Source: Acuticoccus sp. MNP-M23 (GTDB lineage Bacteria; Pseudomonadota; Alphaproteobacteria; Rhizobiales; Amorphaceae). Taken from it: a DNA stretch of 64,000 nt. Shown here piece after piece: positions 1-64,000 of this stretch. The stretch lies in contig NZ_CP133480.1 of the NCBI RefSeq assembly GCF_031195445.1, forward strand, positions 248,001 to 312,000. Reading direction: 5' to 3'. The position numbers and the translations under genes were made by a program. Under the pieces are notes generated by a model. That model had not been told where the DNA came from and did not search any database. It saw only the letters and a program-made list of their open reading frames with translations. How positions within the stretch are numbered: position 1 is the stretch's first letter; each line of letters begins with the position of its first letter.

Positions 1-512
1 CGCAGGGTGTCGAAGTTTGCAAGGCGCGCCTCGTCCTCGGCCGTGCGCGGCGGAACCGACAGGCGCATCAGCATGGAGGTCGCGTCATCGTCCGCGCTGC
101 GGGGCGGATGGCCCCGCCCGTCCTTCAGGTGGCAGCGCTGGCACGCACGGGCGTTGTAAAGCGGGCCGAGCCCATCGGACGCCGCGGTGGACGACGGCGA
201 GGACACCCACAGCTTCTTGAAGATGCCGTTGCCGACGAAGAACGGCTCTCGCTCCTCGAACGTGAGGTTGGCGGACGGATGCGAGAACGCATTGCCGTCG
301 GTGGCCGCTGTGGAGGTGGCAGCACCGCCGGGCTTTGCCTCGAAGGGTTCGGCGGCATCGAACCGGCTCGTCGGCCGGGTGACGCTTTGAACGCGCGCAA
401 GGTCCGTTGCGGAAAGGTCGTTGCGCTTTGTGCCGAAAGGCAGCGCGTCGCTGGGTTCAAGATCGAGGGCGGCGGCCGTTACGGACAGGCCGGCGCCAAT
501 GGCGAGGACCAC
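1..512 (-). CDS. di-haem oxidoreductase (DUF1111 family), 3' end outside window
   Basis: This is the N-terminal part of a periplasmic c-type cytochrome-like 'thiol oxidoreductase'. The minus frame has a hydrophobic leader (VVLAIGAGLSVTAAA) followed by a short linker, then FVGNGIFKKLW, and a haem-attachment motif ACQRCHLKDGRGHPP of CxxCH type. DUF1111 proteins commonly sit beside imelysin genes in iron-uptake operons, and an imelysin lies two genes upstream here. No ATG fits the signal peptide. A GTG at 510-512 is the most reasonable start, 31 bp after the bacterioferritin stop, but the exact start is uncertain. The gene runs off the left edge, so any second CxxCH cannot be seen. It is probably last or near last in the iron operon. 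Confidence 0.75.
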   Translation of the reverse strand, partial: MVLAIGAGLSVTAAALDLEPSDALPFGTKRNDLSATDLARVQSVTRPTSRFDAAEPFEAKPGGAATSTAATDGNAFSHPSANLTFEEREPFFVGNGIFKKLWVSSPSSTAASDGLGPLYNARACQRCHLKDGRGHPPRSADDDATSMLMRLSVPPRTAEDEARLANFDTL

Positions 513-543
513 GAGGGCCCCGCCATATATCGTCGCGGATCGG

Positions 544-1029
544 TCAGCTGACCTCGTCCGCGGACTCGGCGTTGAGAAGGCAGTAGCGCTCCTCGCCGAT
601 TTTCTTGAGGAGCGCGATTTGCGTCTCCAAAAAGTCAATGTGACCCTCCTCGTCTTCCAGGAGCCGGTCAAAGAGCTCCTTGGATACATAGTCGCGCTCC
701 TGGGCGCAGATTTCGCGCGAGTCGCGGTACGCTGTGCGGGCGTCGTGTTCGCCCGCCAGATCGGCTTCGAGCACTTCGCTGACATTGGTTCCGATGCGCA
801 GGGGTGCCAGAGTCTGCAAGTTGGGGTGACCGCCGAGAAAGATGATGCGCGACGTTATGCGGTCGGCATGCTGCATCTCTTCGATGGATTCGGCGCGCTC
901 TTTCTTGGCGAGCTTGCCGAGGCCCCAGTCTTCGAGGAGCCGGTAGTGCAGCCAATATTGATTGACGGCCCCAAGCTCGAGAAACAATGCTTGATTGAGT
1001 CGTTCAATAACGCGGGGGTTACCGTCCAT
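544..1029 (-). CDS. bfr: bacterioferritin
   Basis: A 161-residue haem-containing ferritin that oxidises Fe(II) and stores it as a mineral core in a 24-mer cytosolic shell. All dinuclear ferroxidase ligands are present at the canonical positions: Glu18, Glu51, His54, Glu94, Glu127 and His130. Met52, the axial haem ligand that separates bacterioferritin from plain ferritin, is also present (IEEMQHAD). Length matches the family. The ATG shares one base with the stop of the upstream Bfd-like gene (TAATG), indicating translational coupling. Placing storage (Bfr) and release (Bfd) genes in one transcript with a periplasmic imelysin and a di-haem protein is unusual. Iron regulation is likely through the ICE-like boxes upstream of the first gene. 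Confidence 0.96.
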
Positions 1030-1289
1030 TATCCGTCCTTAGGCACCAGAGATTTGAGCGGTGATGCCGAAAGGATGGCCGCCCCGTCAACCTCATTCAT
1101 TGCTTGAGTGAGGAGTTCAGAAACGATCCGCGCAACCGAAGGAAAACAGCTGCAGCAGCGGCCGCGCTTCTGAATTGCGCGGTAGATGGACTGCGGTTCG
1201 AGCGAAGCACCGGGGTCTGCCGCCAGAATTTGCCTGGCCGCATCCTCGACTTCTGCCCGCAGGATGACATTGCAGTGACAGACGATCAT
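1029..1289 (-). CDS. bfd: bacterioferritin-associated ferredoxin-like (2Fe-2S) protein
   Basis: An 86-residue protein with a Bfd-like domain. The N-terminal CxC (Cys4, Cys6) and the later cysteine cluster RCCSC (Cys45, Cys46, Cys48) give the CxC...CxxC pattern that ligates a 2Fe-2S cluster. In the known Bfr-Bfd pair, Bfd docks on bacterioferritin and passes electrons to the core to release Fe(II), and this gene is immediately upstream of bfr with a 1-bp overlap. It is longer than the 64-residue E. coli protein because of an insertion before the second cysteine pair and a C-terminal tail. The function is inferred from family and position. Confidence 0.88.
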
Positions 1290-1315
1290 CGCTCGATTCC
1301 CCGCGTTCTGGGATT

Positions 1316-2578
1316 TTACTGGAAGACTGCGTTCGGGGCGTCGAGGCTGTCGGAGCCTTCGATCTCGATCGCACCGAGGTCGAGAGTGGCCACCACCCGC
1401 TCGATGGACGGCGTCTGGTTGATGAGGCCGTCAATGGCAGCCTGCACCACAGCATTGCCCTCTTCGTTGCCTTCGCCGATCATCTGGTCGTAGGCCTCGA
1501 TGCTCTCGGCCCGGGCCTTCATGGCTGCCATGGCGGCCACGGTCTCGTCCAGCGCAGCCAGCATCTCGTCGTCGAGGTCAGCATTGTCTGCTGCAACAAC
1601 GTCCGACAGGGACGGACCGCTGACGATCGAGCCGTCAATCCGGCGATAGCTGCCGGTGTAGACGTTGCGGATGCCGATGGCATCGAAGTAGTGCGAATTG
1701 TGCGTGTTGTCGGAGAAGCAGTCGTGCTCTTCCTCCGGATCGTGCAGGAGGAGACCGAGCTTCATGCGCTCGCCGGCCAGCTCGCCGTAAGAGAGCGACC
1801 CCATGCCGATGAGGATGGAGGCAAGCCCCGCCTGCTCATCGTCCAGCAGCACCTGGCGCGCTTCGCCCTCGGGACCCCATGCGACAACCATGTCTTCCAG
1901 GTCGCTCAGCAGAAGTTCGGATGCGGCCTTGAGAAAGGCGCCGCGGCGGTCGCAATTGCCGTTGGTGCAGTCTTCGGTGTCGAAGTCGGACGCCTCGCGC
2001 ATCCCGGCGCCGGCGTCGGTGCCGTTCAGGTCCTGGCCCCAGAGCAGGAATTCGATGGCGTGATAGCCGGTCGCGACGTTCGCCTCGACTTCCTCGGCCT
2101 CATGCAGCGTATCGGACAGCAAAGTCGGGGTGATCTCGGTGGCATCAACCTCTGCGCCGTTCACGTTGATCACCGGGTTGGCAATCACGTTGACGGTGTA
2201 AAGAGCATTGGCATCCGATTCGGTGCCGTAGTCGGCCGCCACGTAGTCGATCAGGCCTTCGTCCAGCGGCCAGGCGTTCACCTTGCCTTCCCAGTCGTCG
2301 ACGATGGCGTTGCCGAAGCGGTAGACCTCGGTCTGCTGGTAGGGCACGCGTGCCGCGACCCAGGCAGCGCGAGCCGCCAGAAGCGTGGCCTGGCTGGGTG
2401 AAGCAAGCAATGCGTCGATGGAGGCGTCGAGCGCCTGTCCGGTCAGCAGAGCGTCCTCGTAGCCGGCGTGGGCAATGTCGGCGTAGGTGTTCAGCACGGC
2501 AGCGGGGGCCGGGCCCTCCGCGTGGGCTGCACCAACCGAAACGAGTGCGATCGCCGCAGCGGTCAGGGTGAGCTTCAT
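1316..2578 (-). CDS. imelysin family iron-regulated protein (IrpA-like, M75)
   Basis: A 420-residue exported protein, first gene of the iron operon. Residues 1-20 form a signal peptide ending in AHA. The imelysin fingerprint GxHxxE is present as GYHAIE (Gly171, His173, Glu176), followed by LLWGQD. The family is periplasmic or outer-membrane associated, is induced by iron limitation in several bacteria, and is thought to bind iron or haem. Peptidase activity is not established. The ATG is preceded by a purine-rich GGGGTCTCC-complement region at a normal distance. Downstream come Bfd-like, bfr and a DUF1111 gene, all on the same strand with gaps below 35 bp. Two Irr-like palindromes lie 150-250 bp upstream. 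Confidence 0.9.
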   Translation of the reverse strand: MKLTLTAAAIALVSVGAAHAEGPAPAAVLNTYADIAHAGYEDALLTGQALDASIDALLASPSQATLLAARAAWVAARVPYQQTEVYRFGNAIVDDWEGKVNAWPLDEGLIDYVAADYGTESDANALYTVNVIANPVINVNGAEVDATEITPTLLSDTLHEAEEVEANVATGYHAIEFLLWGQDLNGTDAGAGMREASDFDTEDCTNGNCDRRGAFLKAASELLLSDLEDMVVAWGPEGEARQVLLDDEQAGLASILIGMGSLSYGELAGERMKLGLLLHDPEEEHDCFSDNTHNSHYFDAIGIRNVYTGSYRRIDGSIVSGPSLSDVVAADNADLDDEMLAALDETVAAMAAMKARAESIEAYDQMIGEGNEEGNAVVQAAIDGLINQTPSIERVVATLDLGAIEIEGSDSLDAPNAVFQ

Positions 2579-2724
2579 CGGGGTCTCCTTGGCGTCGCGA
2601 CATCCGTCGCATCGAAAGCCGACTGGATCGGCCTAATATCTTTACCCGTGATCGCGCCAAGAAAGCCTCAAGTCAACACAAGAAAACGGTAGAATAACTC
2701 CAAGTTTCGCAGTGGAATATTTGG

Positions 2725-2741
2725 TTTTGAATTATTCAAAA
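2725..2741. promoter_or_regulatory. ICE-like box (candidate Irr operator) 1
   Basis: TTTTGAATTATTCAAAA is a perfect 7-bp inverted repeat around a 3-bp centre. It has the length and layout of the rhizobial iron control element TTTAGAANNNTTCTAAA, differing only at the symmetric fourth position. It lies 147 bp upstream of the imelysin start and upstream of an operon that contains bfr. Irr binding is inferred, not shown. Confidence 0.55.
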
Positions 2742-2814
2742 CAAATCATCTGGCAATTTCTCCACCACAGGTTTCATGCCGGAGCAGAAACGGCACTGTA
2801 GCCTGCACTCTGAT

Positions 2815-2831
2815 TTTTGAATAATTCCAAT
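2815..2831. promoter_or_regulatory. ICE-like box (candidate Irr operator) 2
   Basis: TTTTGAATAATTCCAAT has the same 7-3-7 layout as the box at 2725-2741 but is imperfect in its right arm. Centre-to-centre distance between the two boxes is 90 bp. The pair together supports regulated binding better than either box alone. Confidence 0.4.
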
Positions 2832-2958
2832 AAATGCACCATCGCGCACACTGGACACTACGCCAGGCAGGGCAGAGTGGCGCCACGCGCAAAATGCCGC
2901 AACCGCGCGCAGGGTGGTGGAGACAGGGGCCGCACCTGGAGCCGCAGGGGTGCGCCGG

Positions 2959-3888
2959 TCAGGTCGTGACGGCCACGTGGTCCGGCACGATGCCCGTGGC
3001 GGCAATGAAGGGCGCCGCATCCCTCCCGGCGTAAACGCCATGCGCCGTAATGAGGACCGTGCCGAAGCCCGCTGCACGGCCGCCCAGAATGTCTGTGTGA
3101 AGCGTGTCGCCGACCATGGCGAAGCGGTCGCGCGGCACGTTGCCGGCAACGCGCTCCACCACCGCGTCAAAGGCCCGGCCGAACGGCTTGCCGCAGAAAT
3201 TCATGGGAAGATCCCGCTGGTCGGCCAGGTCGTGCGCCCAGAAGCCGGGCTCGATGCTGGGGCCGGTTTCGCGCGGGGCCACAAGATCGGGGTTGGCGAC
3301 CACCACCGGGCGCGGCTTCCGGGCAAGCGCCTCGGCCAGCCGCATCTGGCGCGCGGTGCTCCACTGGTCGCCGGACAGAAGCAGGATCGCGTCCGCATCG
3401 CGGTACGCCGTGTCATCATCGCCCAGCGCAACGGCCCTGCCGGGAAGCTTCGCCATCGACCCCTCCCCCGCGGACGTGACCCCCCACATCGTATCTGCCG
3501 GAAAGTCCGCCATGGCCTCCAGCGCAATATCGCGGCTGGAGATGATCTCGGCGGCCGTGAAGTCAAAGCCGAGCCCGTCATATTTCGTGACGCTGGCCGC
3601 GGCCGGGTACGACGCCGAATTGGTGAGCACGATCAGCCGCTTGCCAGCGTTGCGCAGCTCTGCCATCCGCGCCGCTGCACCCGGAATTGCCGATGCGCCG
3701 ACATTGAGCACGCCAAAACCGTCCAGCACGAACACATCGTAGCGGTCCGCCACCGCCGAAAGGTCGGCCACGGCCTGCGGGACGATGCCGGCGAAATCCG
3801 CCGCGGGCAGGCGGGGGCGAACGGCCTCGTAACGGTCGGTGATCCACTCGGCGTCGATGTTGCGGGGCGGCGGGGTGGTGCGTGTCAT
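2959..3888 (-). CDS. HAD superfamily class IIA phosphatase (TIGR01459-like)
   Basis: A 309-residue cytosolic hydrolase. Motif I is FVLDGFGVL with nucleophile Asp56, motif II is LTNS, motif III is the lysine in FCGKPF, and motif IV is GDTLHTD. The usual second aspartate of motif I is replaced by Phe58, as is seen in the TIGR01459 branch where the position is aromatic. Class IIA members include NagD and Bacillus AraL, which dephosphorylate sugar phosphates. The start at 3888 gives a 4-bp ATGA overlap with the upstream SDR; a longer reading frame extending into the SDR gene is rejected. It is the last gene of the minus-strand polyol operon. The likely substrate is a sugar or polyol phosphate made by the same pathway. 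Confidence 0.85.
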   Translation of the reverse strand: MTRTTPPPRNIDAEWITDRYEAVRPRLPAADFAGIVPQAVADLSAVADRYDVFVLDGFGVLNVGASAIPGAAARMAELRNAGKRLIVLTNSASYPAAASVTKYDGLGFDFTAAEIISSRDIALEAMADFPADTMWGVTSAGEGSMAKLPGRAVALGDDDTAYRDADAILLLSGDQWSTARQMRLAEALARKPRPVVVANPDLVAPRETGPSIEPGFWAHDLADQRDLPMNFCGKPFGRAFDAVVERVAGNVPRDRFAMVGDTLHTDILGGRAAGFGTVLITAHGVYAGRDAAPFIAATGIVPDHVAVTT

Positions 3889-4655
3889 ACGGAAGAGAAC
3901 CCGCCTTCGATCATGATGAGTGCGCCATTGACGAGGCCTGACGCGGGAGAAGCCAGATAGAGCGCACAGTCGGCGATCTCCACCGGCTCGCCGAAGCGGC
4001 CGAGCGGGGTTTTCGCCAGCATTGGCTCGCCCTTTTCGGGAGGGCCCCAGATCTCGCGGCCCATTTCGGTGAGCACCACCGTCGGGCAGATGGCGTTGAC
4101 CTGAATGTTGTGCGGCGCCCACTCCGCCATCAGCGACTTGGTGAGCGCGTTGAGCGCGCCCTTGGAGGCGGCATAGGCGGCATGGTCCGCCAGCGCGATC
4201 ACGCCGGTTTGCGATGAGATGTTGATGATCTTGCCCCAGCGTTGCGCGATCATCTGCGGTGCCAACGCGCGCGACAGCAAAAACGGCGCGCGCACGTTGA
4301 CGGCCATGGTGTCGTCGAACGCCTCAGCCGTCAGCGCAAGCGCCGGGGCGACCGGGGCGATCCCTGCGCAGTTGACCAGAATGTCGATGGTGCCCCAGGC
4401 AGCGAGCACCTCCGCAGCCACCGCATCGGCGCCTGCAGCGGTGGTGAGGTCGCCCGCAATCGGCAGTGCCTTGCGGCCGCTGGCGGTGACGGCATCGGCC
4501 GTGTCCTCAAGCGCCGCTCTGTCGCGGCCGACCAGCGCCACGTCGGCCCCGGCATCGGCGAAGACGCGCGCGATCTCGGCGCCGATGCCGCGGGAGGCGC
4601 CGGTCACAAGTGCGCGCCGGCCGGCGAGCGAGAAGCGGTCCATCCAGTCGGCCAT
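3885..4655 (-). CDS. short-chain dehydrogenase/reductase (polyol/sugar type)
   Basis: A 256-residue classical SDR. It has the nucleotide-binding TGASRGIG motif near residue 18, NCAG at the structural position, a serine in NISSQTG and the catalytic YAASK pair, and ends in a typical GGFSSV. It probably interconverts a polyol and a ketose with NAD(P). Its neighbours support that: a sugar ABC transporter, a xylulokinase, an AraM-like dehydrogenase and a sugar isomerase-like SIS protein. It starts 3 bp after the SIS gene and overlaps the HAD gene by 4 bp, so it lies within a tightly coupled operon. The specific substrate cannot be read from sequence. Confidence 0.88.
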   Translation of the reverse strand: MADWMDRFSLAGRRALVTGASRGIGAEIARVFADAGADVALVGRDRAALEDTADAVTASGRKALPIAGDLTTAAGADAVAAEVLAAWGTIDILVNCAGIAPVAPALALTAEAFDDTMAVNVRAPFLLSRALAPQMIAQRWGKIINISSQTGVIALADHAAYAASKGALNALTKSLMAEWAPHNIQVNAICPTVVLTEMGREIWGPPEKGEPMLAKTPLGRFGEPVEIADCALYLASPASGLVNGALIMIEGGFSSV

Positions 4656-4658
4656 GGC

Positions 4659-5222
4659 CTACTCCAGGTTGGTGTGCCGATCGCGCATCTGGTCCGGCGC
4701 AACACCGAGCCTTTCGCGCAGCATCAGCACCAGCACCTCGAAGGCCACATATTGTGCGCCCTCATAGAGCGAACCCATGGGGAGGACCGATGTGCCGCCG
4801 GCCCCAGGTGTGTCATCCGCCATGGTCTGCGCGGGGATGACGAACACGATGTCCGTGCTCCGCGGCACCCGGCCGCCCGGCTGTGCGGTGATTGCGGCGG
4901 TGGTTGCGCCAGCATCGTTGGCAACACCAACGAGTGCGGCGACGGTTGAGAAGTGGCCCGGCCCGGCGCTGACCAGCAGCAGGTCGCCCTCGCCCACCGG
5001 CGGCGCGCCCATATCGCCCACCACGTGCGCATCAAGGCCGAGATGATAAAGGCGCATGCCGAGTGCGCGCATCATCAGCCCCTCGCGGCCGACGCCATAC
5101 ACCACAATCCGCTTTGCCGCCGCGATGGCATCCACCAGCTCGGCGGCGGATGCGTCGTCGAGCCCGGCGACGGCGGCGCTGATTTCGGCCGCGGCGCGCC
5201 GTGCAAGCTCCGCGGCGCTCAT
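4659..5222 (-). CDS. SIS-domain sugar isomerase (6-phospho-3-hexuloisomerase-like)
   Basis: A 187-residue single SIS domain. The pattern VYGVGREGLMMRALGMRLYH, then AHVVGDMGAPPVGEGDLLL and VSAGPGH, resembles the PHI/HxlB group of phosphosugar isomerases in both length and order. There is no HxlA (hexulose-phosphate synthase) nearby, so formaldehyde fixation is unlikely. In this operon a role in isomerising a phosphorylated ketose fits better. The ATG at 5222 overlaps the upstream AraM-like gene by 4 bp (ATGA). A longer frame upstream lies wholly inside that gene and is not used. Confidence 0.8.
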   Translation of the reverse strand: MSAAELARRAAAEISAAVAGLDDASAAELVDAIAAAKRIVVYGVGREGLMMRALGMRLYHLGLDAHVVGDMGAPPVGEGDLLLVSAGPGHFSTVAALVGVANDAGATTAAITAQPGGRVPRSTDIVFVIPAQTMADDTPGAGGTSVLPMGSLYEGAQYVAFEVLVLMLRERLGVAPDQMRDRHTNLE

Positions 5223-6547
5223 CGGGCGGGCGCCACGGCGTCGATGGCGGCATCCAGAAGGCCGCATTCTTCCAGAAGGTCGAGCACGGTGTAGCGTGAG
5301 CGGATGAAACGCCCGGCGCGAATGGTCTTGCGCAAATGCGCGGTATCGACGCCGATGTCCGCCGCCTCCACCGGCGCGCCTGCCTCGGTCAGCAGCGTGG
5401 CCATTTCGGGCGCGCGCATCATGCGGCCGGACAGTCGGGCCGAGAGGGCCGGCCACGCGGCGGCGATGTCGGCAAGGCGCGCGCGGTGGGCGTTGGCGCC
5501 AAGATCCTTCGCCTCGGTTTCCACCACGGCGCGCTCGCCAATGGCTGACGACATGAGGCTTGCGATTTCGGCGCGCTTGTCCGTCATCGACGGTGCGGCT
5601 GCCACAATGGCCTCGGCATCGAGCGCGGTGAGGTCTTGCCCAAGAAGCCAGTCATAAAGGCGCAGCGCTGTCATGCAGCCCACGGACACGCACGCGCCGT
5701 GGCTGACCCTCTCACCGTCCTGCGTCAGATTTTCCATCTCCCACATGTGGGCGATCTGGTGGTCGGCGCCGGATGCGGGCCGCGACGTGCCGTGGAATTC
5801 CATCGCGAGGCCCGAGAGGGTGAGGCCGGTGAAGAGGTCCGCGATGGCGGCCGGGTCGCCGGCCTTCACGGCGGCGGGAGCGGAGAGCCAACCGGCGAGG
5901 TTGTCCTGCACCAGCGGCCACGCCACATCGTCGAGCGGCTCGATGCCCAGCGCATCGGCAACCAGCCAGTCGCCGCCCGCAGGCACCTTGCCCGCAAGGT
6001 CGCCATAACCCCAGCCGGACATGGCAGCCGGGGCGTTCGCCACAATGTCCATGTCCGCCAAAATCGCCAGTGGCGCGCGGCAGGGGATTGTCTTCTTGAA
6101 GCCTGCCACCGACAGCGGCGCACCGGCGGAAGAGTAGCCGTCCATGGATGCGGCAGTCGCGACACAGAGATAAGGCACACCGCGCTGGAAGGCGGCGTAT
6201 TTGGTGACGTCGTGGATCACGCCGGAGCCGACCGAGACCGGCGTCTCGCCATTCGCGATGAACGCGGCGATCTCGTCGCCCAGCTCTGCGGTCGGCTTGG
6301 GGCGCGGGGATGCCGGCAGCACCATGCGGCGGACGGTGATGCCCGCGCCGGTGAGGGCTGCCTCGGCGGCCTTTCCGGCGGCGCTGTACGTGTTCTCGTC
6401 GGCCACCAGCGCCACGGCTCTGGTGCTGAAATGGCGGCCGAGCAGGTCCGGCAGGGTCGCAAGGATGCCATTGCCGACGGCAATCTCGGCGATGGCCCGC
6501 GAACGGGCGACGGCCGCGGCGGTGAGGTCGTCTGCTTTGTCGAGCAT
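5219..6547 (-). CDS. sn-glycerol-1-phosphate dehydrogenase family protein (AraM-like)
   Basis: A 442-residue member of the iron/zinc alcohol dehydrogenase-like superfamily, EgsA/AraM branch. Landmarks are the dinucleotide-binding SVGSGVIHDVTKYAA, the active-site stretch ATAASMDGYSSAGA, and metal ligands in GYGDLAGK, SGADHQIAH and SHGACV. Archaeal and Bacillus members reduce dihydroxyacetone phosphate to glycerol-1-phosphate. This protein is about 50 residues longer than Bacillus AraM because of a C-terminal extension. It sits 4 bp after the ABC ATPase gene in a pentose/polyol operon, so the substrate may be another phosphorylated ketose or polyol. Notably, Bacillus araM is also found in a pentose operon next to an HAD-IIA gene (araL). 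Confidence 0.85.
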   Translation of the reverse strand: MLDKADDLTAAAVARSRAIAEIAVGNGILATLPDLLGRHFSTRAVALVADENTYSAAGKAAEAALTGAGITVRRMVLPASPRPKPTAELGDEIAAFIANGETPVSVGSGVIHDVTKYAAFQRGVPYLCVATAASMDGYSSAGAPLSVAGFKKTIPCRAPLAILADMDIVANAPAAMSGWGYGDLAGKVPAGGDWLVADALGIEPLDDVAWPLVQDNLAGWLSAPAAVKAGDPAAIADLFTGLTLSGLAMEFHGTSRPASGADHQIAHMWEMENLTQDGERVSHGACVSVGCMTALRLYDWLLGQDLTALDAEAIVAAAPSMTDKRAEIASLMSSAIGERAVVETEAKDLGANAHRARLADIAAAWPALSARLSGRMMRAPEMATLLTEAGAPVEAADIGVDTAHLRKTIRAGRFIRSRYTVLDLLEECGLLDAAIDAVAPAR

Positions 6548-6551
6548 GGGG

Positions 6552-7616
<1,065 letters not shown>

Positions 7617-7670
7617 CCTCCCAGTCCGGCGCGTTCGCCGTTTTTTACGGCAATATGCGCTCTTCGATGC

Positions 7671-7698
7671 TTTACAAATGTATCGTTACGATTACACT
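7671..7698 (+). promoter_or_regulatory. candidate promoter with overlapping operator for the polyol transport operon
   Basis: TTTACA (7671-7676) and TACACT (7693-7698) are separated by 16 bp and fit a housekeeping promoter reading toward the binding-protein gene. The spacer is almost filled by ATCGTTACGAT (7682-7692), a perfect 5-bp inverted repeat around one base. A repressor here would block RNA polymerase. The SorC regulator encoded at 11086 is the obvious candidate. Prediction only. Confidence 0.45.
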
Positions 7699-7775
7699 TT
7701 AGTCAATTGCGGGTCACCGCAGAAAAGTGTGCAGCCTTGTTCATCTCAGGGCGAGGCGCCGAAGGGAGGACTTTT

Positions 7776-9116
7776 ATGAACTTCAAAAGCACTGTGAGCG
7801 CACTTGCGCTCGCCGCCACGTTCACCGCCGCACCGGCGATGGCGCAGGACTGGTCGCTGGAAGAAGCGGCAAAACCTTATGCCGGCACTACAGTCGACGC
7901 CGTGTTCCTGCTGCGCCCCGGCTATGAAGCCGGCGAGAAGATGCTGGAAGACTTCACCGCGCGCACCGGCATCGAGGTCAACCTCATCAAGCTCCCCTAC
8001 GAGAATGCGCTGGGCGAGCAGGTCCGCGACTTCGTCGCCGGCGGCGACCTCGACGTCGCGCTGATCGACCTCGTCTGGATCGGCAACTTTGCCGAGAATG
8101 GCTGGATCGCACCCATCGACGAGATCAAGTCCGAGTTCCCGGGCGTGGTCGATCCCAACATCGACATGGACGACTTCTTCCCGCTCATCATGGAAGCGTT
8201 CGGCGCCTGGAACGGCGTCCAGTACGGCCTGCCGTTCGACAATTATTCCGGCCTGATGTTCTACAACAAGTGCATGCTGGAAGAAGCCGGCTACGACGGC
8301 CCGCCGAAGACCTGGCAGGAGGTGATGGACGACTACGGTCCCAAGCTCACCAAGGACGGCAAGTACGCCTACGCCCTCCAGTCCAAGCGCAACGAGACCC
8401 AGTCGGCCGACAGTTTCGCCCGCTTCCTGTGGCCGTTCGGCGGTTCGTTCCTCGACGCGGACTTCAAGTCCAACCTCAACTCCGAGGACAGCCAGAAGGG
8501 CCTTCAGTTCCGCCAGGACCTGATGAAGTACATGCCCGAAGGCATTGTCGCCTATGACCACGCCGAGGCGATCAACGCACTGGCGCAGGGCGACGTGGCG
8601 TTCCTCACCGAATGGTCGAGCTTCTATTCGACGCTGAAGGATCCCAACACGTCCACCATCGTCGACTGCCTTGGCGTGGCACCGGAGCCCGAAGGCCCGG
8701 CGGGCCGCAAGCCGGCTCTCGGCGGCTTCTCCCTTGCCGTTGCCGAACAGGCCGACGACGACGAGAAGGCCGCGGCCTGGCTGATGATCCAGTACCTCAC
8801 CTCCAAGGAAAACGCGAAGACCTACCTTGAGCTTGGTGGCGTCCCGGGCCGCCAGTCGGTCTACAAGGAACCCGGCGTTGCCGAGGAGTACGCCTTCGTC
8901 GAGCCGCTGGTCGCTTCCTGGCAGGACGGTGTGCCGGAATTCCGTCCCCGGTTCGCCGAGTGGCCGGAAATCACCGAGATCGTGCAGGAGTGGGGCACCA
9001 AGATGATGCTCGGCGACGTGTCGGTCGAGGAAGGCTCCAAGGAAATCGGCACCCGCATGGAAGAAGTGCTGGACGACGCCGGCTATTATGACGGCGACAA
9101 GCCGCTCGCCCAGTAA
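7776..9116 (+). CDS. sugar/polyol ABC transporter substrate-binding protein (family 1)
   Basis: A 446-residue periplasmic binding protein with a clear signal peptide (residues 1 to about 23, ending in AMAQ). The body has the family-1 extracellular binding-protein layout, including a GDLDVALIDLVWIGNFAENGW segment and a long C-terminal lobe ending in a helix-rich region. It captures a sugar or polyol and delivers it to the two permeases downstream. The start at 7776 is set by the strong GGGAGGA ribosome site 5 bp upstream and by the signal peptide; the frame continues upstream without sense. It is followed by two strong hairpins (9130-9190) that should raise its mRNA level relative to the permeases. 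Confidence 0.94.
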   Translation: MNFKSTVSALALAATFTAAPAMAQDWSLEEAAKPYAGTTVDAVFLLRPGYEAGEKMLEDFTARTGIEVNLIKLPYENALGEQVRDFVAGGDLDVALIDLVWIGNFAENGWIAPIDEIKSEFPGVVDPNIDMDDFFPLIMEAFGAWNGVQYGLPFDNYSGLMFYNKCMLEEAGYDGPPKTWQEVMDDYGPKLTKDGKYAYALQSKRNETQSADSFARFLWPFGGSFLDADFKSNLNSEDSQKGLQFRQDLMKYMPEGIVAYDHAEAINALAQGDVAFLTEWSSFYSTLKDPNTSTIVDCLGVAPEPEGPAGRKPALGGFSLAVAEQADDDEKAAAWLMIQYLTSKENAKTYLELGGVPGRQSVYKEPGVAEEYAFVEPLVASWQDGVPEFRPRFAEWPEITEIVQEWGTKMMLGDVSVEEGSKEIGTRMEEVLDDAGYYDGDKPLAQ

Positions 9117-9129
9117 CACCGCAACAACC

Positions 9130-9156
9130 GAGCCGGGCTCACCCAGCGCCCGGCTC
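9130..9156 (+). terminator. hairpin after binding-protein gene
   Basis: GAGCCGGGC and GCCCGGCTC form a perfect 9-bp stem with a 9-base loop, 13 bp after the stop. There is no T-run. It probably protects the 3' end of the binding-protein transcript or acts with the next hairpin. Confidence 0.6.
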
Positions 9157-9168
9157 ATCTCCCGACTT

Positions 9169-9190
9169 GGGCGGCGGCACGCCGCCGCCC
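9169..9190 (+). terminator. terminator/attenuator between binding protein and permeases
   Basis: GGGCGGCGG and CCGCCGCCC form a 9-bp G+C stem with a CACG loop, followed by ATTCTTTTCC. This looks like a leaky intrinsic terminator that would let only part of transcription reach the permease genes, a common way to overproduce the binding protein. Confidence 0.65.
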
Positions 9191-9274
9191 ATTCTTTTCC
9201 TTCCGGCGGCACCCGCCGTTCCTTCACTTCGATCCGGCGGAACAGGTCCGCCGAACGGCCCGCGGAGGGCGCCA

Positions 9275-10165
9275 ATGACGCAAGTCTACGGTCGCGTGTC
9301 CCGCGGCACCATTTTCGCTTTTCTGGGCCCGGCGGTCATTTCGCTGGCGGTCATCGGCATCGTCCCCCTTGGCTTTGCGGTGTGGACCAGCCTGCGCGAC
9401 TACAACCTCACCAAGCTTGCCCGCGAAAAATTCATCGGTTTTGAAAATTACGCGACAGTCCTGACAGACGGCGCGTTCTGGGATGCGATGGGCCGCACCT
9501 TCACGCTGCTGGCCATCGCATTGCCGATCCAGATTGCGCTCGGCCTCGGCATCGCGCTCATCTTGCACAAGCCCGGCCTCGGCTACCTGAAAACGCTGAC
9601 CCGCCTTGCGCTGGTGGTTCCGATGGCGACCACCTACGCGGTGGTCGGCCTCCTCGGCCAGGTGATGTTCAATCTCAAATATGGCGTCATCAACCAGATC
9701 CTCGGCTGGATCGGCCTCGGCCCTTATGACTGGATCGGCGATCCTGATCTCGCCTTTGCCGCCATCGCCTTCTGGGACGTGTGGCAGTGGACGCCGTTCT
9801 GCACGCTCGTGCTGCTCGCCGGTCTCACCACCGTCCCGTCCGAGATCGAGGAAGCGGCGCGGCTGGAAACCAAAAGCCCGTGGACGATCCTGCGCCACGT
9901 CCAGCTTCCTTATCTCTTCCCCGCGCTGACCGCGCTCCTGATCTTGCGCACTGCGGACGTCCTCAAGCTCTTCGACATGGTGTTCACCATGACCAGAGGT
10001 GGTCCCGGCTCTGCCACCGAGTTGATTTCGCTCCTGATCCAGCGTGTCGGTTTCCGCGCGTTCGACCAGGGGCTTGCATCGGCGCAGGCGGTGATCCTTC
10101 TTATCATCACCATTGTGCTGGCGCGCCTTTACATCCGCTTCTTCTACCGGGAGGTGGACCGATGA
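9275..10165 (+). CDS. sugar ABC transporter permease 1 (MalF/UgpA type)
   Basis: A 296-residue inner-membrane protein with six predicted transmembrane helices. It carries the EAA coupling loop (EIEEAARLETKSPWTILRHV followed by LPYL) that docks on the ATPase. It forms the translocation channel with the second permease. The start at 9275 is preceded by GGAGGG and gives the normal short cytoplasmic N-terminus (MTQVYGRVSRG); the open frame upstream overlaps the terminator hairpins and is rejected. Its last four bases overlap the next gene (ATGA). Confidence 0.93.
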   Translation: MTQVYGRVSRGTIFAFLGPAVISLAVIGIVPLGFAVWTSLRDYNLTKLAREKFIGFENYATVLTDGAFWDAMGRTFTLLAIALPIQIALGLGIALILHKPGLGYLKTLTRLALVVPMATTYAVVGLLGQVMFNLKYGVINQILGWIGLGPYDWIGDPDLAFAAIAFWDVWQWTPFCTLVLLAGLTTVPSEIEEAARLETKSPWTILRHVQLPYLFPALTALLILRTADVLKLFDMVFTMTRGGPGSATELISLLIQRVGFRAFDQGLASAQAVILLIITIVLARLYIRFFYREVDR

Positions 10166-11082
10166 GCTCCGACACCCTGCGCGAGCCCCAGAGCGCCGGC
10201 GCGCCCCCTGCCCCGGCCCCCGCCCCGGCGCGTGCTGCCGCCGGCCGCCGCACCTCGGCCAACCCCGGCAGCCGTGGCGGCGCCTGGGGTCAGATCCTGC
10301 TTCTGGCGCTCGTCATCCTGTTCTGCATCTTCCCGTTCTACTGGATGGTGACGACCAGCCTCAAAACCCAGATCGTGGCGCTCCAGTCGCCGCCGGCCTG
10401 GGCGTTCACCGCCACGCTCGCCAACTATGTGGAAGTGCTGTTCGAAGATGCGGTCAGCGCCACCTTGATCAATTCGCTCATTGTCGCGGTCTGCACCACG
10501 TTGCTTGCCCTGGCGCTCGGCACACCGGCCGCCTACGCGCTCGCAAGGTTCCAGTTCCGCGGCAAGACCGACCTTTGGTTCTGGTTCATCACCAACCGGA
10601 TGGTCTCCCCGGTGGTGCTGGCGCTGCCCTTCTTCCTCATCGTGCGGATGCTGGGGCTGCTCGACACCCACATCGCGCTGATCCTCATCTACCTGACCTT
10701 CAACCTTCCCATCGTCATCTGGATCTGTACGGACCAGTTCCGCTCGATCCCCAAGGACCTCGACGAGGCAGCCTTGCTGGAAGGGGCATCGCAATTCACC
10801 ATCTTTCGCAAGATCTGCCTGCCGCTTGCCATGCCCGGCGTGGCGGTAAGCGCGATCTTCTCGTTCATCTTTTCGTGGAACGAGCTGATGTTTGCCCTTG
10901 TTCTCACACGAAGTGATGCCAAGACTGCACCGGCAATGGCAGTGTCCTTCATGGAGGGCTACAGCCTCCCCTACGGCAAGATCATGGCCACCTCGACATT
11001 GATTGTGATTCCCGTGATTGTGTTTGCTCTCATTGCCTCCAAGCAACTCGTGCGCGGTCTCACCATGGGCGCGGTCAAATAA
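10162..11082 (+). CDS. sugar ABC transporter permease 2 (MalG/UgpE type)
   Basis: A 306-residue inner-membrane permease. After an unusual Ala/Pro-rich N-terminal tail of about 45 residues come six helices and the EAA loop (DLDEAALLEGASQFTIFRKI followed by LPLAMPG), then the conserved SWNEL region. It pairs with permease 1. The start is fixed by the ATGA overlap at 10162 and by a GGGAGG ribosome site 7 bp upstream. Several codons for the proline tail give the local sequence low complexity. Confidence 0.93.
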   Translation: MSSDTLREPQSAGAPPAPAPAPARAAAGRRTSANPGSRGGAWGQILLLALVILFCIFPFYWMVTTSLKTQIVALQSPPAWAFTATLANYVEVLFEDAVSATLINSLIVAVCTTLLALALGTPAAYALARFQFRGKTDLWFWFITNRMVSPVVLALPFFLIVRMLGLLDTHIALILIYLTFNLPIVIWICTDQFRSIPKDLDEAALLEGASQFTIFRKICLPLAMPGVAVSAIFSFIFSWNELMFALVLTRSDAKTAPAMAVSFMEGYSLPYGKIMATSTLIVIPVIVFALIASKQLVRGLTMGAVK

Positions 11083-11085
11083 ACC

Positions 11086-12084
11086 ATGCCCCGAGGGCCG
11101 AAGACGCTCGATATCGACGAAGACGAGCGCTTCATGGCAAGGGTTGCGTGGGCCTACTATGTCGAGGGTCTGACGCAGGGTGCGGTTGCTGAAAAGCTTG
11201 GCGTCACGCGCCTGCGGGTCAACAAGGCGCTGGCCGAAGCGCGGCGCACGGGTCTTGTCCGCATCACCCTGTCGAGCGCATTTGCCCCCTGCCTGGAGCT
11301 GGAAGCGGGCCTGAAGGCCGCTTTCGGGCTTGCCGAGGTGCACGTCGTGCCGGCGCCGGAACGGGCGGACGATGTGGCCACCATGGTCGGCACCGCGCTC
11401 GGACACCTCCTGTCCCACGTTCTGGCCGACCGCGAGATCCGGCTTTTCGGCATGTCCTGGGGCAACACGCTCAACATTGCCACGCGGCACGTGGAGCCGA
11501 TCGGGCGGCCGGACCTTGAGATCGTCTCCGTCATGGGCGGCACCACGCGCGGGTCGGACGTGTCGTCGTTCGAGATCACCACGCGGCTGGCGGACCTCTT
11601 CAATGCCCGCCACAGTTATTTTCCGGCGCCGCTTTACGCCAGCTCGCAGCAATCGCGCGACATCATTGTGGGCCAGGACGTGTTCACCGAGGTCCTGGAA
11701 AAGATCCGCCAGGTGGATGCGCTCGCCATGGCGGTGGGGGACCTTTCCAATCGCGCGCTCCTGATCCGCGATGGCCTGCCGTCCGATATTTCGCTGGACA
11801 GCCTGCGAGCTGCCGGCGGGGTGGGCGACCTCCTCGGCACCGTGCTCGATGCCGATGGTGCGCCCATCGACCACCCCATCAACCAGCGCCTGATCGGCAT
11901 CGACTATGGCGACCTGCGCAACGTCCCCAATGTCATTCTGGCCTCCGGCGGGCTGCACAAGGCGCCGATCATCAAGGCGGTGCTCAAGCTCGGGGTCGTC
12001 GACACCTTCGTGACGGACGAGGCCACCGCCGCCGCCATCATGGCCCCCCACCCGGACGGCGGCGCTGCAAGGAACAACCCATGA
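11086..12084 (+). CDS. SorC family sugar-responsive transcriptional regulator
   Basis: A 332-residue regulator. An N-terminal helix-turn-helix lies about residues 25-60 (EGLTQGAVAEKLGVTRLRVNK region), followed by the SorC/DeoR-type sugar-phosphate binding domain with MSWGNTL and MGGTTRG motifs and a C-terminal GGLHKAPIIKAVLKLG. SorC-family proteins usually repress neighbouring sugar operons until a phosphorylated sugar binds. It starts 4 bp after the permease stop and its end overlaps the xylulokinase ATG by 4 bp. Likely target: the divergent control region at 7617-7775. Confidence 0.9.
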   Translation: MPRGPKTLDIDEDERFMARVAWAYYVEGLTQGAVAEKLGVTRLRVNKALAEARRTGLVRITLSSAFAPCLELEAGLKAAFGLAEVHVVPAPERADDVATMVGTALGHLLSHVLADREIRLFGMSWGNTLNIATRHVEPIGRPDLEIVSVMGGTTRGSDVSSFEITTRLADLFNARHSYFPAPLYASSQQSRDIIVGQDVFTEVLEKIRQVDALAMAVGDLSNRALLIRDGLPSDISLDSLRAAGGVGDLLGTVLDADGAPIDHPINQRLIGIDYGDLRNVPNVILASGGLHKAPIIKAVLKLGVVDTFVTDEATAAAIMAPHPDGGAARNNP

Positions 12085-13559
12085 GCCTCGTGATCGGGAT
12101 CGATATCGGCACCTCCGGCGTCAAGGCCGTGATTGCGGATGAAAACGAGAGCGTGCGCGGCGAGGCCAGTCAGCCGATCCGTGTGTCCGCGCCCCATCCC
12201 GGCTGGTCCGAACAGGCGCCCGATTTATGGTGCGAGGCCGTCGCCACCTGCCTCGATGCGCTCGCCGCCGCACACCCGGTGCTGATAGCGGATGTTGCCG
12301 GCATCGGCCTTTCCGGCCAGATGCTGGGCACGGTGATGATCGACACTGCCGACAGGCCGGTGCGCCCGGCTGCCCTCTGGAACGACCAGCGCGCCATTGC
12401 CGAATCCGCCGAACTCCTGCGCCGCCAGCCTGACATCGGCCACCGCACCAACGGCACGCCCGACCCCGGCCTCCCCGGCCCGAAGCTCCTGTGGTTCGCA
12501 GCGCACGAACCGGAGGCGCTGGAGGCCACCGACTGCCTCCTGTCACCCAAGGACTATGTGCGCCTGTGGCTGACCGGCACCCGCGCGACCGAGGCCAGCG
12601 ACGCATCGGGCACTTGCCTGATGGACAATCGCACCGGCGCATGGTCCGACGATCTGATCGCGGCGTGCGGCTGGTCGGCCGCAAAGCTTCCCCCGCTGAT
12701 CGGCTCGGCCGAAAGCGGGGGCGGCCTGCGCGCATCGCTCGCCACACGCTTCGGGATGCGCAGCGGCATTCCGGTTGCGGGCGGCGCGGGCGACAACATG
12801 GCATGCTCTCTGGGTGTCGGTGCGGCAGCGCCCGGCGATACGGTGGTCACCATCGGCACCTCCGCTGTGGTGTGCGCAGTCGACGCCGCTTTCCGCCCCG
12901 CGCCAGACGACGCGATCCTGACCGGGATCCATGCCGCTCCGGGCACATACCTGTCGATGGCCGTCGTCATGAGCGCCACGGCGACGTTCCAGTGGCTGGC
13001 CGACATCACGCGCACACCCGTGCCCGAACTTGCAGCCGAGGCGGAAGCCTTCGCGGCGCAAGGGCGGATCGGCGAGGCCCCCACCGTCGCGCCCGCGCTG
13101 GGCGGCATTCGCACGCCGCACAACAGGCCGGACGCTGCGGCCATCATCGGCGGCCTCACCGGACGGACCGATCGCAGCGCCCTTGCCTACGCCACGCTGG
13201 AGGGGATCGCGTTTCAGATCGCGGAGTGCGTCGAGGCGCAGGCGCGCGCGGGCCTCACGCCGGATGCCTTCACTGCGGTTGGCGGCGGCGCCAGAAACGC
13301 GTTCTGGCTGTCACTTCTTGCAACCCTGTTCGCCCGGCCCGTCTCGCGCAGTGCAACGGCGCCGCTGGCCGCGCCTCTGGGGGCCGCGCGCTTGGCCCGC
13401 ATTGCCGCCGGCGCGGCTGACCTCGCCAGCCTGCGGGACAAGCCGGCGGCGGAAATCATTGTGGAGCCGGACACCCCGAAGGCGGCCCCGCTGGCAGAGC
13501 GGTTCGATCGCTACCGTGCACTGCTCGACAGTCAGGGCTACCGCCACCCGGCGGCCTGA
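12081..13559 (+). CDS. xylB: xylulokinase (FGGY family)
   Basis: A 492-residue FGGY carbohydrate kinase that aligns along its whole length with XylB. Recognisable stretches are IGIDIGTSGVKAV (phosphate loop 1), PHPGWSEQ, LLSPKDYVRLWLTG, the catalytic Asp in GGAGDNMACS, IGTSAV (phosphate 2) and GGGARNAFW near the adenosine pocket. The substrate loop reads GLSGQMLG where XylB has GQMHG, so a histidine near the sugar is a leucine. The preferred ketose may therefore differ from D-xylulose. Last gene of the plus-strand arm, coupled to the regulator by a 4-bp overlap. Confidence 0.9.
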   Translation: MSLVIGIDIGTSGVKAVIADENESVRGEASQPIRVSAPHPGWSEQAPDLWCEAVATCLDALAAAHPVLIADVAGIGLSGQMLGTVMIDTADRPVRPAALWNDQRAIAESAELLRRQPDIGHRTNGTPDPGLPGPKLLWFAAHEPEALEATDCLLSPKDYVRLWLTGTRATEASDASGTCLMDNRTGAWSDDLIAACGWSAAKLPPLIGSAESGGGLRASLATRFGMRSGIPVAGGAGDNMACSLGVGAAAPGDTVVTIGTSAVVCAVDAAFRPAPDDAILTGIHAAPGTYLSMAVVMSATATFQWLADITRTPVPELAAEAEAFAAQGRIGEAPTVAPALGGIRTPHNRPDAAAIIGGLTGRTDRSALAYATLEGIAFQIAECVEAQARAGLTPDAFTAVGGGARNAFWLSLLATLFARPVSRSATAPLAAPLGAARLARIAAGAADLASLRDKPAAEIIVEPDTPKAAPLAERFDRYRALLDSQGYRHPAA

Positions 13560-14064
13560 CGCAGACGCCGCATCAGCGCAACGGATGCAGGCGCGGCACG
13601 ACAACCGACTGAATGAATGAGACGGGCTGGGGCCGCGCGAGGAACGTGCGCAAGGCGCAGCGCCGTTGACGAACGGGCAGACTCAAGCGCAATGCGGCCG
13701 ACCAGAGAGGATCGACGGAAGTTTCAGAACTGCAAGTCGTATGAAGTTTCGCAAGCTCAGCGCGGTCCATTGGATGGTGCACTAATTGGCTTGAATGAAT
13801 TGGAGCGGGCGATGGGATTCGAACCCACGACCCCAACCTTGGCAAGGTTGTGCTCTACCCCTGAGCTACACCCGCGTCCGGCGCCCTTCCTGAAAGGCGC
13901 CCCGCGCTCCGCGTGACGGCGGGATAGACCGTTTGCGGTATGGACGCAAGCCCCAACAACACCCGCCCGGCATATTGCGCCGGATAAATTTCGGGAGGCC
14001 GGTTTATCCACAGAGCCGCGGATGTCCGCGCCGGGCTCCGGTGCGTGGAAAACCCGTCTCTTCG
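13560..14064. other. intergenic region around tRNA-Gly
   Basis: Between the xylulokinase stop and the glucokinase stop the only gene I find is tRNA-Gly. The 241 bp left of it and 189 bp right of it show no supported gene, repeat or clear terminator. No integrase or attachment-site duplication is visible beside the tRNA. Confidence 0.6.
13801..13875 (-). tRNA. tRNA-Gly (anticodon GCC)
   Basis: The complement folds as a full cloverleaf: acceptor GCGGGTG with CGCCCGC (one T-G pair), D arm with TAGCTCAGGGGTAGAGCA, anticodon loop TTGCCAA giving GCC (reads GGC/GGT), T loop GGTTCGAATCC, discriminator T and an encoded CCA at 13801-13803. Confidence 0.97.
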
Positions 14065-15099
14065 TCAGCGATCGTGACGCCGGGCGCCAAGGTCGAGCGC
14101 GAAGCGTTCCGGCATGATGGCGAAGGTGGAAAGGCCGGTCACGGCCGGGCGCGGCTCCGTGACGAGATAGGTCGGCATCTGTGCAATCAGGCCGGCGTGG
14201 GGCGCTTTTGCCTCGAACGCAGCGCGAAACCCGCTTTTCTCGAACCTGTCTGCAAGGCGCGGTGCAATGCCGCCGGCAATGTAGACGCCCCCCTTGGCGA
14301 GAAACATGAGGGCGAGATCGCCGGCAAGGCGGCCGAGATAGGTCAGGAACAGATCGACGGCTTCTTCTGCGGCGGGATCGCCGGCGTCGGCGCGGCCGGT
14401 CACGTCCTCACCCCTTGCGCAGTCGCTGGTCTCTCCGCCGGCCGCGCAGATTGCGCGGTAGATCCGCGCCAGTCCGTTGCCGGACAGGAGCGCTTCGCCC
14501 GAAATCCGCCCGTGGAAAGGGTCGAGGTGTGGCCAGATCGCAAAGTCACGCGCCGTCTCCGGCCCGAAATTGACGTGGCCGCCTTCGCCGGCAAGCGGCG
14601 TATAGCTCTGGTCGCCATAAATAAGTGCGGCAACGCCGAGCCCGGTTCCGGGACCGATCACCACGCGCGGCGCCCGCGGCTGCGCCTCTCCCCCGCCGAT
14701 CTGCATCAGCTGGTCGGCGGTGAGCGCAGGCAACGCCAGCGAAAGCGCCTCGAAATCGTTGAACGCCACAACCGTTTCGAGGTTGAGGTCGGCCATGATC
14801 GCCTGAAGGTCGATCACCCAGTCTGCGTTGGTGAGCTTCATCGGCCCGTTGGTGATCGGCCCGGCAATGGCGATCAGCAGTGAGCGGGGCATGATGGCGG
14901 TGGTGTCCAGCACGGTCTCGGTCGCTGCAGCGGCAAAGCCCGGAAAGCTGCCGGTCTGCACCGTGGGAAATGTGCGCAGCGTGCTGTGCGAATCGGACAG
15001 GATCGCAAGGCGCACATTCGTGCCGCCGATGTCTGCAATCAGAACCGGAAACGGAACGGGCGAAATATCGGATTGGCGGCGACGGAGCGGGGTGTTCAT
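14065..15099 (-). CDS. glk: glucokinase
   Basis: A 344-residue cytosolic glucokinase of the bacterial Glk family, making glucose 6-phosphate with ATP. It has the phosphate loop LIADIGGTNVRLAIL, the sugar-binding IAGPI and TNADWVID, catalytic Asp in AFNDFEAL, IGPGTGLGVA, and GEGGHVNF. Length is about 20 residues more than E. coli Glk because of short extensions at both ends. It stands alone on the minus strand, divergent from the URC operon across 252 bp. The N-terminal residues before PFPVLIAD may not be needed, but no better start is seen. Confidence 0.94.
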   Translation of the reverse strand: MNTPLRRRQSDISPVPFPVLIADIGGTNVRLAILSDSHSTLRTFPTVQTGSFPGFAAAATETVLDTTAIMPRSLLIAIAGPITNGPMKLTNADWVIDLQAIMADLNLETVVAFNDFEALSLALPALTADQLMQIGGGEAQPRAPRVVIGPGTGLGVAALIYGDQSYTPLAGEGGHVNFGPETARDFAIWPHLDPFHGRISGEALLSGNGLARIYRAICAAGGETSDCARGEDVTGRADAGDPAAEEAVDLFLTYLGRLAGDLALMFLAKGGVYIAGGIAPRLADRFEKSGFRAAFEAKAPHAGLIAQMPTYLVTEPRPAVTGLSTFAIMPERFALDLGARRHDR

Positions 15100-15351
15100 G
15101 ATCTGAGCATCCTAGCGCCAGTTTGCCATATTTAAAGCCATCGTCGCCAATTGGGGGGCAGCCTTGTGCCAGTCCCGCGCAATCTTGCGCCTGAGAATGA
15201 ACAATCTGTTGCAAAACTCCAGGTGCGTCAGGTTCATGGTAAACAATAACGTGTCTTCAAGCGCTGGCACTTCGGGCTGCAATATGCCATCTGCCCGTCT
15301 TTGGTCGAACGGCTGGCGCGTCTTGCCAGCGTTCAACTTTCGGAGGGCCGC
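15100..15351. other. divergent region between glk and the URC operon
   Basis: A 252-bp region with both promoters of the divergent genes. It contains A+T-rich patches (15125-15140 and 15200-15250) but no operator or RNA element I can support. Confidence 0.4.
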
Positions 15352-16605
15352 GTGAGCGAGACCGTCAACAGAAAGACCCACATCAGGCTGACCAGCCATC
15401 CGGGCAGCGGCAAGAAGGTGCGCTTCCCGCTCCATTGGGGCGCGGATACGCCTGAGGAGCGCGGGCCGATTGTCGGCACCGTGACCGAGGCGGCAGACCG
15501 CAACGCCATCGGCACCCACGGCGGCTCCTACAGCCTCTACCGCGCGCTCGCCGTCACCTCCGGCGCGCTCAACCCGATCAAGCGGCCGGACCTCACCAAC
15601 ACCTCGCCCACCCACGACATCGGCCCCTTCCCCTCGTGGAAGGACCCGCAGAAGATCGTGTCGCTGGACCCGTGGGGCCACGTCTCGACGCAGGCGTTCG
15701 CCGGCCTCATCGCCGAAGGCATCGACATTCGGCCCACAATTGCGGTGACGCAGGCGCACCTCGTCCTCAACGAATTGAAGGATGCCGTGCGCGAAGGCCG
15801 TCTTGAGGCCGACGGCAAGATCGTGAAGCAGTCGGGCGACGTTGCCGTCACCAAGGCAGCGCTTGAGCCGGTGTGGTATCTGCCCGGTCTTGCCGAGCGC
15901 TTTGGCGTGGAAGAAACGCGCCTGCGCCGTGTCCTGTTCGAGCAGACCGGCGGCATGTTCCCCGAGCTCGTCACCCGGCCGGACCTTCTCGCCTTCCTGC
16001 CGCCCATCGGGTCGATCACCGTCTATATCTTCGGCGACCCTGCGGCGCTGGCCAAGCCCGAGATCCGCCTCACCTGCCGTGTCCACGACGAGTGCAACGG
16101 CTCCGACGTGTTCGGCTCCGACATCTGCACCTGCCGGCCGTACCTGATCCACGGCATCGAAGAGTGCATCAAGGAGGCGCAGAACGGCGGCGTCGGCCTC
16201 ATCGTCTACAACCGCAAGGAAGGCCGGGCGCTGGGCGAAGTCACGAAATTCCTCGTCTACAATGCCCGCAAGCGGCAGGAAGGCGGCGACACGGCGTCCG
16301 AATATTTCGAGCGCACCGAGTGCGTTGCCGGCGTGCAGGACGCGCGCTTCCAGGAGCTGATGCCCGACACGCTGCACTGGCTCGGCATCACCAAGATCGA
16401 CCGCTTCGTTTCCATGAGCAACATGAAGTACGACGCCGTCACAAGGTCCGGCATCGAGATCCGCGAGCGCATTTCGATCCCCGACGATCTCATCCCCGCC
16501 GACGCACAGGTGGAGATGGAAGCCAAGAAGGCCGCCGGCTACTACTCCGAAGAGGGGGCCGCAGACGACCTCAGCGCTGTGAAGGGCCGCAACCTGAATG
16601 ACTGA
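15352..16605 (+). CDS. GTP cyclohydrolase II homologue, uracil catabolism protein URC1
   Basis: A 417-residue RibA-like protein with the zinc site of GTP cyclohydrolase II, ECNGSDVFGSDICTC (C-x10-C-x-C), and an RKEGRALGE stretch matching the RibA arginine/glutamate loop. A long extra N-terminal domain is absent from RibA and typical of URC1. In yeast, Urc1 opens the pyrimidine ring of a uracil nucleotide. The two following genes (URC4, UPRTase) are the other core members, so riboflavin synthesis is not the likely role. Start: GTG at 15352, 5 bp after GGAGG; an upstream TTG at 15301 is possible but lacks a good ribosome site. Overlaps URC4 by 8 bp. Confidence 0.88.
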   Translation: MSETVNRKTHIRLTSHPGSGKKVRFPLHWGADTPEERGPIVGTVTEAADRNAIGTHGGSYSLYRALAVTSGALNPIKRPDLTNTSPTHDIGPFPSWKDPQKIVSLDPWGHVSTQAFAGLIAEGIDIRPTIAVTQAHLVLNELKDAVREGRLEADGKIVKQSGDVAVTKAALEPVWYLPGLAERFGVEETRLRRVLFEQTGGMFPELVTRPDLLAFLPPIGSITVYIFGDPAALAKPEIRLTCRVHDECNGSDVFGSDICTCRPYLIHGIEECIKEAQNGGVGLIVYNRKEGRALGEVTKFLVYNARKRQEGGDTASEYFERTECVAGVQDARFQELMPDTLHWLGITKIDRFVSMSNMKYDAVTRSGIEIRERISIPDDLIPADAQVEMEAKKAAGYYSEEGAADDLSAVKGRNLND

Positions 16606-17848
16606 CACTGCGAACGACCCGTCTCTCGAGGCGGCCCGGACGATCCTGACGGCGGAGGCGGTGCGCGACCGCACCGCCGCCCTGTTCGCCCTCATCGAAG
16701 ACGGCAAGTCCGAGCACTTCACGTACGACGCCGCTGCCCTCCCCCGCCTTGCCGACCGCGTGGCCGCCCTCACCCGCGAGCGTTTTCCGACGCTCCAGGT
16801 GCCGCTCCACGCCCGCTGGCGCCATTTTGAAGTGGGCGGCATGGACCGGCTCGGCGGCATTGCCGCAGCGCGCGAATGGTCCTCCCCCGAGGAAGCCGCC
16901 CGCGCCATGGGCGACCTTGCGATCACCTCCGTGCTCTTGGACGCCGGCGCCGGCCCGCGCTGGGAGTACCACGAGGCGGCGACCGGCCAGCGGATCGGCC
17001 GCTCCGAGGGGCTCGGCCTTGCCTCTCTCGGCATGTTTGTCGCCGGCGCCTTCTCCGCCGTGCCCGCCGACCCGCTGCGCGCCGACGCGGAGGCACTGGA
17101 AAGCCTCACCGTCGAGGAGTTCGCGGCAGGCTTCCAGATCACGCCGGACAATCCGCTGGACGGCGCTGATGGCCGCCGCGCGCTCCTCGTCAGCCTTGCC
17201 GAAGCGTTGCGCGCCAGCCCCGACCTTTTCGCCAGCGAGGACGACCCCCGACCCGGCGGCATCATCGACGCTCTGGCCGCGGAGGCAGGCGACGCCCCCC
17301 TCCCCGCCGCCGCAATCCTCGATTTCGTACTCGAAGGCCTCAGCCCCATCTGGCCGAGCCGCCTGACGCTCGCCGGCATCCCGCTCGGCGACACCTGGGC
17401 CCATCCGGCGCTGGGCGATGGCACGCCCGGCAGCGACCTCGTGCCGTTCCACAAGCTCTCCACCTGGCTGTCGCTGTCGCTGATCGAGCCGCTGCTGGTC
17501 CACGGCGTCACCGTCACCGACCTCGACGCACTCCCCGGCCTTGCCGAATACCGCAATGGCGGCCTGTTCGTGGACGGCGGCGCACTCCTGCTGCGCGACC
17601 CGAAGGCCGCCGAAACACCCCACGCGGTGGACGAACCGCTGATCGTCGAGTGGCGCGCCGCCACCGTCACGCTCCTCAATCGCATCGCACCGCTGGTGCG
17701 CGAAAGGCTCGGCGTCAGCGCCGAAGACCTGCCGCTGGCGGCGATCCTCGAAGGGGGCACCTGGCTCGCCGGCCGGCAGCTTGCGGCGGAAAAGCGTGCC
17801 GACAAGAGCCCGCCGATCCCCATCATCAGCGATGGAACCGTATTCTGA
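16598..17848 (+). CDS. URC4/Urg3 family protein (DUF1688), uracil catabolism
   Basis: A 416-residue protein of the DUF1688 (URC4/Urg3) family. Typical segments are HARWRHFEVGGMDRL near residue 70, GSDLVPFHKLSTWLSLSLIEP near residue 285 and GTWLAGRQLAAEKR close to the C-terminus. The family is essential for the nucleotide route of uracil degradation in Lachancea kluyveri, but its chemistry was not defined when the pathway was described. It overlaps URC1 by 8 bp and is followed after 81 bp by the uracil phosphoribosyltransferase gene. No signal peptide or membrane segment is visible. Confidence 0.88.
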   Translation: MTDTANDPSLEAARTILTAEAVRDRTAALFALIEDGKSEHFTYDAAALPRLADRVAALTRERFPTLQVPLHARWRHFEVGGMDRLGGIAAAREWSSPEEAARAMGDLAITSVLLDAGAGPRWEYHEAATGQRIGRSEGLGLASLGMFVAGAFSAVPADPLRADAEALESLTVEEFAAGFQITPDNPLDGADGRRALLVSLAEALRASPDLFASEDDPRPGGIIDALAAEAGDAPLPAAAILDFVLEGLSPIWPSRLTLAGIPLGDTWAHPALGDGTPGSDLVPFHKLSTWLSLSLIEPLLVHGVTVTDLDALPGLAEYRNGGLFVDGGALLLRDPKAAETPHAVDEPLIVEWRAATVTLLNRIAPLVRERLGVSAEDLPLAAILEGGTWLAGRQLAAEKRADKSPPIPIISDGTVF

Positions 17849-17929
17849 GCCTCGGCGGGCAGAGATCTTGCTAGAGGCCACGGTCTGCGCACCCGCGCAG
17901 GCTTAGTTTGAAGCGATGGAGACACGAAC

Positions 17930-18568
17930 TTGGCTGAGACCCCGTCCGTCACGGTAATCGAGCATCCGCTGGTCCGCCACAAGCTGACCATCATGCGCGA
18001 CAAGAACACCTCCACCGCAGGCTTCCGCCGCCTCCTGCGCGAGATCGCGATGCTGCTGTGCTACGAGGCCACCCGCGACCTCGAACTCGAAATGGTCGAC
18101 ATCGACACCCCGCTGATGCCGATGCAGGCGCCCCAGCTCGCCGGCAAGAAGCTCGTCTTCGCCCCCATCCTCCGCGCCGGCGAGGGCCTTCTAGACGGGA
18201 TGCTCGACCTCGTGCCCTCCGCCCGCGTTGCCCACGTCGGCCTCTACCGCGACCCCGAAACCCTCTCGGCGGTCGAATATTATTTCAAGGCCCCGGACGA
18301 CATGGGCGAGCGCCGCGTGATCGTGCTCGACCCGATGCTCGCCACCGCCAACTCCGCCATTGCCGCGGTGGACCGCCTCAAGGAAGCCGGCGCCACCGAC
18401 ATGCGCTTCGTCTGCCTGCTGGCCGCGCCCGAGGGCGTCAGCAATTTCACCGGCCACCACCCGGACGTGCCGATCGTGACCGCCGCCATCGACGAAAAGC
18501 TGGACGATCACGGTTACATTGTTCCCGGCCTCGGCGACGCCGGCGACCGGATGTTCGGCACGAAATAG
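17930..18568 (+). CDS. upp: uracil phosphoribosyltransferase
   Basis: A 212-residue UPRTase, converting uracil and PRPP to UMP. Family blocks: [41 protein letters not shown], and PEGVSNF with the terminal [11 protein letters not shown]. In the URC pathway this enzyme (Urc6) feeds UMP to URC1. The PRPP loop reads DPMLATANS (134-142) where most UPRTases have ATGGS. The start must be TTG at 17930, since the only in-frame ATGs fall after conserved residues; GGAG lies about 9 bp upstream. It probably has some expression independent of URC4 because of the 81-bp gap. Confidence 0.93.
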
Positions 18569-18660
18569 CGCCGGACCGCCCGCCCTTCGTCCAACAGCAG
18601 ACTTTTGTCAGCGCGCCAAACACGGTAGGCAAGACCTTAGAACCTGCCGGAGAACGCCTC

Positions 18661-20160
18661 ATGTTTCCTAAGCCCAAGCCGCAGCTGACGCCCAACACCT
18701 ACGAGTACGAGTCCGAGCCGATGGTGAAACCCACCGGCTTTCGCGAGTACGACGCGCGCTGGCTGTTCGGCAAGGAACTCAACCTCATGGGCGTCCAGGC
18801 GCTCGGCATGGGCATCGGCACGCTGCTTGGCGAACTCGGCAAGCCAAAGGAAATCGTCACCGGGCACGACTTCCGCTCCTACTCCTCCTCCATCAAGACG
18901 GCCCTTATCCAGGGCATGATGGCGGCCGGCTGCAAGGTCCACGACATCGGCCTCTCCGTCACCCCCATGGCCTACTTCGCCCAGTTCGAGCTCAACGTGC
19001 CGGCCGTTGCGATGGTCACCGCCAGCCACAACGAGAACGGCTGGACCGGCGTGAAGATGGGCGCCGACCGCCCCCGCACCTTCGGGCCCGACGAGATCGG
19101 CCGCCTGAAGGAGATCGTCCTCAACTGCGAGTTCGACCTCTCCGCCGGCGGCTCCTACGACTATGTCGACGGTTTCGCCGAGCGCTACATGGACGATCTG
19201 GTCAAGAACCGGAAGATCAAGCGCCCCCTCAAGGTCATCGCGGCATGCGGCAACGGCACCGCCGGCGCGTTCGCTCCCAAAGTGCTGGCGCGCCTCGGCA
19301 TCGAGGTGATCCCGCTGGACGCAGAGCTCGACCACTCGTTCCCGCGCTACAACCCCAACCCCGAAGACATGGAAATGCTCCACGCCATCCGCGACGCGGT
19401 GCTGGAGCACAAGGCCGACGTCGGCTTCGGCTTCGACGGTGACGGCGACCGCTGCGGCGTGATCGACGAGACCGGCGCCGAAATCTTCGCCGACATTGTC
19501 GGCGTGATGCTGGCGCGCGACCTTTCCAAGCTCAAGCACGGCTCGCAGTTCGTGGTCGATGTAAAGTCCACCGGCCTTTACAACACCGACCCCGTGCTCG
19601 CCGAAAACGGCGCCAAGACCGACTATTACAAGACCGGCCACTCTTACATCAAACGCCGCGTCAACGACCTTGGCGCCGTCGCAGGCTTCGAGAAATCCGG
19701 CCACTTCTTCTTCAACGAACCCATCGGCCGCGGCTACGACGATGGCCTCATCTCCGCCATCGCAATCCTCGAAATGCTCGACCGCAACCCGGACAAGACC
19801 ATGTCCGAGCTGCGCGGCGCCCTGCAGAAGACCTGGCAGACGCCCACCATGAGCCCCCACTGCGACGACGAGCTGAAATACGGCGTCATCGACAAGGTGG
19901 TCCAGCGATTCAAGGATATGCACGCGGCCGGCGAACAGGTCGCCGGCCAGAAGATTTCCGAGCTGATCACTGTCAACGGCGTGCGCGTCGTCGCCGAGGA
20001 CGGCACCTGGGGCCTTGTCCGTGCCTCCTCCAACAAGCCGGAGCTGGTCGTCGTGGTCGAAAGCCCCACCAGCGAGGAAAACATGCGCGCAATGTTCAAG
20101 GCCGTCGACGACGTCCTGCGCGAAAACCCCGAAGTCGGCGCCTACAACCAGTCGATCTGA
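18661..20160 (+). CDS. phosphomannomutase/phosphoglucomutase
   Basis: A 499-residue alpha-D-phosphohexomutase. The phosphoserine loop is VTASHNENGWTGVKMG, the metal loop FDGDGDRCGV, the sugar-binding loop FEKSGHFFFNEP and the phosphate-binding loop RASSNKPELVV. It interconverts hexose 1- and 6-phosphates for cell-surface sugar synthesis. The ATG at 18661 is chosen because the protein starts normally there, and GGAG lies upstream; a longer frame runs back through upp and is an artefact. Glucokinase lies 3.5 kb away on the other strand. A small hairpin and the dispersed repeat follow. Confidence 0.93.
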   Translation: MFPKPKPQLTPNTYEYESEPMVKPTGFREYDARWLFGKELNLMGVQALGMGIGTLLGELGKPKEIVTGHDFRSYSSSIKTALIQGMMAAGCKVHDIGLSVTPMAYFAQFELNVPAVAMVTASHNENGWTGVKMGADRPRTFGPDEIGRLKEIVLNCEFDLSAGGSYDYVDGFAERYMDDLVKNRKIKRPLKVIAACGNGTAGAFAPKVLARLGIEVIPLDAELDHSFPRYNPNPEDMEMLHAIRDAVLEHKADVGFGFDGDGDRCGVIDETGAEIFADIVGVMLARDLSKLKHGSQFVVDVKSTGLYNTDPVLAENGAKTDYYKTGHSYIKRRVNDLGAVAGFEKSGHFFFNEPIGRGYDDGLISAIAILEMLDRNPDKTMSELRGALQKTWQTPTMSPHCDDELKYGVIDKVVQRFKDMHAAGEQVAGQKISELITVNGVRVVAEDGTWGLVRASSNKPELVVVVESPTSEENMRAMFKAVDDVLRENPEVGAYNQSI

Positions 20161-20161
20161 C

Positions 20162-20179
20162 CCCTCGCCGCAACGAGGG
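20162..20179 (+). terminator. weak hairpin after phosphohexomutase gene
   Basis: CCCTCG and CGAGGG form a 6-bp stem with a CCGCAA loop, immediately after the stop codon. There is no T-run, so termination is uncertain. Confidence 0.35.
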
Positions 20180-20187
20180 ATCGGGCC

Positions 20188-20390
20188 GGGTCAAGGGCGC
20201 CGAAGGCGGGCGAAGCCTTCACCCTTGACGCGGTCCGAGCCCGGCAAACGCTCGCATCAGGGGTTCAGGCAAGGCAGGCGCGAAGCGGCTGATCTGTCCT
20301 GAACCCCTGCCAGGTGGCGAACCGGGGGAGCGCGAGGGGGAACACCCTCGCACTTTCAAGTGAAATGCCGGCGCGCAGCGCCGTCCCCGC
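20188..20390 (+). repeat. dispersed four-hairpin repeat, copy A
   Basis: A roughly 203-bp intergenic element, repeated in inverted orientation at 60500-60707. Copy A contains four inverted repeats in order: GTCAAGGG/CCCTTGAC (20190-20229), CAGGGGTTCAGG/CCTGAACCCCTG (20258-20309), GCGAGGG/CCCTCGC (20332-20351) and CGGCGC/GCGCCG (20369-20383). A central stretch of about 45 bp (CCTGAACCCCTG through GCGAGGGGGAAC) is identical in both copies. It encodes no transposase or plausible protein. It follows the phosphohexomutase gene. It could be a structured RNA, a transcription terminator family or a MITE-like unit. Confidence 0.8.
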
Positions 20391-20519
20391 CTTCCGAAGA
20401 TCCGTGCAATTTGAGCGAACCGCGCACACCAGCCGTTTACCGTAACCCGCTATTCTCCTTGTCCAGACGCTCAAGAGCGCCGGCGTTAACCTCACGACAA
20501 GACGCGCCAGTGAGGTTCG

Positions 20520-20738
20520 ATGGCGATGGAACCGGCGGACAAGGGTCGCAATCAGATGGCAAACGGGGCCGACATGCCAAGGGCGCGTCGTGGCGGGAAA
20601 CCGCCTCGCGCCGAAGTCATGACCGAACTGCCGATGGTCACGGCGCTTCTTGTGGCGGCCGTCGTGGTTGCGCTGGTCGCAGCCGGCGGCCCGGTGCTCG
20701 ACATGGTGTACGGCCTCAAGGCAATGTGGGGCGGTTGA
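20520..20738 (+). CDS. small single-pass membrane protein (hypothetical)
   Basis: A 72-residue open frame. Residues 1-37 are polar and basic (GRNQ, PRARRGGKPPRAE) and residues about 40-62 form one hydrophobic helix (MVTALLVAAVVVALVAAGGPVL), ending in a short DMVYGLKAMWGG tail. GAGG lies about 6 bp before the ATG. It ends 34 bp before the leucyl aminopeptidase start, so the two may share a transcript. I do not recognise a family. The basic-then-helix layout is believable for a small membrane protein, but at this G+C content a chance frame is also possible. Confidence 0.42.
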   Translation: MAMEPADKGRNQMANGADMPRARRGGKPPRAEVMTELPMVTALLVAAVVVALVAAGGPVLDMVYGLKAMWGG

Positions 20739-20772
20739 CCACCATCCGTCACTGAAGTCTGGAGATCCGCCC

Positions 20773-22130
<1,358 letters not shown>

Positions 22131-22134
<4 letters not shown>

Positions 22135-23033
22135 CCCTCGACCCCCGCCTCAACGCCGTCCGCGATGATCTTGCGGATGATCGCCTTGCCGCCACCGCCT
22201 CGGCCCTGCGCTACGTTTCACCGGAACGCTTTGCCATCAGCGCACCCATCGCACCGGTCTTCCGTGTGCCCGGCGCGGAGCACCGCGAGACCGAATTCCT
22301 GTCCGGCGAGCCGGTCGATGTGTTCGAGACCGTCGATGGCTGGGCCTGGGTCCAGAGCGCGTCGGACGGCTATGTCGGCTATGTGCGCGCGCATGTGCTT
22401 GGCGCCCCCATGGCGCCGACGCACAGGGTCAGCGTGCCTCACGCGCTGGTGTTTGCCGGGCCGTCCATTCGCGCTGTGCTCCAGGGGCACCTGCCCCTGT
22501 CGGCACGGGTTACGGTGGCCGAAACGCTTGCGGGCAAGGACGTCTTCCACCGCCTCGTTGCAGCCGACGGGGCGACCACCGGCTACGTCCTCGGCCAGCA
22601 CATCGGCCCCCTCCAGCCACCGCGCGGCGACTGGGTGCGCATTGCCGAAGCCTTTGTCGGCACGCCCTATCTGTGGGGCGGCAAAAGCTGGAACGGGATC
22701 GACTGTTCGGCCATCCTGCAGCTCGCCATCGAGGCTTCCGGCGGTTTTGCCCCGCGCGACAGCGACATGCAGTGGCAAGGTCTTGGCGAGCGGCACGATG
22801 CAGCCGCCTCCGCCCTCACCCGCGGCGATCTGGTATTCTGGAAAGGCCATGTGGGCGTGATGCTCGACGAAACGCGCTTTCTCCACGCCAACGGCTTTCA
22901 CATGGCAACCGCCATCGAGCCCCTTGCCACCACAATTGCCCGGCTTGAAGCGCAGGACCTGCCGGTTCTCGGTGTGCGCCACGTTGCGCCCGAAAGCGCT
23001 CACACCTTGCCTCCCATGGCATCTGCCGCCTAA
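22131..23033 (+). CDS. NlpC/P60 family cell-wall hydrolase with SH3 domain
   Basis: A 300-residue protein. The N-terminal two thirds contain bacterial SH3-like repeats (around FLSGEPVDVFETVDGWAWV and GYVRAHVLG), and the C-terminal third is a C40 peptidase. The catalytic Cys is in GIDCSAILQ, and the His is in GHVGVMLDE. It likely cleaves peptide cross-links in peptidoglycan or murein fragments. No signal peptide is evident, so it may act on recycled muropeptides in the cytosol, matching its translational coupling to an aminopeptidase. It starts with GTG in a 4-bp overlap at 22131. Confidence 0.9.
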
Positions 23034-23057
23034 GTCTGTCGCTCAGACGAGCGGGAG

Positions 23058-23879
23058 ATGGCCATGGTCGCGGAATTCGACGCAAGCGAAGGCGGGTATG
23101 TCCCGCACGTGGAAGTCGATCTTGAGGAAGAGGTCGCCATTGCGACGCTCACCAACCCGGAGCGCCGCAACGCCATCTCGGTGGGCATGTGGCGCGAGCT
23201 GGAAGCCTTCGCAGCCGAAGCCAGCGGCGACCCCGAAATCCGCGCCGTGGTGTTTCGCGGCTATGGTGACGTGTTCAGCGCCGGCGCAGACATTTCGGAC
23301 TTCGAGGCGGGACGTGCCGGGAGCGACGGCGCCCGTGCCTATGACGACCAGATGGAACGCGCCTGCCTTGCCATCGAGGCGATCCGCCAGCCCACCGTGG
23401 TGCGGCTCGAAGGCCCCGTGGTGGGCGCGGGCGCTGCGCTCGCGTCCTGCTGCGACCTGCGCATTGCGTCCGACGACGCCTTCTTCATGGTGCCGGCCGC
23501 CCGGCTCGGCCTCGGCTACGATCCGCGCGGGGTTGCCCGGCTTGCCCGCACCTTCGGCGATGCCACCGCGCGCTGGTTGCTTCTCACTGCCGGCCGCCTT
23601 CCCGCCACCCGCGCGTTTGCCAGCGGCGCCGTGCACGAGCTGGTGGAGCAGGACGCCCTGGACGAAACCATGGCCCGCCTGATCGAGCGGCTGACCGACA
23701 ATGCCCCCCTCACCATCGCCGCCGCAAAAGTGGCGCTGCGGGCCGTCGCCGACGGCACCGAACCGACGCTGATGGACGAGGCCTGGCGGCTGGTGGACCT
23801 TGCCGACGCCAGCGACGACTACGCCGAAGGCCGCCGTGCCTTCGCAGCCAAGCGCAATCCGCGCTTTGTCGGCCAGTGA
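23058..23879 (+). CDS. enoyl-CoA hydratase/isomerase family protein
   Basis: A 273-residue crotonase-fold protein. Oxyanion-hole segments are present: RRNAISVGMW, FSAGADISDF and LEGPVVGAGAALASCCDLRIAS. In the usual hydratase the two catalytic glutamates lie in the stretch after this; here it reads AARLGLGYDPRGVARL with no glutamate, so simple water addition is doubtful. Members of this branch may be isomerases, decarboxylases or hydrolases. A typical R-x3-R C-terminus is seen (RRAFAAKRNPRF). It lies 24 bp after the NlpC gene and 22 bp before an amidase, with no direct clue to substrate. Confidence 0.85.
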   Translation: MAMVAEFDASEGGYVPHVEVDLEEEVAIATLTNPERRNAISVGMWRELEAFAAEASGDPEIRAVVFRGYGDVFSAGADISDFEAGRAGSDGARAYDDQMERACLAIEAIRQPTVVRLEGPVVGAGAALASCCDLRIASDDAFFMVPAARLGLGYDPRGVARLARTFGDATARWLLLTAGRLPATRAFASGAVHELVEQDALDETMARLIERLTDNAPLTIAAAKVALRAVADGTEPTLMDEAWRLVDLADASDDYAEGRRAFAAKRNPRFVGQ

Positions 23880-23901
23880 GCGGCGTGAAAGCCAGTTCAG
23901 C

Positions 23902-25017
23902 TTGAGCGCCGGTGACGACGCGTTCGTCGAAATCCTCCCGGCTCCGGATGCCCCCCGCCTTGCGGTAAAGGACATGATTGCAGTTGAGGGATGCGTGCAG
24001 GGCGCCGGGCTCCCTGTGCGGGCGGACCGTATTGCTTCGGCGGATGCAGCAGTCGTCGCCCGCTTTCGGGCAGCGGGCTACGCCGTGGCCGGCACCACGC
24101 ACACCGATGCTGCAGGCTTCGGCACAATGACGCCATGGGTCAGCAACCCGCGCCATTCCGGGCGCGCCGTCGGCGGCTCCAGCGGCGGCTCGGCAGCCGC
24201 GGTGGCCGCTGGCCGCGCCGAGGTGGGCCTTGGCACGGACACCGGCGGCAGCGTGCGCATCCCCGCCGCCTACTGCAATCTCTTTGCGCTCAAGGCAAGC
24301 CACGGCCGCGTGCCGGCGGATGGCATCCTCCCCCTGTCGCCCACACTCGATGCGCCGGGGCTGCTTGCCGCGTCCGCCGACGTGCTGGCCGATGCTGCCC
24401 CGGTTCTGATGGCGGACTGGCAGCCGGGCGCGGCTTCCCTTCCGCTTTATTTCGACGCCAGTGCCGTCGCGGCCGCAGAGCCCGCGGTGTTTGCCCGCTT
24501 CAACGAAATTGCCGAAGCCCTCGGCGCGCTGTACGACAACGGCACCGACCCGCCATATCAAGATCTGGCCACCGCGCACTCCACCATCGTCTGCGCCGAA
24601 GGCCTTGCCGTCCACCTTGAAGATTGGACGCGCGCCCCCGCGGGCTTTCCCCCCACCATCGCGGACGCGTTGCGCTACGCCGAAACCATCAGCGCCGCGC
24701 AGGTCACCGCAGCCCGGCAGACCGTCGCCAAGGCGCGCGACCTGCTGCGGGCGCACGCCAAGGGCCGTGTCCTGATGCGCCCCACCCTGCCGATGGCACC
24801 GGCGGACCGCCATGCGGAGACCGCTGTGCTTGGCGGCGTTTCGCAGCCGGTCACCAACGCCAATATCCGCCTCACCTTGTCAGCCAACGTTGCCGGGCTG
24901 CCGGTGGCGGTCGTCCCCTTCCGCGGCCTGTCGGTCCAGTTCGTCGGCGGCCATGGCGAGGACGAGGCGGTGCTGGCCACAGCGCTGGCTGCGGGGCTCG
25001 CCATTCAAAGCCGGTAG
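23902..25017 (+). CDS. amidase signature family enzyme
   Basis: A protein of about 371 residues with the Ser-cisSer-Lys triad of amidase signature enzymes: the lysine in LAVKDMI, the glycine/serine-rich AVGGSSGGSAAAVAAG, and the nucleophile serine in GTDTGGSVRIPAAYCN. It hydrolyses an unknown carboxamide. It is shorter than most amidases, close in size to the AtzE/allophanate-hydrolase-like short group. The first good start is TTG at 23902, chosen because ATG codons occur only after the catalytic lysine segment. The start remains uncertain. Its 3' end overlaps the convergent amidohydrolase gene by 13 bp. Confidence 0.83.
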   Translation: MSAGDDAFVEILPAPDAPRLAVKDMIAVEGCVQGAGLPVRADRIASADAAVVARFRAAGYAVAGTTHTDAAGFGTMTPWVSNPRHSGRAVGGSSGGSAAAVAAGRAEVGLGTDTGGSVRIPAAYCNLFALKASHGRVPADGILPLSPTLDAPGLLAASADVLADAAPVLMADWQPGAASLPLYFDASAVAAAEPAVFARFNEIAEALGALYDNGTDPPYQDLATAHSTIVCAEGLAVHLEDWTRAPAGFPPTIADALRYAETISAAQVTAARQTVAKARDLLRAHAKGRVLMRPTLPMAPADRHAETAVLGGVSQPVTNANIRLTLSANVAGLPVAVVPFRGLSVQFVGGHGEDEAVLATALAAGLAIQSR

Positions 25018-25898
25018 ACTTTGGCCGCGGTGTCGTGGAAGACGGCGCGGACGGTTTCGTCCGGCGCATCCGCCAGCGCGTCCTTGACCGCACCAATCAA
25101 CGCATCATACGAGGTCCACAGCTTCTCGATGGGGAAGTTGGAGCCGTAAAGGCACCGCGTCGCCCCGAACATTTCGAGCGATTCGGCCACGGTCCACGCA
25201 ATGTGCGCCGGATCGTTGGCGTGAATGAACGTGCCGAAGCCTGAAAGCTTGCAAAGGACGTTGGGAGCCTTCGCAAGCCGGCCGATGGCCTCGCGCCAAT
25301 CGGCCTTGCCCTCGTCCGTCAGGTCTTCCGGCATGCCGGCGTGCTGGAGGACGAAAATCACGTCCGGGCACTCGTCCACCAGCCGCAGCGCTGCATCGAC
25401 CTGCCCGGCGAAGATCTGCAGCTCGAACACCATGGCGTAGTCCGCAAGGCGCTGCACGTTGCGGATCACGGCCGCGCTGCCCACCACGTCCGGTCCGGAG
25501 GCAAAGCGGTAGAGCGGGTTGTGATGGTGGTGCATCTGGTGGCGGATGCCGCGCACCAGCGTGTTGCCGGCGAGGGTGTCGAGGTCGGCGCGGGCATCGT
25601 CCTGCGTTATGTCGCAGAAGGCGACGATGGCGTGCGGCCAGCCTGTTTCCGCGGCCACGTCGGCCACCCAGCGCGCCTCGTCGGCAAACCAGTTGGGCGC
25701 CCAGTTGGCCTGTACATAGACCGACTTTGCAACGCCGGACCCCGCCACGTCCTCGCGGTATTCGTCAATCAGGTAGTCGCGCTTGATGGCATCGTAGGGG
25801 CCGAAGATGCGCGGCTGCGTCGGCCCCAGGAGCCAGGGCAGGTCCGCCCGGCGCCAGATGTGGTGGTGGGCGTCGACGATCGGGAATTCAGCGCTCAT
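25005..25898 (-). CDS. amidohydrolase family protein (TIM-barrel lactonase/PDC hydrolase-like)
   Basis: A 297-residue metal-dependent hydrolase. It opens with the HxH metal motif in IVDAHHHIWRR, has QANW, GIRHQMHH, FVLQHAGMP and ends with CLYGSNFPIEKLW, the pattern of amidohydrolase_2 proteins such as L-fucono-1,5-lactonase and 2-pyrone-4,6-dicarboxylate hydrolase. It probably opens a lactone. The ATG at 25898 overlaps the VWA gene end by 4 bp, so it is the last gene of the molybdenum-hydroxylase operon and may process that enzyme's product. A much longer frame upstream is a shadow of the VWA gene. Confidence 0.87.
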   Translation of the reverse strand: MSAEFPIVDAHHHIWRRADLPWLLGPTQPRIFGPYDAIKRDYLIDEYREDVAGSGVAKSVYVQANWAPNWFADEARWVADVAAETGWPHAIVAFCDITQDDARADLDTLAGNTLVRGIRHQMHHHHNPLYRFASGPDVVGSAAVIRNVQRLADYAMVFELQIFAGQVDAALRLVDECPDVIFVLQHAGMPEDLTDEGKADWREAIGRLAKAPNVLCKLSGFGTFIHANDPAHIAWTVAESLEMFGATRCLYGSNFPIEKLWTSYDALIGAVKDALADAPDETVRAVFHDTAAKVYRL

Positions 25899-27022
25899 GA
25901 ATGTCTCGCAACGTGAAGGATTTCGCGGGTGATGGCGGCAGTGGAAGCCCCGTCGCCGATCCGTCGGACCATGGGCGCAATGGCGGCCATCGCCGCCGTC
26001 TGGGGCGTGTAGTCGGGGTCGGCGGCGAGCGGCGACAGCCACAGGATGCCGAAGGAGAGGCGGGACAGGCGCGACACGGCGGCAATCAGCGCATCGGGCT
26101 CGCCCCGCTCCAGCCCGTCTGACAGGACCACCACAAAGGCCGAGCGCGCAAACCCGGCAAAACGCGGCACGGCCAGAAACGCGGTCAGCGCATCGCCAAG
26201 GCGCGTACCGCCGTCCCAGTCCGCCACCGATGCGGAGGCCGCCTCCAGCGCCGGCCCTTCGCGGCGGTGGCGCAGCGCGCGCGTGATCCGGGTGAGCCGC
26301 GTGCCGACGGTAAAGACCTCGCACCGGTCCGCCGCCTGCACGAGCGTGTGGGCAAGGCGCAGCGAGCGGTCCGTCCCCCCTTTCATGGACGCGGACACGT
26401 CGATCAAAAGAAGAACGCGGCGCTGCGCCATCCGCCGCTTCAGCTGCGGCAGGACGACGACTTCGCCATCGCGCTTCACCGCATCGCGCAGTGCCCGGCG
26501 CAGGTGGGGCCGCCCGCCGCTGCGGTGGCTGCGCCAGCGCCGGGACAGGCGCCGCGGCAGCCGCTCCGGCGCCCGGCGCCGGAACAGCCGCAGCGCATCG
26601 CTTTCGCTCGCCGGAGGAAAAGTGCGCCCGGACAGCGCTTCGGCAACGGTGGCCTCCTCGCCGGCTTCGGTCTCCTCCTCCGGCTCGATGAGATCCGCCG
26701 CGCCGTCCTCCGGCTCGAAGGCCCGCTCGTCGTCCAGGCTTTCGGCGGGGGCTGCGATGGTCTGCCCCAGAAAATGCGCGCGAAAAAGAGCGTCGAACGT
26801 TTCCCAAAGCTCAGGCGGCGGCGCGAAGACTGCCCGAGCCGCCCGGTGAATGTCGGCCATCTTGCGCGGTCCCAGAAGGCCGACGCCAGCCACAAAGCTC
26901 TGCGTCTGCTCCGGCGCAACGGGAAAGCCGTGAGAACGCAGCCGCGCTGCGAAGGTGACGAAGGGCACCGCGGCACGGGGCAGCGCCGCGCCGGGGCGCG
27001 CCTGCTCCCCGGCCACCGCCAT
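25895..27022 (-). CDS. VWA domain protein (CoxE-like)
   Basis: A 375-residue protein with a C-terminal von Willebrand A domain. The MIDAS metal motif DVSASMKG is followed by a threonine and aspartate in the expected segments (GGTRLGDALTAF and VVLSDGLE). The N-terminal half resembles CoxE, and is acidic in its centre (EPEEETEAGEEATVAE). CoxE works with the MoxR-type ATPase CoxD to mature molybdenum hydroxylases by installing the active-site sulfur. It overlaps the MoxR gene by one base (TGATG) and the amidohydrolase by four. Confidence 0.9.
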   Translation of the reverse strand: MAVAGEQARPGAALPRAAVPFVTFAARLRSHGFPVAPEQTQSFVAGVGLLGPRKMADIHRAARAVFAPPPELWETFDALFRAHFLGQTIAAPAESLDDERAFEPEDGAADLIEPEEETEAGEEATVAEALSGRTFPPASESDALRLFRRRAPERLPRRLSRRWRSHRSGGRPHLRRALRDAVKRDGEVVVLPQLKRRMAQRRVLLLIDVSASMKGGTDRSLRLAHTLVQAADRCEVFTVGTRLTRITRALRHRREGPALEAASASVADWDGGTRLGDALTAFLAVPRFAGFARSAFVVVLSDGLERGEPDALIAAVSRLSRLSFGILWLSPLAADPDYTPQTAAMAAIAPMVRRIGDGASTAAITREILHVARHS

Positions 27023-27903
27023 CAGCCCACCGCCTCGGCCAGCATCGCGTCGATCCGCCCGTCCAGAAACTGCATGTCGTCCTGGTCTTTCAGCGCCACG
27101 CCGATGGAGCGGCGGAAGGCCAGCGGCCACGGGGCGCCCTGCTGGTTGAGGAGGGTCGCCGCCTCCGCCCACTCCACCGTCTCGGCAACGCCCGGCGCCT
27201 TGGCCAGCGGCTCGTCGCGCAGCGCGGTCACCGCGCGCACCACCTGGTCCGCGGTGCGCCGCACCACCGTGGAGGCGCGCATCATCACGATGTCCGCCTC
27301 GCGCGCTGCATCCGGGTAGCCGATATAGTGGTAGACGCAGCGGCGCCGCAGAGCCTCGTGGAGTTCGCGCGTGCGGTTGGAGGTGAGCACCACCACAGGC
27401 GGCCGTTCGGCCCGCACCGTCCCGCGCTCGGGGATCGAGATGGAGAAATCGGACAGGAATTCCAGAAGGAACGCCTCGAACTCCTGATCCGCCCTGTCGA
27501 TCTCGTCAATCAGCAAGACAGTGTCGGCGGCGTGCTGGAGCGCCTGAAGCATGGGGCGGGCGAGAAGGAAATCGTCAGCGTAGATGTTGACGTAGCTGTC
27601 CCCCGCCTGCCGGATTGCCAGCATCTGGCGCGGATAATTCCACTCGTAAAGGGCCGCCCCCGCGTCGATCCCCTCAAAGCACTGGAGCCGCACCAGCTGC
27701 CGCCCGAGGATCGAGGCGAGCGCCTTCGCCCCTTCGGTCTTGCCGACACCCGGCGCGCCTTCGAGCAGCAGCGGCTTGCCGAGCGCCAGCGCGAGATAGG
27801 CCGCGGTCGCCAGGTCCTCGCCCGCAAGATACTGCGCATCGCGCAGCGCCTCGGCGAGCCGGTCCGGCCCGTCAATCCCGCTGACGGAACGCTCAACCGG
27901 CAC
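27022..27903 (-). CDS. MoxR family AAA+ ATPase (CoxD-like)
   Basis: A 293-residue MoxR-type chaperone ATPase. Walker A is GAPGVGKT (49-56), Walker B LLIDEIDRA, sensor 1 VVLTSNRTREL and the arginine finger in LRRRC. Together with the VWA protein encoded next to it, this forms the standard pair for maturation of CO dehydrogenase-like enzymes. The gene order (hydroxylase subunits, MoxR, VWA) matches cox-type clusters, even though the large subunit here is not a true CoxL. Confidence 0.93.
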   Translation of the reverse strand: MPVERSVSGIDGPDRLAEALRDAQYLAGEDLATAAYLALALGKPLLLEGAPGVGKTEGAKALASILGRQLVRLQCFEGIDAGAALYEWNYPRQMLAIRQAGDSYVNIYADDFLLARPMLQALQHAADTVLLIDEIDRADQEFEAFLLEFLSDFSISIPERGTVRAERPPVVVLTSNRTRELHEALRRRCVYHYIGYPDAAREADIVMMRASTVVRRTADQVVRAVTALRDEPLAKAPGVAETVEWAEAATLLNQQGAPWPLAFRRSIGVALKDQDDMQFLDGRIDAMLAEAVG

Positions 27904-27942
27904 GAAAGCCTACCGTTTCCGGAGCTGTCCCAACGGTGCCTG

Positions 27943-28974
27943 TCACGGCATCCGGCCCGGCGCTGGCTTGCGGGCGCCGCCATTGTCGCGCAGGCCGCGG
28001 AGGATCTTGTCCGGCGAAATCGGCAGATCGCACACCCTCACGCCAACCGCATCGAACACCGCGTTGGCAATGGCCGGCAGCACGGGGTTGGCGCACATTT
28101 CGCCCGGCCCCTTGCCCCCGAACGGCCCGTCCGGCGCAGGCCGTTCCAGAACGGCAATGTTGTGGGGCGCAATGTCGCCCGGTCCGGGCATGAGGTAGGT
28201 GTTGAAATCTTCCGGGCCTTCGCGCCGATCCGGGTAGAACGGCTCCGTGGTCTCGTAGAGGGCGTGGCTCATCCCCATCCATGCCCCGCCCACAAGCTGC
28301 TGCTCCACAAGGCGCGGGTTGAGCGCGCGGCCAAGCTCGTAGGCGGAATTCATCTCCATGACGGTGACTTCGCCGGTCTCGTCGTCCACCTCCACGTCCA
28401 CGAAAAGCGCAGCGTGCGCGTAACAGGTGACCGGGTCCATCTCGCCGGTGTCGGGGTCCACTGCCGACAGGGGAATGAGGAAGATGCCCCGCCCCGACAC
28501 GGTGCGCCCCTGCTTGAACTGGGCCGCCGCGCTGGCCGCTGCCGTGGTGATGGAGCGGCTCGGCGCGCCTTTGACGTGGATGTTTCCCTTCCCGTCGGTG
28601 ACGAGATCGGCGGCATTCACCTCCATCTCTTCGGCAGCGGCTTCCAGCATCACCGCGCGGGCTTCCTTGGCTGCCGCAATGACGGCGTTGCCGACGCGGT
28701 GGGTGCCGCGCGAGGCGAAGGAGCCCATGCAGTGGGGGCCGGTGTCGCTGTCGGCGGTATCGACGTAAACGTCCTGCACCGGCACGCCCAGCGTTTCAGC
28801 GGCAATCTGCCGTGTGACCGACTTCATGCCCTGCCCAAGGTCGATGGAGGACAGCGCTACCATGAACTTGCCATCGGGGTTGGAGTGGACCAGCGCCTGG
28901 CTGGGGTCGCCCCCCAGGTTCATGCCGATCGGGTAGTTGATCGCGGCGAATCCTCTGCCCTTGTGGACGGTCAT
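27943..28974 (-). CDS. molybdopterin-binding hydroxylase subunit, C-terminal half
   Basis: A 343-residue protein matching only the C-terminal half of xanthine dehydrogenase-family large subunits. It contains a molybdopterin-contacting loop SSIDLGQGMKSV, the GPHCMGSFASRGTHRVGNAV segment, and the catalytic glutamate region GGKGPGEMCANPVLPAIANA. The N-terminal half, with the other cofactor loops, is a separate gene at 30082-31788, and an EamA transporter gene lies between them. A proper start (ATG 28974, GGAG about 8 bp upstream) argues that this is a translated, separately initiated polypeptide, not debris. Both halves would have to assemble for activity. Confidence 0.87.
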   Translation of the reverse strand: MTVHKGRGFAAINYPIGMNLGGDPSQALVHSNPDGKFMVALSSIDLGQGMKSVTRQIAAETLGVPVQDVYVDTADSDTGPHCMGSFASRGTHRVGNAVIAAAKEARAVMLEAAAEEMEVNAADLVTDGKGNIHVKGAPSRSITTAAASAAAQFKQGRTVSGRGIFLIPLSAVDPDTGEMDPVTCYAHAALFVDVEVDDETGEVTVMEMNSAYELGRALNPRLVEQQLVGGAWMGMSHALYETTEPFYPDRREGPEDFNTYLMPGPGDIAPHNIAVLERPAPDGPFGGKGPGEMCANPVLPAIANAVFDAVGVRVCDLPISPDKILRGLRDNGGARKPAPGRMP

Positions 28975-29061
28975 GGCGCTGTGCTCCGGAAATGGCCCTT
29001 GAGGATCGGGCTTTGCGCCCGGCAACGCAATCCGCTCAGTCTGATGCTGTGCGCAGCCGGT

Positions 29062-29997
29062 TCAGGGGTGGGTGATGCGGTTTACCTCGGCGCGCTTCAA
29101 CTGCCGCTCGCGGTGGATGACGTAAAGCCCTGCGCACAGGATGATTGCGGTGCCGGCCCAGGTGATCGCGTCGGGAAACTCGTCGAACAGGATGTAGCCG
29201 AAGGCGGTGGCGCCGACGATTTCCAGATACTGGAACGGGGCAAGGAGGCTCTGCTCGGACAGGCGCACCGCGAAGGTCATCATCATCTGCACCCCGGTGG
29301 CAGTCACGCCGAGGAGGCCGATCAGCGCCCAGGCGCTTGCCGACGGCATCACCAGCGATGTGAACTCGGCCCCGGCAAGGTTGCCGCCGGCAATCACCGC
29401 GGCCAGAAACAGCGTCGCGAACAGGCCGCTGAGGGTCTGGATCCGCAAGCCATCGAGGTTGGCCTTCATCCCGCGCACGGTGGTGACCATGGCGGCAAAT
29501 GCTGTGGCGGCCATCAGCGGCAGGACGGCGGGCCAACCGAACTGCGCAAAATTGGGGCGGATCACAATCAGCGCGCCAACCAGCCCCGCCACCACGGCGC
29601 TGATGCGGTGGATGCCGACCTTCTCGCCAAGGAAGATCGCAGCGAACAGGGTGAGGATGAGCGGGCCGACGAAGAAAATCGCGATGGCGTTGGCCAGCGG
29701 CAGGTACTGGAGCGACCAGTAAAGGCTGATCGAGGCGATTCCCATGAAACAACCCGACAGGGCAAGCCGCCAGATGGACCCCATCACGGCCGGCGTGAAC
29801 ACCTTCCGGCGCAGCACGGCCAGGAGGATGAACAGGATGAGTGTTTGCGAACCGTAGCGCAGGACACCGATCTCGACCGGCGGCATCTCCCGGCCGAGGA
29901 TCTTGGCGATGGCATCCAGCGTCGGCACGGTGAGCGAGGCGAGGATCATCAGGGTCACGCCGCGGGCGGAATCGCGGGCAGACTCGGTCGCGCTCAC
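29062..29997 (-). CDS. EamA/DMT family transporter
   Basis: A protein of about 311 residues with ten predicted transmembrane helices arranged as two EamA repeats (for example MILASLTVPTLDAIAKIL, SLYWSLQYLPLANAIAIFF and FQYLEIVGATAFGYILFDE). It is a drug/metabolite-type permease of the inner membrane; the substrate is unknown. Start is uncertain: GTG at 29997 gives the family length, with TTG codons further upstream (30006, 30066). It lies between the two halves of the hydroxylase large subunit on the same strand, with gaps of 84-87 bp on both sides, so it may be co-transcribed and export or import the pathway's compound. Confidence 0.87.
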   Translation of the reverse strand: MSATESARDSARGVTLMILASLTVPTLDAIAKILGREMPPVEIGVLRYGSQTLILFILLAVLRRKVFTPAVMGSIWRLALSGCFMGIASISLYWSLQYLPLANAIAIFFVGPLILTLFAAIFLGEKVGIHRISAVVAGLVGALIVIRPNFAQFGWPAVLPLMAATAFAAMVTTVRGMKANLDGLRIQTLSGLFATLFLAAVIAGGNLAGAEFTSLVMPSASAWALIGLLGVTATGVQMMMTFAVRLSEQSLLAPFQYLEIVGATAFGYILFDEFPDAITWAGTAIILCAGLYVIHRERQLKRAEVNRITHP

Positions 29998-30081
29998 AGG
30001 GTTCAATTCAACGGTTCCTCGGGTGTGTGGAGCCCGTCTTAGCAGCTGCGGCCCACCCCGCGGCAAGGGCCTGCCCGCCGA

Positions 30082-31788
30082 TCAGCGGCGGCGTAGACCC
30101 GAAATGGACGAGAAGCGCGGGCCGCGGCGCGGTGCAGCGCGCTCCGGCGCAGGTGCCGGCTCCGGCGGCCGCGGCGTTGCGGGAGGCGGCGGCGGGTCAC
30201 GCCTCGCGGCAGCCGGCGTTTGGGATGCGGGTTCCGTTCGCGCAGCGGGCGCCGGGGCCCGCGGGGTCTCGTGGCCCGGTCGCGGCGGGGCCGCACGTCC
30301 GGTCTCGACCGGTTCGCGCGACTGCCCGCCTTGCGCGTACGAGCCGGACGAGTAGCCCTCCACCCGGCCATGCTGGTCGGTGGCGGTGTAGTTGGGGATC
30401 TCGCCACGCACGCCGCCGCCATCTTTCAGCGAGGACGCCGCCAGCAGCGACGGCGACAGCTTCACGCCCGCCTTCTCGGCCGCCACCTGGCAGCACTCGA
30501 TGAGCGCGGTGTTCTTGGCAACGCGGCGGTGCGCCTTCATGTCCCCGTCGCGGTAGGAATTGATGATCCGGTAGGCGACCGGGTCGAGCCCGATCTCGCG
30601 GGCACACACGTCCATGTGGCTCTCGATGGCGAAGTCCACGCCCGTCACGCCGAAGCCGCGCATGGCGGTGGCTGGCGTGCGGTTGGTGAACACGCAATAG
30701 ACATCCGAATAGACGTTGGGGATGGTGTACGGCCCCGGCAGGTGGCCGACGCCCTTGATGATGGCGTAGGACGAAAGGCGCGTGTAGGCGCCGGCATCGA
30801 AGTAGCCGACGAGTTTGCGGGCGACGAGGCGGCCGTCGTTCATCACGCCATCGGTGATGTACCAGCGTTCGGCGCCGCGGGGGGCGCCCACCTGCATCTC
30901 CTCGGCCCGGTCGAACATGTATTTGCACGGCCGGCCGGTGAGAATGGTGCCGAGGATCGCCATCGGCTCGTGCAGGCTGTCCACCTTGCCGCCGAAGCCG
31001 CCGCCCACCGTCCCGCCGATGAAGTGCAACCGCGCCGACGAGATGTCGAGCAGCTTGGCGGCGGTACCCAGCGAGAAGAACAGCGCCTGCGTGGAGGTGT
31101 AGCAGACGAAGCGGTCGTTGGTTTCGGGCGCAGCGATGGCGCCGCAGGTCTCGATCGGCGCCTGCTCGATGGGGCTCATCTGGTAGCGCCCCTCGATCAC
31201 GTGATCGGCCTCGCGAAAGCCCGCCTCCACGTCGCCGAAGCGCAGCTTCTGGTGGTCGTACTTGCCATGGTAGACGAAGAGGTTGCCGGGGTACGGCTTG
31301 CTGATAGACGGCGCGCCGGGCTTGATCGCCTCTTCCACGTCGAGGACGTGGGGCAGCACCTCGTAGTCGACGCGCACGGCGGCGGCGGCTTCCCGCGCCT
31401 GCCGCTCGGTGTCGGCGACGACGGCTGCGACCGGGTCGCCCTTGTAGCAGACCTTTTCGGTGGCCAGCAGCGGCTCATCGTCGAGCCCGAAGTCGAGCAG
31501 CGAGAGGAGCGTGTTGAGGTTGTTGGGCACGTCCTTGCCGGTGATGATTCTCCGCACGCCCGGCATGCGTTCTGCGGCGGACGTGTCGATCCGGCGGATC
31601 TTCGCGTGGTGGTGCGGCGAGCGGGTGCAGCGGATGTGGCAAAGACCGTCGAACAAATGGTCGTCGTAGAACGGCGAGCGGCCGGTGACGTGTCCCACCA
31701 TGTCCTGCCGCTGGGTCGGCTTGCCGATCTCGTTGAGGTCGTCATCCCGCTCGTCGGCGAAATATTCCTTGCGAAATTCGAGGGGCAT
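30082..31788 (-). CDS. molybdopterin-binding hydroxylase subunit, N-terminal half with Pro-rich tail
   Basis: A 568-residue protein covering the N-terminal half of a xanthine dehydrogenase-family large subunit. It has RQDMVGHVTGRSPFYDD, the cofactor loop GTVGGGFGGKVDSLHEP and the active-site region PATAMRGFGVTG. CO dehydrogenase's AYxCSFR loop is absent, so this is a hydroxylase and not CODH. After about residue 480 the homology stops and an 85-residue Pro/Ala/Arg-rich, presumably disordered tail follows. The catalytic glutamate is in the other half (27943-28974). Its ATG shares one base with the CoxS-like stop (TGATG). FAD and iron-sulfur subunits lie directly upstream. Confidence 0.87.
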   Translation of the reverse strand: MPLEFRKEYFADERDDDLNEIGKPTQRQDMVGHVTGRSPFYDDHLFDGLCHIRCTRSPHHHAKIRRIDTSAAERMPGVRRIITGKDVPNNLNTLLSLLDFGLDDEPLLATEKVCYKGDPVAAVVADTERQAREAAAAVRVDYEVLPHVLDVEEAIKPGAPSISKPYPGNLFVYHGKYDHQKLRFGDVEAGFREADHVIEGRYQMSPIEQAPIETCGAIAAPETNDRFVCYTSTQALFFSLGTAAKLLDISSARLHFIGGTVGGGFGGKVDSLHEPMAILGTILTGRPCKYMFDRAEEMQVGAPRGAERWYITDGVMNDGRLVARKLVGYFDAGAYTRLSSYAIIKGVGHLPGPYTIPNVYSDVYCVFTNRTPATAMRGFGVTGVDFAIESHMDVCAREIGLDPVAYRIINSYRDGDMKAHRRVAKNTALIECCQVAAEKAGVKLSPSLLAASSLKDGGGVRGEIPNYTATDQHGRVEGYSSGSYAQGGQSREPVETGRAAPPRPGHETPRAPAPAARTEPASQTPAAARRDPPPPPATPRPPEPAPAPERAAPRRGPRFSSISGLRRR

Positions 31789-32276
31789 CAGCGGGCTCCC
31801 GTCCGGCGGAGGCCGCCATTGGCGGCGGCGGTGAGCACGGCCTCGATGATCGCCTCGTAGCCGGTGCAACGGCAGATGTTGCCGGAGATGGCCTCCACCA
31901 CCTCTTCCCGGCTGGGGCGCGGGTTGTGCTTCAGAAGCGCTGCGGCGGACATCAGCATGCCCCCCGTGCAATAGCCGCACTGGGCCGCGAAATGGGTCAT
32001 GAACGCGTCCTGGAGGGGCGACAGCGCGCCATCCGCAAGGCCGGCGACCGTGTCGATCTCGGCGCCCTCGACGGTTTCGGCCAGAGTGAGGCAGGACAGG
32101 CGCGGCGCACCGTCGATGATGACGGTGCAGGCGCCGCAGGTGCCCTGCGCGCAGCCATACTTGGGCGTGAGGTCGCCGACGCCGCGGCGCAGCACGTCGA
32201 GAAGGTTCTGCCCGTCCGAAACGAACGCTGCCTTTTCCTCGCCGTTGTGGGTGAAGGTGACGGGCTTTTTCGCCAT
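31788..32276 (-). CDS. hydroxylase small subunit, 2x(2Fe-2S) (CoxS-like)
   Basis: A 162-residue electron-transfer subunit. The plant-ferredoxin-type cluster is ligated by Cys42, Cys47, Cys50 and Cys62, and the C-terminal four-helix cluster by Cys100, Cys103, Cys135 and Cys137 (CGYCTGGM and CRCTGYE). It passes electrons from the molybdenum centre to the FAD subunit. Length and all eight cysteines match the family. It overlaps the neighbours at both ends by one base (TGATG style), giving a strictly coupled order: FAD, Fe-S, large subunit. Confidence 0.95.
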   Translation of the reverse strand: MAKKPVTFTHNGEEKAAFVSDGQNLLDVLRRGVGDLTPKYGCAQGTCGACTVIIDGAPRLSCLTLAETVEGAEIDTVAGLADGALSPLQDAFMTHFAAQCGYCTGGMLMSAAALLKHNPRPSREEVVEAISGNICRCTGYEAIIEAVLTAAANGGLRRTGAR

Positions 32277-33073
32277 CAGCGGATGTCCTCCAGAAGGCGT
32301 CGAAGGTGCACGCCCGCAACTTCGCGGCGGTACCAGGCGGTGGCGATGGCGTCGTCGCGGGGGCTGAGCCCCTCGGCGGCGTGGGCGGCGGCCGCGGCAA
32401 TGGCGGACGCACCTAGCGCCTGGCCGTTCAGCGCCCGCTCGGCAGCTTCCGCGCGCACCGGGCGCGCGCCCATGCCGTTGAAGACGATCCGCGCATTCTC
32501 GATCCGCCCGCCCTGCCGCGGCAGCACCGCCGCCACGGACAGCACCGACACGCCCTTGGGCTTGATCCGCGAGACCTTGCGGAAGTGAAGCCCGCCCTGC
32601 GGCACCGGCACATGCACGGCCGCAACCAGCGACCGGGTCGGTCCCCCGCGAATGAGGTCGTCGATGCTCTGCCGCCGCCCATCGGTCATCTCGGCGGTGG
32701 CGCCAAGCGCCATCAAAGCGGCGGTGAGGTCCCCATAGGGCGCGGCGGCGAAGAGGTTGCCGGCGACGGTGGCGGCAGCGCGCACCTGCGGCCCGCCGAT
32801 CAGCCGCGCGACCGGCGCCAGAAACGCCGTGTCCCGCGAGGCGGCGATTGAAGCCATCGTGACGCCGGCGCCCAGCGTCACGGCGCTGCCGGTGGTGCGG
32901 ATCTCGGTCATCGCCCGGTCCGTGGTGCGGATCAGCGTGTCGAAGCTCTGGTCGGCCTCATTGACGGCGCGCATCAGGATCGTGCCGCCGCCCATGAAGC
33001 GAGCCGCGCGGGCCGCTGCAAACGCGCGGGCCGCCTCGGAGAGCGTCGGGTAGGTCTCCACCGTCAGCGGCAT
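32276..33073 (-). CDS. hydroxylase FAD-binding subunit (CoxM-like)
   Basis: A 265-residue medium subunit of the molybdenum hydroxylase. FAD-binding loops are seen as ARFMGGGTILM near residue 25 and TVAGNLFAAAPYGDL near residue 98, with a C-terminal CO_deh_flav-type domain. The first loop reads FMGGGT where many relatives have AGGTD. It receives electrons from the 2Fe-2S subunit and passes them to NAD or a quinone-linked acceptor. First catalytic gene of the cluster, 13 bp after the SRPBCC gene. Confidence 0.93.
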   Translation of the reverse strand: MPLTVETYPTLSEAARAFAAARAARFMGGGTILMRAVNEADQSFDTLIRTTDRAMTEIRTTGSAVTLGAGVTMASIAASRDTAFLAPVARLIGGPQVRAAATVAGNLFAAAPYGDLTAALMALGATAEMTDGRRQSIDDLIRGGPTRSLVAAVHVPVPQGGLHFRKVSRIKPKGVSVLSVAAVLPRQGGRIENARIVFNGMGARPVRAEAAERALNGQALGASAIAAAAAHAAEGLSPRDDAIATAWYRREVAGVHLRRLLEDIR

Positions 33074-33086
33074 CGGTCAATTCCCT

Positions 33087-33542
33087 TCATTGCGCGGCCG
33101 GGGCGGTGCCGGCGAGCGTTGCGCGGATCGCCTCCATGCCGGCTGCATAGATGTTGTCGCCCACCATCGCGGCCAGCTCCTTTTCGCGCCCCGCCGGCGT
33201 GTCGAACCGCGAACGCCAGTGGAAGAAGGTCATGTCCCCGTCGGTGACGGGCAGAAGCCGCACGTGGGCGACGTAGTTGAAGAGCGGCACGGGGGTGTCC
33301 AGCAGGCAATAGGTCATTTCCATGTCGGCATCCGACAGGGTGAGGAGCTGTTCGCGCAGCTCCGAGCCGTCGACGAGGTGAAAGCGCCGGACCCCTGACA
33401 CGCGGTCCGTCGGCGCGCCGCGCTCCATCTCGCTGTCGGCGACGGCGGGGTGCCAGCGGTCGTGGCCGTTGAAGTCGCGCACGATGGCCCACACCGCCTC
33501 GACGGGCTGGTCGATCACCGTGGAGCGGACGACGTTCACCAT
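33087..33542 (-). CDS. SRPBCC (CoxG/polyketide cyclase-like) protein 2
   Basis: A 151-residue START-like lipid/ligand-binding fold protein. The pattern STVIDQPVEAVWAIVRDFNG, then DRWHPAVADSEMERG and VRRFHLVDGSELREQL, repeats almost step for step in the neighbouring gene 33544-33981. The two are tandem paralogues. SRPBCC proteins of the CoxG type are frequent companions of molybdenum hydroxylases and may recruit or bind a quinone or other hydrophobic partner. The start at 33542 is chosen over a longer frame that extends into the neighbour. Confidence 0.85.
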   Translation of the reverse strand: MVNVVRSTVIDQPVEAVWAIVRDFNGHDRWHPAVADSEMERGAPTDRVSGVRRFHLVDGSELREQLLTLSDADMEMTYCLLDTPVPLFNYVAHVRLLPVTDGDMTFFHWRSRFDTPAGREKELAAMVGDNIYAAGMEAIRATLAGTAPAAQ

Positions 33543-33543
33543 C

Positions 33544-33981
33544 TCAGCGCGTAAAATGGCGCTTGAGAGCGTCGAAGCCGCCCTGGAAGACGTTGGTGCC
33601 AACGCCGTTCACGAGGTCATCCTCGTTCTCCGGCGCGCACTCGAAGTCGGCGGACCATTCGGCAAAGCTGCGGTCGCCGTCGGTGATGGGCGTGATGCGC
33701 AAGGTGGCCACATAGTCGGTCAGCGGCATCGGGCTTTCGAGGATCGCGTAGGTGCAGAACATGTCGTAATCGGACAGGCCGAGCAGCTTTTCGCGGATGC
33801 GGTCGCCGTTCTGGAGGCGGAAGTCGCGCACGCAGCCGATCTTGTCGGACGGTTCGCCGTTCTCGATGCGGCTTTCGCGGATGCGCGGGTGCCAGCGCGG
33901 CAGGGCGTTGAAATCCCGCACCCGCTCCCAGACGCGGGCGGCCGGCGCGTCCAGCACCGTGGAGACGTAGACGCGCGCCAT
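33544..33981 (-). CDS. SRPBCC (CoxG/polyketide cyclase-like) protein 1
   Basis: A 145-residue tandem paralogue of the preceding SRPBCC gene. Shared landmarks are STVLDAPAARVWERVRDFNA, LPRWHPRI, DKIGCVRDFRLQNGDRIREKL and a short C-terminal amphipathic helix (NVFQGGFDALKRHF). It begins directly after the flotillin stop and ends 1 bp before the next SRPBCC start, so these genes may all be one transcript. The function is inferred from the hydroxylase context only. Confidence 0.85.
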   Translation of the reverse strand: MARVYVSTVLDAPAARVWERVRDFNALPRWHPRIRESRIENGEPSDKIGCVRDFRLQNGDRIREKLLGLSDYDMFCTYAILESPMPLTDYVATLRITPITDGDRSFAEWSADFECAPENEDDLVNGVGTNVFQGGFDALKRHFTR

Positions 33982-36864
33982 CTATTCGCCCTTCCCGGCG
34001 GGGGCGTTGTCGGCAGGTGGTTTGTCTCCGCCCGAGCCGGAAGGCTTGTTGCCACCAACGTCCTTGGCAATGCGCTGCATGTCGGATGCCTCGCGGATGA
34101 GGCCGCCCATCTTGGCAAGGTTGGAGCCCTCGATGCCCATTTCGGACAGGAGGCTGTCCACCAGCGGGGCCTGAACGCGGTATCTGAGCGCGGAGTTGAT
34201 CACCTCGTCGGTGGCACTGCGGTTGCTGCCGTCGCCATTGCCCTGGCCGCCGCCGGCCCCGTCCATCTGGACGATGCGGATGTCGGAGATCTTCTCCATC
34301 GGCTTGACGGAAGCGGCCACGATCCCCTCGATCCGGGTGAGGAGGCCGCGCTTGAAGAGCGACGCGCGGGCGGGCTCGGTGAGGACGTTTTCCGCCTCGT
34401 TGATGAGCTTTTGCGCCTCGGCTTCCACGGCCGCGCGGACCTTCTCGGCGTCGGCCGCAAATCTGGCCTCCTCCGCCAGCTTCTCGGCCATCAACACGTC
34501 GATGGACTTCTTGCGCTGGGCCGCCTCGGTGTCGCGCACCGTGAGGACGCGCTCTTCGGCCTCGGCGGCACGGGCGCGGGCCGTTTCGGCCTCCACCTTG
34601 GCCGCGGCCTCTTCAAGGCTCTTGGCGTAAAGGGCGATGGCACGTTCCATGTTGGCCAGCTCCACCTCGCGCTCGCGGGTGATCTCGCGGCGGCGGCGTT
34701 CTGTCTCGTGGCCGATCCGTGCCTCGTCGAGCCCGCGTTCGGAGGCAATGCGCGCGCGCTCGATCTCTTCGGTGGAGGCAATTTCTGCCTCGCGAAGGGC
34801 CTGAACCCGCGAAATCTCCAGCTGCTCGGTGGCGCGCCGCCGTTCCAGCTTGGCGGCGTCCAGAATGCGTTCGCGTTCCACGTCGGACCGGGACACATCG
34901 CGCTGCGCCTCGATTTCTGCGCGGCGGACCCGCGCATCGGCATCAGCGCGCTCCACCCGCTTGGCGGCCAGCTCGATGATCCGCGACTCGTCGGCCTCCT
35001 CCACCGACCGCTTGCGGTCGATGTCCGACACTTCGCGCTCCTGATGGGAGGCGATCCGCTCGATCTCCAGTCCCAGCTCCATCTCGATCCGCTGGCGCTC
35101 GGTGGCCTCGCGGCGGCGGATATCGGCCGCCTCCACCGCAGCTTCTCTGGAAATTTCGCGTTCGCGGGTGTCCTGCGCTGCCGAAATCCGCTCCGCCTCG
35201 ATGATCTTTTCCTTGGCGATGCGCGCGGCATCCACCGCTTCGTCGGCACGGACCTGCGCTTCGTCGATGGCACGGTTGCGCGCAATCTCCAGCGCCCTCG
35301 TGTCCTCGTCGGCGGCGATCCGGTTTGCGGACACGGCCTTTTCGCGGGCAATGCGCGCCGCCTCGATGGCCTGCTGTGCCGCCTCGTTCGCCTCCTCGAT
35401 GGCGCGCTGGCGCTCGATCTCCAGCGCACGGATGCGCTTGTCGCTGGCGATGCGCTCCTCGGAGGTGTCGGCAGCTTCGGCAATGCGCATCTTTTCGATG
35501 GATTCGCGCGCCGAAATCTCGGCCTCGTCCAGGGCGCGGTTGCGGGCAATCTCGCGCCGGCGGGTGTCTTCCTCGCTGGCAATGCGCGCCTCCACCACGG
35601 CGCGGTCCTGCGCGATGCGCGCCTTCTCGGTGTCTTCGCGGGCGGCAATCTCGGCCGCTTCCAGCGCGCGGGTGCGCTCGATCTCGCGCGCCCTTGTCTG
35701 CTGCTCGGTCTCGATCCGGGCGCGGTCGGTGGCCTCGCGCGCAGCAATCTCGGCGCCTTCCAGCGTGCGCCGGCGCGCAATCTCCCGCGCCTCAACGTCC
35801 TCTTCGGAAGCAATGCGCGCCTCCGACACCGCGCGCTCCTGCGCAATGCGGGCCGTGTCGACCTCCTGGCGGGAGGCGATCTCCGCGCCGTCCACCGCGC
35901 GCTGGCGGTGGATCTCGCGCTCGCGGATCTCCCGTTCCGACTGGATGCGCACTTCGGCGATGGACTGGTCGTTGGCAATCTTGGCAAGCTCGATGGTCTC
36001 ACGCGCGGTGATCTGCGCACGCTCGGCCTCGGTGTCCCGCTCGGCGCGCTCACGCGCAATCTCGGCGCGCTGCTGCGCACGGCGGAACTCGACGTCGCGT
36101 TCCTGCTCCAGCCGCGCCTCTTCGGAGTCGCGCTCGATGTTGAGCGATTCCTTCTCCGCCTCCAGGTTGCGCGTGCGAATGCGGATCATCGAGGCCTGCT
36201 CGATCTCGTTGCGCAGCGTGCGGCGCCCCTCGATCTCGCGGATCAGCTCGGTCAAGCCCTCGGCATCGAACCTGTTGGACGGGTTGAAGAATTCCAGCGC
36301 GGTCTGGTCGATGTCCTTGATGGCGACCGATTCCAGCTCAAGGCCGTTCTGCTCGAGCGTTTCCTGCGCAATCTCGCGCACGCGGCGCAGATACTGGCTG
36401 CGCTGCTCGTGGATATCGTCCATCGGCATTTCGGCCGCCGCAATCCGCAGCGCCGACTCGAACTTGCCGGCCAGAAGCGGCTGCAACCGCTCCGGGTCGC
36501 TCATCCGCCGGCCCAGCGTGGAGGCTGCGCGCGACACCGCCGCCCGCTCCGGACGGACGCGGACATAAAATTCCGCCTCCACGTCCACGCGCATGCGGTC
36601 CTTGGTGATCAACGCATGTTCGCGGCCGCGCGACACATCGAGCGCCAGGGTGCTCATGGAAACGGGGGTGATGTCGTGGATGATGGGCCAGACGAACGCG
36701 CCGCCGTCGATCACGACCTTCTCGCCGAGAAAGCCGGTCCGCACGAATGCCGTCTCTTTGGTCGAGCGGCGGTAGAGCCAGTTCATCACCCAGTAGATGA
36801 CGAAGATGACGATAACCGCCGCAATGATCCAAAGGATGAGCTCCCCGATGAGTTCACCCGTCAT
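33982..36864 (-). CDS. giant flotillin/SPFH protein with hendecad coiled coil
   Basis: A 960-residue membrane scaffold protein. One transmembrane helix (about 8-28) is followed by YRRSTKETAFVRTGFLGEKV and an SPFH (band 7) domain to about residue 200. Residues 283-623 are 31 unbroken units of 11 residues with the pattern [AR]-x-I-A-x-x-x-x-x-x-E, and after a small phase slip ten more units run 650-759. Eleven-residue periodicity predicts a nearly straight or right-handed coiled coil, about 60 nm long. The end is a flotillin-like helical domain and a Gly/Pro-rich tail. Bacterial flotillins organise membrane microdomains. At 960 residues it is roughly twice the usual size. Confidence 0.9.
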   Translation of the reverse strand: MTGELIGELILWIIAAVIVIFVIYWVMNWLYRRSTKETAFVRTGFLGEKVVIDGGAFVWPIIHDITPVSMSTLALDVSRGREHALITKDRMRVDVEAEFYVRVRPERAAVSRAASTLGRRMSDPERLQPLLAGKFESALRIAAAEMPMDDIHEQRSQYLRRVREIAQETLEQNGLELESVAIKDIDQTALEFFNPSNRFDAEGLTELIREIEGRRTLRNEIEQASMIRIRTRNLEAEKESLNIERDSEEARLEQERDVEFRRAQQRAEIARERAERDTEAERAQITARETIELAKIANDQSIAEVRIQSEREIREREIHRQRAVDGAEIASRQEVDTARIAQERAVSEARIASEEDVEAREIARRRTLEGAEIAAREATDRARIETEQQTRAREIERTRALEAAEIAAREDTEKARIAQDRAVVEARIASEEDTRRREIARNRALDEAEISARESIEKMRIAEAADTSEERIASDKRIRALEIERQRAIEEANEAAQQAIEAARIAREKAVSANRIAADEDTRALEIARNRAIDEAQVRADEAVDAARIAKEKIIEAERISAAQDTREREISREAAVEAADIRRREATERQRIEMELGLEIERIASHQEREVSDIDRKRSVEEADESRIIELAAKRVERADADARVRRAEIEAQRDVSRSDVERERILDAAKLERRRATEQLEISRVQALREAEIASTEEIERARIASERGLDEARIGHETERRRREITREREVELANMERAIALYAKSLEEAAAKVEAETARARAAEAEERVLTVRDTEAAQRKKSIDVLMAEKLAEEARFAADAEKVRAAVEAEAQKLINEAENVLTEPARASLFKRGLLTRIEGIVAASVKPMEKISDIRIVQMDGAGGGQGNGDGSNRSATDEVINSALRYRVQAPLVDSLLSEMGIEGSNLAKMGGLIREASDMQRIAKDVGGNKPSGSGGDKPPADNAPAGKGE

Positions 36865-36984
36865 AGTGTCCGCCCCCCGCCAAATTGCCGCGAGGATATG
36901 GAAACCGGTCTGGACCCTTACGCTTTACAGTGCGTCTTTTTTTAATCGGGAAAACGCATCAGGGCGATGGTCGTCCCCCGCCGG

Positions 36985-37590
36985 TCAGACCCAGGGGTGC
37001 GCGTCGGCCAGCTTCTTCTCGTGGTCGGCGATGGGGTCGGCCTTGGCCATGGTGAGGGCAATCTCGTCAAGACCGTTGACGAGGCAGTGCTTGAGCCAGG
37101 CGTCGATCTCGAATTCGATGGGTGCGCCATCGTCGCCGACGATGGTCTGGCTCGGCAGATCCACCGTCAGCGTGGCATTGGCGCCGCGCTTGGCGTGCTC
37201 CATCAGCCGCTCCAGCTCATCGGGCGTGACCTTGATCGGCAGAAGCCCGTTCTTGAAGCAGTTCTGATAGAAGATATCGGCAAACGACGTGGAGATGACG
37301 CAGCGGATACCCCGGTCGAGCAGCGCCCACGGCGCATGTTCGCGCGACGAGCCACAGCCGAAATTGTCACCCGCCACCAGAATATTGGCGCCCGCATAGG
37401 CGGGCTGGTTGAGCGAGAAATCGGGGTCGGGCGTGCCGTCGTCCTTGCGCGAGATTTCCGCAAAGAGCCCGGCCCCCAGACCCGTCCGCTTGATCGTCTT
37501 CAGGTAGTCCTTCGGGATGATCATGTCCGTGTCGACATTGATCATGTCGAGCGGCGCTGCGGGCGACGTGAGCGTTTTGAAGGGTTCCAT
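36985..37590 (-). CDS. leuD: 3-isopropylmalate dehydratase small subunit
   Basis: A 201-residue small subunit of isopropylmalate isomerase in leucine synthesis. Family motifs are [19 protein letters not shown], the swivel-domain [15 protein letters not shown] and [18 protein letters not shown]. It needs the 4Fe-4S large subunit LeuC, which is not in the window. It starts 17 bp after the stop of the membrane-protein gene, so the two are probably in one transcript. Following it are 120 bp before the flotillin gene. Confidence 0.96.
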
Positions 37591-37607
37591 GGCGGCGTTC
37601 CTGAAAA

Positions 37608-38186
37608 TTAGCGGGCGTTGCTGCGCAGCTCGGCTTCCAGCGTCTGGACGCTGGCGTCAAGCTCGGCGCGCACGGTCGAGGCGCGCGACAGGGTGTCGAT
37701 GGCCGCATCCAGCCGCGTTTCGGTGTCGTCGAGGCTCTGGGCAAAGCGCAGGCCCAGTTCCGGATCAAACGCCGGCGCGGCGGCAACGACAGTCCCGTCC
37801 GGATCGGCGTCGCCGTCCGTTGCGGGTGCAGGCGCGGGCTCCTCCAGAAGCGGCGTCAGCCCCTGCAGCGCGGTGCGCATGGTGGTGACCACGCGGACGA
37901 GATCGACCACGACCTCGTTGTTGAGCGTGGACAGTTCGGCCGCGCTGCGGGCGACATCGGCGCCGACCCGGTCGACGTTGCCGCGGATCGGCTGCAACGC
38001 GGTCAGAAGCGTCGGCGACAGCGACATCAGTCCGCCGAAGAACAGCGCAACGATCACGCCCGCCGTCATTCCCCGGATAAGGCCGGCCAGAAGGCCCAGC
38101 ACGATGATGATGAGCCCTGCAAGAACCGGGATGAACCACTGCAGGTCGTTGTACTGGAAATTCTCGAAAATCTGCTCGAACTCCAT
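37608..38186 (-). CDS. membrane-anchored coiled-coil protein (hypothetical)
   Basis: A 192-residue protein of no family I can name. It has two adjacent hydrophobic helices (about 17-38 and 39-58: [20 protein letters not shown], then a [13 protein letters not shown] stretch), a long amphipathic alpha-helical region rich in Asp, Val and Leu, an acidic Ala/Pro linker, and a final helix rich in Thr, Glu and Ala. The layout suggests a membrane-anchored periplasmic or cytoplasmic helical protein. The start at 38186 is preferred because it leaves a short N-terminus before the first helix. It precedes leuD by 17 bp and lies 740 bp upstream of the flotillin gene. Confidence 0.7.
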
Positions 38187-38313
38187 CGCGGACGGCACTC
38201 CCCTTGTCGGCGATGGCGGGACCTTGCCGGCGCCCGCCACTAATTTGTTTCGTGTGCCATCATTTAATGGTTGATCCGGCCGCGAAATGCCAGACGGGCG
38301 TTCGATCCGTCCA

Positions 38314-38892
38314 TCAGCTTTTGCGTCCCATGGCGTAATATTGCGCGTTGGGCCGCATCTTCGTGGCGCTGGCCACGCGGTTGGTCATGTTGAAAAACCC
38401 CGTAACGGCAACGATGTCCCAGATCGCGCGGTCGCCGAATCCGGCCTCGCGCAAGCTCGCTTCCTCGGCCGGACCGCAATCGTGCGGCGCGGTGGTCAGC
38501 GTCCACGCATAATCCAGCATGGCCCTGTGGCGGGCGGAAAGGCTGGCGGCACGGTAATTTGCGGCAAGCGTATCGCCCAGCGCAGCATCGCCGGACAACG
38601 CGCGGACCGTGGCGCCGTGGGCGATGAGGCAATAATGACAGCGGTTGGCAGCGGAGACGACGACGGCGATCATCTCCCGCTCCAGCTTCGACAAATCCGA
38701 TTCTGCGAGCATCACCTCGTTGTAGAAATCGGTAAACTTGCGCAGCTTGTTTTCATCGAACGAGTATGCGCGCAGGACGTTGGGGACCAAGCCGAGCTTG
38801 TCCTGGCATTTGGCGAAATAGGCCTCTGTCTCTTCTGACAGTGGCGTTTGCGGTGGCAGATCGAGAGAAATCACCGCTTCTTCATTTTCCAT
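38314..38892 (-). CDS. peroxidase-related AhpD-like protein
   Basis: A 192-residue carboxymuconolactone decarboxylase/AhpD-fold protein. The redox motif is NRCHYCLIAHG (CxxC followed by His), and the C-terminal stretch AIWDIVAVTGFFNMTNRVAS is typical of the TIGR01926 'uncharacterised peroxidase-related enzyme' group. It probably reduces peroxides or acts in thiol redox reactions. The start at 38892 is preferred over a longer frame that crosses into the divergent promoter of the glutamate dehydrogenase gene; only 88 bp separate the two starts. Confidence 0.9.
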   Translation of the reverse strand: MENEEAVISLDLPPQTPLSEETEAYFAKCQDKLGLVPNVLRAYSFDENKLRKFTDFYNEVMLAESDLSKLEREMIAVVVSAANRCHYCLIAHGATVRALSGDAALGDTLAANYRAASLSARHRAMLDYAWTLTTAPHDCGPAEEASLREAGFGDRAIWDIVAVTGFFNMTNRVASATKMRPNAQYYAMGRKS

Positions 38893-38980
38893 GGCTAGAC
38901 CCCCCCTGACGTGAAGGTCTTGAATGCGCCAGAACGAAGCACGGCGATAGTCAGCTCGTCGGCGATCTGAGGAGTGAACA

Positions 38981-41900
38981 ATGCTCGAGGACTTTTCGGA
39001 CTCGAAGGACGCCAAGCTGAGCGAGCTTGCCGACAGGGTGCGCAATGCCGGCGGTGACGTCGCGTTTGCGACGTTTGCCGAGCTGTTGTTCCGTTACGCC
39101 GCCGCCGAGGACCTGCAGCACTACACCGTCGACCACCTGATGCGGCTGGCCGAAAGCGGCTGGCAGTCCCTGCAAAAGCGCGACGGCGGCGAGCCCAACA
39201 TCAGCGTGAAGGCCCCCGACGAGGTGGACATCACCGATGCGGAGAGCGGCCACGCCATCTCCGTGATCGAGGCACTCAACGACGACAAGCCGTTCCTGTT
39301 CGGCTCACTCAAGAACGAGCTGCACGCGCAGGCGATCGAGGTCCATCTGGTCGTCCACCCGATTTTCGCCGTGGAACGCGACGAAGAGGGCAACCTTGCA
39401 GGCTTCCACGGTGAGGCACGTCATGGCGACGGCCACGCCCACGAGAGCTTTATCCACATCCATGTGGATGCCATCGACGACGAGGACCATCGCGAGGCAC
39501 TGTCGCGGACGCTGAACGACGTCTACCACGACGTGGATGCCGCAGTGACCGACTGGCCGAAGATGCGCGCCAAGATCGCCCGGACCATTGACGGTTTCCG
39601 CAACAGCGTCCCGCCCGTCCCGCGCGAGGAACTGGCCGAGGCGATTTCCTTCCTCGAGCTGATCGAGAGCCAGGTGTTCATCCTCACCGGGATGCGGGAG
39701 TACCGGCTGGACGGTTCGGTGGAAGACGGCGAGCTGATTGCCGCCGACGAGCCCGGCCTCGGCATCCTGCGCAACCCGGACATCAAGGTCCTGCGCCGCG
39801 GCCAGGAGCTGGTGACGCTCAACCCCGAAGTGCGTGCATTCCTGCGCCGCAGCGAGCCGGTCTACGTCTCCAAGGCCAACGTGCGCAGCCGGGTCCATCG
39901 CCACGCCCACCTCGATTATGTGGGTGTGAAGCGCTACGCGGACGGTGTGCTGACGGGCGAACTCAGGATCGTCGGCCTCTTCACGTCCGAGACGTACACC
40001 GAATCGGTCCTCAACATTCCGATCCTGCGCCGCAAGGTGGAGGCAACGATCCATGAGCTCGGCTTCAACCCTGACAGCCACTCCGGCAACGCGCTCGTCA
40101 ACATCATGGAGACGTATCCGCGCGACGAGCTGTTCCAGATCGACGGGCCGCTCCTGCGCCGCTTCGCCCTTTCGATCCTTCAGCTTTCGGAGCGGCCGCG
40201 GGTGCGCGTCCTGCCACGCATCGACCCGTTCGACCGTTTCGTCTCGCTGCTGATCTACGTTCCGCGCGACCGCTTCACCACCAGCGTGCGCGAAAACATC
40301 GAAGCGTTGATGGCCGAAGAGTATGACGGCCACATCTCGGCGCGCACCGTCTACATGCCCGAAGGCGTGCTGACCCGGCTCTACCTCATCATCGGCCGCC
40401 GCTCGGGCACCACGCCCGCGCCGGACGTGCGCGAGCTGGAAGACCGGATCTCCACCATGATCCGCACCTTCGAGGACGACCTTCTGCGCGCTGCGCTGAA
40501 GGCACCCAAGCTCGGGGTGGACCGGCACAAGGTCGCCACCTGGGCAGGCGCATTTTCCGAAAGCTTTCGCGCCACCTACACCGCAGAGCGCGCGGTGCGT
40601 GACATCACCATTCTGGAGCGGATCACCGAGGAAACGCCTACCGCAATCCTCTTTTTCCGCCGCGATACCGATGCCGCGGACCGCTGCTCGCTGAAGATCT
40701 ACCACCGAGGGGCGCCGATCCTCCTGTCGGCCCGCGTGCCGATCCTTGAAAACATGGGTTTTCTGGTGGTCAACGAGCGGACCTTCCGCATCGAGACCCC
40801 CACCGACGAAGACGGCGTCTACATCCACGACATGACGCTGGCGCTGGGTGTCGGCAGCGGCGTCGACATCACGCGGCACGCCGAGCTTCTGCAAAGCCTG
40901 TTCATTGCCGTGTGGGAAGGGGCCGCCGAAAGCGACGAGTTCAACGGCCTTCTCCTCACCGCAGGGCTCGACTGGCGGCAGATCGCAATTCTGCGGGCGC
41001 TGTCGCGCTACCTGCGCCAGACCGCCATTCCCTACGGCCAGGACCTCATCGCCCAGACGCTGAACCGCCATCACGACGTGGCGCACGCGCTGGTCGAATA
41101 TTTCGAGGCGCGGTTCGACCCGGACAAGACCGAGGACGTGCGGGCCGAAGCGCAGAAGGAAATTCACTGGGGGCTTGAAGAACTCTACCAGGACATCGAC
41201 AGCCTGGCCGATGACACCATCGTCCACCGGCTCCAGAACCTCATCGAGTCCACGCTGCGCACCAACGTCTACCAGCTGGACGAGAACGGCGATCCGGTGA
41301 GCACGTTCGCCTTCAAGTTCGACCCGCATCAGCTCGCGGGCCTGCCGCGCCCGGCACCGTTCCGCGAAATCTGGGTCTATTCGCCCCGCGTTGAGGGCGT
41401 GCACCTGCGCTTCGGCCGGGTTGCGCGCGGCGGCCTGCGCTGGTCCGACCGACCGCAGGATTTCCGCACCGAGGTGCTGGGTCTCGTGAAGGCACAGCAG
41501 GTCAAGAATGCGGTGATCGTGCCGGTGGGCGCCAAGGGCGGCTTCTTCCCCAAGAAGCTGCCGGACCGCTCCAACCGGGAAGCCTTCATCGAAGAAGGCA
41601 CCGCAGCCTACCGGATCTTCATCAACACGCTCCTGTCCATCACCGATGACCGCGACGGCGACCGCATCAGCCATCCCGACCGCGTGGTCCGCTACGAGGA
41701 GGACGACCCCTACCTGGTCGTCGCCGCCGACAAGGGCACGGCCACCTTCTCCGACACGGCCAACGCCATCAGCCAGGAACACGGCTTCTGGCTGGACGAT
41801 GCGTTCGCCTCCGGCGGTTCGGCCGGCTACGACCACAAGGTCATGGGCATTACCGCCCGCGGTGCCTGGGAGGCCGTGAAGCGCCACTTCCGCGAGATGG

Positions 41901-43852
41901 ACCACGACATCCAGTCGGAGCCGTTCACCGTGGTCGGCGTCGGCGACATGTCCGGTGACGTGTTCGGCAACGGGATGCTTCTGTCGCCCACCACACGGCT
42001 GATTGCCGCGTTCGACCACCGCGACATCTTCATCGACCCGGACCCCGACGCCGCCACCAGCTTTGCCGAGCGCAAGCGCCTGTTCGACATGAACCGCTCG
42101 TCCTGGCAGGACTATAACCGCTCGCTTCTATCGGCCGGCGGCGCGATCTTCTCGCGCAGCGCCAAGTCGATCACCCTGTCGCCCGAAGCGCGGGCGGCAC
42201 TGGACGTCCCCCCCGGCCCGCTCAAGCCGAGCGATGTGCTCTCCGCGATCCTCAAGGCGCCGGCCGACCTCCTCTGGTTCGGCGGCATCGGCACCTATGT
42301 GCGCTCGGCGGCCGAGTCGAACCTCGAGATCGGGGACCGTGCCAACGACGCAATCCGCATCACCGCTGGCGACGTGCGCGCCAAGGTGATCGGCGAAGGC
42401 GCCAACCTCGGCGTCAGCCACAAGGGGCGCATCGCCTACGCCAAGAATGGCGGACGCATCAACTCCGACGCCATCGACAACTCCGCCGGCGTCAACACCT
42501 CCGACGTTGAGGTCAACATCAAGATCGCGCTGGCCGAGGCCATGCGCACCGGCAAGCTCACGCGCGAAGACCGCAACACGCTTCTGGTGAAGATGACCGA
42601 CGACGTGGCCGATCTCGTCCTGCGCAACAACTACCTGCAGACGCTCGCCATCTCGCTCTCCAAGCGGCAGAACACCGAAAGCGCCGGCTATCAGCGCCGC
42701 CTGATGGAGGTGCTGGAGCCTCGCGGGCTCGACCGCGAAATCGAGGACCTGCCCGGCAACACGGAGCTCGACGACCGCGTCGCCACCGGCGAGGGCCTGA
42801 CCCGGCCCGAGATCGGCGTCCTCCTCGCCTACGCGAAAATCGTCCTGTTCGACGATATTCTGGAATCCACCGTGCCGGACGATGCGTACCTGTCGCGCGA
42901 GCTCACCCGCTACTTCCCCCACGAGATGACAGACGGCTTTGCCGGCGAGATCGAGGGCCACAGGCTGCGGCGCGAGATCATCTCCACCATGCTCGCCAAC
43001 TCCATGATCAACCGCGGCGGGCCGACCTTCATCATCCGGGTCGGCGACCAGACCGGCGCGTCTGTGCCGGAAATTGCGCGAGCCTACGCCGCTGCCCGCG
43101 ACGCCTACGACCTCCTCGGCCTCAACAGCGAGGTGGATGCGCTGGACAACGTCGTCTCCGGCGACCTTCAGCTCGACCTTTACGCCAAGATCCGCGCGCT
43201 GCTGCTGGATGCCACCATCTGGTTCATCCGCAACGAATCGTTCGAGGGCGGGCTGGAAGCGGTAGTGGGCCGGTTCCGCGCGGGGCTGGATGAACTCAGC
43301 GACGAGCGTTTCGCCAGCGTCCTGCCGGACAGCGAGCGGGCCGCGCTCAACGACCGCGTCAATCACCTGCGCGACAACGGCGTGCCGGACCCGGCGGCAA
43401 CCCGCCTTGCGCTGGTGCCGATGGCCGCCGGCGGGCTCGACATCGTCACCGTCGGCCAGCGCTGCGGCGTGGACCTTTACGAGGCGGCGGACGTGTGGTT
43501 CGCGGTCGGCGAACAGTTCCGCTTCAACGCGCTGGACGAGATTGCCCGGGGGATCCCGGTCGGCGACTACTACGACGGCCTCGCGCTCGACCGGGCGCGC
43601 CGGGCACTGGCGGACGCGCACAACAGCCTCGCCATCTCGGTGCTTTCCACCACCAACGCCGGCCAGGGAAATGGCAACGAGCGGCTCAAAGCCTGGCTTT
43701 CCGAGCGCGCGGGCAGCATTGCCCGCACCGAGCGCGCGGTGGACGAGGTTGTCGAGGGCGGCAAGATCTCGATCTCCCGCGTGGCGGTCGCATCGGGTCT
43801 CCTGTCCGACCTTGCCGGGCAGACCAAGCTCGAAGCGGAGCGCACTGGTTAA
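38981..43852 (+). CDS. gdhZ: NAD-specific glutamate dehydrogenase, large (L-GDH180) type
   Basis: A 1623-residue enzyme that oxidises glutamate to 2-oxoglutarate and ammonia. The long N-terminal regulatory half carries ACT-like domains. The catalytic core follows, with substrate-binding lysines in PVGAKGGFFPKKLP, the GSAGYDHKVMGITARGAW segment and the NAD-binding GVGDMSGDVFGNGML. A helical C-terminal domain completes it. The length is typical of the proteobacterial 180-kDa class. GAGGAG lies 7 bp before the ATG. The gene is monocistronic or leads into ccrM 108 bp later. Its divergent partner is the AhpD-like gene. Confidence 0.96.
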   Translation: MLEDFSDSKDAKLSELADRVRNAGGDVAFATFAELLFRYAAAEDLQHYTVDHLMRLAESGWQSLQKRDGGEPNISVKAPDEVDITDAESGHAISVIEALNDDKPFLFGSLKNELHAQAIEVHLVVHPIFAVERDEEGNLAGFHGEARHGDGHAHESFIHIHVDAIDDEDHREALSRTLNDVYHDVDAAVTDWPKMRAKIARTIDGFRNSVPPVPREELAEAISFLELIESQVFILTGMREYRLDGSVEDGELIAADEPGLGILRNPDIKVLRRGQELVTLNPEVRAFLRRSEPVYVSKANVRSRVHRHAHLDYVGVKRYADGVLTGELRIVGLFTSETYTESVLNIPILRRKVEATIHELGFNPDSHSGNALVNIMETYPRDELFQIDGPLLRRFALSILQLSERPRVRVLPRIDPFDRFVSLLIYVPRDRFTTSVRENIEALMAEEYDGHISARTVYMPEGVLTRLYLIIGRRSGTTPAPDVRELEDRISTMIRTFEDDLLRAALKAPKLGVDRHKVATWAGAFSESFRATYTAERAVRDITILERITEETPTAILFFRRDTDAADRCSLKIYHRGAPILLSARVPILENMGFLVVNERTFRIETPTDEDGVYIHDMTLALGVGSGVDITRHAELLQSLFIAVWEGAAESDEFNGLLLTAGLDWRQIAILRALSRYLRQTAIPYGQDLIAQTLNRHHDVAHALVEYFEARFDPDKTEDVRAEAQKEIHWGLEELYQDIDSLADDTIVHRLQNLIESTLRTNVYQLDENGDPVSTFAFKFDPHQLAGLPRPAPFREIWVYSPRVEGVHLRFGRVARGGLRWSDRPQDFRTEVLGLVKAQQVKNAVIVPVGAKGGFFPKKLPDRSNREAFIEEGTAAYRIFINTLLSITDDRDGDRISHPDRVVRYEEDDPYLVVAADKGTATFSDTANAISQEHGFWLDDAFASGGSAGYDHKVMGITARGAWEAVKRHFREMDHDIQSEPFTVVGVGDMSGDVFGNGMLLSPTTRLIAAFDHRDIFIDPDPDAATSFAERKRLFDMNRSSWQDYNRSLLSAGGAIFSRSAKSITLSPEARAALDVPPGPLKPSDVLSAILKAPADLLWFGGIGTYVRSAAESNLEIGDRANDAIRITAGDVRAKVIGEGANLGVSHKGRIAYAKNGGRINSDAIDNSAGVNTSDVEVNIKIALAEAMRTGKLTREDRNTLLVKMTDDVADLVLRNNYLQTLAISLSKRQNTESAGYQRRLMEVLEPRGLDREIEDLPGNTELDDRVATGEGLTRPEIGVLLAYAKIVLFDDILESTVPDDAYLSRELTRYFPHEMTDGFAGEIEGHRLRREIISTMLANSMINRGGPTFIIRVGDQTGASVPEIARAYAAARDAYDLLGLNSEVDALDNVVSGDLQLDLYAKIRALLLDATIWFIRNESFEGGLEAVVGRFRAGLDELSDERFASVLPDSERAALNDRVNHLRDNGVPDPAATRLALVPMAAGGLDIVTVGQRCGVDLYEAADVWFAVGEQFRFNALDEIARGIPVGDYYDGLALDRARRALADAHNSLAISVLSTTNAGQGNGNERLKAWLSERAGSIARTERAVDEVVEGGKISISRVAVASGLLSDLAGQTKLEAERTG

Positions 43853-43892
43853 CGTAACCGCAAGAAAGGTAAACGCTTTCTCGTCGGAAGCC

Positions 43893-43907
43893 TTAACCTG
43901 CGCTTTA
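43893..43907 (+). promoter_or_regulatory. CtrA-like site upstream of ccrM
   Basis: TTAACCTGCGCTTTA fits the CtrA consensus TTAA-N7-TTAA with one mismatch in the second half and lies 53 bp before the ccrM start. In Caulobacter, CtrA activates ccrM. No GANTC site is present in this intergenic region. Confidence 0.45.
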
Positions 43908-43950
43908 CCCTGACGGCTTACCAACCTTGATGCAGGTTGCGTAAGGGTAA

Positions 43951-45072
<1,122 letters not shown>

Positions 45073-45090
45073 GCAATCCCCCCCAGGGCG

Positions 45091-46164
45091 TCAGGGCAGC
45101 ATCACATCCACATAAACGAGACGGTGGTCGGACGCCCGGTCCAGCGTCTCGTCGCCTTCAGGCCAGTAAACGCCAGCGCCCACAACGCGCAGCGCCGCCG
45201 ATGGCAGCACATAGTCCACCCGCATCGCCCCGCGCCTGAATTTTGCGGTGTTCGCCCCGTGCGCCGCCGAAGCCGGTACCGGGTCCGTCACCAGCGGATT
45301 GTCCAGAAGCTGCGCGATGGCACCCTCCACCGAATTGCCGCCCGCGGGGTCGGCGTTGAGGTCGCCCATCACCACCGCAAGGCTGCCCGCCGGGAGCCCC
45401 CCGGCAGTGCCTGCGTCATCCACAGCGTAGGTGCTGGCGGCCGGGTCCAGCAGGTCGGCCAGCAGGCGGATCTCGTCGGCATTTCGCGGCGGCAGGAGGC
45501 GGTTGCCGGGAAGCGGCGGCGTCGGGTGCGCGGCCGCCACCCACACCGTTGTGCCACCGATCTCCACCGGCACCAGTGCGTGGGTCTTGGACGACAGCGG
45601 CAGCACCGCCTGCCCTTCGCTCGAAAGCTCGGGCGGAATGCGGTTGCCCGGCATGTCCCGCCACAGGAGGTTGGAGAATGTGCGCACCGGCCCCAGCGGA
45701 AGACGGGAGACCAGCGCGAAGGCGTATTGACCGGGATAAAGGCCGTAGCCGAGCGCATCCTCGCCGTAATCGCGCCCCTCGGTGCCGACCACGCCATCGC
45801 TGTTGAGGTCGACGCCGCTGGCAATGCCGGTGTTGGACGGAAACAGCACCCTGTGGGGGTATTGTGCGCCGCCAAGATACCCGTCCACGTAAAGGGAGAG
45901 CGCCCGGCCCGCATCGTCCCGGTCCAGCTCCTGAATGAGAAGAACGTCGGGCGCATGCTTGCGGATGATTTCGGCCGATGCCATGGCCGCAGGGTCTGCC
46001 CCGCCTTCAAGCCGGGCGACAACCTCACCCGCTGCCTTGCCGTAGAGCGACACGTTGTAGGTGGCAAAGCGGATAGCGCCCGCGGGTTTCTCCGGCGCCT
46101 GGGCGGACGCGGCCGCAGGCATCACGATGGCGACAAGAAGCGCCCAGGTCCGAACCAGTCCCAT
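45091..46164 (-). CDS. exported endonuclease/exonuclease/phosphatase family protein
   Basis: A 357-residue protein with an N-terminal signal peptide (to about AAASAQA). The EEP fold is indicated by ATYNVSLYG, the metal-binding glutamate in LLIQELDRDD, VMGDLNADP and the terminal SDHRLVYVDVML. It is probably a periplasmic phosphodiesterase or DNase; a DNSDGVVGTEGRDYG-like insertion (VDLNSDGVV) resembles a calcium-binding loop. It converges on ccrM with an 18-bp gap and lies 15 bp downstream of the DUF2794 gene on the same strand. Confidence 0.87.
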   Translation of the reverse strand: MGLVRTWALLVAIVMPAAASAQAPEKPAGAIRFATYNVSLYGKAAGEVVARLEGGADPAAMASAEIIRKHAPDVLLIQELDRDDAGRALSLYVDGYLGGAQYPHRVLFPSNTGIASGVDLNSDGVVGTEGRDYGEDALGYGLYPGQYAFALVSRLPLGPVRTFSNLLWRDMPGNRIPPELSSEGQAVLPLSSKTHALVPVEIGGTTVWVAAAHPTPPLPGNRLLPPRNADEIRLLADLLDPAASTYAVDDAGTAGGLPAGSLAVVMGDLNADPAGGNSVEGAIAQLLDNPLVTDPVPASAAHGANTAKFRRGAMRVDYVLPSAALRVVGAGVYWPEGDETLDRASDHRLVYVDVMLP

Positions 46165-46179
46165 ATCACCCGCCCCATG

Positions 46180-46578
46180 CTAGTCGCCGACGACCGAGAG
46201 GTGGCGCTTCTTCTCGAAGACCCGCAGCACAGCGTCGAGGTCGTGCCCACGCTTCAGGACCATGCCCTGCGCCGAAACCACGGCGTAAGCCCCCTGCTTG
46301 CGCGCAAGCTTCGGAGTTTTGGTGACGCGGTACATCGGCACCTCGCCCATCTGCCGGTAGATGGAGAACACCGCCTGCTCGCGGCCATGGTCGAGCGCAT
46401 AGTCGCGCCATTCGCCAGCCGCCACCATGCGGCCATACACACGCAGGATCTGCCCCAGTTCGATCCGCTGGAAGGCCACCAGCGGCGGCGGCGGACGATT
46501 GGCAGCCGGGGCTTGCTGCGATGCGGCGGACTTCGGCCGCAGCGGCACGATCCGGCTTGCTTCTTCACCCTCGGCCAA
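46180..46578 (-). CDS. DUF2794 domain protein
   Basis: A 132-residue protein of the DUF2794 family, restricted mainly to alphaproteobacteria. The conserved core is FQRIELGQILRVYGRMVAAG, WRDYAL, AVFSIYRQMGEVPMYR and KTPKLARKQGAYAVV. The N-terminal 30 residues are low-complexity (Ala, Pro). The function is not known. It is divergent from htpG across 150 bp and lies 15 bp upstream of the exported EEP gene. Confidence 0.88.
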   Translation of the reverse strand: MAEGEEASRIVPLRPKSAASQQAPAANRPPPPLVAFQRIELGQILRVYGRMVAAGEWRDYALDHGREQAVFSIYRQMGEVPMYRVTKTPKLARKQGAYAVVSAQGMVLKRGHDLDAVLRVFEKKRHLSVVGD

Positions 46579-46662
46579 TGGCGCCTCCGTCAGATTGCGG
46601 GCTCTCCCGCCGGTTTGGTCAGCCGCCTAACCCTGAACGCTGAAGCCCCGCCACGCAACGGT

Positions 46663-46691
46663 CTTGAATGACGAGCCGGATCTGCGCATCT
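46663..46691 (+). promoter_or_regulatory. candidate heat-shock (RpoH) promoter of htpG
   Basis: CTTGAA (46663-46668), a 16-bp spacer, then CGCATCT (46685-46691) match the sigma-32 consensus CTTGAA / CCCATNT at all but one base. It lies 38 bp before the htpG start, as expected for a heat-shock chaperone gene. Confidence 0.5.
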
Positions 46692-46728
46692 CTAGGCCAT
46701 TCCCAATCACCTGCAAAAAATAAGATCG

Positions 46729-48672
46729 ATGACACAAACTGCCGAAACGCGCCCCTTCGAAGCCGACGTCGCACGCCTGCTCCACCTCATGGTGCATTCG
46801 GTCTACTCGACGCCGGATGTCTTCCTTCGCGAGCTGATCTCCAACGCGGCCGACGCGTGCGAGAAGCTGCGTCACGCCGCCCTCACCGACGCCGCGCTGA
46901 TGGCCGGCGACCCGGACCTCAAGATCGCAATCACCGTCGACCCCGAGGCAAAGACCATCACCATTGCCGACAACGGCATCGGGATGAGCCGCGAGGAGCT
47001 GATCGAGAATCTGGGCACCATGGCCCGCTCGGGCACCGAGAAGTTTCGCAAGGCGCTGGAGGAAAAGGACGAGGGCAAGGCGCTGATCGGCCAGTTCGGC
47101 GTCGGCTTCTACTCCGCCTTCATGGTGGCGAGCGAAGTTGCGGTGACGAGCCGTGCTGCCGGGGCTGACGAGGCATGGACCTGGCGTTCCGACGGCTCGG
47201 GCGAGTTCGTGATCGAGCCTGCCGAAAACGCCCCTGCCCGCGGCAGCACCGTCCACCTCACCTTGCGTGAAGACCACGCGGAGTATTCCGAAGAGGACAC
47301 GGTCGAGCGCCTCATCAAGCACCATTCGGCCCATGTGCCGGTGCCGATCGTCGTGTCGAAGGCCGGCGAAGACGAAACCCGCGAGATTGTCGACGGCAAG
47401 GCGCTGTGGGCCCGCCCGAAGTCGGAGATCAGCGAGGAAGAGTACGAGGAGTTCTACCGCTTCACCGCAGGCGCGTTCGACAAGCCGGCGCTGACGATCC
47501 ACACCCGCGCCGAAGGCCGGCAGGAGTACACCTCCCTCCTGTTCGTGCCCGAGATGGCGCCGTTCGACCTCTTCGAGCCCGACCGCAAGGGCCGGGTAAA
47601 GCTCTACGTCCGCCGCGTGTTCATCACCGACGATGCGCCGCTGCTGCCGGCATACCTGCGCTTCGTGCGGGGCCTCGTTGATTCCGAAGACCTGCCGCTC
47701 AACCTTTCGCGCGAGATGCTGCAGAACAACCCGATGCTGGCGCAGATCAAGACCGCCACCACCAAGCGCATCCTCTCCGAGATGACCAAGCTCGCGGGCA
47801 AGGACGCCGAGACCTACGAAAAGGTCTGGGAAGCCTTTGGCGCGGTGCTGAAGGAAGGCCTCTACGAGGACACCGAGCGGCGCGACGAGCTTTACGCCCT
47901 CTGCCGCTTCCGCACCACCAAGGCGCCGGACGGCACTCGCTCGCTCGCCGAGTACAAGGCGGACATGAAGGAGAACCAGAAGGCGATCTTCTACGCCGTC
48001 GGCGAGAACCGCGAGCGTCTGGCCGCCTCCCCCCACCTTGAAGGCTTTGCCGCGCGCGGCATCGAGGTGCTGCTCCTCTCCGACCCGGTGGACGCGTTCT
48101 GGACCCGCACGGCGCTGGGCTTCGATGGCACACCCTTCAAGTCGGTCACGCAGGGGTCCGCCGAGCTGGACGAGATCCCCGCCGACGATGGCGACATCAA
48201 GCCGCCCGAGCCCGGCCACGAGGGCGACATGGCGGCACTGTCCGCGCTGGTGAAACAGGCGCTGGAGGACCGCGTGTCTGACGTGCGCTCGTCCTCCCGG
48301 CTCGACACCAGCCCCGCCTGCCTCGTTGCGGCCGACAGCGGCTACGACCGCGCGATGGAGAAGATCGTGTCGCGCCATGGCCAGGGCGGCGGCTTTGGCG
48401 GCAAGCCGGTTCTGGAGCTGAACCCCAAGCACGCGCTCATCAAGCGCCTTGCCGCCACCGCCGGCAATGGCGATGGGACCAGCGAAATCGGCGATGCGGC
48501 GTGGCTCCTGCTGGGCTCTGCCGAAATCCTCGACGGCGAGGCCCCGTCCGACCCCGCCGCGTTCAACAAGCGCCTGCTGGACGTGATGTCCGCCCGCTTC
48601 GCGCCGGAGGCCGTCAGCGGCGCCGCCGACAACATTGCGAGCGATGGCGGCGCGGACGGCTCCGGAGTCTGA
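46729..48672 (+). CDS. htpG: molecular chaperone HtpG (Hsp90)
   Basis: A 647-residue Hsp90 homologue. The GHKL ATPase domain has ELISNAADACEKLR, DNGIGM, GTMARSGT and GQFGVGFYSAF; the middle domain has the catalytic arginine region NLSREMLQNN; and the C-terminal dimerisation domain follows. It folds or stabilises client proteins with ATP. Length is normal. A sigma-32-like promoter precedes it, and a convergent hairpin with the LysE gene ends it. Confidence 0.97.
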   Translation: MTQTAETRPFEADVARLLHLMVHSVYSTPDVFLRELISNAADACEKLRHAALTDAALMAGDPDLKIAITVDPEAKTITIADNGIGMSREELIENLGTMARSGTEKFRKALEEKDEGKALIGQFGVGFYSAFMVASEVAVTSRAAGADEAWTWRSDGSGEFVIEPAENAPARGSTVHLTLREDHAEYSEEDTVERLIKHHSAHVPVPIVVSKAGEDETREIVDGKALWARPKSEISEEEYEEFYRFTAGAFDKPALTIHTRAEGRQEYTSLLFVPEMAPFDLFEPDRKGRVKLYVRRVFITDDAPLLPAYLRFVRGLVDSEDLPLNLSREMLQNNPMLAQIKTATTKRILSEMTKLAGKDAETYEKVWEAFGAVLKEGLYEDTERRDELYALCRFRTTKAPDGTRSLAEYKADMKENQKAIFYAVGENRERLAASPHLEGFAARGIEVLLLSDPVDAFWTRTALGFDGTPFKSVTQGSAELDEIPADDGDIKPPEPGHEGDMAALSALVKQALEDRVSDVRSSSRLDTSPACLVAADSGYDRAMEKIVSRHGQGGGFGGKPVLELNPKHALIKRLAATAGNGDGTSEIGDAAWLLLGSAEILDGEAPSDPAAFNKRLLDVMSARFAPEAVSGAADNIASDGGADGSGV

Positions 48673-48677
48673 CCAGA

Positions 48678-48701
48678 CGGCGGCCCCGCCGGGGGCCGCC
48701 G
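48678..48701. terminator. bidirectional hairpin between htpG and LysE gene
   Basis: CGGCGGCCCC and GGGGCCGCCG form a perfect 10-bp stem with a GCCG loop, between two convergent stop codons only 30 bp apart. No T-run on either side, so it may rely on stem strength or Rho. Confidence 0.6.
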
Positions 48702-48702
48702 C

Positions 48703-49347
48703 TCAACCCGCCCGCGTGGCCAGAAGCTTGATGGCAAAGCCGCCCAGCACGGTGGCAAACAGCCAGTCGACCGTGCGGGTGGCAACCCTGCTGCGCTTCA
48801 GGAGCGCGGCAAGGCTGCCGGCAAACGCGATCATCGTCAGGGTGATCGGCGTGGCGACGACAACGAACATCACCCCCAGGAAGAGTAGTTTCGGCGCAGC
48901 GTCCGGGTCGGACGGGGAGACGAACTGGGGCAGGAACGTGATGAAGAAGACGATGATCTTGGGATTGAGAAGGTTGATCAGGAGGCCCTTGGCATAGACC
49001 TTCAACAGCGAGCCCGGCGCCTTTTCGCCTGCTGACAGGTGAAACGACGATCCGTTGCGGATGGCATCCACCGCCAGCCACAAGAGGTAGAGCGCTCCGA
49101 CGACCTTGAGGACGGTAAAGGCCGTTGCCGAGGCGAGCAGCAGCGCCGAAAGACCCACCGCCACAAACACCGTGTGGCACACCAGCCCGGTGGCCGCTCC
49201 GGCATAGGCGGCAACGCCGGCAAGGCGGGAGCGGCTGACGGTCTGTGACAGGAACAACGTCATGTCAGGCCCCGGCGTGAGCGTCAGCGCAATAACGGCG
49301 GCCGTGTAGGCCAGCAAGACCGGCGTCTCAGGGATGAAGTCGAGCAT
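48703..49347 (-). CDS. LysE/RhtB family amino-acid exporter
   Basis: A 214-residue inner-membrane exporter. The family signature is LTPGPDMTLFLSQTVSRSR near the N-terminus, and AGAATGLVCH, LYLLWLAVDA and LLINLLNPKIIVFF follow, with six predicted helices. Members export amino acids or homoserine lactone-like compounds. The start at 49347 gives the normal MLDFIPETPVLLAY N-terminus; a longer frame upstream is not supported. Confidence 0.92.
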   Translation of the reverse strand: MLDFIPETPVLLAYTAAVIALTLTPGPDMTLFLSQTVSRSRLAGVAAYAGAATGLVCHTVFVAVGLSALLLASATAFTVLKVVGALYLLWLAVDAIRNGSSFHLSAGEKAPGSLLKVYAKGLLINLLNPKIIVFFITFLPQFVSPSDPDAAPKLLFLGVMFVVVATPITLTMIAFAGSLAALLKRSRVATRTVDWLFATVLGGFAIKLLATRAG

Positions 49348-49435
49348 CGGTCGGGCACCTCGGGCTTGTGGCGCCCCCGCATTGCCCGACCCTGCGACCC
49401 CGCACAAGACCCATTTGTTAGCCGGGTCTGCGCTG

Positions 49436-49840
49436 TCAGGCGGCGACGAATCGCTCGAAATCCGACGGCCATTCTGGCGCCTCGTCGGCGCGCAGCATTG
49501 CGACGGCCTTCAAAGTTTCGACCAAGGCGGCCGGGTCCACCGGCTTGCGCAGCAGGCCGATGGCATAGTCGGTGTAGTCGAGCGCGAGGTCGCGCTGGCC
49601 TGACATGAAGATTGCAGTCGCGCCATGGTCTTTCACCAGCGATGCAGCGATGTCCGGTCCGGTGCGGCCGTCCGCCAGGTCGATATCGACGAGGGCGCAC
49701 TCGCACCCCTTGCCTGAAACGAGCTTCATGGCGTCAGCGGCAGTATTCGCGGGGCCCAGAACGTCGAATCCGGCGTCCTCAAGCTCCTCAACCACCATCA
49801 TCGCGACAAGCGCATTGTCTTCCACCACCAGAACTCGCAT
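49436..49840 (-). CDS. single-domain response regulator (CheY-like)
   Basis: A 134-residue lone receiver domain. Acidic pocket residues follow MRVLVVEDN, the phospho-acceptor is Asp52 (ALVDIDLADG), and the conserved lysine is in GLLRKPVD. There is no output domain. It is 63 bp downstream of the HWE kinase gene on the same strand, so it is probably phosphorylated by that kinase or passes phosphate on as a shuttle. The short C-terminal tail (EWPSDFERFVAA) may dock a partner. Confidence 0.9.
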   Translation of the reverse strand: MRVLVVEDNALVAMMVVEELEDAGFDVLGPANTAADAMKLVSGKGCECALVDIDLADGRTGPDIAASLVKDHGATAIFMSGQRDLALDYTDYAIGLLRKPVDPAALVETLKAVAMLRADEAPEWPSDFERFVAA

Positions 49841-49903
49841 CGATCCCCACCTCTCAAGATGGTTTAACGCGCGACGGCTCGGGTCTGTTGCCAACTTTAT
49901 CGC

Positions 49904-50920
49904 TTATGACGAATTTGCAATCGAAACGCGCATCGCAAAGAACAGTCCATCAGAGCGATAGTCGAAGCTGGTATTTCCGGCGAGCGCCGCCACCGCGGAG
50001 CGAATGAATCGAACCCCGTAACCATCTTTCTCTGGTGCGATGATTTTGTTTCCGGTTGTTTCTTCCCACTGCAAATCAATGAACGTCGAATCGACCGGGT
50101 CTTGCTGCCAGGTAATCTTTACGGTGCCACCGCCCTTGGACAGTGCCCCGTACTTCACCGCGTTGGTGGCAAGCTCGTTCAGGACAAGCGCCAGTGACAA
50201 GGCATGTTCCCGGTCGATCGCCACCGCATCGCCTTCGATGACAATATGCCCCTCGTCGCCGGTGTAGGGGGCGACGATGGCACCGACCAGCTCCCGCAGC
50301 ACGGGCTCGGCCCTGTCTGCATCGAACAAAAGCTCATGAACCTTGGACAAGGCGCGCAATCGGCCTGAGAATTTTTCGGAGAAATCGTCCAGCGTTTCGC
50401 TCTGCCGCATCGTCATGCGGTAGATTGCGTGGAAGGTGGCGACCGTGTTCTTCACCCTGTGGTTCAGCTCACGCCGCAGTTCGAGCTGCAATTCCAGGTG
50501 GTCACGCATCTCCAGCTGCTTGCGCCGGGTGCGCGTGGCATTGAGCACCGCGGTGCGAAATTCGAGCGGACGGACCGGCCGGTGCAAAATGGTGACAATG
50601 CCGTCGGCCAGAAGGCCGGAGAGCCGCGCGGTGACGGCGGCCGCCTCCTGATCGCCGTCGAGCAGGAGAACCATTGCAAAGCGTGACCATGCAGGCTGCC
50701 GGGTGATCACCGCATCCAGCGTTTCCAGCAATTCCTCCGTGAGGCCCTCCTGCGTGCACACGAGGACGGTTCCGGCCTGAAACAGGCGCGGGTCAGCACC
50801 GCCGTCCATCTCGGCCGAAGCGATGCCGTCCTGTGCAAGCACCTTGGCGATCATCTGCGCATCGTTGCGGATGGGCGCGCGGATCAGAAACAGGATGGAG
50901 GCGTCTGCAAGGTCACTCAT
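49904..50920 (-). CDS. HWE/HisKA_2 family sensor histidine kinase with receiver-like N-terminus
   Basis: A 338-residue soluble kinase. Residues 1-130 resemble a degenerate receiver or ANTAR-type sensor domain (ILFLIRAPIRN, VLVCTQEGL, ILHRPVRPLEF) but lack a clear phospho-acceptor aspartate. The dimerisation box is LRRELNHRVKNTV with His154, and the HATPase domain has LVLNELATNAVKYG and the glycine motif region EKDGYGVRFIRS. No membrane segment. It starts 16 bp after the kaiC stop, indicating co-transcription, and precedes the lone receiver. KaiC-linked HWE kinases occur in other alphaproteobacteria. Confidence 0.9.
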   Translation of the reverse strand: MSDLADASILFLIRAPIRNDAQMIAKVLAQDGIASAEMDGGADPRLFQAGTVLVCTQEGLTEELLETLDAVITRQPAWSRFAMVLLLDGDQEAAAVTARLSGLLADGIVTILHRPVRPLEFRTAVLNATRTRRKQLEMRDHLELQLELRRELNHRVKNTVATFHAIYRMTMRQSETLDDFSEKFSGRLRALSKVHELLFDADRAEPVLRELVGAIVAPYTGDEGHIVIEGDAVAIDREHALSLALVLNELATNAVKYGALSKGGGTVKITWQQDPVDSTFIDLQWEETTGNKIIAPEKDGYGVRFIRSAVAALAGNTSFDYRSDGLFFAMRVSIANSS

Positions 50921-50936
50921 GCCCGCTGGCTGTTCA

Positions 50937-52391
50937 TCATTGCAGAACTGCGGAGCCGTCGGTCGGCGGCGGCGGATTGAACGAATCAATCCGCACACCC
51001 TTGCCGTCGATGATCAGCTCGCGCACTTTCAGGTCATGCGGCCCGTGGCGCTTTTTCACCACCGTCACCGTCCGGCGGATTATGCCCGGTGCCTCTGCCA
51101 TCCGCAAAAGCAGAACCGAATCGCCGAGATAGCTGACATCGAGGTCGGACGACTGCTCATGGCCGAGCAGACCGTGCTGCGCCACGATCAGGATCGTGAG
51201 AACACCGCGCCGCGCGATGTACTTCAGCAGGGAATGCATCTGGATGACCGCTTCCGCGCTTTCCGGCAGCGAGCTCAGATAGCCGGTGAAGCTGTCGATG
51301 ACGATGACGCCCACCTTGAGATCGTCGATTGCCTTGCGCGCGATGGAGGCAAACTCGCCCGGCGAGACCTCTGTCGGCGTGAAGTCGCGCAGGAGGAGTT
51401 TGCCGGAGTCATGATATTGCCGCAGCTCGATGCCGAGACCTTCGCAGCGGCGGAAAAACGTCTCCCGCCGTTCCTCGAACAGGAACATGCCAACGGTTTC
51501 GCCCCGCTTCAGTGCAGCCTCCACATAGAGCGAGGCAAGGGTCGACTTGCCGGTGCCCGACTGGCCGACAAACAGCGACGTGGTGCCCGGATCAAGCCCG
51601 CCGCCCAGCATCGTGTCCAGTTCCGCAATACCGGACCGGACGAGATTGTCGCTGAGCCCCTGCTCGTAGCCGAGGGTCGGCACGATCCGCGGGTAGACGG
51701 TAACGCCCGCCTCCTCGCGAATGCTCATGTCGTGGTAGCCGTCGGCAATGGGCGTTCCGCGCATCTTCTTGATCTCGATGCGCCGGCGCGCCGAGCCATA
51801 TTGCGGCAGATTCTTTTCGAGGCGGATCAAGCCGTGCGCGATATTTTCCAGCTGGTTGTCGGAAAGGTCGTCCTGGTTGTGCTCGGTGTCGATCAGAAGC
51901 GCCGCGGTGTCCTCGTCGGCAAGGAAGTTCTTGAAGCCGAGCACCTCCCGGCGGAAGCGGTCCTTGTCGGACGCGAGAAGGCGCACTTCCAGCAGCGAAT
52001 CGTAGACGACCCGGTGCGGATTGAGCGTTCGCACCAGCTTTTCCACCGCATCACGGGTCCGGTCGAGCCGAAGGTCCGAGGTCTGGAAGATCGTCTGCTC
52101 GGTATACTCGGACGCCGCATCGCCGCTGATGAGCGACTGGATGGTGATCCCTTCGAGATCCCACCCGTGCGACCGCGCGATCTGCCGCAGTTCCTGTTCC
52201 GACTGGGAGAGCGAAACGTAGAGCACAGATTCGCCGTTGGCGACGCCCTCACGCAGGAACTGAAGCGCCAGCGTGGTCTTGCCGGTACCGGCAGCACCGC
52301 GCAGCAGATAAAGGTGCGCGCCCGGCAGGCCGCCCCCCATGATGCTGTCGAGGCCGGGCACACCGGTCTTGATTCGGGTATCGTTGTCCAA
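50937..52391 (-). CDS. KaiC-like double-domain ATPase
   Basis: A 484-residue protein with two RecA-like KaiC domains. Walker A motifs are GAAGTGKT (32-39) and GQSGTGKS (276-283). The C-terminal domain keeps the catalytic glutamate pair (Glu306-Glu307), but the N-terminal domain has Ser62-Gln63 where clock KaiC has Glu-Glu. The autophosphorylation site reads Ser420-Tyr421 instead of Ser-Thr. No kaiA or kaiB is in the window. The neighbours are an HWE kinase and receiver downstream and a complete Rsb module upstream, suggesting that it serves as a signalling switch rather than as a circadian clock. Confidence 0.93.
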   Translation of the reverse strand: MDNDTRIKTGVPGLDSIMGGGLPGAHLYLLRGAAGTGKTTLALQFLREGVANGESVLYVSLSQSEQELRQIARSHGWDLEGITIQSLISGDAASEYTEQTIFQTSDLRLDRTRDAVEKLVRTLNPHRVVYDSLLEVRLLASDKDRFRREVLGFKNFLADEDTAALLIDTEHNQDDLSDNQLENIAHGLIRLEKNLPQYGSARRRIEIKKMRGTPIADGYHDMSIREEAGVTVYPRIVPTLGYEQGLSDNLVRSGIAELDTMLGGGLDPGTTSLFVGQSGTGKSTLASLYVEAALKRGETVGMFLFEERRETFFRRCEGLGIELRQYHDSGKLLLRDFTPTEVSPGEFASIARKAIDDLKVGVIVIDSFTGYLSSLPESAEAVIQMHSLLKYIARRGVLTILIVAQHGLLGHEQSSDLDVSYLGDSVLLLRMAEAPGIIRRTVTVVKKRHGPHDLKVRELIIDGKGVRIDSFNPPPPTDGSAVLQ

Positions 52392-52557
52392 GGCCTGAAG
52401 CTCCGTTGTTCGTTCTCACCAGGGAACCACCGGGCGCAGTTTCCCTCGGGTAGACCGCTTCAAACTCGAACCATCTCGCCCCAATTACGAAGAGGGCCGT
52501 GCGCAAGAAAGTTCCGATTTCGGGAAATCCTGCAGAGAGGCTGAGAAAAATATCGGT
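52392..52557. promoter_or_regulatory. leader between kinase and kaiC, possible internal promoter
   Basis: A 166-bp gap in an otherwise tightly packed operon. On the minus strand it contains GGGAA...TTCCC inverted arms, but no promoter that I can state with confidence. It may allow kaiC to be expressed separately from the Rsb genes. Confidence 0.3.
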
Positions 52558-53712
52558 CTAGTCCGTTCCGGCCGATGCGAACATAATCCGTACCCGAAAA
52601 CCATCATCGGAATCCACGGTGATGCGCCCCGAATGTCGCGACGCCATGGCGCGGATCATCCGCCAGCCGAGTGAGTTGGAGCGTTCCGGCCGTTCCACGC
52701 CCGGCGGAAGCCCCGGTCCGTCGTCCCACACCTCCAGGGTGAAGGCGTCGGGCATCTCGTGGTCCGGCTCGGTCACGACCTTGATCCTGACGGTGCCTTC
52801 GTCGCGGTCATTGAAAGCGTGCTTCATGGCATTGGTCATGAGTTCGGCCAGAATGAGGCCGAGATCCACCGCAACGCCAGCCGCCAGCGGCAGGTCATCG
52901 CCCTCGACGCTGACGTTGATTGTCTTGGCAGTGCCGCTGAATGCTGCGGCCGAGCGGTCCGCAACGTTGCGCAGGAATGGCAGGATGCTGACCTGCTTGC
53001 CGTCCTCGGCGCGTTCCAGCTGCTCGTGGACCGCGAGGATCGCCTGCATCCGCAATCCGAGTTCGGACAAGGCGTCCTTGGTTTCCGCGTGGGTCGCCGC
53101 ATTTTGCGACAGCCGCACGAGGCTGCCGATCAGTGCCAGATTGTTGCGGGTGCGATGGTGCACCTCGCGGATCAGGAGATCGCGTTCCTGCAAGGCCAGC
53201 ATCAGCTCGCGATTCTGCTGGACCAGCGCTTCAGTCGGGTCCGCCTTGTTGAGGCTGGCAAGGCTGTCGGTTGCCGCGCTGACCAGCGCCGAGAGCTCGT
53301 TGCCCTTGTTTGCGGACTGGAAGGTGACGTCAATCTCGGTCCCGTCGGCGGTGCTGTGAATCTCGAACGTATCTGCGATCCGGTGGGCGCCCCGCAGGCC
53401 GAGGCCAAGGCCCGTCGCACTTGGCGCGGCAACACCGCTCAGCACGTCTTCAAGATGCTGCACGCCGGGCCCGGTGTCGCTGACCGTCACGAGCAAGGCC
53501 ACGAAATGGTTCTTTTCCACCAGCGCAAGAACCACCCGCCCGCCGCCGCCATGGACGATCGCGTTGCGGGCAAGTTCGAGCATCGCCGTCACGATCCGCG
53601 TCTGACTGAACGTCGCAAAGCCCAGAACCTCGGTCACGGCGCGCCCGACCTGGCGCACGCGCGGAATATCCTTGTCCGATTCCAGCCTTATCGTGATCAG
53701 TCGCGTGGGCAT
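52558..53712 (-). CDS. dual-ATPase sensor histidine kinase (RsbT-like + HisKA_2)
   Basis: A 384-residue soluble protein. Residues 1-135 are a complete anti-sigma-type GHKL domain (MLELARNAIVHGGGG, SDTGPGV and GLGLGLRGAHRI). After a linker come the HisKA_2 box LLIREVHHRTRNNL (His185/186) and a second GHKL domain (LILAELMTNAMKHAF and WDDGPGLPPG). It combines a switch-protein kinase with a histidine kinase. It starts 6 bp after the PP2C gene and so belongs to the Rsb operon. It could link stressosome release to the HWE/receiver phosphorelay downstream. Confidence 0.88.
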   Translation of the reverse strand: MPTRLITIRLESDKDIPRVRQVGRAVTEVLGFATFSQTRIVTAMLELARNAIVHGGGGRVVLALVEKNHFVALLVTVSDTGPGVQHLEDVLSGVAAPSATGLGLGLRGAHRIADTFEIHSTADGTEIDVTFQSANKGNELSALVSAATDSLASLNKADPTEALVQQNRELMLALQERDLLIREVHHRTRNNLALIGSLVRLSQNAATHAETKDALSELGLRMQAILAVHEQLERAEDGKQVSILPFLRNVADRSAAAFSGTAKTINVSVEGDDLPLAAGVAVDLGLILAELMTNAMKHAFNDRDEGTVRIKVVTEPDHEMPDAFTLEVWDDGPGLPPGVERPERSNSLGWRMIRAMASRHSGRITVDSDDGFRVRIMFASAGTD

Positions 53713-53718
53713 CCGGGG

Positions 53719-54741
53719 TCAGTCGCCTGCTGTCTTTTGTGCTGCGCGTTTCGCAACCATGATGCATGCATCGTCTGAGCCGCGCTCGTATTCGCCGATG
53801 ATGGCAGCCGCAATGGTGAGCGGGCGGCGAAACATCAGTTCAGGCCGGTCGGCGAGGTTGCGCAGTGTCCGCACGCCATCGGAGTGGAGGATCAGCACGT
53901 CTCCGGCGCCGAACGCCACGGTCTCCTCGTGCACGCTCGAGCGCTGGGGTGCGCCAAGGCGCCCGTCGCGCGAGGCCAGGCGGCGGATTGGCGTGCGCAC
54001 GGCGCACACCAGGCCGCTGATGTTGCCAACCCCGGCGTAGGTGAGGGTCTCGCCTTCATTGTCCACCGCCGCGGCCATCGCCACCGCGCCGCGGGTGTCG
54101 GTGATCGCTTCGGAGACCCTCGCCAGAAGTACCTGCGGAGACCCTTCACCCCGTTCGAAGGCTGCCATTGCGCCTTCAGCCGCGCGCATCGCTTCGGGAC
54201 CATGACCAAGGCCGTCACAGACCAGAATGTCGGTGGCCGAACCCCGCGGGCGGACGGACCAGCCGTCCCCGCAAACCGCCTGGCCGGGGTGGTTCAGCGT
54301 TAGAACGGCGACATCCAGCGGACGGGCGGTGTAGGCCTCACCACGGGCGCGGATCTGCGCGGTGATGATGGTCCCCTCCCCGGCACGGGTGAGAATGTCG
54401 AGGTCATCGGACTGGCGTTCGATGGCGCCGAGCCCGATGCCGGCCGAGCCGCCGGTGGAGACACCGTCGGTCATCATCCGGTCGATGTTCTCGATGCCGT
54501 TGCCCTTGTCGATGGCGACGATGGCAAGCGTCCGAGGCCCGGCCCATGCTGCCGGGCTCACCAGAAGGCGGCCGCCGCCGGCATGGCGGACCATGTTGGT
54601 CGCAACTTCGGTGGTGACGATGGCGGCGCGTTCTGCGTCCGAGGCATCGAGCCCGAGGTCGAGCGCGACGGCGCGGGTGCGGCGCCGCGCCTCCATGACC
54701 GCACTCTTCTCCTTGACGTCAAACCAAGCGCCCAAACGCAT
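53719..54741 (-). CDS. RsbT-like ATPase fused to SpoIIE/RsbX-type PP2C phosphatase
   Basis: A 340-residue fusion. Residues 1-130 are an RsbT/RsbW-type GHKL domain (TTEVATNMVRHAGGG, DKGNGI and GIGLGAIERQ). Residues 140-340 are a PP2C domain related to RsbX, with metal-binding VCDGLGHGPEA and LILHSDGVRTL. In Bacillus the separate RsbX dephosphorylates stressosome proteins to reset the system. The fused ATPase domain suggests docking or feedback control. Its ATG shares one base with the rsbT stop. Confidence 0.9.
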   Translation of the reverse strand: MRLGAWFDVKEKSAVMEARRRTRAVALDLGLDASDAERAAIVTTEVATNMVRHAGGGRLLVSPAAWAGPRTLAIVAIDKGNGIENIDRMMTDGVSTGGSAGIGLGAIERQSDDLDILTRAGEGTIITAQIRARGEAYTARPLDVAVLTLNHPGQAVCGDGWSVRPRGSATDILVCDGLGHGPEAMRAAEGAMAAFERGEGSPQVLLARVSEAITDTRGAVAMAAAVDNEGETLTYAGVGNISGLVCAVRTPIRRLASRDGRLGAPQRSSVHEETVAFGAGDVLILHSDGVRTLRNLADRPELMFRRPLTIAAAIIGEYERGSDDACIMVAKRAAQKTAGD

Positions 54742-55151
54742 TATGGAATCCCGACCATTGTTACCGTCGTTCCCTGGCCGGCCACACTGTCCAGCGAAAA
54801 ACTCTCGACCAGCCGTCTGGCGCCACCAAGGCCGCGCCCCATGCTGCCCGCGGTGCTGTAGCCGTCTTCCATGGCACGGTCGACGTTCGCAATCCCCGGC
54901 CCGCGGTCGGTGCAGACAATCATCACACGCGGCTTGGCGCTGTCGACATATACGGTCAACGTGCCGCCACCGCCATGCATGACAGCGTTCCGGGCAATCT
55001 CGCTGACGGCGGTGACGAATCTCGTCTTCCGGCTCGCACGCGAGCCCAGAGTGTCCATGGCGTTGGAAACCGACTTGCGGGCACGCGCCACGTCCCGGTC
55101 CGTCTCAAGCGGGATCGATCCGAACAGAACGCCGGCCGGCTGCGCGGTCAC
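54741..55151 (-). CDS. rsbT: stressosome switch kinase RsbT
   Basis: A 136-residue anti-sigma-like serine/threonine kinase. ATP-binding boxes are SEIARNAVMHGGGG, CTDRGPGI and MGRGLGGARRLV. In Bacillus, RsbT phosphorylates RsbR and RsbS on the stressosome, is then released and activates a downstream partner. It overlaps rsbS by 4 bp (ATGA). No RsbU or sigma-B homologue is in the window, so the partner it activates here is not the classical one. Confidence 0.93.
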   Translation of the reverse strand: MTAQPAGVLFGSIPLETDRDVARARKSVSNAMDTLGSRASRKTRFVTAVSEIARNAVMHGGGGTLTVYVDSAKPRVMIVCTDRGPGIANVDRAMEDGYSTAGSMGRGLGGARRLVESFSLDSVAGQGTTVTMVGIP

Positions 55152-55504
55152 TGCTCGGAACGAAGATGTTGCATCGCGTGGTTGACGGAAAGGGCGGTGC
55201 GCATGTCACCAAGGTTCATCCCGAGTTCCACCAGCGTCATCGCAACGGCCGGCCGCATCCCCACCACATAGGGAACGGCTGCCAGAATTTTTGCAACCTT
55301 CGCCAGCTGCCCCAGGATGCGGCCGACAAATGTGTCGACAACGTCCAGACCGGAAATGTCGATGATGACGCCGCGCGCGTTCATGCGGACGATGTCTTCG
55401 GACAGGCGGTCCTGCAGGTCGGTGATGTCGGTATCGGTGATATCGTCGTGGATCGAAACGAGAAGGATCTCTTCGACCACGAAGATCGAATATGCCTCAG
55501 CCAT
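55148..55504 (-). CDS. rsbS: stressosome STAS protein RsbS
   Basis: A 118-residue single STAS domain. The phosphorylatable loop is IIDISGLDVVDTFV with Ser51 at the position of Bacillus RsbS Ser59. It forms the inner shell of the stressosome with RsbR. The start at 55504 overlaps the rsbR end by 8 bp. A longer frame upstream is inside rsbR and is rejected. Confidence 0.93.
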   Translation of the reverse strand: MAEAYSIFVVEEILLVSIHDDITDTDITDLQDRLSEDIVRMNARGVIIDISGLDVVDTFVGRILGQLAKVAKILAAVPYVVGMRPAVAMTLVELGMNLGDMRTALSVNHAMQHLRSEQ

Positions 55505-56390
55505 TGCGCGGTTTGCCGAGCTTCGGACCATCCACGACGGTGAGCCCGCTGCGGCCGAAGGCGTAGAGCAGCGCGCCCTGGATGCTGGGCCGGGTGACGA
55601 TGTCGTCCACCTCCACGCCCAGCTGCACCATGGTCTGTGCAATGCGCGGGCTGATGCCGCTGATGATGCACTCCGCGCCCATCAGGCGAACCGCAGACGC
55701 CGTGCGCAACAGATGCTGGGCCACCTGGGTGTCCACCGTCTGCACGCCGGTAATGTCGACAATCACCATCGCGGCCTGATGCCGAACGATGGATTCCAGA
55801 AGGTTCTCCATCACGTCCTGGGCACGGCCGGAATCGAGCGTCCCGATCAGCGGGAGTGTCAAGATGCCGTCCCACAGCTGGATGACCGGGGTGGACAGCT
55901 CCATCAGCTCCGCCTGCTGGCGGCGGATGATCGCCTCGCGGCCGGTCACGAACACCTCGGTCGTGTGGAGCGCAAACGCGTCGATTACCCGCGAATAAAG
56001 GGTGATCTGCTCGGTCAGCTCCACCGGGTCGTCGGCGTAGGTCCCCTTCAGCCGCTCGAAGATGGGCCGCTTCAGCGCCAGCACGAACGAGGCCATCTCC
56101 GTCGGCGTGACACCGCGGTCGATCCGCTCGTTGGTGATGGATTCGAGATCCCGCCGGAGGTCGGCCCAGTCTTCGTCGTTGAAATCAAGCTGTGCGCCCG
56201 ACGCTGCGCGTTTGATGCCGTTGGCAATGGCGCGCAGGAGATGACCCGTCTGCTGCCGGCCCTCGGCCTCGGAAAACAGATCAGCGCGGCGAACGCCTTC
56301 GTCCTTCTGGGTATCGATCCAATCCGTCAGCACGGCATCGAACTGGTCGCTCAGAAGCCGGGAGGCCTCGCGGATAGCGCTAGAATTCAT
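55497..56390 (-). CDS. rsbR: stressosome co-antagonist RsbR
   Basis: A 297-residue protein. The helical N-terminal region (about 1-160, RsbRD-type) would protrude as a sensor turret, and the C-terminal STAS domain forms the core. The phosphorylation loop is IVDITGVQTVDT with Thr214, equivalent to Thr205 of Bacillus RsbRA; a second candidate threonine is Thr184 in LPLIGTLD. No globin or PAS sensor is apparent, so the signal is unknown. First gene of the array. An 18-bp inverted repeat lies 85 bp upstream. Confidence 0.93.
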   Translation of the reverse strand: MNSSAIREASRLLSDQFDAVLTDWIDTQKDEGVRRADLFSEAEGRQQTGHLLRAIANGIKRAASGAQLDFNDEDWADLRRDLESITNERIDRGVTPTEMASFVLALKRPIFERLKGTYADDPVELTEQITLYSRVIDAFALHTTEVFVTGREAIIRRQQAELMELSTPVIQLWDGILTLPLIGTLDSGRAQDVMENLLESIVRHQAAMVIVDITGVQTVDTQVAQHLLRTASAVRLMGAECIISGISPRIAQTMVQLGVEVDDIVTRPSIQGALLYAFGRSGLTVVDGPKLGKPRNG

Positions 56391-56474
56391 AAGTCCTCAA
56401 CCATTGGCTCCCACTTCCAACGCAACGAAAAGAAAGTGCAATGGAGCTCATCACTGGAAGGTGTTGAAGCCTGA

Positions 56475-56492
56475 GTTGCATCCAAATGCAAC
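56475..56492. promoter_or_regulatory. inverted repeat upstream of rsbR
   Basis: GTTGCAT and ATGCAAC are perfect 7-bp arms around CCAA. It lies 85 bp upstream of rsbR in a 280-bp intergenic region (56391-56670) that is visibly richer in A+T than the genes. It looks like a dimer-binding operator. I found no other gene or clear GGAAC/CGTT general-stress promoter in this region. Confidence 0.45.
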
Positions 56493-56670
56493 GCAAACCG
56501 TATGCTTCACACCGCAAATATCGCGCACGTCTGATATGACTCATCATCAAAGCGGCCAGCTTTTTAATTTAGATAAAAGACCAACTGGCCGGTAGAAATT
56601 CCTAATGCAGGGCCGGTATTTTGCGAATGGACGCGGGTAGCGCGAGATGGTCACCGCTCCGGCCGCTCCT

Positions 56671-57777
56671 TCAACGCGGGGCAAGCGCCGCGATCAAATC
56701 GTTCGCAACGGTTGCCATCTCCATTCCCGCGGCGAAATCGAACTGGTTGATGGCCATGAAAACGCCGACCCCACGGGTGGGCGCGAACGCGATGTAGCTG
56801 AATATCCCGTTGGTGCCGCCTGCCTTCTGGATGATCAGCGGCCGGTTGCCCTCCGGCATCATGATGACCCACCCCAGACCCATGGCATCCATCCGGCCGG
56901 ACTCGTCGAGCCCGAAGACCGGGTCCAGCCCGTCGCGGATGAGGTGCGCAGCGTGGCTGATCGCACGCGCCTCGGCGCCCTCGACGCCGAACCGGTCGAG
57001 ATTCCACTCAAGATAGCCGACCATGTCCCGCGGTGTGGTGGTCAGCGACGACGCACCGAAGCGATTGGAAATGGGTTGTTCGACCGCCATCGCGTTACCG
57101 TTCCAGTCGTACCCGGTGAAGGCGTTCTCACCGCGCGGCACGTTGTAGCCCGTGGCGCTCAAGCCCAGAGGGTCCAGCACCCTCGCCTGCATCAGGTCCG
57201 CGTAGGGCATGCCGGCGGCCCCCGAAAGCGCCATGCCCAGAACGTCAAAGCCGATGTTGGAATAGGAAATTCCGGTGCCGGGGGCAAACAGCAGCGCGCC
57301 GTCCACAAGGTTCGCGGCAAAGGCGGCATCGGTGTATTTCTCCGCGCCGGGTACGGGCTCCAGCTCGCGGCCAAGGCCGCTTGCATGGGTGGCGAGATCC
57401 ACGAAGCGAATGGTGTGACCATCGCGTTCCGGCAAGGCGTCCACGAGCTTGACGTGGGGGCCTGCGGGATCTGTGAGCGCAATCGTCCCGTCCGCCACCA
57501 GGCTGGCCATGACGAGACCGGTGAACGACTTGGTGATCGACGCCACGGCAATGCGCGTGTCCGCATCCGGCTCCGTGCCGTTGCCCTTCTCGGTTTCGCC
57601 GAAACCGTAGACGGCGCTTTCACCGTCCCGGACAGCGGCGATGACGACGCCGGGCACACCGGTGCTGAGATGGAAGATCTGGCCGGTGAAGGCCGCTGCA
57701 CTCTCCAGCAGCGGGTCCGCCGCGTGGGCGCTGCCCGCAAAGCAGATGGAGGCCAGGACCAAGGCAATCCGTTTCAT
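56671..57777 (-). CDS. exported serine hydrolase, beta-lactamase family (class C-like)
   Basis: A 368-residue secreted protein with a signal peptide (MKRIALVLASICFAGSAHAA). The penicillin-binding fold motifs are SITK (Ser80, Lys83), YSN (in GISYSNIG) and KAGG near residue 305. Such proteins may be D-aminopeptidases, esterases or AmpH-like peptidoglycan hydrolases. Antibiotic resistance cannot be inferred. The start at 57777 gives the clean signal peptide. It is isolated, divergent from an SDR gene across 271 bp. Confidence 0.9.
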   Translation of the reverse strand: MKRIALVLASICFAGSAHAADPLLESAAAFTGQIFHLSTGVPGVVIAAVRDGESAVYGFGETEKGNGTEPDADTRIAVASITKSFTGLVMASLVADGTIALTDPAGPHVKLVDALPERDGHTIRFVDLATHASGLGRELEPVPGAEKYTDAAFAANLVDGALLFAPGTGISYSNIGFDVLGMALSGAAGMPYADLMQARVLDPLGLSATGYNVPRGENAFTGYDWNGNAMAVEQPISNRFGASSLTTTPRDMVGYLEWNLDRFGVEGAEARAISHAAHLIRDGLDPVFGLDESGRMDAMGLGWVIMMPEGNRPLIIQKAGGTNGIFSYIAFAPTRGVGVFMAINQFDFAAGMEMATVANDLIAALAPR

Positions 57778-58048
57778 GCAGCAAACCCCGTTCATGCCTT
57801 AGAATTAATCATCACAGAGCAAGCGAATGTCAAATCTTTCAATATTTCAAAATTTTCGCCATCCCGAAGGCTGTGCACGAAATCCGGAGCGGGGCCCGGT
57901 CGGGTGCGCTCTGTGAGCGGGTGTTGACGGATCCGGCGAGTCCCTGTGCTGTGGCGGTTCGGGACGATGCCTCCGGTACCGCCCCGCAACAGAAAAGCGC
58001 ACAGCGGCGCTCGCAACCGGCCCCGGTGCCGGCTCGACAGGAGTTTTC
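57778..58048. other. divergent intergenic region
   Basis: A 271-bp region between the serine-hydrolase and SDR starts. The left third is A+T-rich (TTTCAATATTTCAAAATTTT at 57837-57856), plausible for promoters in both directions. I see no open reading frame or RNA structure that I can support. Confidence 0.45.
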
Positions 58049-58903
58049 ATGCTGGATTCGATACTCACCAAAGGCTCGGTTGCCGTCGTTACAGGCGGGG
58101 CCGCAGGGATCGGCCTTGCCGCGGCCACCCAGTTTGCAAAACGCAACATGACCGTCTGCATTGCAGACCTTGGCGCAGACCGGCTTGCGGCAGCCGCGAA
58201 AACCCTTGCCGAAGCGTCGCCGCAAGGGGCGGATGCCGTGTTCACGCTGGAAACCGATGTGAGCCGGAAGGCGGATGTCGAAGCGCTTGAGACCGCCGTG
58301 CGGGATCGCTTCGGTGGCACCGACATACTGATGAACAACGCCGGCATTCAGCCCGGCAGCGCGATGTTCGGCCCGGCGGACAACTGGGCGCGCATTCTGG
58401 ATGTGAACCTCTGGGGCGTCATCCACGGCACGCAGGTGTTCGTCCCCGGCATGATCGAGCGCGGCAGGCCGGGCCTCGTGATCAACACCGGCTCCAAGCA
58501 GGGCATCACCACACCGCCCGGCGATCCGGCCTACAACGTGGCCAAGGCCGGCGTGAAGGCATTTTCCGAAGCGCTCGCGCACGAGCTGCGGGGCAGCGGC
58601 AAACCGCTGTCCGCGCATCTTCTGATTCCGGGTTTCGTCTATACGGAGCTGACGAAGGGCGAGCGGACCGAGAAGCCCGATGCGGCCTGGACGCCGGATG
58701 AGACCGCCGCCTTCATGATGGAGCGGCTTGCCGAAGGCGATTTCTACATCCTTTGCCCGGACAACGACGTGGACCGCGCGCTGGATGAAAAGCGGATCGC
58801 CTGGGCAGCCGGCGACATCACCCAGAACCGCTCCGCCCTGTCGCGCTGGGACCCGCGCTACGCGGACGCCTTTGCCGCCTACATTGCCAGCAGCAAGGAC
58901 TGA
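58049..58903 (+). CDS. short-chain dehydrogenase/reductase
   Basis: A 284-residue classical SDR. The cofactor motif is TGGAAGIG, with CIADLG following beta-strand 2 (Asp after the strand suggests NAD). NNAG and the YNVAK catalytic pair are present, with a serine in NTGSKQG. The C-terminal part is longer than usual and contains DNDVDRALDEKRIAWAAGD, as in SDRs annotated for alcohol or aldehyde metabolism. GGAG lies 6 bp before the start. It stands alone; the substrate is not evident. Confidence 0.88.
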   Translation: MLDSILTKGSVAVVTGGAAGIGLAAATQFAKRNMTVCIADLGADRLAAAAKTLAEASPQGADAVFTLETDVSRKADVEALETAVRDRFGGTDILMNNAGIQPGSAMFGPADNWARILDVNLWGVIHGTQVFVPGMIERGRPGLVINTGSKQGITTPPGDPAYNVAKAGVKAFSEALAHELRGSGKPLSAHLLIPGFVYTELTKGERTEKPDAAWTPDETAAFMMERLAEGDFYILCPDNDVDRALDEKRIAWAAGDITQNRSALSRWDPRYADAFAAYIASSKD

Positions 58904-58913
58904 AGCGCGGCTT

Positions 58914-58944
58914 GAGCCTGCCGGCACAAAGCGCCGGCAGGCTC
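58914..58944. terminator. bidirectional terminator hairpin
   Basis: GAGCCTGCCGGC and GCCGGCAGGCTC form a perfect 12-bp stem around ACAAAGC, between the convergent SDR and ABC ATPase genes. It overlaps the ATPase stop codon by two bases. Confidence 0.7.
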
Positions 58945-60478
58945 AGACATGACCGCCCATATGGCGGCCGATTTCGGCCACGTCCGCTGCGGCGGCCGGC
59001 ACCTCGTAGGTAATCCGCCCCTCGCTCATGACGAGAATCCGGTCCGCCAGCGCCATGATCTCGTCCAGATCCTCCGAGATGAGGAGAACGCCCGCCCCCG
59101 CCTCGCGTGCTGCAACGATCCGCGCGCGAATTTCGGCAACCGCCGAGAAATCGAGGCCGAAGCAGGGGTTGGCGACGATGAGCACCTTCACGTCACCCGA
59201 CAGTTCGCGCGCCAGCACCGCCCGCTGCACGTTGCCGCCCGACAAAGAGGCAATGGGCGCATCGGGCGATGCCGTCTTCACCTTGAACTTCGCGATGAGG
59301 TCAGCGCCGCGGCGGGCAATCTCGCCCTTGCGCAGCCAGAAGCGCGGGCCGTCCTTGCCCACGTCGAACGCGCGGAAGGCGATGTTTTCGGCCACCGACA
59401 TCCGCGGCGCGCAGGCATTGCGCAGCGGTTCTTCCGGCAGCGTGCGCACGCCGAGGCGGCGAGTTTCCTCGCGCGTTCCGCCAAAGGGCGCGCCCTCCAC
59501 TGCGATGGTGCCGGCATCCAGCGCCCGCTGCCCGGCCAGAACCTCCACAAGTTCCCCCTGCCCGTTGCCGGAGACCCCGGCAACGCCGACAATCTCGCCG
59601 GCGCAGACCGTGAGCGACCCGATGTCGAGCTTGCCAAGGCCTGAGCGGCTCCCCGCCTTCGCGCCGGTCAGTTGCAGCACCTCGGCGCCGGGTTCGCGCG
59701 CCGAGCGGCGGACCGGCTCATCGGGCACTTCGGCGCCGACCATCATGGCCGCCATCCCCTCGTGGTCCAGCGACGCGACAGCGCCGCCACCCGCATGGCG
59801 GCCCCGCCGCAGCACCGAAACATCGTCGGCGAATGCAGTCACCTCGCGAAACTTGTGGGTGATCATCAGGACGGTGATCTCACCGGCGCGGGTCAGGTCC
59901 CGCACGAGGCCAAGCACTTCGTCGGCCTCCTGGGGGGTCAGCACGGAGGTGGGCTCGTCCAGTATGAGAAAGCGCCGGCCGAGGTGGAGCTGCTTGAGGA
60001 TTTCGAGCTTTTGCTTCTCGCCCGCAGCAAGCCTTGCCACCGGCACGTCCAGCGGGACGTCGAACGGCATCGTCGCCATGAACTCGGTGAGGGCGGCGCG
60101 CTCCTTGCGCCAGTCGATCACGGCGGGCTGCACCTCTCGCGCAATCACAAGGTTTTCCGCCGCGGTCAGCGACGGGACCAGCGTGAAGTGCTGGTAAACC
60201 ATGCCAAGGCCCTGCGCGTGGGCGGCCCGCGGGTCCGTGGTGGTGACCTCCTTGCCGGCAACCATTAACTGGCCCCGTGTGGGCTGGTAAAAGCCCATGA
60301 TGCATTTGACGAGCGTCGACTTGCCGGCGCCATTTTCCCCCAAAAGGGCGTGGAACGATCCGGCGGGCACCTTGATCGACACGTCATCCAGTGCCGTGAA
60401 GGCGCCGAAGCGCATGGTCATCCCCAGAGTTTCAAGGCCCAGCGCGCCCTTGTCGCTCCGCTCTTGCGATGGGGTCAT
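58943..60478 (-). CDS. BmpA-type (nucleoside/simple sugar) ABC transporter ATPase
   Basis: A 511-residue protein with two fused ATPase domains. The first is complete: Walker A LGENGAGKST, VYQHFTLVP, LAAGEKQKLEIL and LILDEPTSVLTP. The second is degenerate in Walker A (GVSGNGQGE) but has LSGGNVQRAV, as is normal for the YufO/NupO group that serves nucleoside-type importers. The two matching permeases lie at 62461-64000. A biuret hydrolase gene, a formamidase gene and repeat copy B lie between them and this gene. Substrate is perhaps a nitrogen compound or nucleobase. Confidence 0.93.
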   Translation of the reverse strand: MTPSQERSDKGALGLETLGMTMRFGAFTALDDVSIKVPAGSFHALLGENGAGKSTLVKCIMGFYQPTRGQLMVAGKEVTTTDPRAAHAQGLGMVYQHFTLVPSLTAAENLVIAREVQPAVIDWRKERAALTEFMATMPFDVPLDVPVARLAAGEKQKLEILKQLHLGRRFLILDEPTSVLTPQEADEVLGLVRDLTRAGEITVLMITHKFREVTAFADDVSVLRRGRHAGGGAVASLDHEGMAAMMVGAEVPDEPVRRSAREPGAEVLQLTGAKAGSRSGLGKLDIGSLTVCAGEIVGVAGVSGNGQGELVEVLAGQRALDAGTIAVEGAPFGGTREETRRLGVRTLPEEPLRNACAPRMSVAENIAFRAFDVGKDGPRFWLRKGEIARRGADLIAKFKVKTASPDAPIASLSGGNVQRAVLARELSGDVKVLIVANPCFGLDFSAVAEIRARIVAAREAGAGVLLISEDLDEIMALADRILVMSEGRITYEVPAAAADVAEIGRHMGGHV

Positions 60479-60499
60479 TCCGAGCGCCCTCGATTGCGA

Positions 60500-60707
60500 G
60501 GGACGGCGCGTTGCGCCGGCTTTGTTTTCCAGAAGATGCGAGGGAGTTCCCCCTCGCGCTCCCCCGGTTCGCCACCTGGCAGGGGTTCAGGGCATCCAGC
60601 CGCTGCGCGACCGGCTGTCCTGAGACCCTGACGCCAGCTTGGGCCGGGCCGCAACCGCATCAAGGGTGAAGGCTTCGCCCGGCCCGAGAGGGCCGCCCTT
60701 GACGCGG
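60500..60707 (-). repeat. dispersed four-hairpin repeat, copy B
   Basis: The inverted copy of the element at 20188-20390, about 208 bp. The first stem is GCGTCAAGGG with CCCTTGATGC, keeping pairing through a G-T pair while its loop differs in sequence from copy A; the third stem (GCGAGGG/CCCTCGC) is identical, and the last stem (GGCGC/GCGCC) keeps pairing with a changed loop. The second stem is imperfect here. It lies between the biuret hydrolase stop and the ABC ATPase start, in the middle of what would otherwise be one operon. Confidence 0.8.
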
Positions 60708-60740
60708 CTGCACCCCGGCCGTGCCCCTTGGCAACGTCTG

Positions 60741-61436
60741 TCATGGGAGGGCCTTGATCAGGGTTTCGGCGTTGGCGACAGCGCCGAAGACGCCGCCTTG
60801 CATCGTCACCATCTTGATGGCGGCGGCGTGGTTGCCGGGGTCCGTGGCGGCGCAGCAATCTTCCAGGATCAGGCACTCGAAGCCGCGGTCGTTGGCCTCG
60901 CGCATGGTGGTGTGGACGCACACGTCCGTGGTGATGCCGGTGAGGACGATATTGTCGATGCCGCGCGTTCGGAGCATCAGCTCAAGGTCGGTTGCGCAGA
61001 AGGAGCCCTTGCCGGGCTTGTCGATGATGGGTTCGCCCTCGAAGGGGGCAAGCTCGGGGATGATCTCCCAGCCGGGTTCGCCGCGCACCAGGATCTTGCC
61101 GCACGGGCCGGGGTCGCCGATGCCGGCGCCGATCTGGCGCGAGCGCCAGCGCTTGTTGGGCGGAAGGTCGGCGAGGTCGGGCCGGTGACCCTCGCGGGTG
61201 TGGAAGACGTGATAGCCCTTGTCGCGGAAGGCTGCGAGGACGCGGGCGATGGGTTCGATGGGGGCGCGGGTGAGGCCGATGTCGTAGCCCATGGCATCGA
61301 CGTAACCGCCCTCGCCGCAGAAGTCGGTCTGCATGTCGATGACGATGAGGACGGTGTTCTCCGGCCGCAGGTCGCCGTTCCACGGCCACGCGTAGGGGGT
61401 GGAGGCCACCGTTGCTGTTGTGGCGGCAAGGCTCAT
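60741..61436 (-). CDS. biuH: biuret hydrolase-like cysteine hydrolase (isochorismatase family)
   Basis: A 231-residue cysteine hydrolase. The triad is Asp34 ([11 protein letters not shown]), Lys140 ([10 protein letters not shown]) and Cys173 ([14 protein letters not shown]). The intermediate blocks [28 protein letters not shown] and [17 protein letters not shown] are closer to rhizobial biuret hydrolase (BiuH) than to ureidoacrylate hydrolase RutB as I recall them. BiuH cleaves biuret to allophanate and ammonia, late in cyanuric acid breakdown. The start overlaps the formamidase stop by 4 bp. No allophanate hydrolase is in the window. Confidence 0.8.
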
Positions 61437-62449
61437 TCGGCGGCTTCCTTGAGGGGGCCGGCGTAGGTGCGGGTCGGCGCATCAAAACCGCAGCTGGTGC
61501 CGTCGGTCACCTTCACCTCATCTTCCCACGGCACGCGGTAGCGGCCTGCCACCATGTCTTCCATGAAGGTGTAGGGACAGTCCTGCGCGCCGCCCTTCAC
61601 CGCCGTGAAGCCGCGATGGCCGAGCTGGTAGATGTTGTTTTCGACGCCCCAGTTGGCGCGCGCCTCGCGCACCAGATCGGGGCGCACTTCGGCGGTGATG
61701 ATCTCGTCGGGCCGGCCGGTCTCGCCGTGGGCGATCACCGTGCCGTCGAAGTCGACGATCATGCCCTCGCCCATGGAATCGAACGTGCCATCGGAGCCGC
61801 ACATGCACACGTTGGCCGTCACCATCAGGTTCTGGAACGAGTTGGCCTGGTTGGTGAAGCGCCAGGACTGGCGGATCGGCGCGGTGTAGCCGGCCGTGCG
61901 CAGCATGATCTCGGCGCCCTTGTAGGCGCATTCCCGCGCCATTTCGGGGAACATCCCGTCGTGGCAGATGATCAGCGACAGCTTGCAGCCGTTGGGGCCG
62001 TCGATCACCGGAATGCCAATGTCGCCGGGCTCCCACGGCTCCACCGGCACCCAGGGGTGGAGCTTGCGGTAGTAGAGCTTCACCTCGCCGTGATCGTCGA
62101 TGATGATGCCGGTGTTGTAGGGGTAGCCGCCGGGGTTCTTCTCCATGATCGAGAAACAGCCCCAGATGGCGTTGTCGATGCAGGCCTGTTTGAAGGCCGC
62201 GACCTCCGGGCCGTCCATGGTCACCATCAGCTCGTCGGCAGTGTTCATCGACAGGCCCTGGAGCGCGTATTCGGGGAAGACGACAAGGTCCATGGTGCCG
62301 AGGTTGCGGCGCGCCTTGCCGACCATCTCCACGATCCGGTCCGCCTGCGCGGCGAGCTGTGCCGGCGTCTCGATAAGCGGGAGCTTGAGCTGGACGAGGC
62401 CGATCACGACGCCGTTGGGCGATTTGTTGAGACCACCGAGACCGTTCAT
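61433..62449 (-). CDS. formamidase / aliphatic amidase of the nitrilase superfamily (AmiF-like)
   Basis: A 338-residue carbon-nitrogen hydrolase with the catalytic triad at the AmiF positions: Glu60 ([10 protein letters not shown]), Lys129 (LYYRKLHPW) and Cys162 ([10 protein letters not shown]). Blocks [21 protein letters not shown] and [10 protein letters not shown] match AmiF/AmiE closely. It releases ammonia from formamide or a short amide. The start at 62449 gives the normal length; the longer frame is a shadow of the permease gene. It is 11 bp after the permease stop and overlaps biuH, so transport and two amide-cleaving enzymes form one operon. Confidence 0.87.
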
Positions 62450-62460
62450 GGATGTTGCTC

Positions 62461-63381
62461 CTATTTCGTGATCGAGAGTTCGCCCGGTGCGCCGGTCAAA
62501 GCGCGGGTGCGCGAGGAGGTGGCGACGAGGAGGCCGAGCGTGAGGACGTAAGGCGCGGCGTAGAAGAGGTAGTAGCCTTCCGAGACGCCGACGGACTGGA
62601 GCGCGGGGCCAAGCGCGCCCGCGCCGCCGAAGAGGAGCGCTGCCCAGAAACAGTTGATCGGGCTCCAGCGCGCGAAGATGACCAGCGCCACCGCCATCAG
62701 CCCCTGGCCGGACGAGATACCCTCCGTCCACGAGCCCGGATAATAGAGCGAGAGGTAGGCGCCGCCGATGCCGGCGAGCGCACCGCCCGCGGCGGTGGAG
62801 AGGATGCGCACCCGGCGCGGGCCGATGCCGAGCGCGCGGGCCGCATCGGCCGAATCACCGACGACGCGGATGGTGAGGCCGATGCGGGTGTTCCTGAACA
62901 TCCACGCCATGGCAACGGCCAGAACCGCGCCGATGACGAAGAGGACGTTGACGCGCAGCGCCGCCTGCACCTGGCTCTGGTCCGACCACCAGCCGAGCGG
63001 GATCGCCGGCAGGTCCGGCGCGACGGGCTGAATGTACGGCTTGCCGAAATAGAAGGCGAGGCCCATGCCGGTCAGCATCAGCGCGATGCCGATGGCAATG
63101 TCGTTGACCCGCGGCAGCGAGCAGAGAAGCCCGTGGACGAGGCCGAACAGGATGCCCGCCACCGCCGCGGCGCCGACACCGGCCCACGCCGAGCCGGTAA
63201 GGTAGGCGACCGCGTAGCCGGACATTGCGCCGAACACGAGCGTGCCTTCAAGGCCGAGGTTGATGCGGCCGGAGCGCTCGGTGAGGCATTCGCCCAGCGA
63301 CACGAACAGGAAAGGCGTGGAGACGCGGATGGCGCCGCCCAGCATCGCGAGCGGCACGCCCCAGAGGCCGAGTTCGGTCAT
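62461..63381 (-). CDS. BmpA-type ABC transporter permease (YufQ/NupQ-like)
   Basis: A 306-residue inner-membrane permease with 8-10 hydrophobic segments. Landmarks include SLGECLTERSGRINLGLEG, VGDSADAARALGI (the coupling region) and VIFARWSPINCFWAALLFGG, all typical of the second permease of nucleoside/simple-sugar importers. It works with the permease upstream and the ATPase at 58943. Its ATG overlaps the upstream permease stop by 4 bp (ATGA). A longer frame to 63828 is a shadow. Confidence 0.92.
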   Translation of the reverse strand: MTELGLWGVPLAMLGGAIRVSTPFLFVSLGECLTERSGRINLGLEGTLVFGAMSGYAVAYLTGSAWAGVGAAAVAGILFGLVHGLLCSLPRVNDIAIGIALMLTGMGLAFYFGKPYIQPVAPDLPAIPLGWWSDQSQVQAALRVNVLFVIGAVLAVAMAWMFRNTRIGLTIRVVGDSADAARALGIGPRRVRILSTAAGGALAGIGGAYLSLYYPGSWTEGISSGQGLMAVALVIFARWSPINCFWAALLFGGAGALGPALQSVGVSEGYYLFYAAPYVLTLGLLVATSSRTRALTGAPGELSITK

Positions 63382-64000
63382 GGCCGCGCCTCCCCGCCCC
63401 AGCGCGCCGGATCGAAGATCTTGAAGCGGCCGTAGAGGGTTTCGGACGCGAGGATGGAGATGAGGACGAAGCCCTGGAGGACGAGGACGGTGGCGTCCGG
63501 CACGTCCATCCGCCGCTGGACAAGGCCGGAGGACGCCTCGAAGCCGGCAAGGAGGATCGCCACGGGGATGATCGCGAGCGGGTTCTGCCGTGCCACGAAC
63601 GCAATGAGAATGCCGGTGTAGCCGTAGCCCGCCGCCAGCGAGCCGTTGGCCGAGCCGTGCACCGCCGCAACCTCGAACGCGCCCGCGAGCCCCGCACAGG
63701 CCCCGGCCAGCGCGCAGAAGCCGATGATGAGACGGCCGACCGGCAGGCCCTGAATTTCGGCCGCGCGCACGTTGCCGCCGGCAATGCGGGCGGCAAAGCC
63801 CGTGGTGGTGAACTCGATCAGCACCCATGCGGCGATGCAGGCGAGAACGCCAGCGGCAAGGCCCCAGTGGACGCCGAGGCCCGGAATATCGCCGATGCGA
63901 AGCGCGGCATCGAGCGGCGCGGTGGAGGGCTTGTTGAGGCTGGCGGGGTCGCGCAGCGGGCCTTCGACGAGATGATTCATCAACGCGATGGCGATATAGG
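63378..64000 (-). CDS. BmpA-type ABC transporter permease (YufP/NupP-like), 5' end outside window
   Basis: At least 207 residues of the first permease; the frame is open to the right edge (YIAIALMNHLVEGPLRD before any start), so the N-terminal part is missing. The visible part has FAARIAGGNVRAAEIQGLPV (coupling loop), SANGSLAAGYGYTGILIAF and AILLAGFEASSGLVQRRM, standard for this family. It begins the visible part of the transporter-amidase operon; a binding protein gene would be expected further upstream. Confidence 0.92.
   Translation of the reverse strand, partial: YIAIALMNHLVEGPLRDPASLNKPSTAPLDAALRIGDIPGLGVHWGLAAGVLACIAAWVLIEFTTTGFAARIAGGNVRAAEIQGLPVGRLIIGFCALAGACAGLAGAFEVAAVHGSANGSLAAGYGYTGILIAFVARQNPLAIIPVAILLAGFEASSGLVQRRMDVPDATVLVLQGFVLISILASETLYGRFKIFDPARWGGEARP

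Follow-up and report, generated by a model that had tools for sequence, protein, structure and literature searches.

The locus reported here resembles several described signalling systems in part. It shares RsbR, RsbS and RsbT with aligned phosphoacceptors with the Bacillus RsbRST-RsbU-SigB pathway, but differs from it in that RsbU, RsbV, RsbW and SigB are absent from the Pfam matches of its eight proteins and its likely output is a histidine kinase. Gram-negative rsbRSTX modules, such as that of Vibrio vulnificus, have the same rsbR-S-T-X order and a downstream kinase/receiver module; the text of section 10 of PMC9237108 describes their downstream proteins as having or lacking RsbU_N (most lack it) and their RsbX as a single domain, and reports that no interaction of the Vibrio kinase with RsbT was found. 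In our locus, by comparison with that text, both the kinase and the phosphatase begin with an RsbT-like head, and RsbR matches RsbRD_N, although the figure of that paper may draw headed kinases under HATPase_c. The excerpts that we searched from the literature make no mention of an RsbT-headed histidine kinase. The PhyR-NepR-EcfG general stress response uses kinases of the same H-R-x-x-N family, and a stressosome input to it is not described in those excerpts. For the other half of the locus, the excerpted text of PMC8069551 describes kaiC2-kaiR2 of Methylobacterium extorquens AM1 as a two-domain KaiC with one conserved phosphorylated Ser and an adjoining regulator gene; our triad, likened to it by description and not by orthology, also has a receiver. 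Sinorhizobium pRmeGR4a and pSymA carry kaiC, sensor kinase and response regulator genes in the same order as ours, and their products are 58%, 38% and 37% identical to them over the matched parts.

Our window, a stretch of 64,000 nucleotides from Acuticoccus sp. MNP-M23, contains eight genes within 49436-56390, all on the minus strand (Table 1). We read them, with a probability of about 70%, as two independent modules in tandem, of which the Rsb half comprises all the genes of a stressosome together with a two-component output of its own. Module 1 (56390-52558, minus strand) has the order rsbR-rsbS-rsbT-(RsbT+PP2C)-(RsbT+HisKA_2 kinase), and module 2 (52391-49436, minus strand) the order kaiC-HWE kinase-receiver. 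An earlier note on this DNA had described one array wired into a single circuit. Its eight genes, their places, order and common strand were all confirmed, and the overlaps of 1-8 bp that it gave for the Rsb part measure 8, 4 and 1 bp; the single circuit found no support, since the kaiC and rsb neighbourhoods are not co-conserved in the stretches fetched. The kinase gene begins 6 bp past the phosphatase gene and by this spacing belongs to the Rsb block. A scan of the 166-bp gap found no promoter- or terminator-like site, so that co-transcription or read-through across this co-directional tandem may occur. The reported absence of sigma-B, RsbU, RsbV, RsbW, KaiA and KaiB stands genome-wide for KaiB, which has no match in the genome; for the others it stands at the level of the eight array proteins, whose Pfam matches include none of them.

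Table 1. Features of the two modules, in the direction of transcription
Feature	Position	Strand	Description
rsbR	55497..56390	(-)	RsbRD_N sensor domain + STAS; Pfam RsbRD_N 1.3e-19, STAS 2.8e-16
rsbS	55148..55504	(-)	single STAS domain; best solved match RsbS of 6qcm, E 7e-20
rsbT	54741..55151	(-)	switch kinase; GTG start; HATPase_c_2 1.9e-13
RsbX-like phosphatase (PP2C/SpoIIE)	53719..54741	(-)	N-terminal RsbT-like domain; SpoIIE 4.9e-12, HATPase_c_2 3.1e-10
RsbT-headed histidine kinase	52558..53712	(-)	RsbT-like head (about 1-135), linker, HisKA_2, catalytic ATPase domain
intergenic gap	52392..52557	(-)	166 bp; module boundary; two sides not neighbours at other loci examined
kaiC	50937..52391	(-)	two-domain KaiC-family ATPase; KaiC 3e-78
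KaiC-partner HWE histidine kinase	49904..50920	(-)	HWE_HK 2.4e-23
single-domain receiver	49436..49840	(-)	third triad gene; Response_reg 8.4e-11

The Rsb half contains an RsbR with sensor and STAS domains and aligned phosphoacceptors, an RsbS with Ser/Thr at the corresponding position of its single STAS domain, and an RsbT whose ATP site is intact. Aligned to solved RsbR chains (7o0i, 7b0u), the phosphoacceptor equivalents of RsbR are Thr221 (codon 55728-55730) and, as a second site, Ser187; that of RsbS is Thr58 (codon 55331-55333), opposite the Ser of D-S-F in solved RsbS. These are the positions that we take to be phosphorylated, as in the Bacillus proteins. They replace Ser51 of RsbS and Thr214 of RsbR, proposed from the letters alone, which actually belong to the D-I-S/T-G strand end, as its S/T, and do not line up with the phosphoacceptor loop in stressosome proteins of solved structure. 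Among 38 loci examined, window included, 37 had a match: the RsbS column holds T in 19 and S in 18, the Thr221 column T in 34 and S in 3, and the Ser187 column S in 35 and T in 2. The N-box Asn of the RsbT ATP site is present in 38/38 aligned sequences.

The downstream kinase had been called a dual-ATPase kinase. It does have two ATPase domains, and we now identify it as a fusion of an RsbT-like domain with a HisKA_2 kinase that has an H-R-x-x-N box (His186, codon 53155-53157). The N-terminal ATPase domain appears RsbT-like on several grounds: head and RsbT are 34% identical (pairwise E 6e-19), and the two group together, apart from phosphatase heads and kinase ATPase domains, in a domain tree (99/99). 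In a separate tree, with only five kinase-ATPase rows and RsbT itself not forming one group (2 changes), the kinase heads make up one side of a 99/93-supported branch, recovered in 98% of 200 bootstrap trees. Residues N50, D79, H186, R187, N190 and N294 do not vary among the 12 or among the 15 sequences compared. The AlphaFold model of the kinase (mean pLDDT 80, pTM 0.47) has the EL346 kinase domain as its best solved match; Brucella LOV-HK takes ranks 6 and 8. RsbU_N has no Pfam match in this kinase; matches below threshold occur in those of two relatives (L090 and L200).

An RsbT-headed kinase follows rsbRST at 31 loci, window included, not all of them independent. A contig scan, which kept 80 of 208 relatives and detects only kinases with its two motifs, returned 14 with full-length kinases, and in 14/14 the kinase is the last gene of the cassette. 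The five-gene order is kept in 13/14, and also in genome G340; in the 14th (L106) the contig end falls inside rsbT. Phaeobacter piscinae also carries the cassette, on plasmid pS26_248. Elsewhere, a head of this kind also occurs on kinases of the HisKA type that occupy this position in the cassette. No headed kinase is matched in 6/13 other rsbR genomes from the class sample or in 4/10 from the order of G357, so that stressosome output in general does not require the head.

The KaiC half looks like a separate signalling unit and a common module. Its KaiC, most likely starting at TTG 52391, shares 58% identity over 10-482 with the product of a Sinorhizobium pSymA gene; in its CII phosphosites the Ser is kept and the Thr position is Tyr, which departs from the Ser-Thr pair of the Kai circadian clock. 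The N-terminal domain of the HWE kinase has no Pfam match at E 1 and, because the single-sequence fold is poor (pLDDT 51), we call it only receiver-like in outline; this domain follows kaiC at 14/25 other kaiC loci. A congener and Sinorhizobium have the receiver in the same third place of the triad. The triad stands alone in congener G002, which has no rsbR match, and on Sinorhizobium pRmeGR4a and pSymA, where the 15-17 kb read hold no rsb genes.

The proposal in which KaiC or the HWE kinase is the target of RsbT and the lone receiver carries the signal out might draw on the common strand, the 166 bp between the modules and the lack of a recognisable terminator, but we consider it very improbable. 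The check suggested by the earlier note, a search for rsbRST-kaiC-HWE synteny, found it conserved nowhere else: in the fetched stretches, kaiC lies beside rsbR at 0/39 other rsbR loci and rsbR or rsbS beside kaiC at 0/25 other kaiC loci. As far as examined, the two modules are side by side only in this genome. On this neighbourhood evidence we reject KaiC as a stressosome partner, and the completeness of the triad without rsb genes in the congener and in Sinorhizobium also argues against it. At the genome level, the KaiC family is more frequent with rsbR (6/14 vs 14/371; odds ratio 19, Fisher 2e-5; 1.7e-4 without the window genome), which would favour a coupling. Yet a control CheB/CheR-type kinase shows a comparable, somewhat weaker excess (6/14 vs 22/371; odds ratio 12, Fisher 2e-4), so that the co-occurrence looks like that of signalling-rich genomes; the control does not fully explain it away, but we do not retain it as evidence of coupling. 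The idea of a two-component kinase as output gains support, that of KaiC in the circuit gains none, and since the receiver is part of the KaiC triad nothing shows the stressosome signal leaving through it.

The flanks show that the site of the block is variable, which is compatible with a joint or a separate arrival of the two modules. All 5 of the congeners fetched keep the exonuclease-DUF-htpG flank; the DUF gene and htpG are kept together in all 7 relatives fetched (of 9; two had contigs too short), with lysE near htpG in 2 of the 7. The stretches of these seven relatives hold no rsb or kaiC block. G+C is 0.62-0.67 across the block vs 0.65-0.68 beside it, with no clear break.

The two-component kinase is likely the stressosome output. 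The mechanism that we propose starts from what is observed: the genes present, the fused domains, a head that groups with RsbT, ATP-site and His-box residues that are intact, and a cassette that is conserved. By homology, the sensor RsbR and RsbS would form the core, on which RsbT is expected to dock, as is the RsbT-like kinase head. Stress would lead to phosphorylation of RsbS Thr58 and RsbR Thr221/Ser187 and thereby free RsbT and the headed kinase; the latter would autophosphorylate on His186 and hand the phosphate to a response regulator, while the RsbT-PP2C protein would reset the core. Instead of docking on the core, the head could act on free RsbT, as a decoy or as its partner in a heterodimer. 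The retention of a free rsbT in cassettes beside the headed kinase fits such a role, as does the activation of the output RsbU by RsbT binding in Bacillus (excerpts of PMC12143880), but the head retains the RsbT ATP-site residues, which would be expected of a head still acting on STAS proteins, and we hold the decoy or heterodimer to be unlikely.

Which regulator would receive the phosphate? A tentative answer is PhyR, reached directly or via a single-domain receiver, with EcfG then released from NepR. In one genus (g263), a PhyR gene lies directly before rsbR on the same strand in 5/5 genomes, with 15 bp between phyR and rsbR in L085, and the stressosome there may therefore feed the PhyR-NepR-EcfG response. 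This PhyR scores 308 to 310 bits vs a cut-off of 240 and is the best-scoring of three PhyR matches per genome. Sphingomonas HWE/HisKA_2 kinases with H-R-x-x-N phosphorylate PhyR and SdrG in vitro, according to the excerpted text of PMC5898713; we reject the motif itself as evidence for the link, because it marks the whole kinase family. Nor is the resemblance to PhyK informative: PhyK is the best NCBIfam match of 7/7 HisKA_2-type headed kinases scanned, all far under its cut-off, but also the first match of 10/10 HisKA_2 kinases taken as controls, of which six come from outside Alphaproteobacteria. Moreover, the phyR-first arrangement represents one lineage, 5/39 rsbR loci with RsbR 95-99% identical among them. 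Scans with the EcfG-type consensus found sites upstream of 0/27 cassettes with one pattern and 1/27 with a looser one, not above shuffles, and none in the window, where 1.3 would be expected by chance.

The organism of the window has its own phyR (362.6 bits vs a cut-off of 240) at 4.06 Mb, 3.8 Mb along the contig from the cassette (about 1.2 Mb if circular), unlike in g263. From their translations, the genes next to it read as nepR and ecfG, and the divergent nepR/phyR region carries an EcfG-type motif. By analogy with g263, we infer that its stressosome might also act on PhyR-NepR-EcfG. With evidence from one genus, a PhyR-type regulator seems a better output candidate than the lone receiver. 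It is conceivable, if somewhat doubtful, that alphaproteobacteria join two designs, a Bacillus-type stressosome passing through an RsbT-headed kinase to the PhyR-NepR-EcfG sigma-factor switch.

For the exit of the signal from Gram-negative stressosomes, an RsbT-like head on the output kinase offers a direct physical hypothesis, and the phyR-first operon a specific candidate for the target of the stressosome kinase.

The Rsb module of the window is a stressosome whose likely output is a conserved, RsbT-headed kinase. All eight genes described in the earlier note are confirmed, and they lie on the minus strand. The array runs from rsbR (RsbRD_N and STAS domains) through rsbS and rsbT to a phosphatase with an RsbT-like head, with successive overlaps of 8, 4 and 1 bp. 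Only 6 bp lie between the phosphatase gene and the histidine kinase gene; a gene-free stretch of 166 bp then separates the latter from kaiC, which has a TTG start codon and is followed after 16 bp by the HWE kinase and, 63 bp further, by the single receiver. The 6-bp against the 166-bp spacing led us, on spacing alone, to assign the RsbT-headed kinase to the Rsb block.

Coordinates of the features in the window and at two further loci
Feature	Position	Strand	Place
Rsb block (rsbR to RsbT-headed kinase)	52558-56390	-	window
Phosphatase with RsbT-like head	53719-54741	-	window
RsbT-headed HisKA_2 kinase	52558-53712	-	window
kaiC	50937-52391	-	window
HWE kinase	49904-50920	-	window
Lone receiver	49436-49840	-	window
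Second kaiC	7699-10185		own genome, 3.79 Mb (L064), together with the kinase gene that follows it
Second kaiC, first frame	8739-9527		L064
Second kaiC, second frame	9103-10185		L064
PAS-HisKA-type kinase	4418-7393		class-sample locus L091

The N-terminal ATPase domain of this kinase does not look copied from the kinase's own catalytic domain. It shares 34% identity with the RsbT of the window (pairwise E 6e-19). A tree built from 71 domains (26 RsbT, 21 phosphatase heads, 19 kinase heads and 5 kinase ATPase domains) has a branch with 99/93 support, recovered in 98% of 200 bootstrap trees, that sets the kinase heads on one side; a larger first tree of 81 rows, four heads being mislabelled in it, placed kinase heads and RsbT together (99/99), away from phosphatase heads and kinase ATPase domains. 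Two alignments, of 12 and of 15 kinases, show no variation at N50 and D79 in the head, at H186, R187 and N190 in the H-R-x-x-N box or at the catalytic N294. A structure predicted for the kinase (pLDDT 80, pTM 0.47) has as its top match the EL346 histidine kinase, a kinase of the HisKA_2/HWE type.

A scan of genome contigs, which kept 80 of 208 relatives, included 14 full-length relatives of the kinase, all alphaproteobacterial, from Parvularcula, Pacificimonas, Aurantiacibacter, Phaeobacter, Actibacterium, Qipengyuania, Croceicoccus and relatives. The order rsbR-rsbS-rsbT-phosphatase-kinase is found in 13 of them, and the contig of the fourteenth (L106) starts inside rsbT. Among 13 further rsbR genomes from a class sample of 385, seven have the RsbT-headed kinase as fifth gene (G340, G104, G214, G357, G187, G069 and G283; in G214 and G187 the gene is truncated at a contig end). 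Of the other six, one cassette ends in a headless kinase (L089), in another the last kinase matches RsbU_N below threshold (L090), and matching found no headed kinase in three (L092-L094). At the last, L091, a kinase with a weak RsbT-like N-terminal match, possibly a degenerate head, lies beside a stressosome-like locus. Ten more rsbR loci from the order of G357 have the head in six cases (four of the same genus, two others) and miss it in four. Full-length kinase matches occur in 60 plasmid records (58 Phaeobacter, one Salipiger, one Alloyangia), in one of which (L224) the cassette itself was read. The headed kinase also follows rsbRST and phosphatase in Sphingomonas aliaeris (L225) and the betaproteobacterium Caballeronia (L226). 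HisKA-type kinases carry the head as well, by Pfam (L087, L225) or by the His box as read (L088, L199, L226). This makes 31 loci, several from close relatives (the window, L041, L083-L088, L095-L108, L194-L199, L224-L226). The stressosome loci L090 and L200 each have two rsbT genes and a phosphatase whose match begins only after the RsbT-like head; the kinases downstream match RsbU_N below threshold, so that this arrangement is an alternative output wiring.

The proposed phosphoacceptors, Ser51 in RsbS and Thr214 in RsbR, were wrong: alignment to solved stressosome proteins places them at Thr58 and at Thr221, with Ser187 as second RsbR site. Of 37 loci, 19 have Thr at the RsbS site and 18 have Ser.

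The earlier note had also proposed that the stressosome acts on a GHKL kinase or KaiC, with output through the lone receiver. The KaiC genes look like a separate module, whose place beside rsb is peculiar to the window genome as far as examined: in fetched stretches of 3.3 to 21 kb, no kaiC turned up at 39 other rsbR loci and no rsbR or rsbS at 25 other kaiC loci, and the whole KaiC triad occurs alone in a congener in which rsbR had no match and on the Sinorhizobium meliloti plasmids pSymA and pRmeGR4a. What most often accompanies kaiC is the HWE kinase's N-terminal domain, encoded directly downstream in 14/25 loci (a full-length query adds L043 and L061). Across the 385 genomes, this KaiC family is present in 20, RsbR in 14 and both in six; in the five besides the window's, rsbR and kaiC lie on separate contigs or 0.8 Mb apart (G292), and in G214 the contig with rsbR, a mere 4 kb long, may have a kaiC neighbour past its ends. 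Counted over whole genomes, the association of the two (odds ratio 19, Fisher 2e-5; 1.7e-4 without the window genome) is uncontrolled for genome size, and is approached by the excess of a control CheB/CheR-type kinase, present in 6/14 rsbR genomes (odds ratio 12, 2e-4), 8/20 KaiC genomes and 28/385 overall.

In the CI domain of the window KaiC, Ser-Gln stands opposite the Glu-Glu of the solved KaiC 8zn5, as in the congener and Sinorhizobium; other readable members have Ser-Glu or Ala-Glu. At the CII phosphosites, all 25 loci have Ser or Thr in the first position and none has Thr in the second. Residues 1-140 of the partner HWE kinase have no Pfam match and, in a poor model, an alternating strand-helix outline; they could possibly form a pseudo-receiver reading KaiC. 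The second kaiC of the genome, in two overlapping frames as if frameshifted, may have decayed or may reflect an error in sequencing; after it comes another HWE kinase of the KaiC-partner type.

A different output is suggested in G357, where a full-length PhyR-family gene on the same strand ends 15 bp ahead of rsbR (L085). The same arrangement is found in 5/5 genomes of this genus covered by a search of the order. PhyR matches with E 1e-40 or better number three in each, the cassette copy scoring highest and the weakest falling under the family cut-off in four. No nepR or ecfG was found by tblastn within 1.5 kb of the PhyR genes in this genus, and no full-length PhyR in the fetched stretches of the remaining rsbR loci of the 39. 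A PhyK profile match and an EcfG promoter, both tried as support for the link, failed their controls. These observations support a stressosome feeding PhyR in this one lineage; by inference, the same may hold for the window organism, with its own phyR and nepR- and ecfG-like genes 3.8 Mb along the contig.

Gram-negative stressosomes combining rsbRSTX with two-component proteins are of a known kind, and the module of the window is a variant of them distinguished by its conserved, RsbT-headed output kinase.
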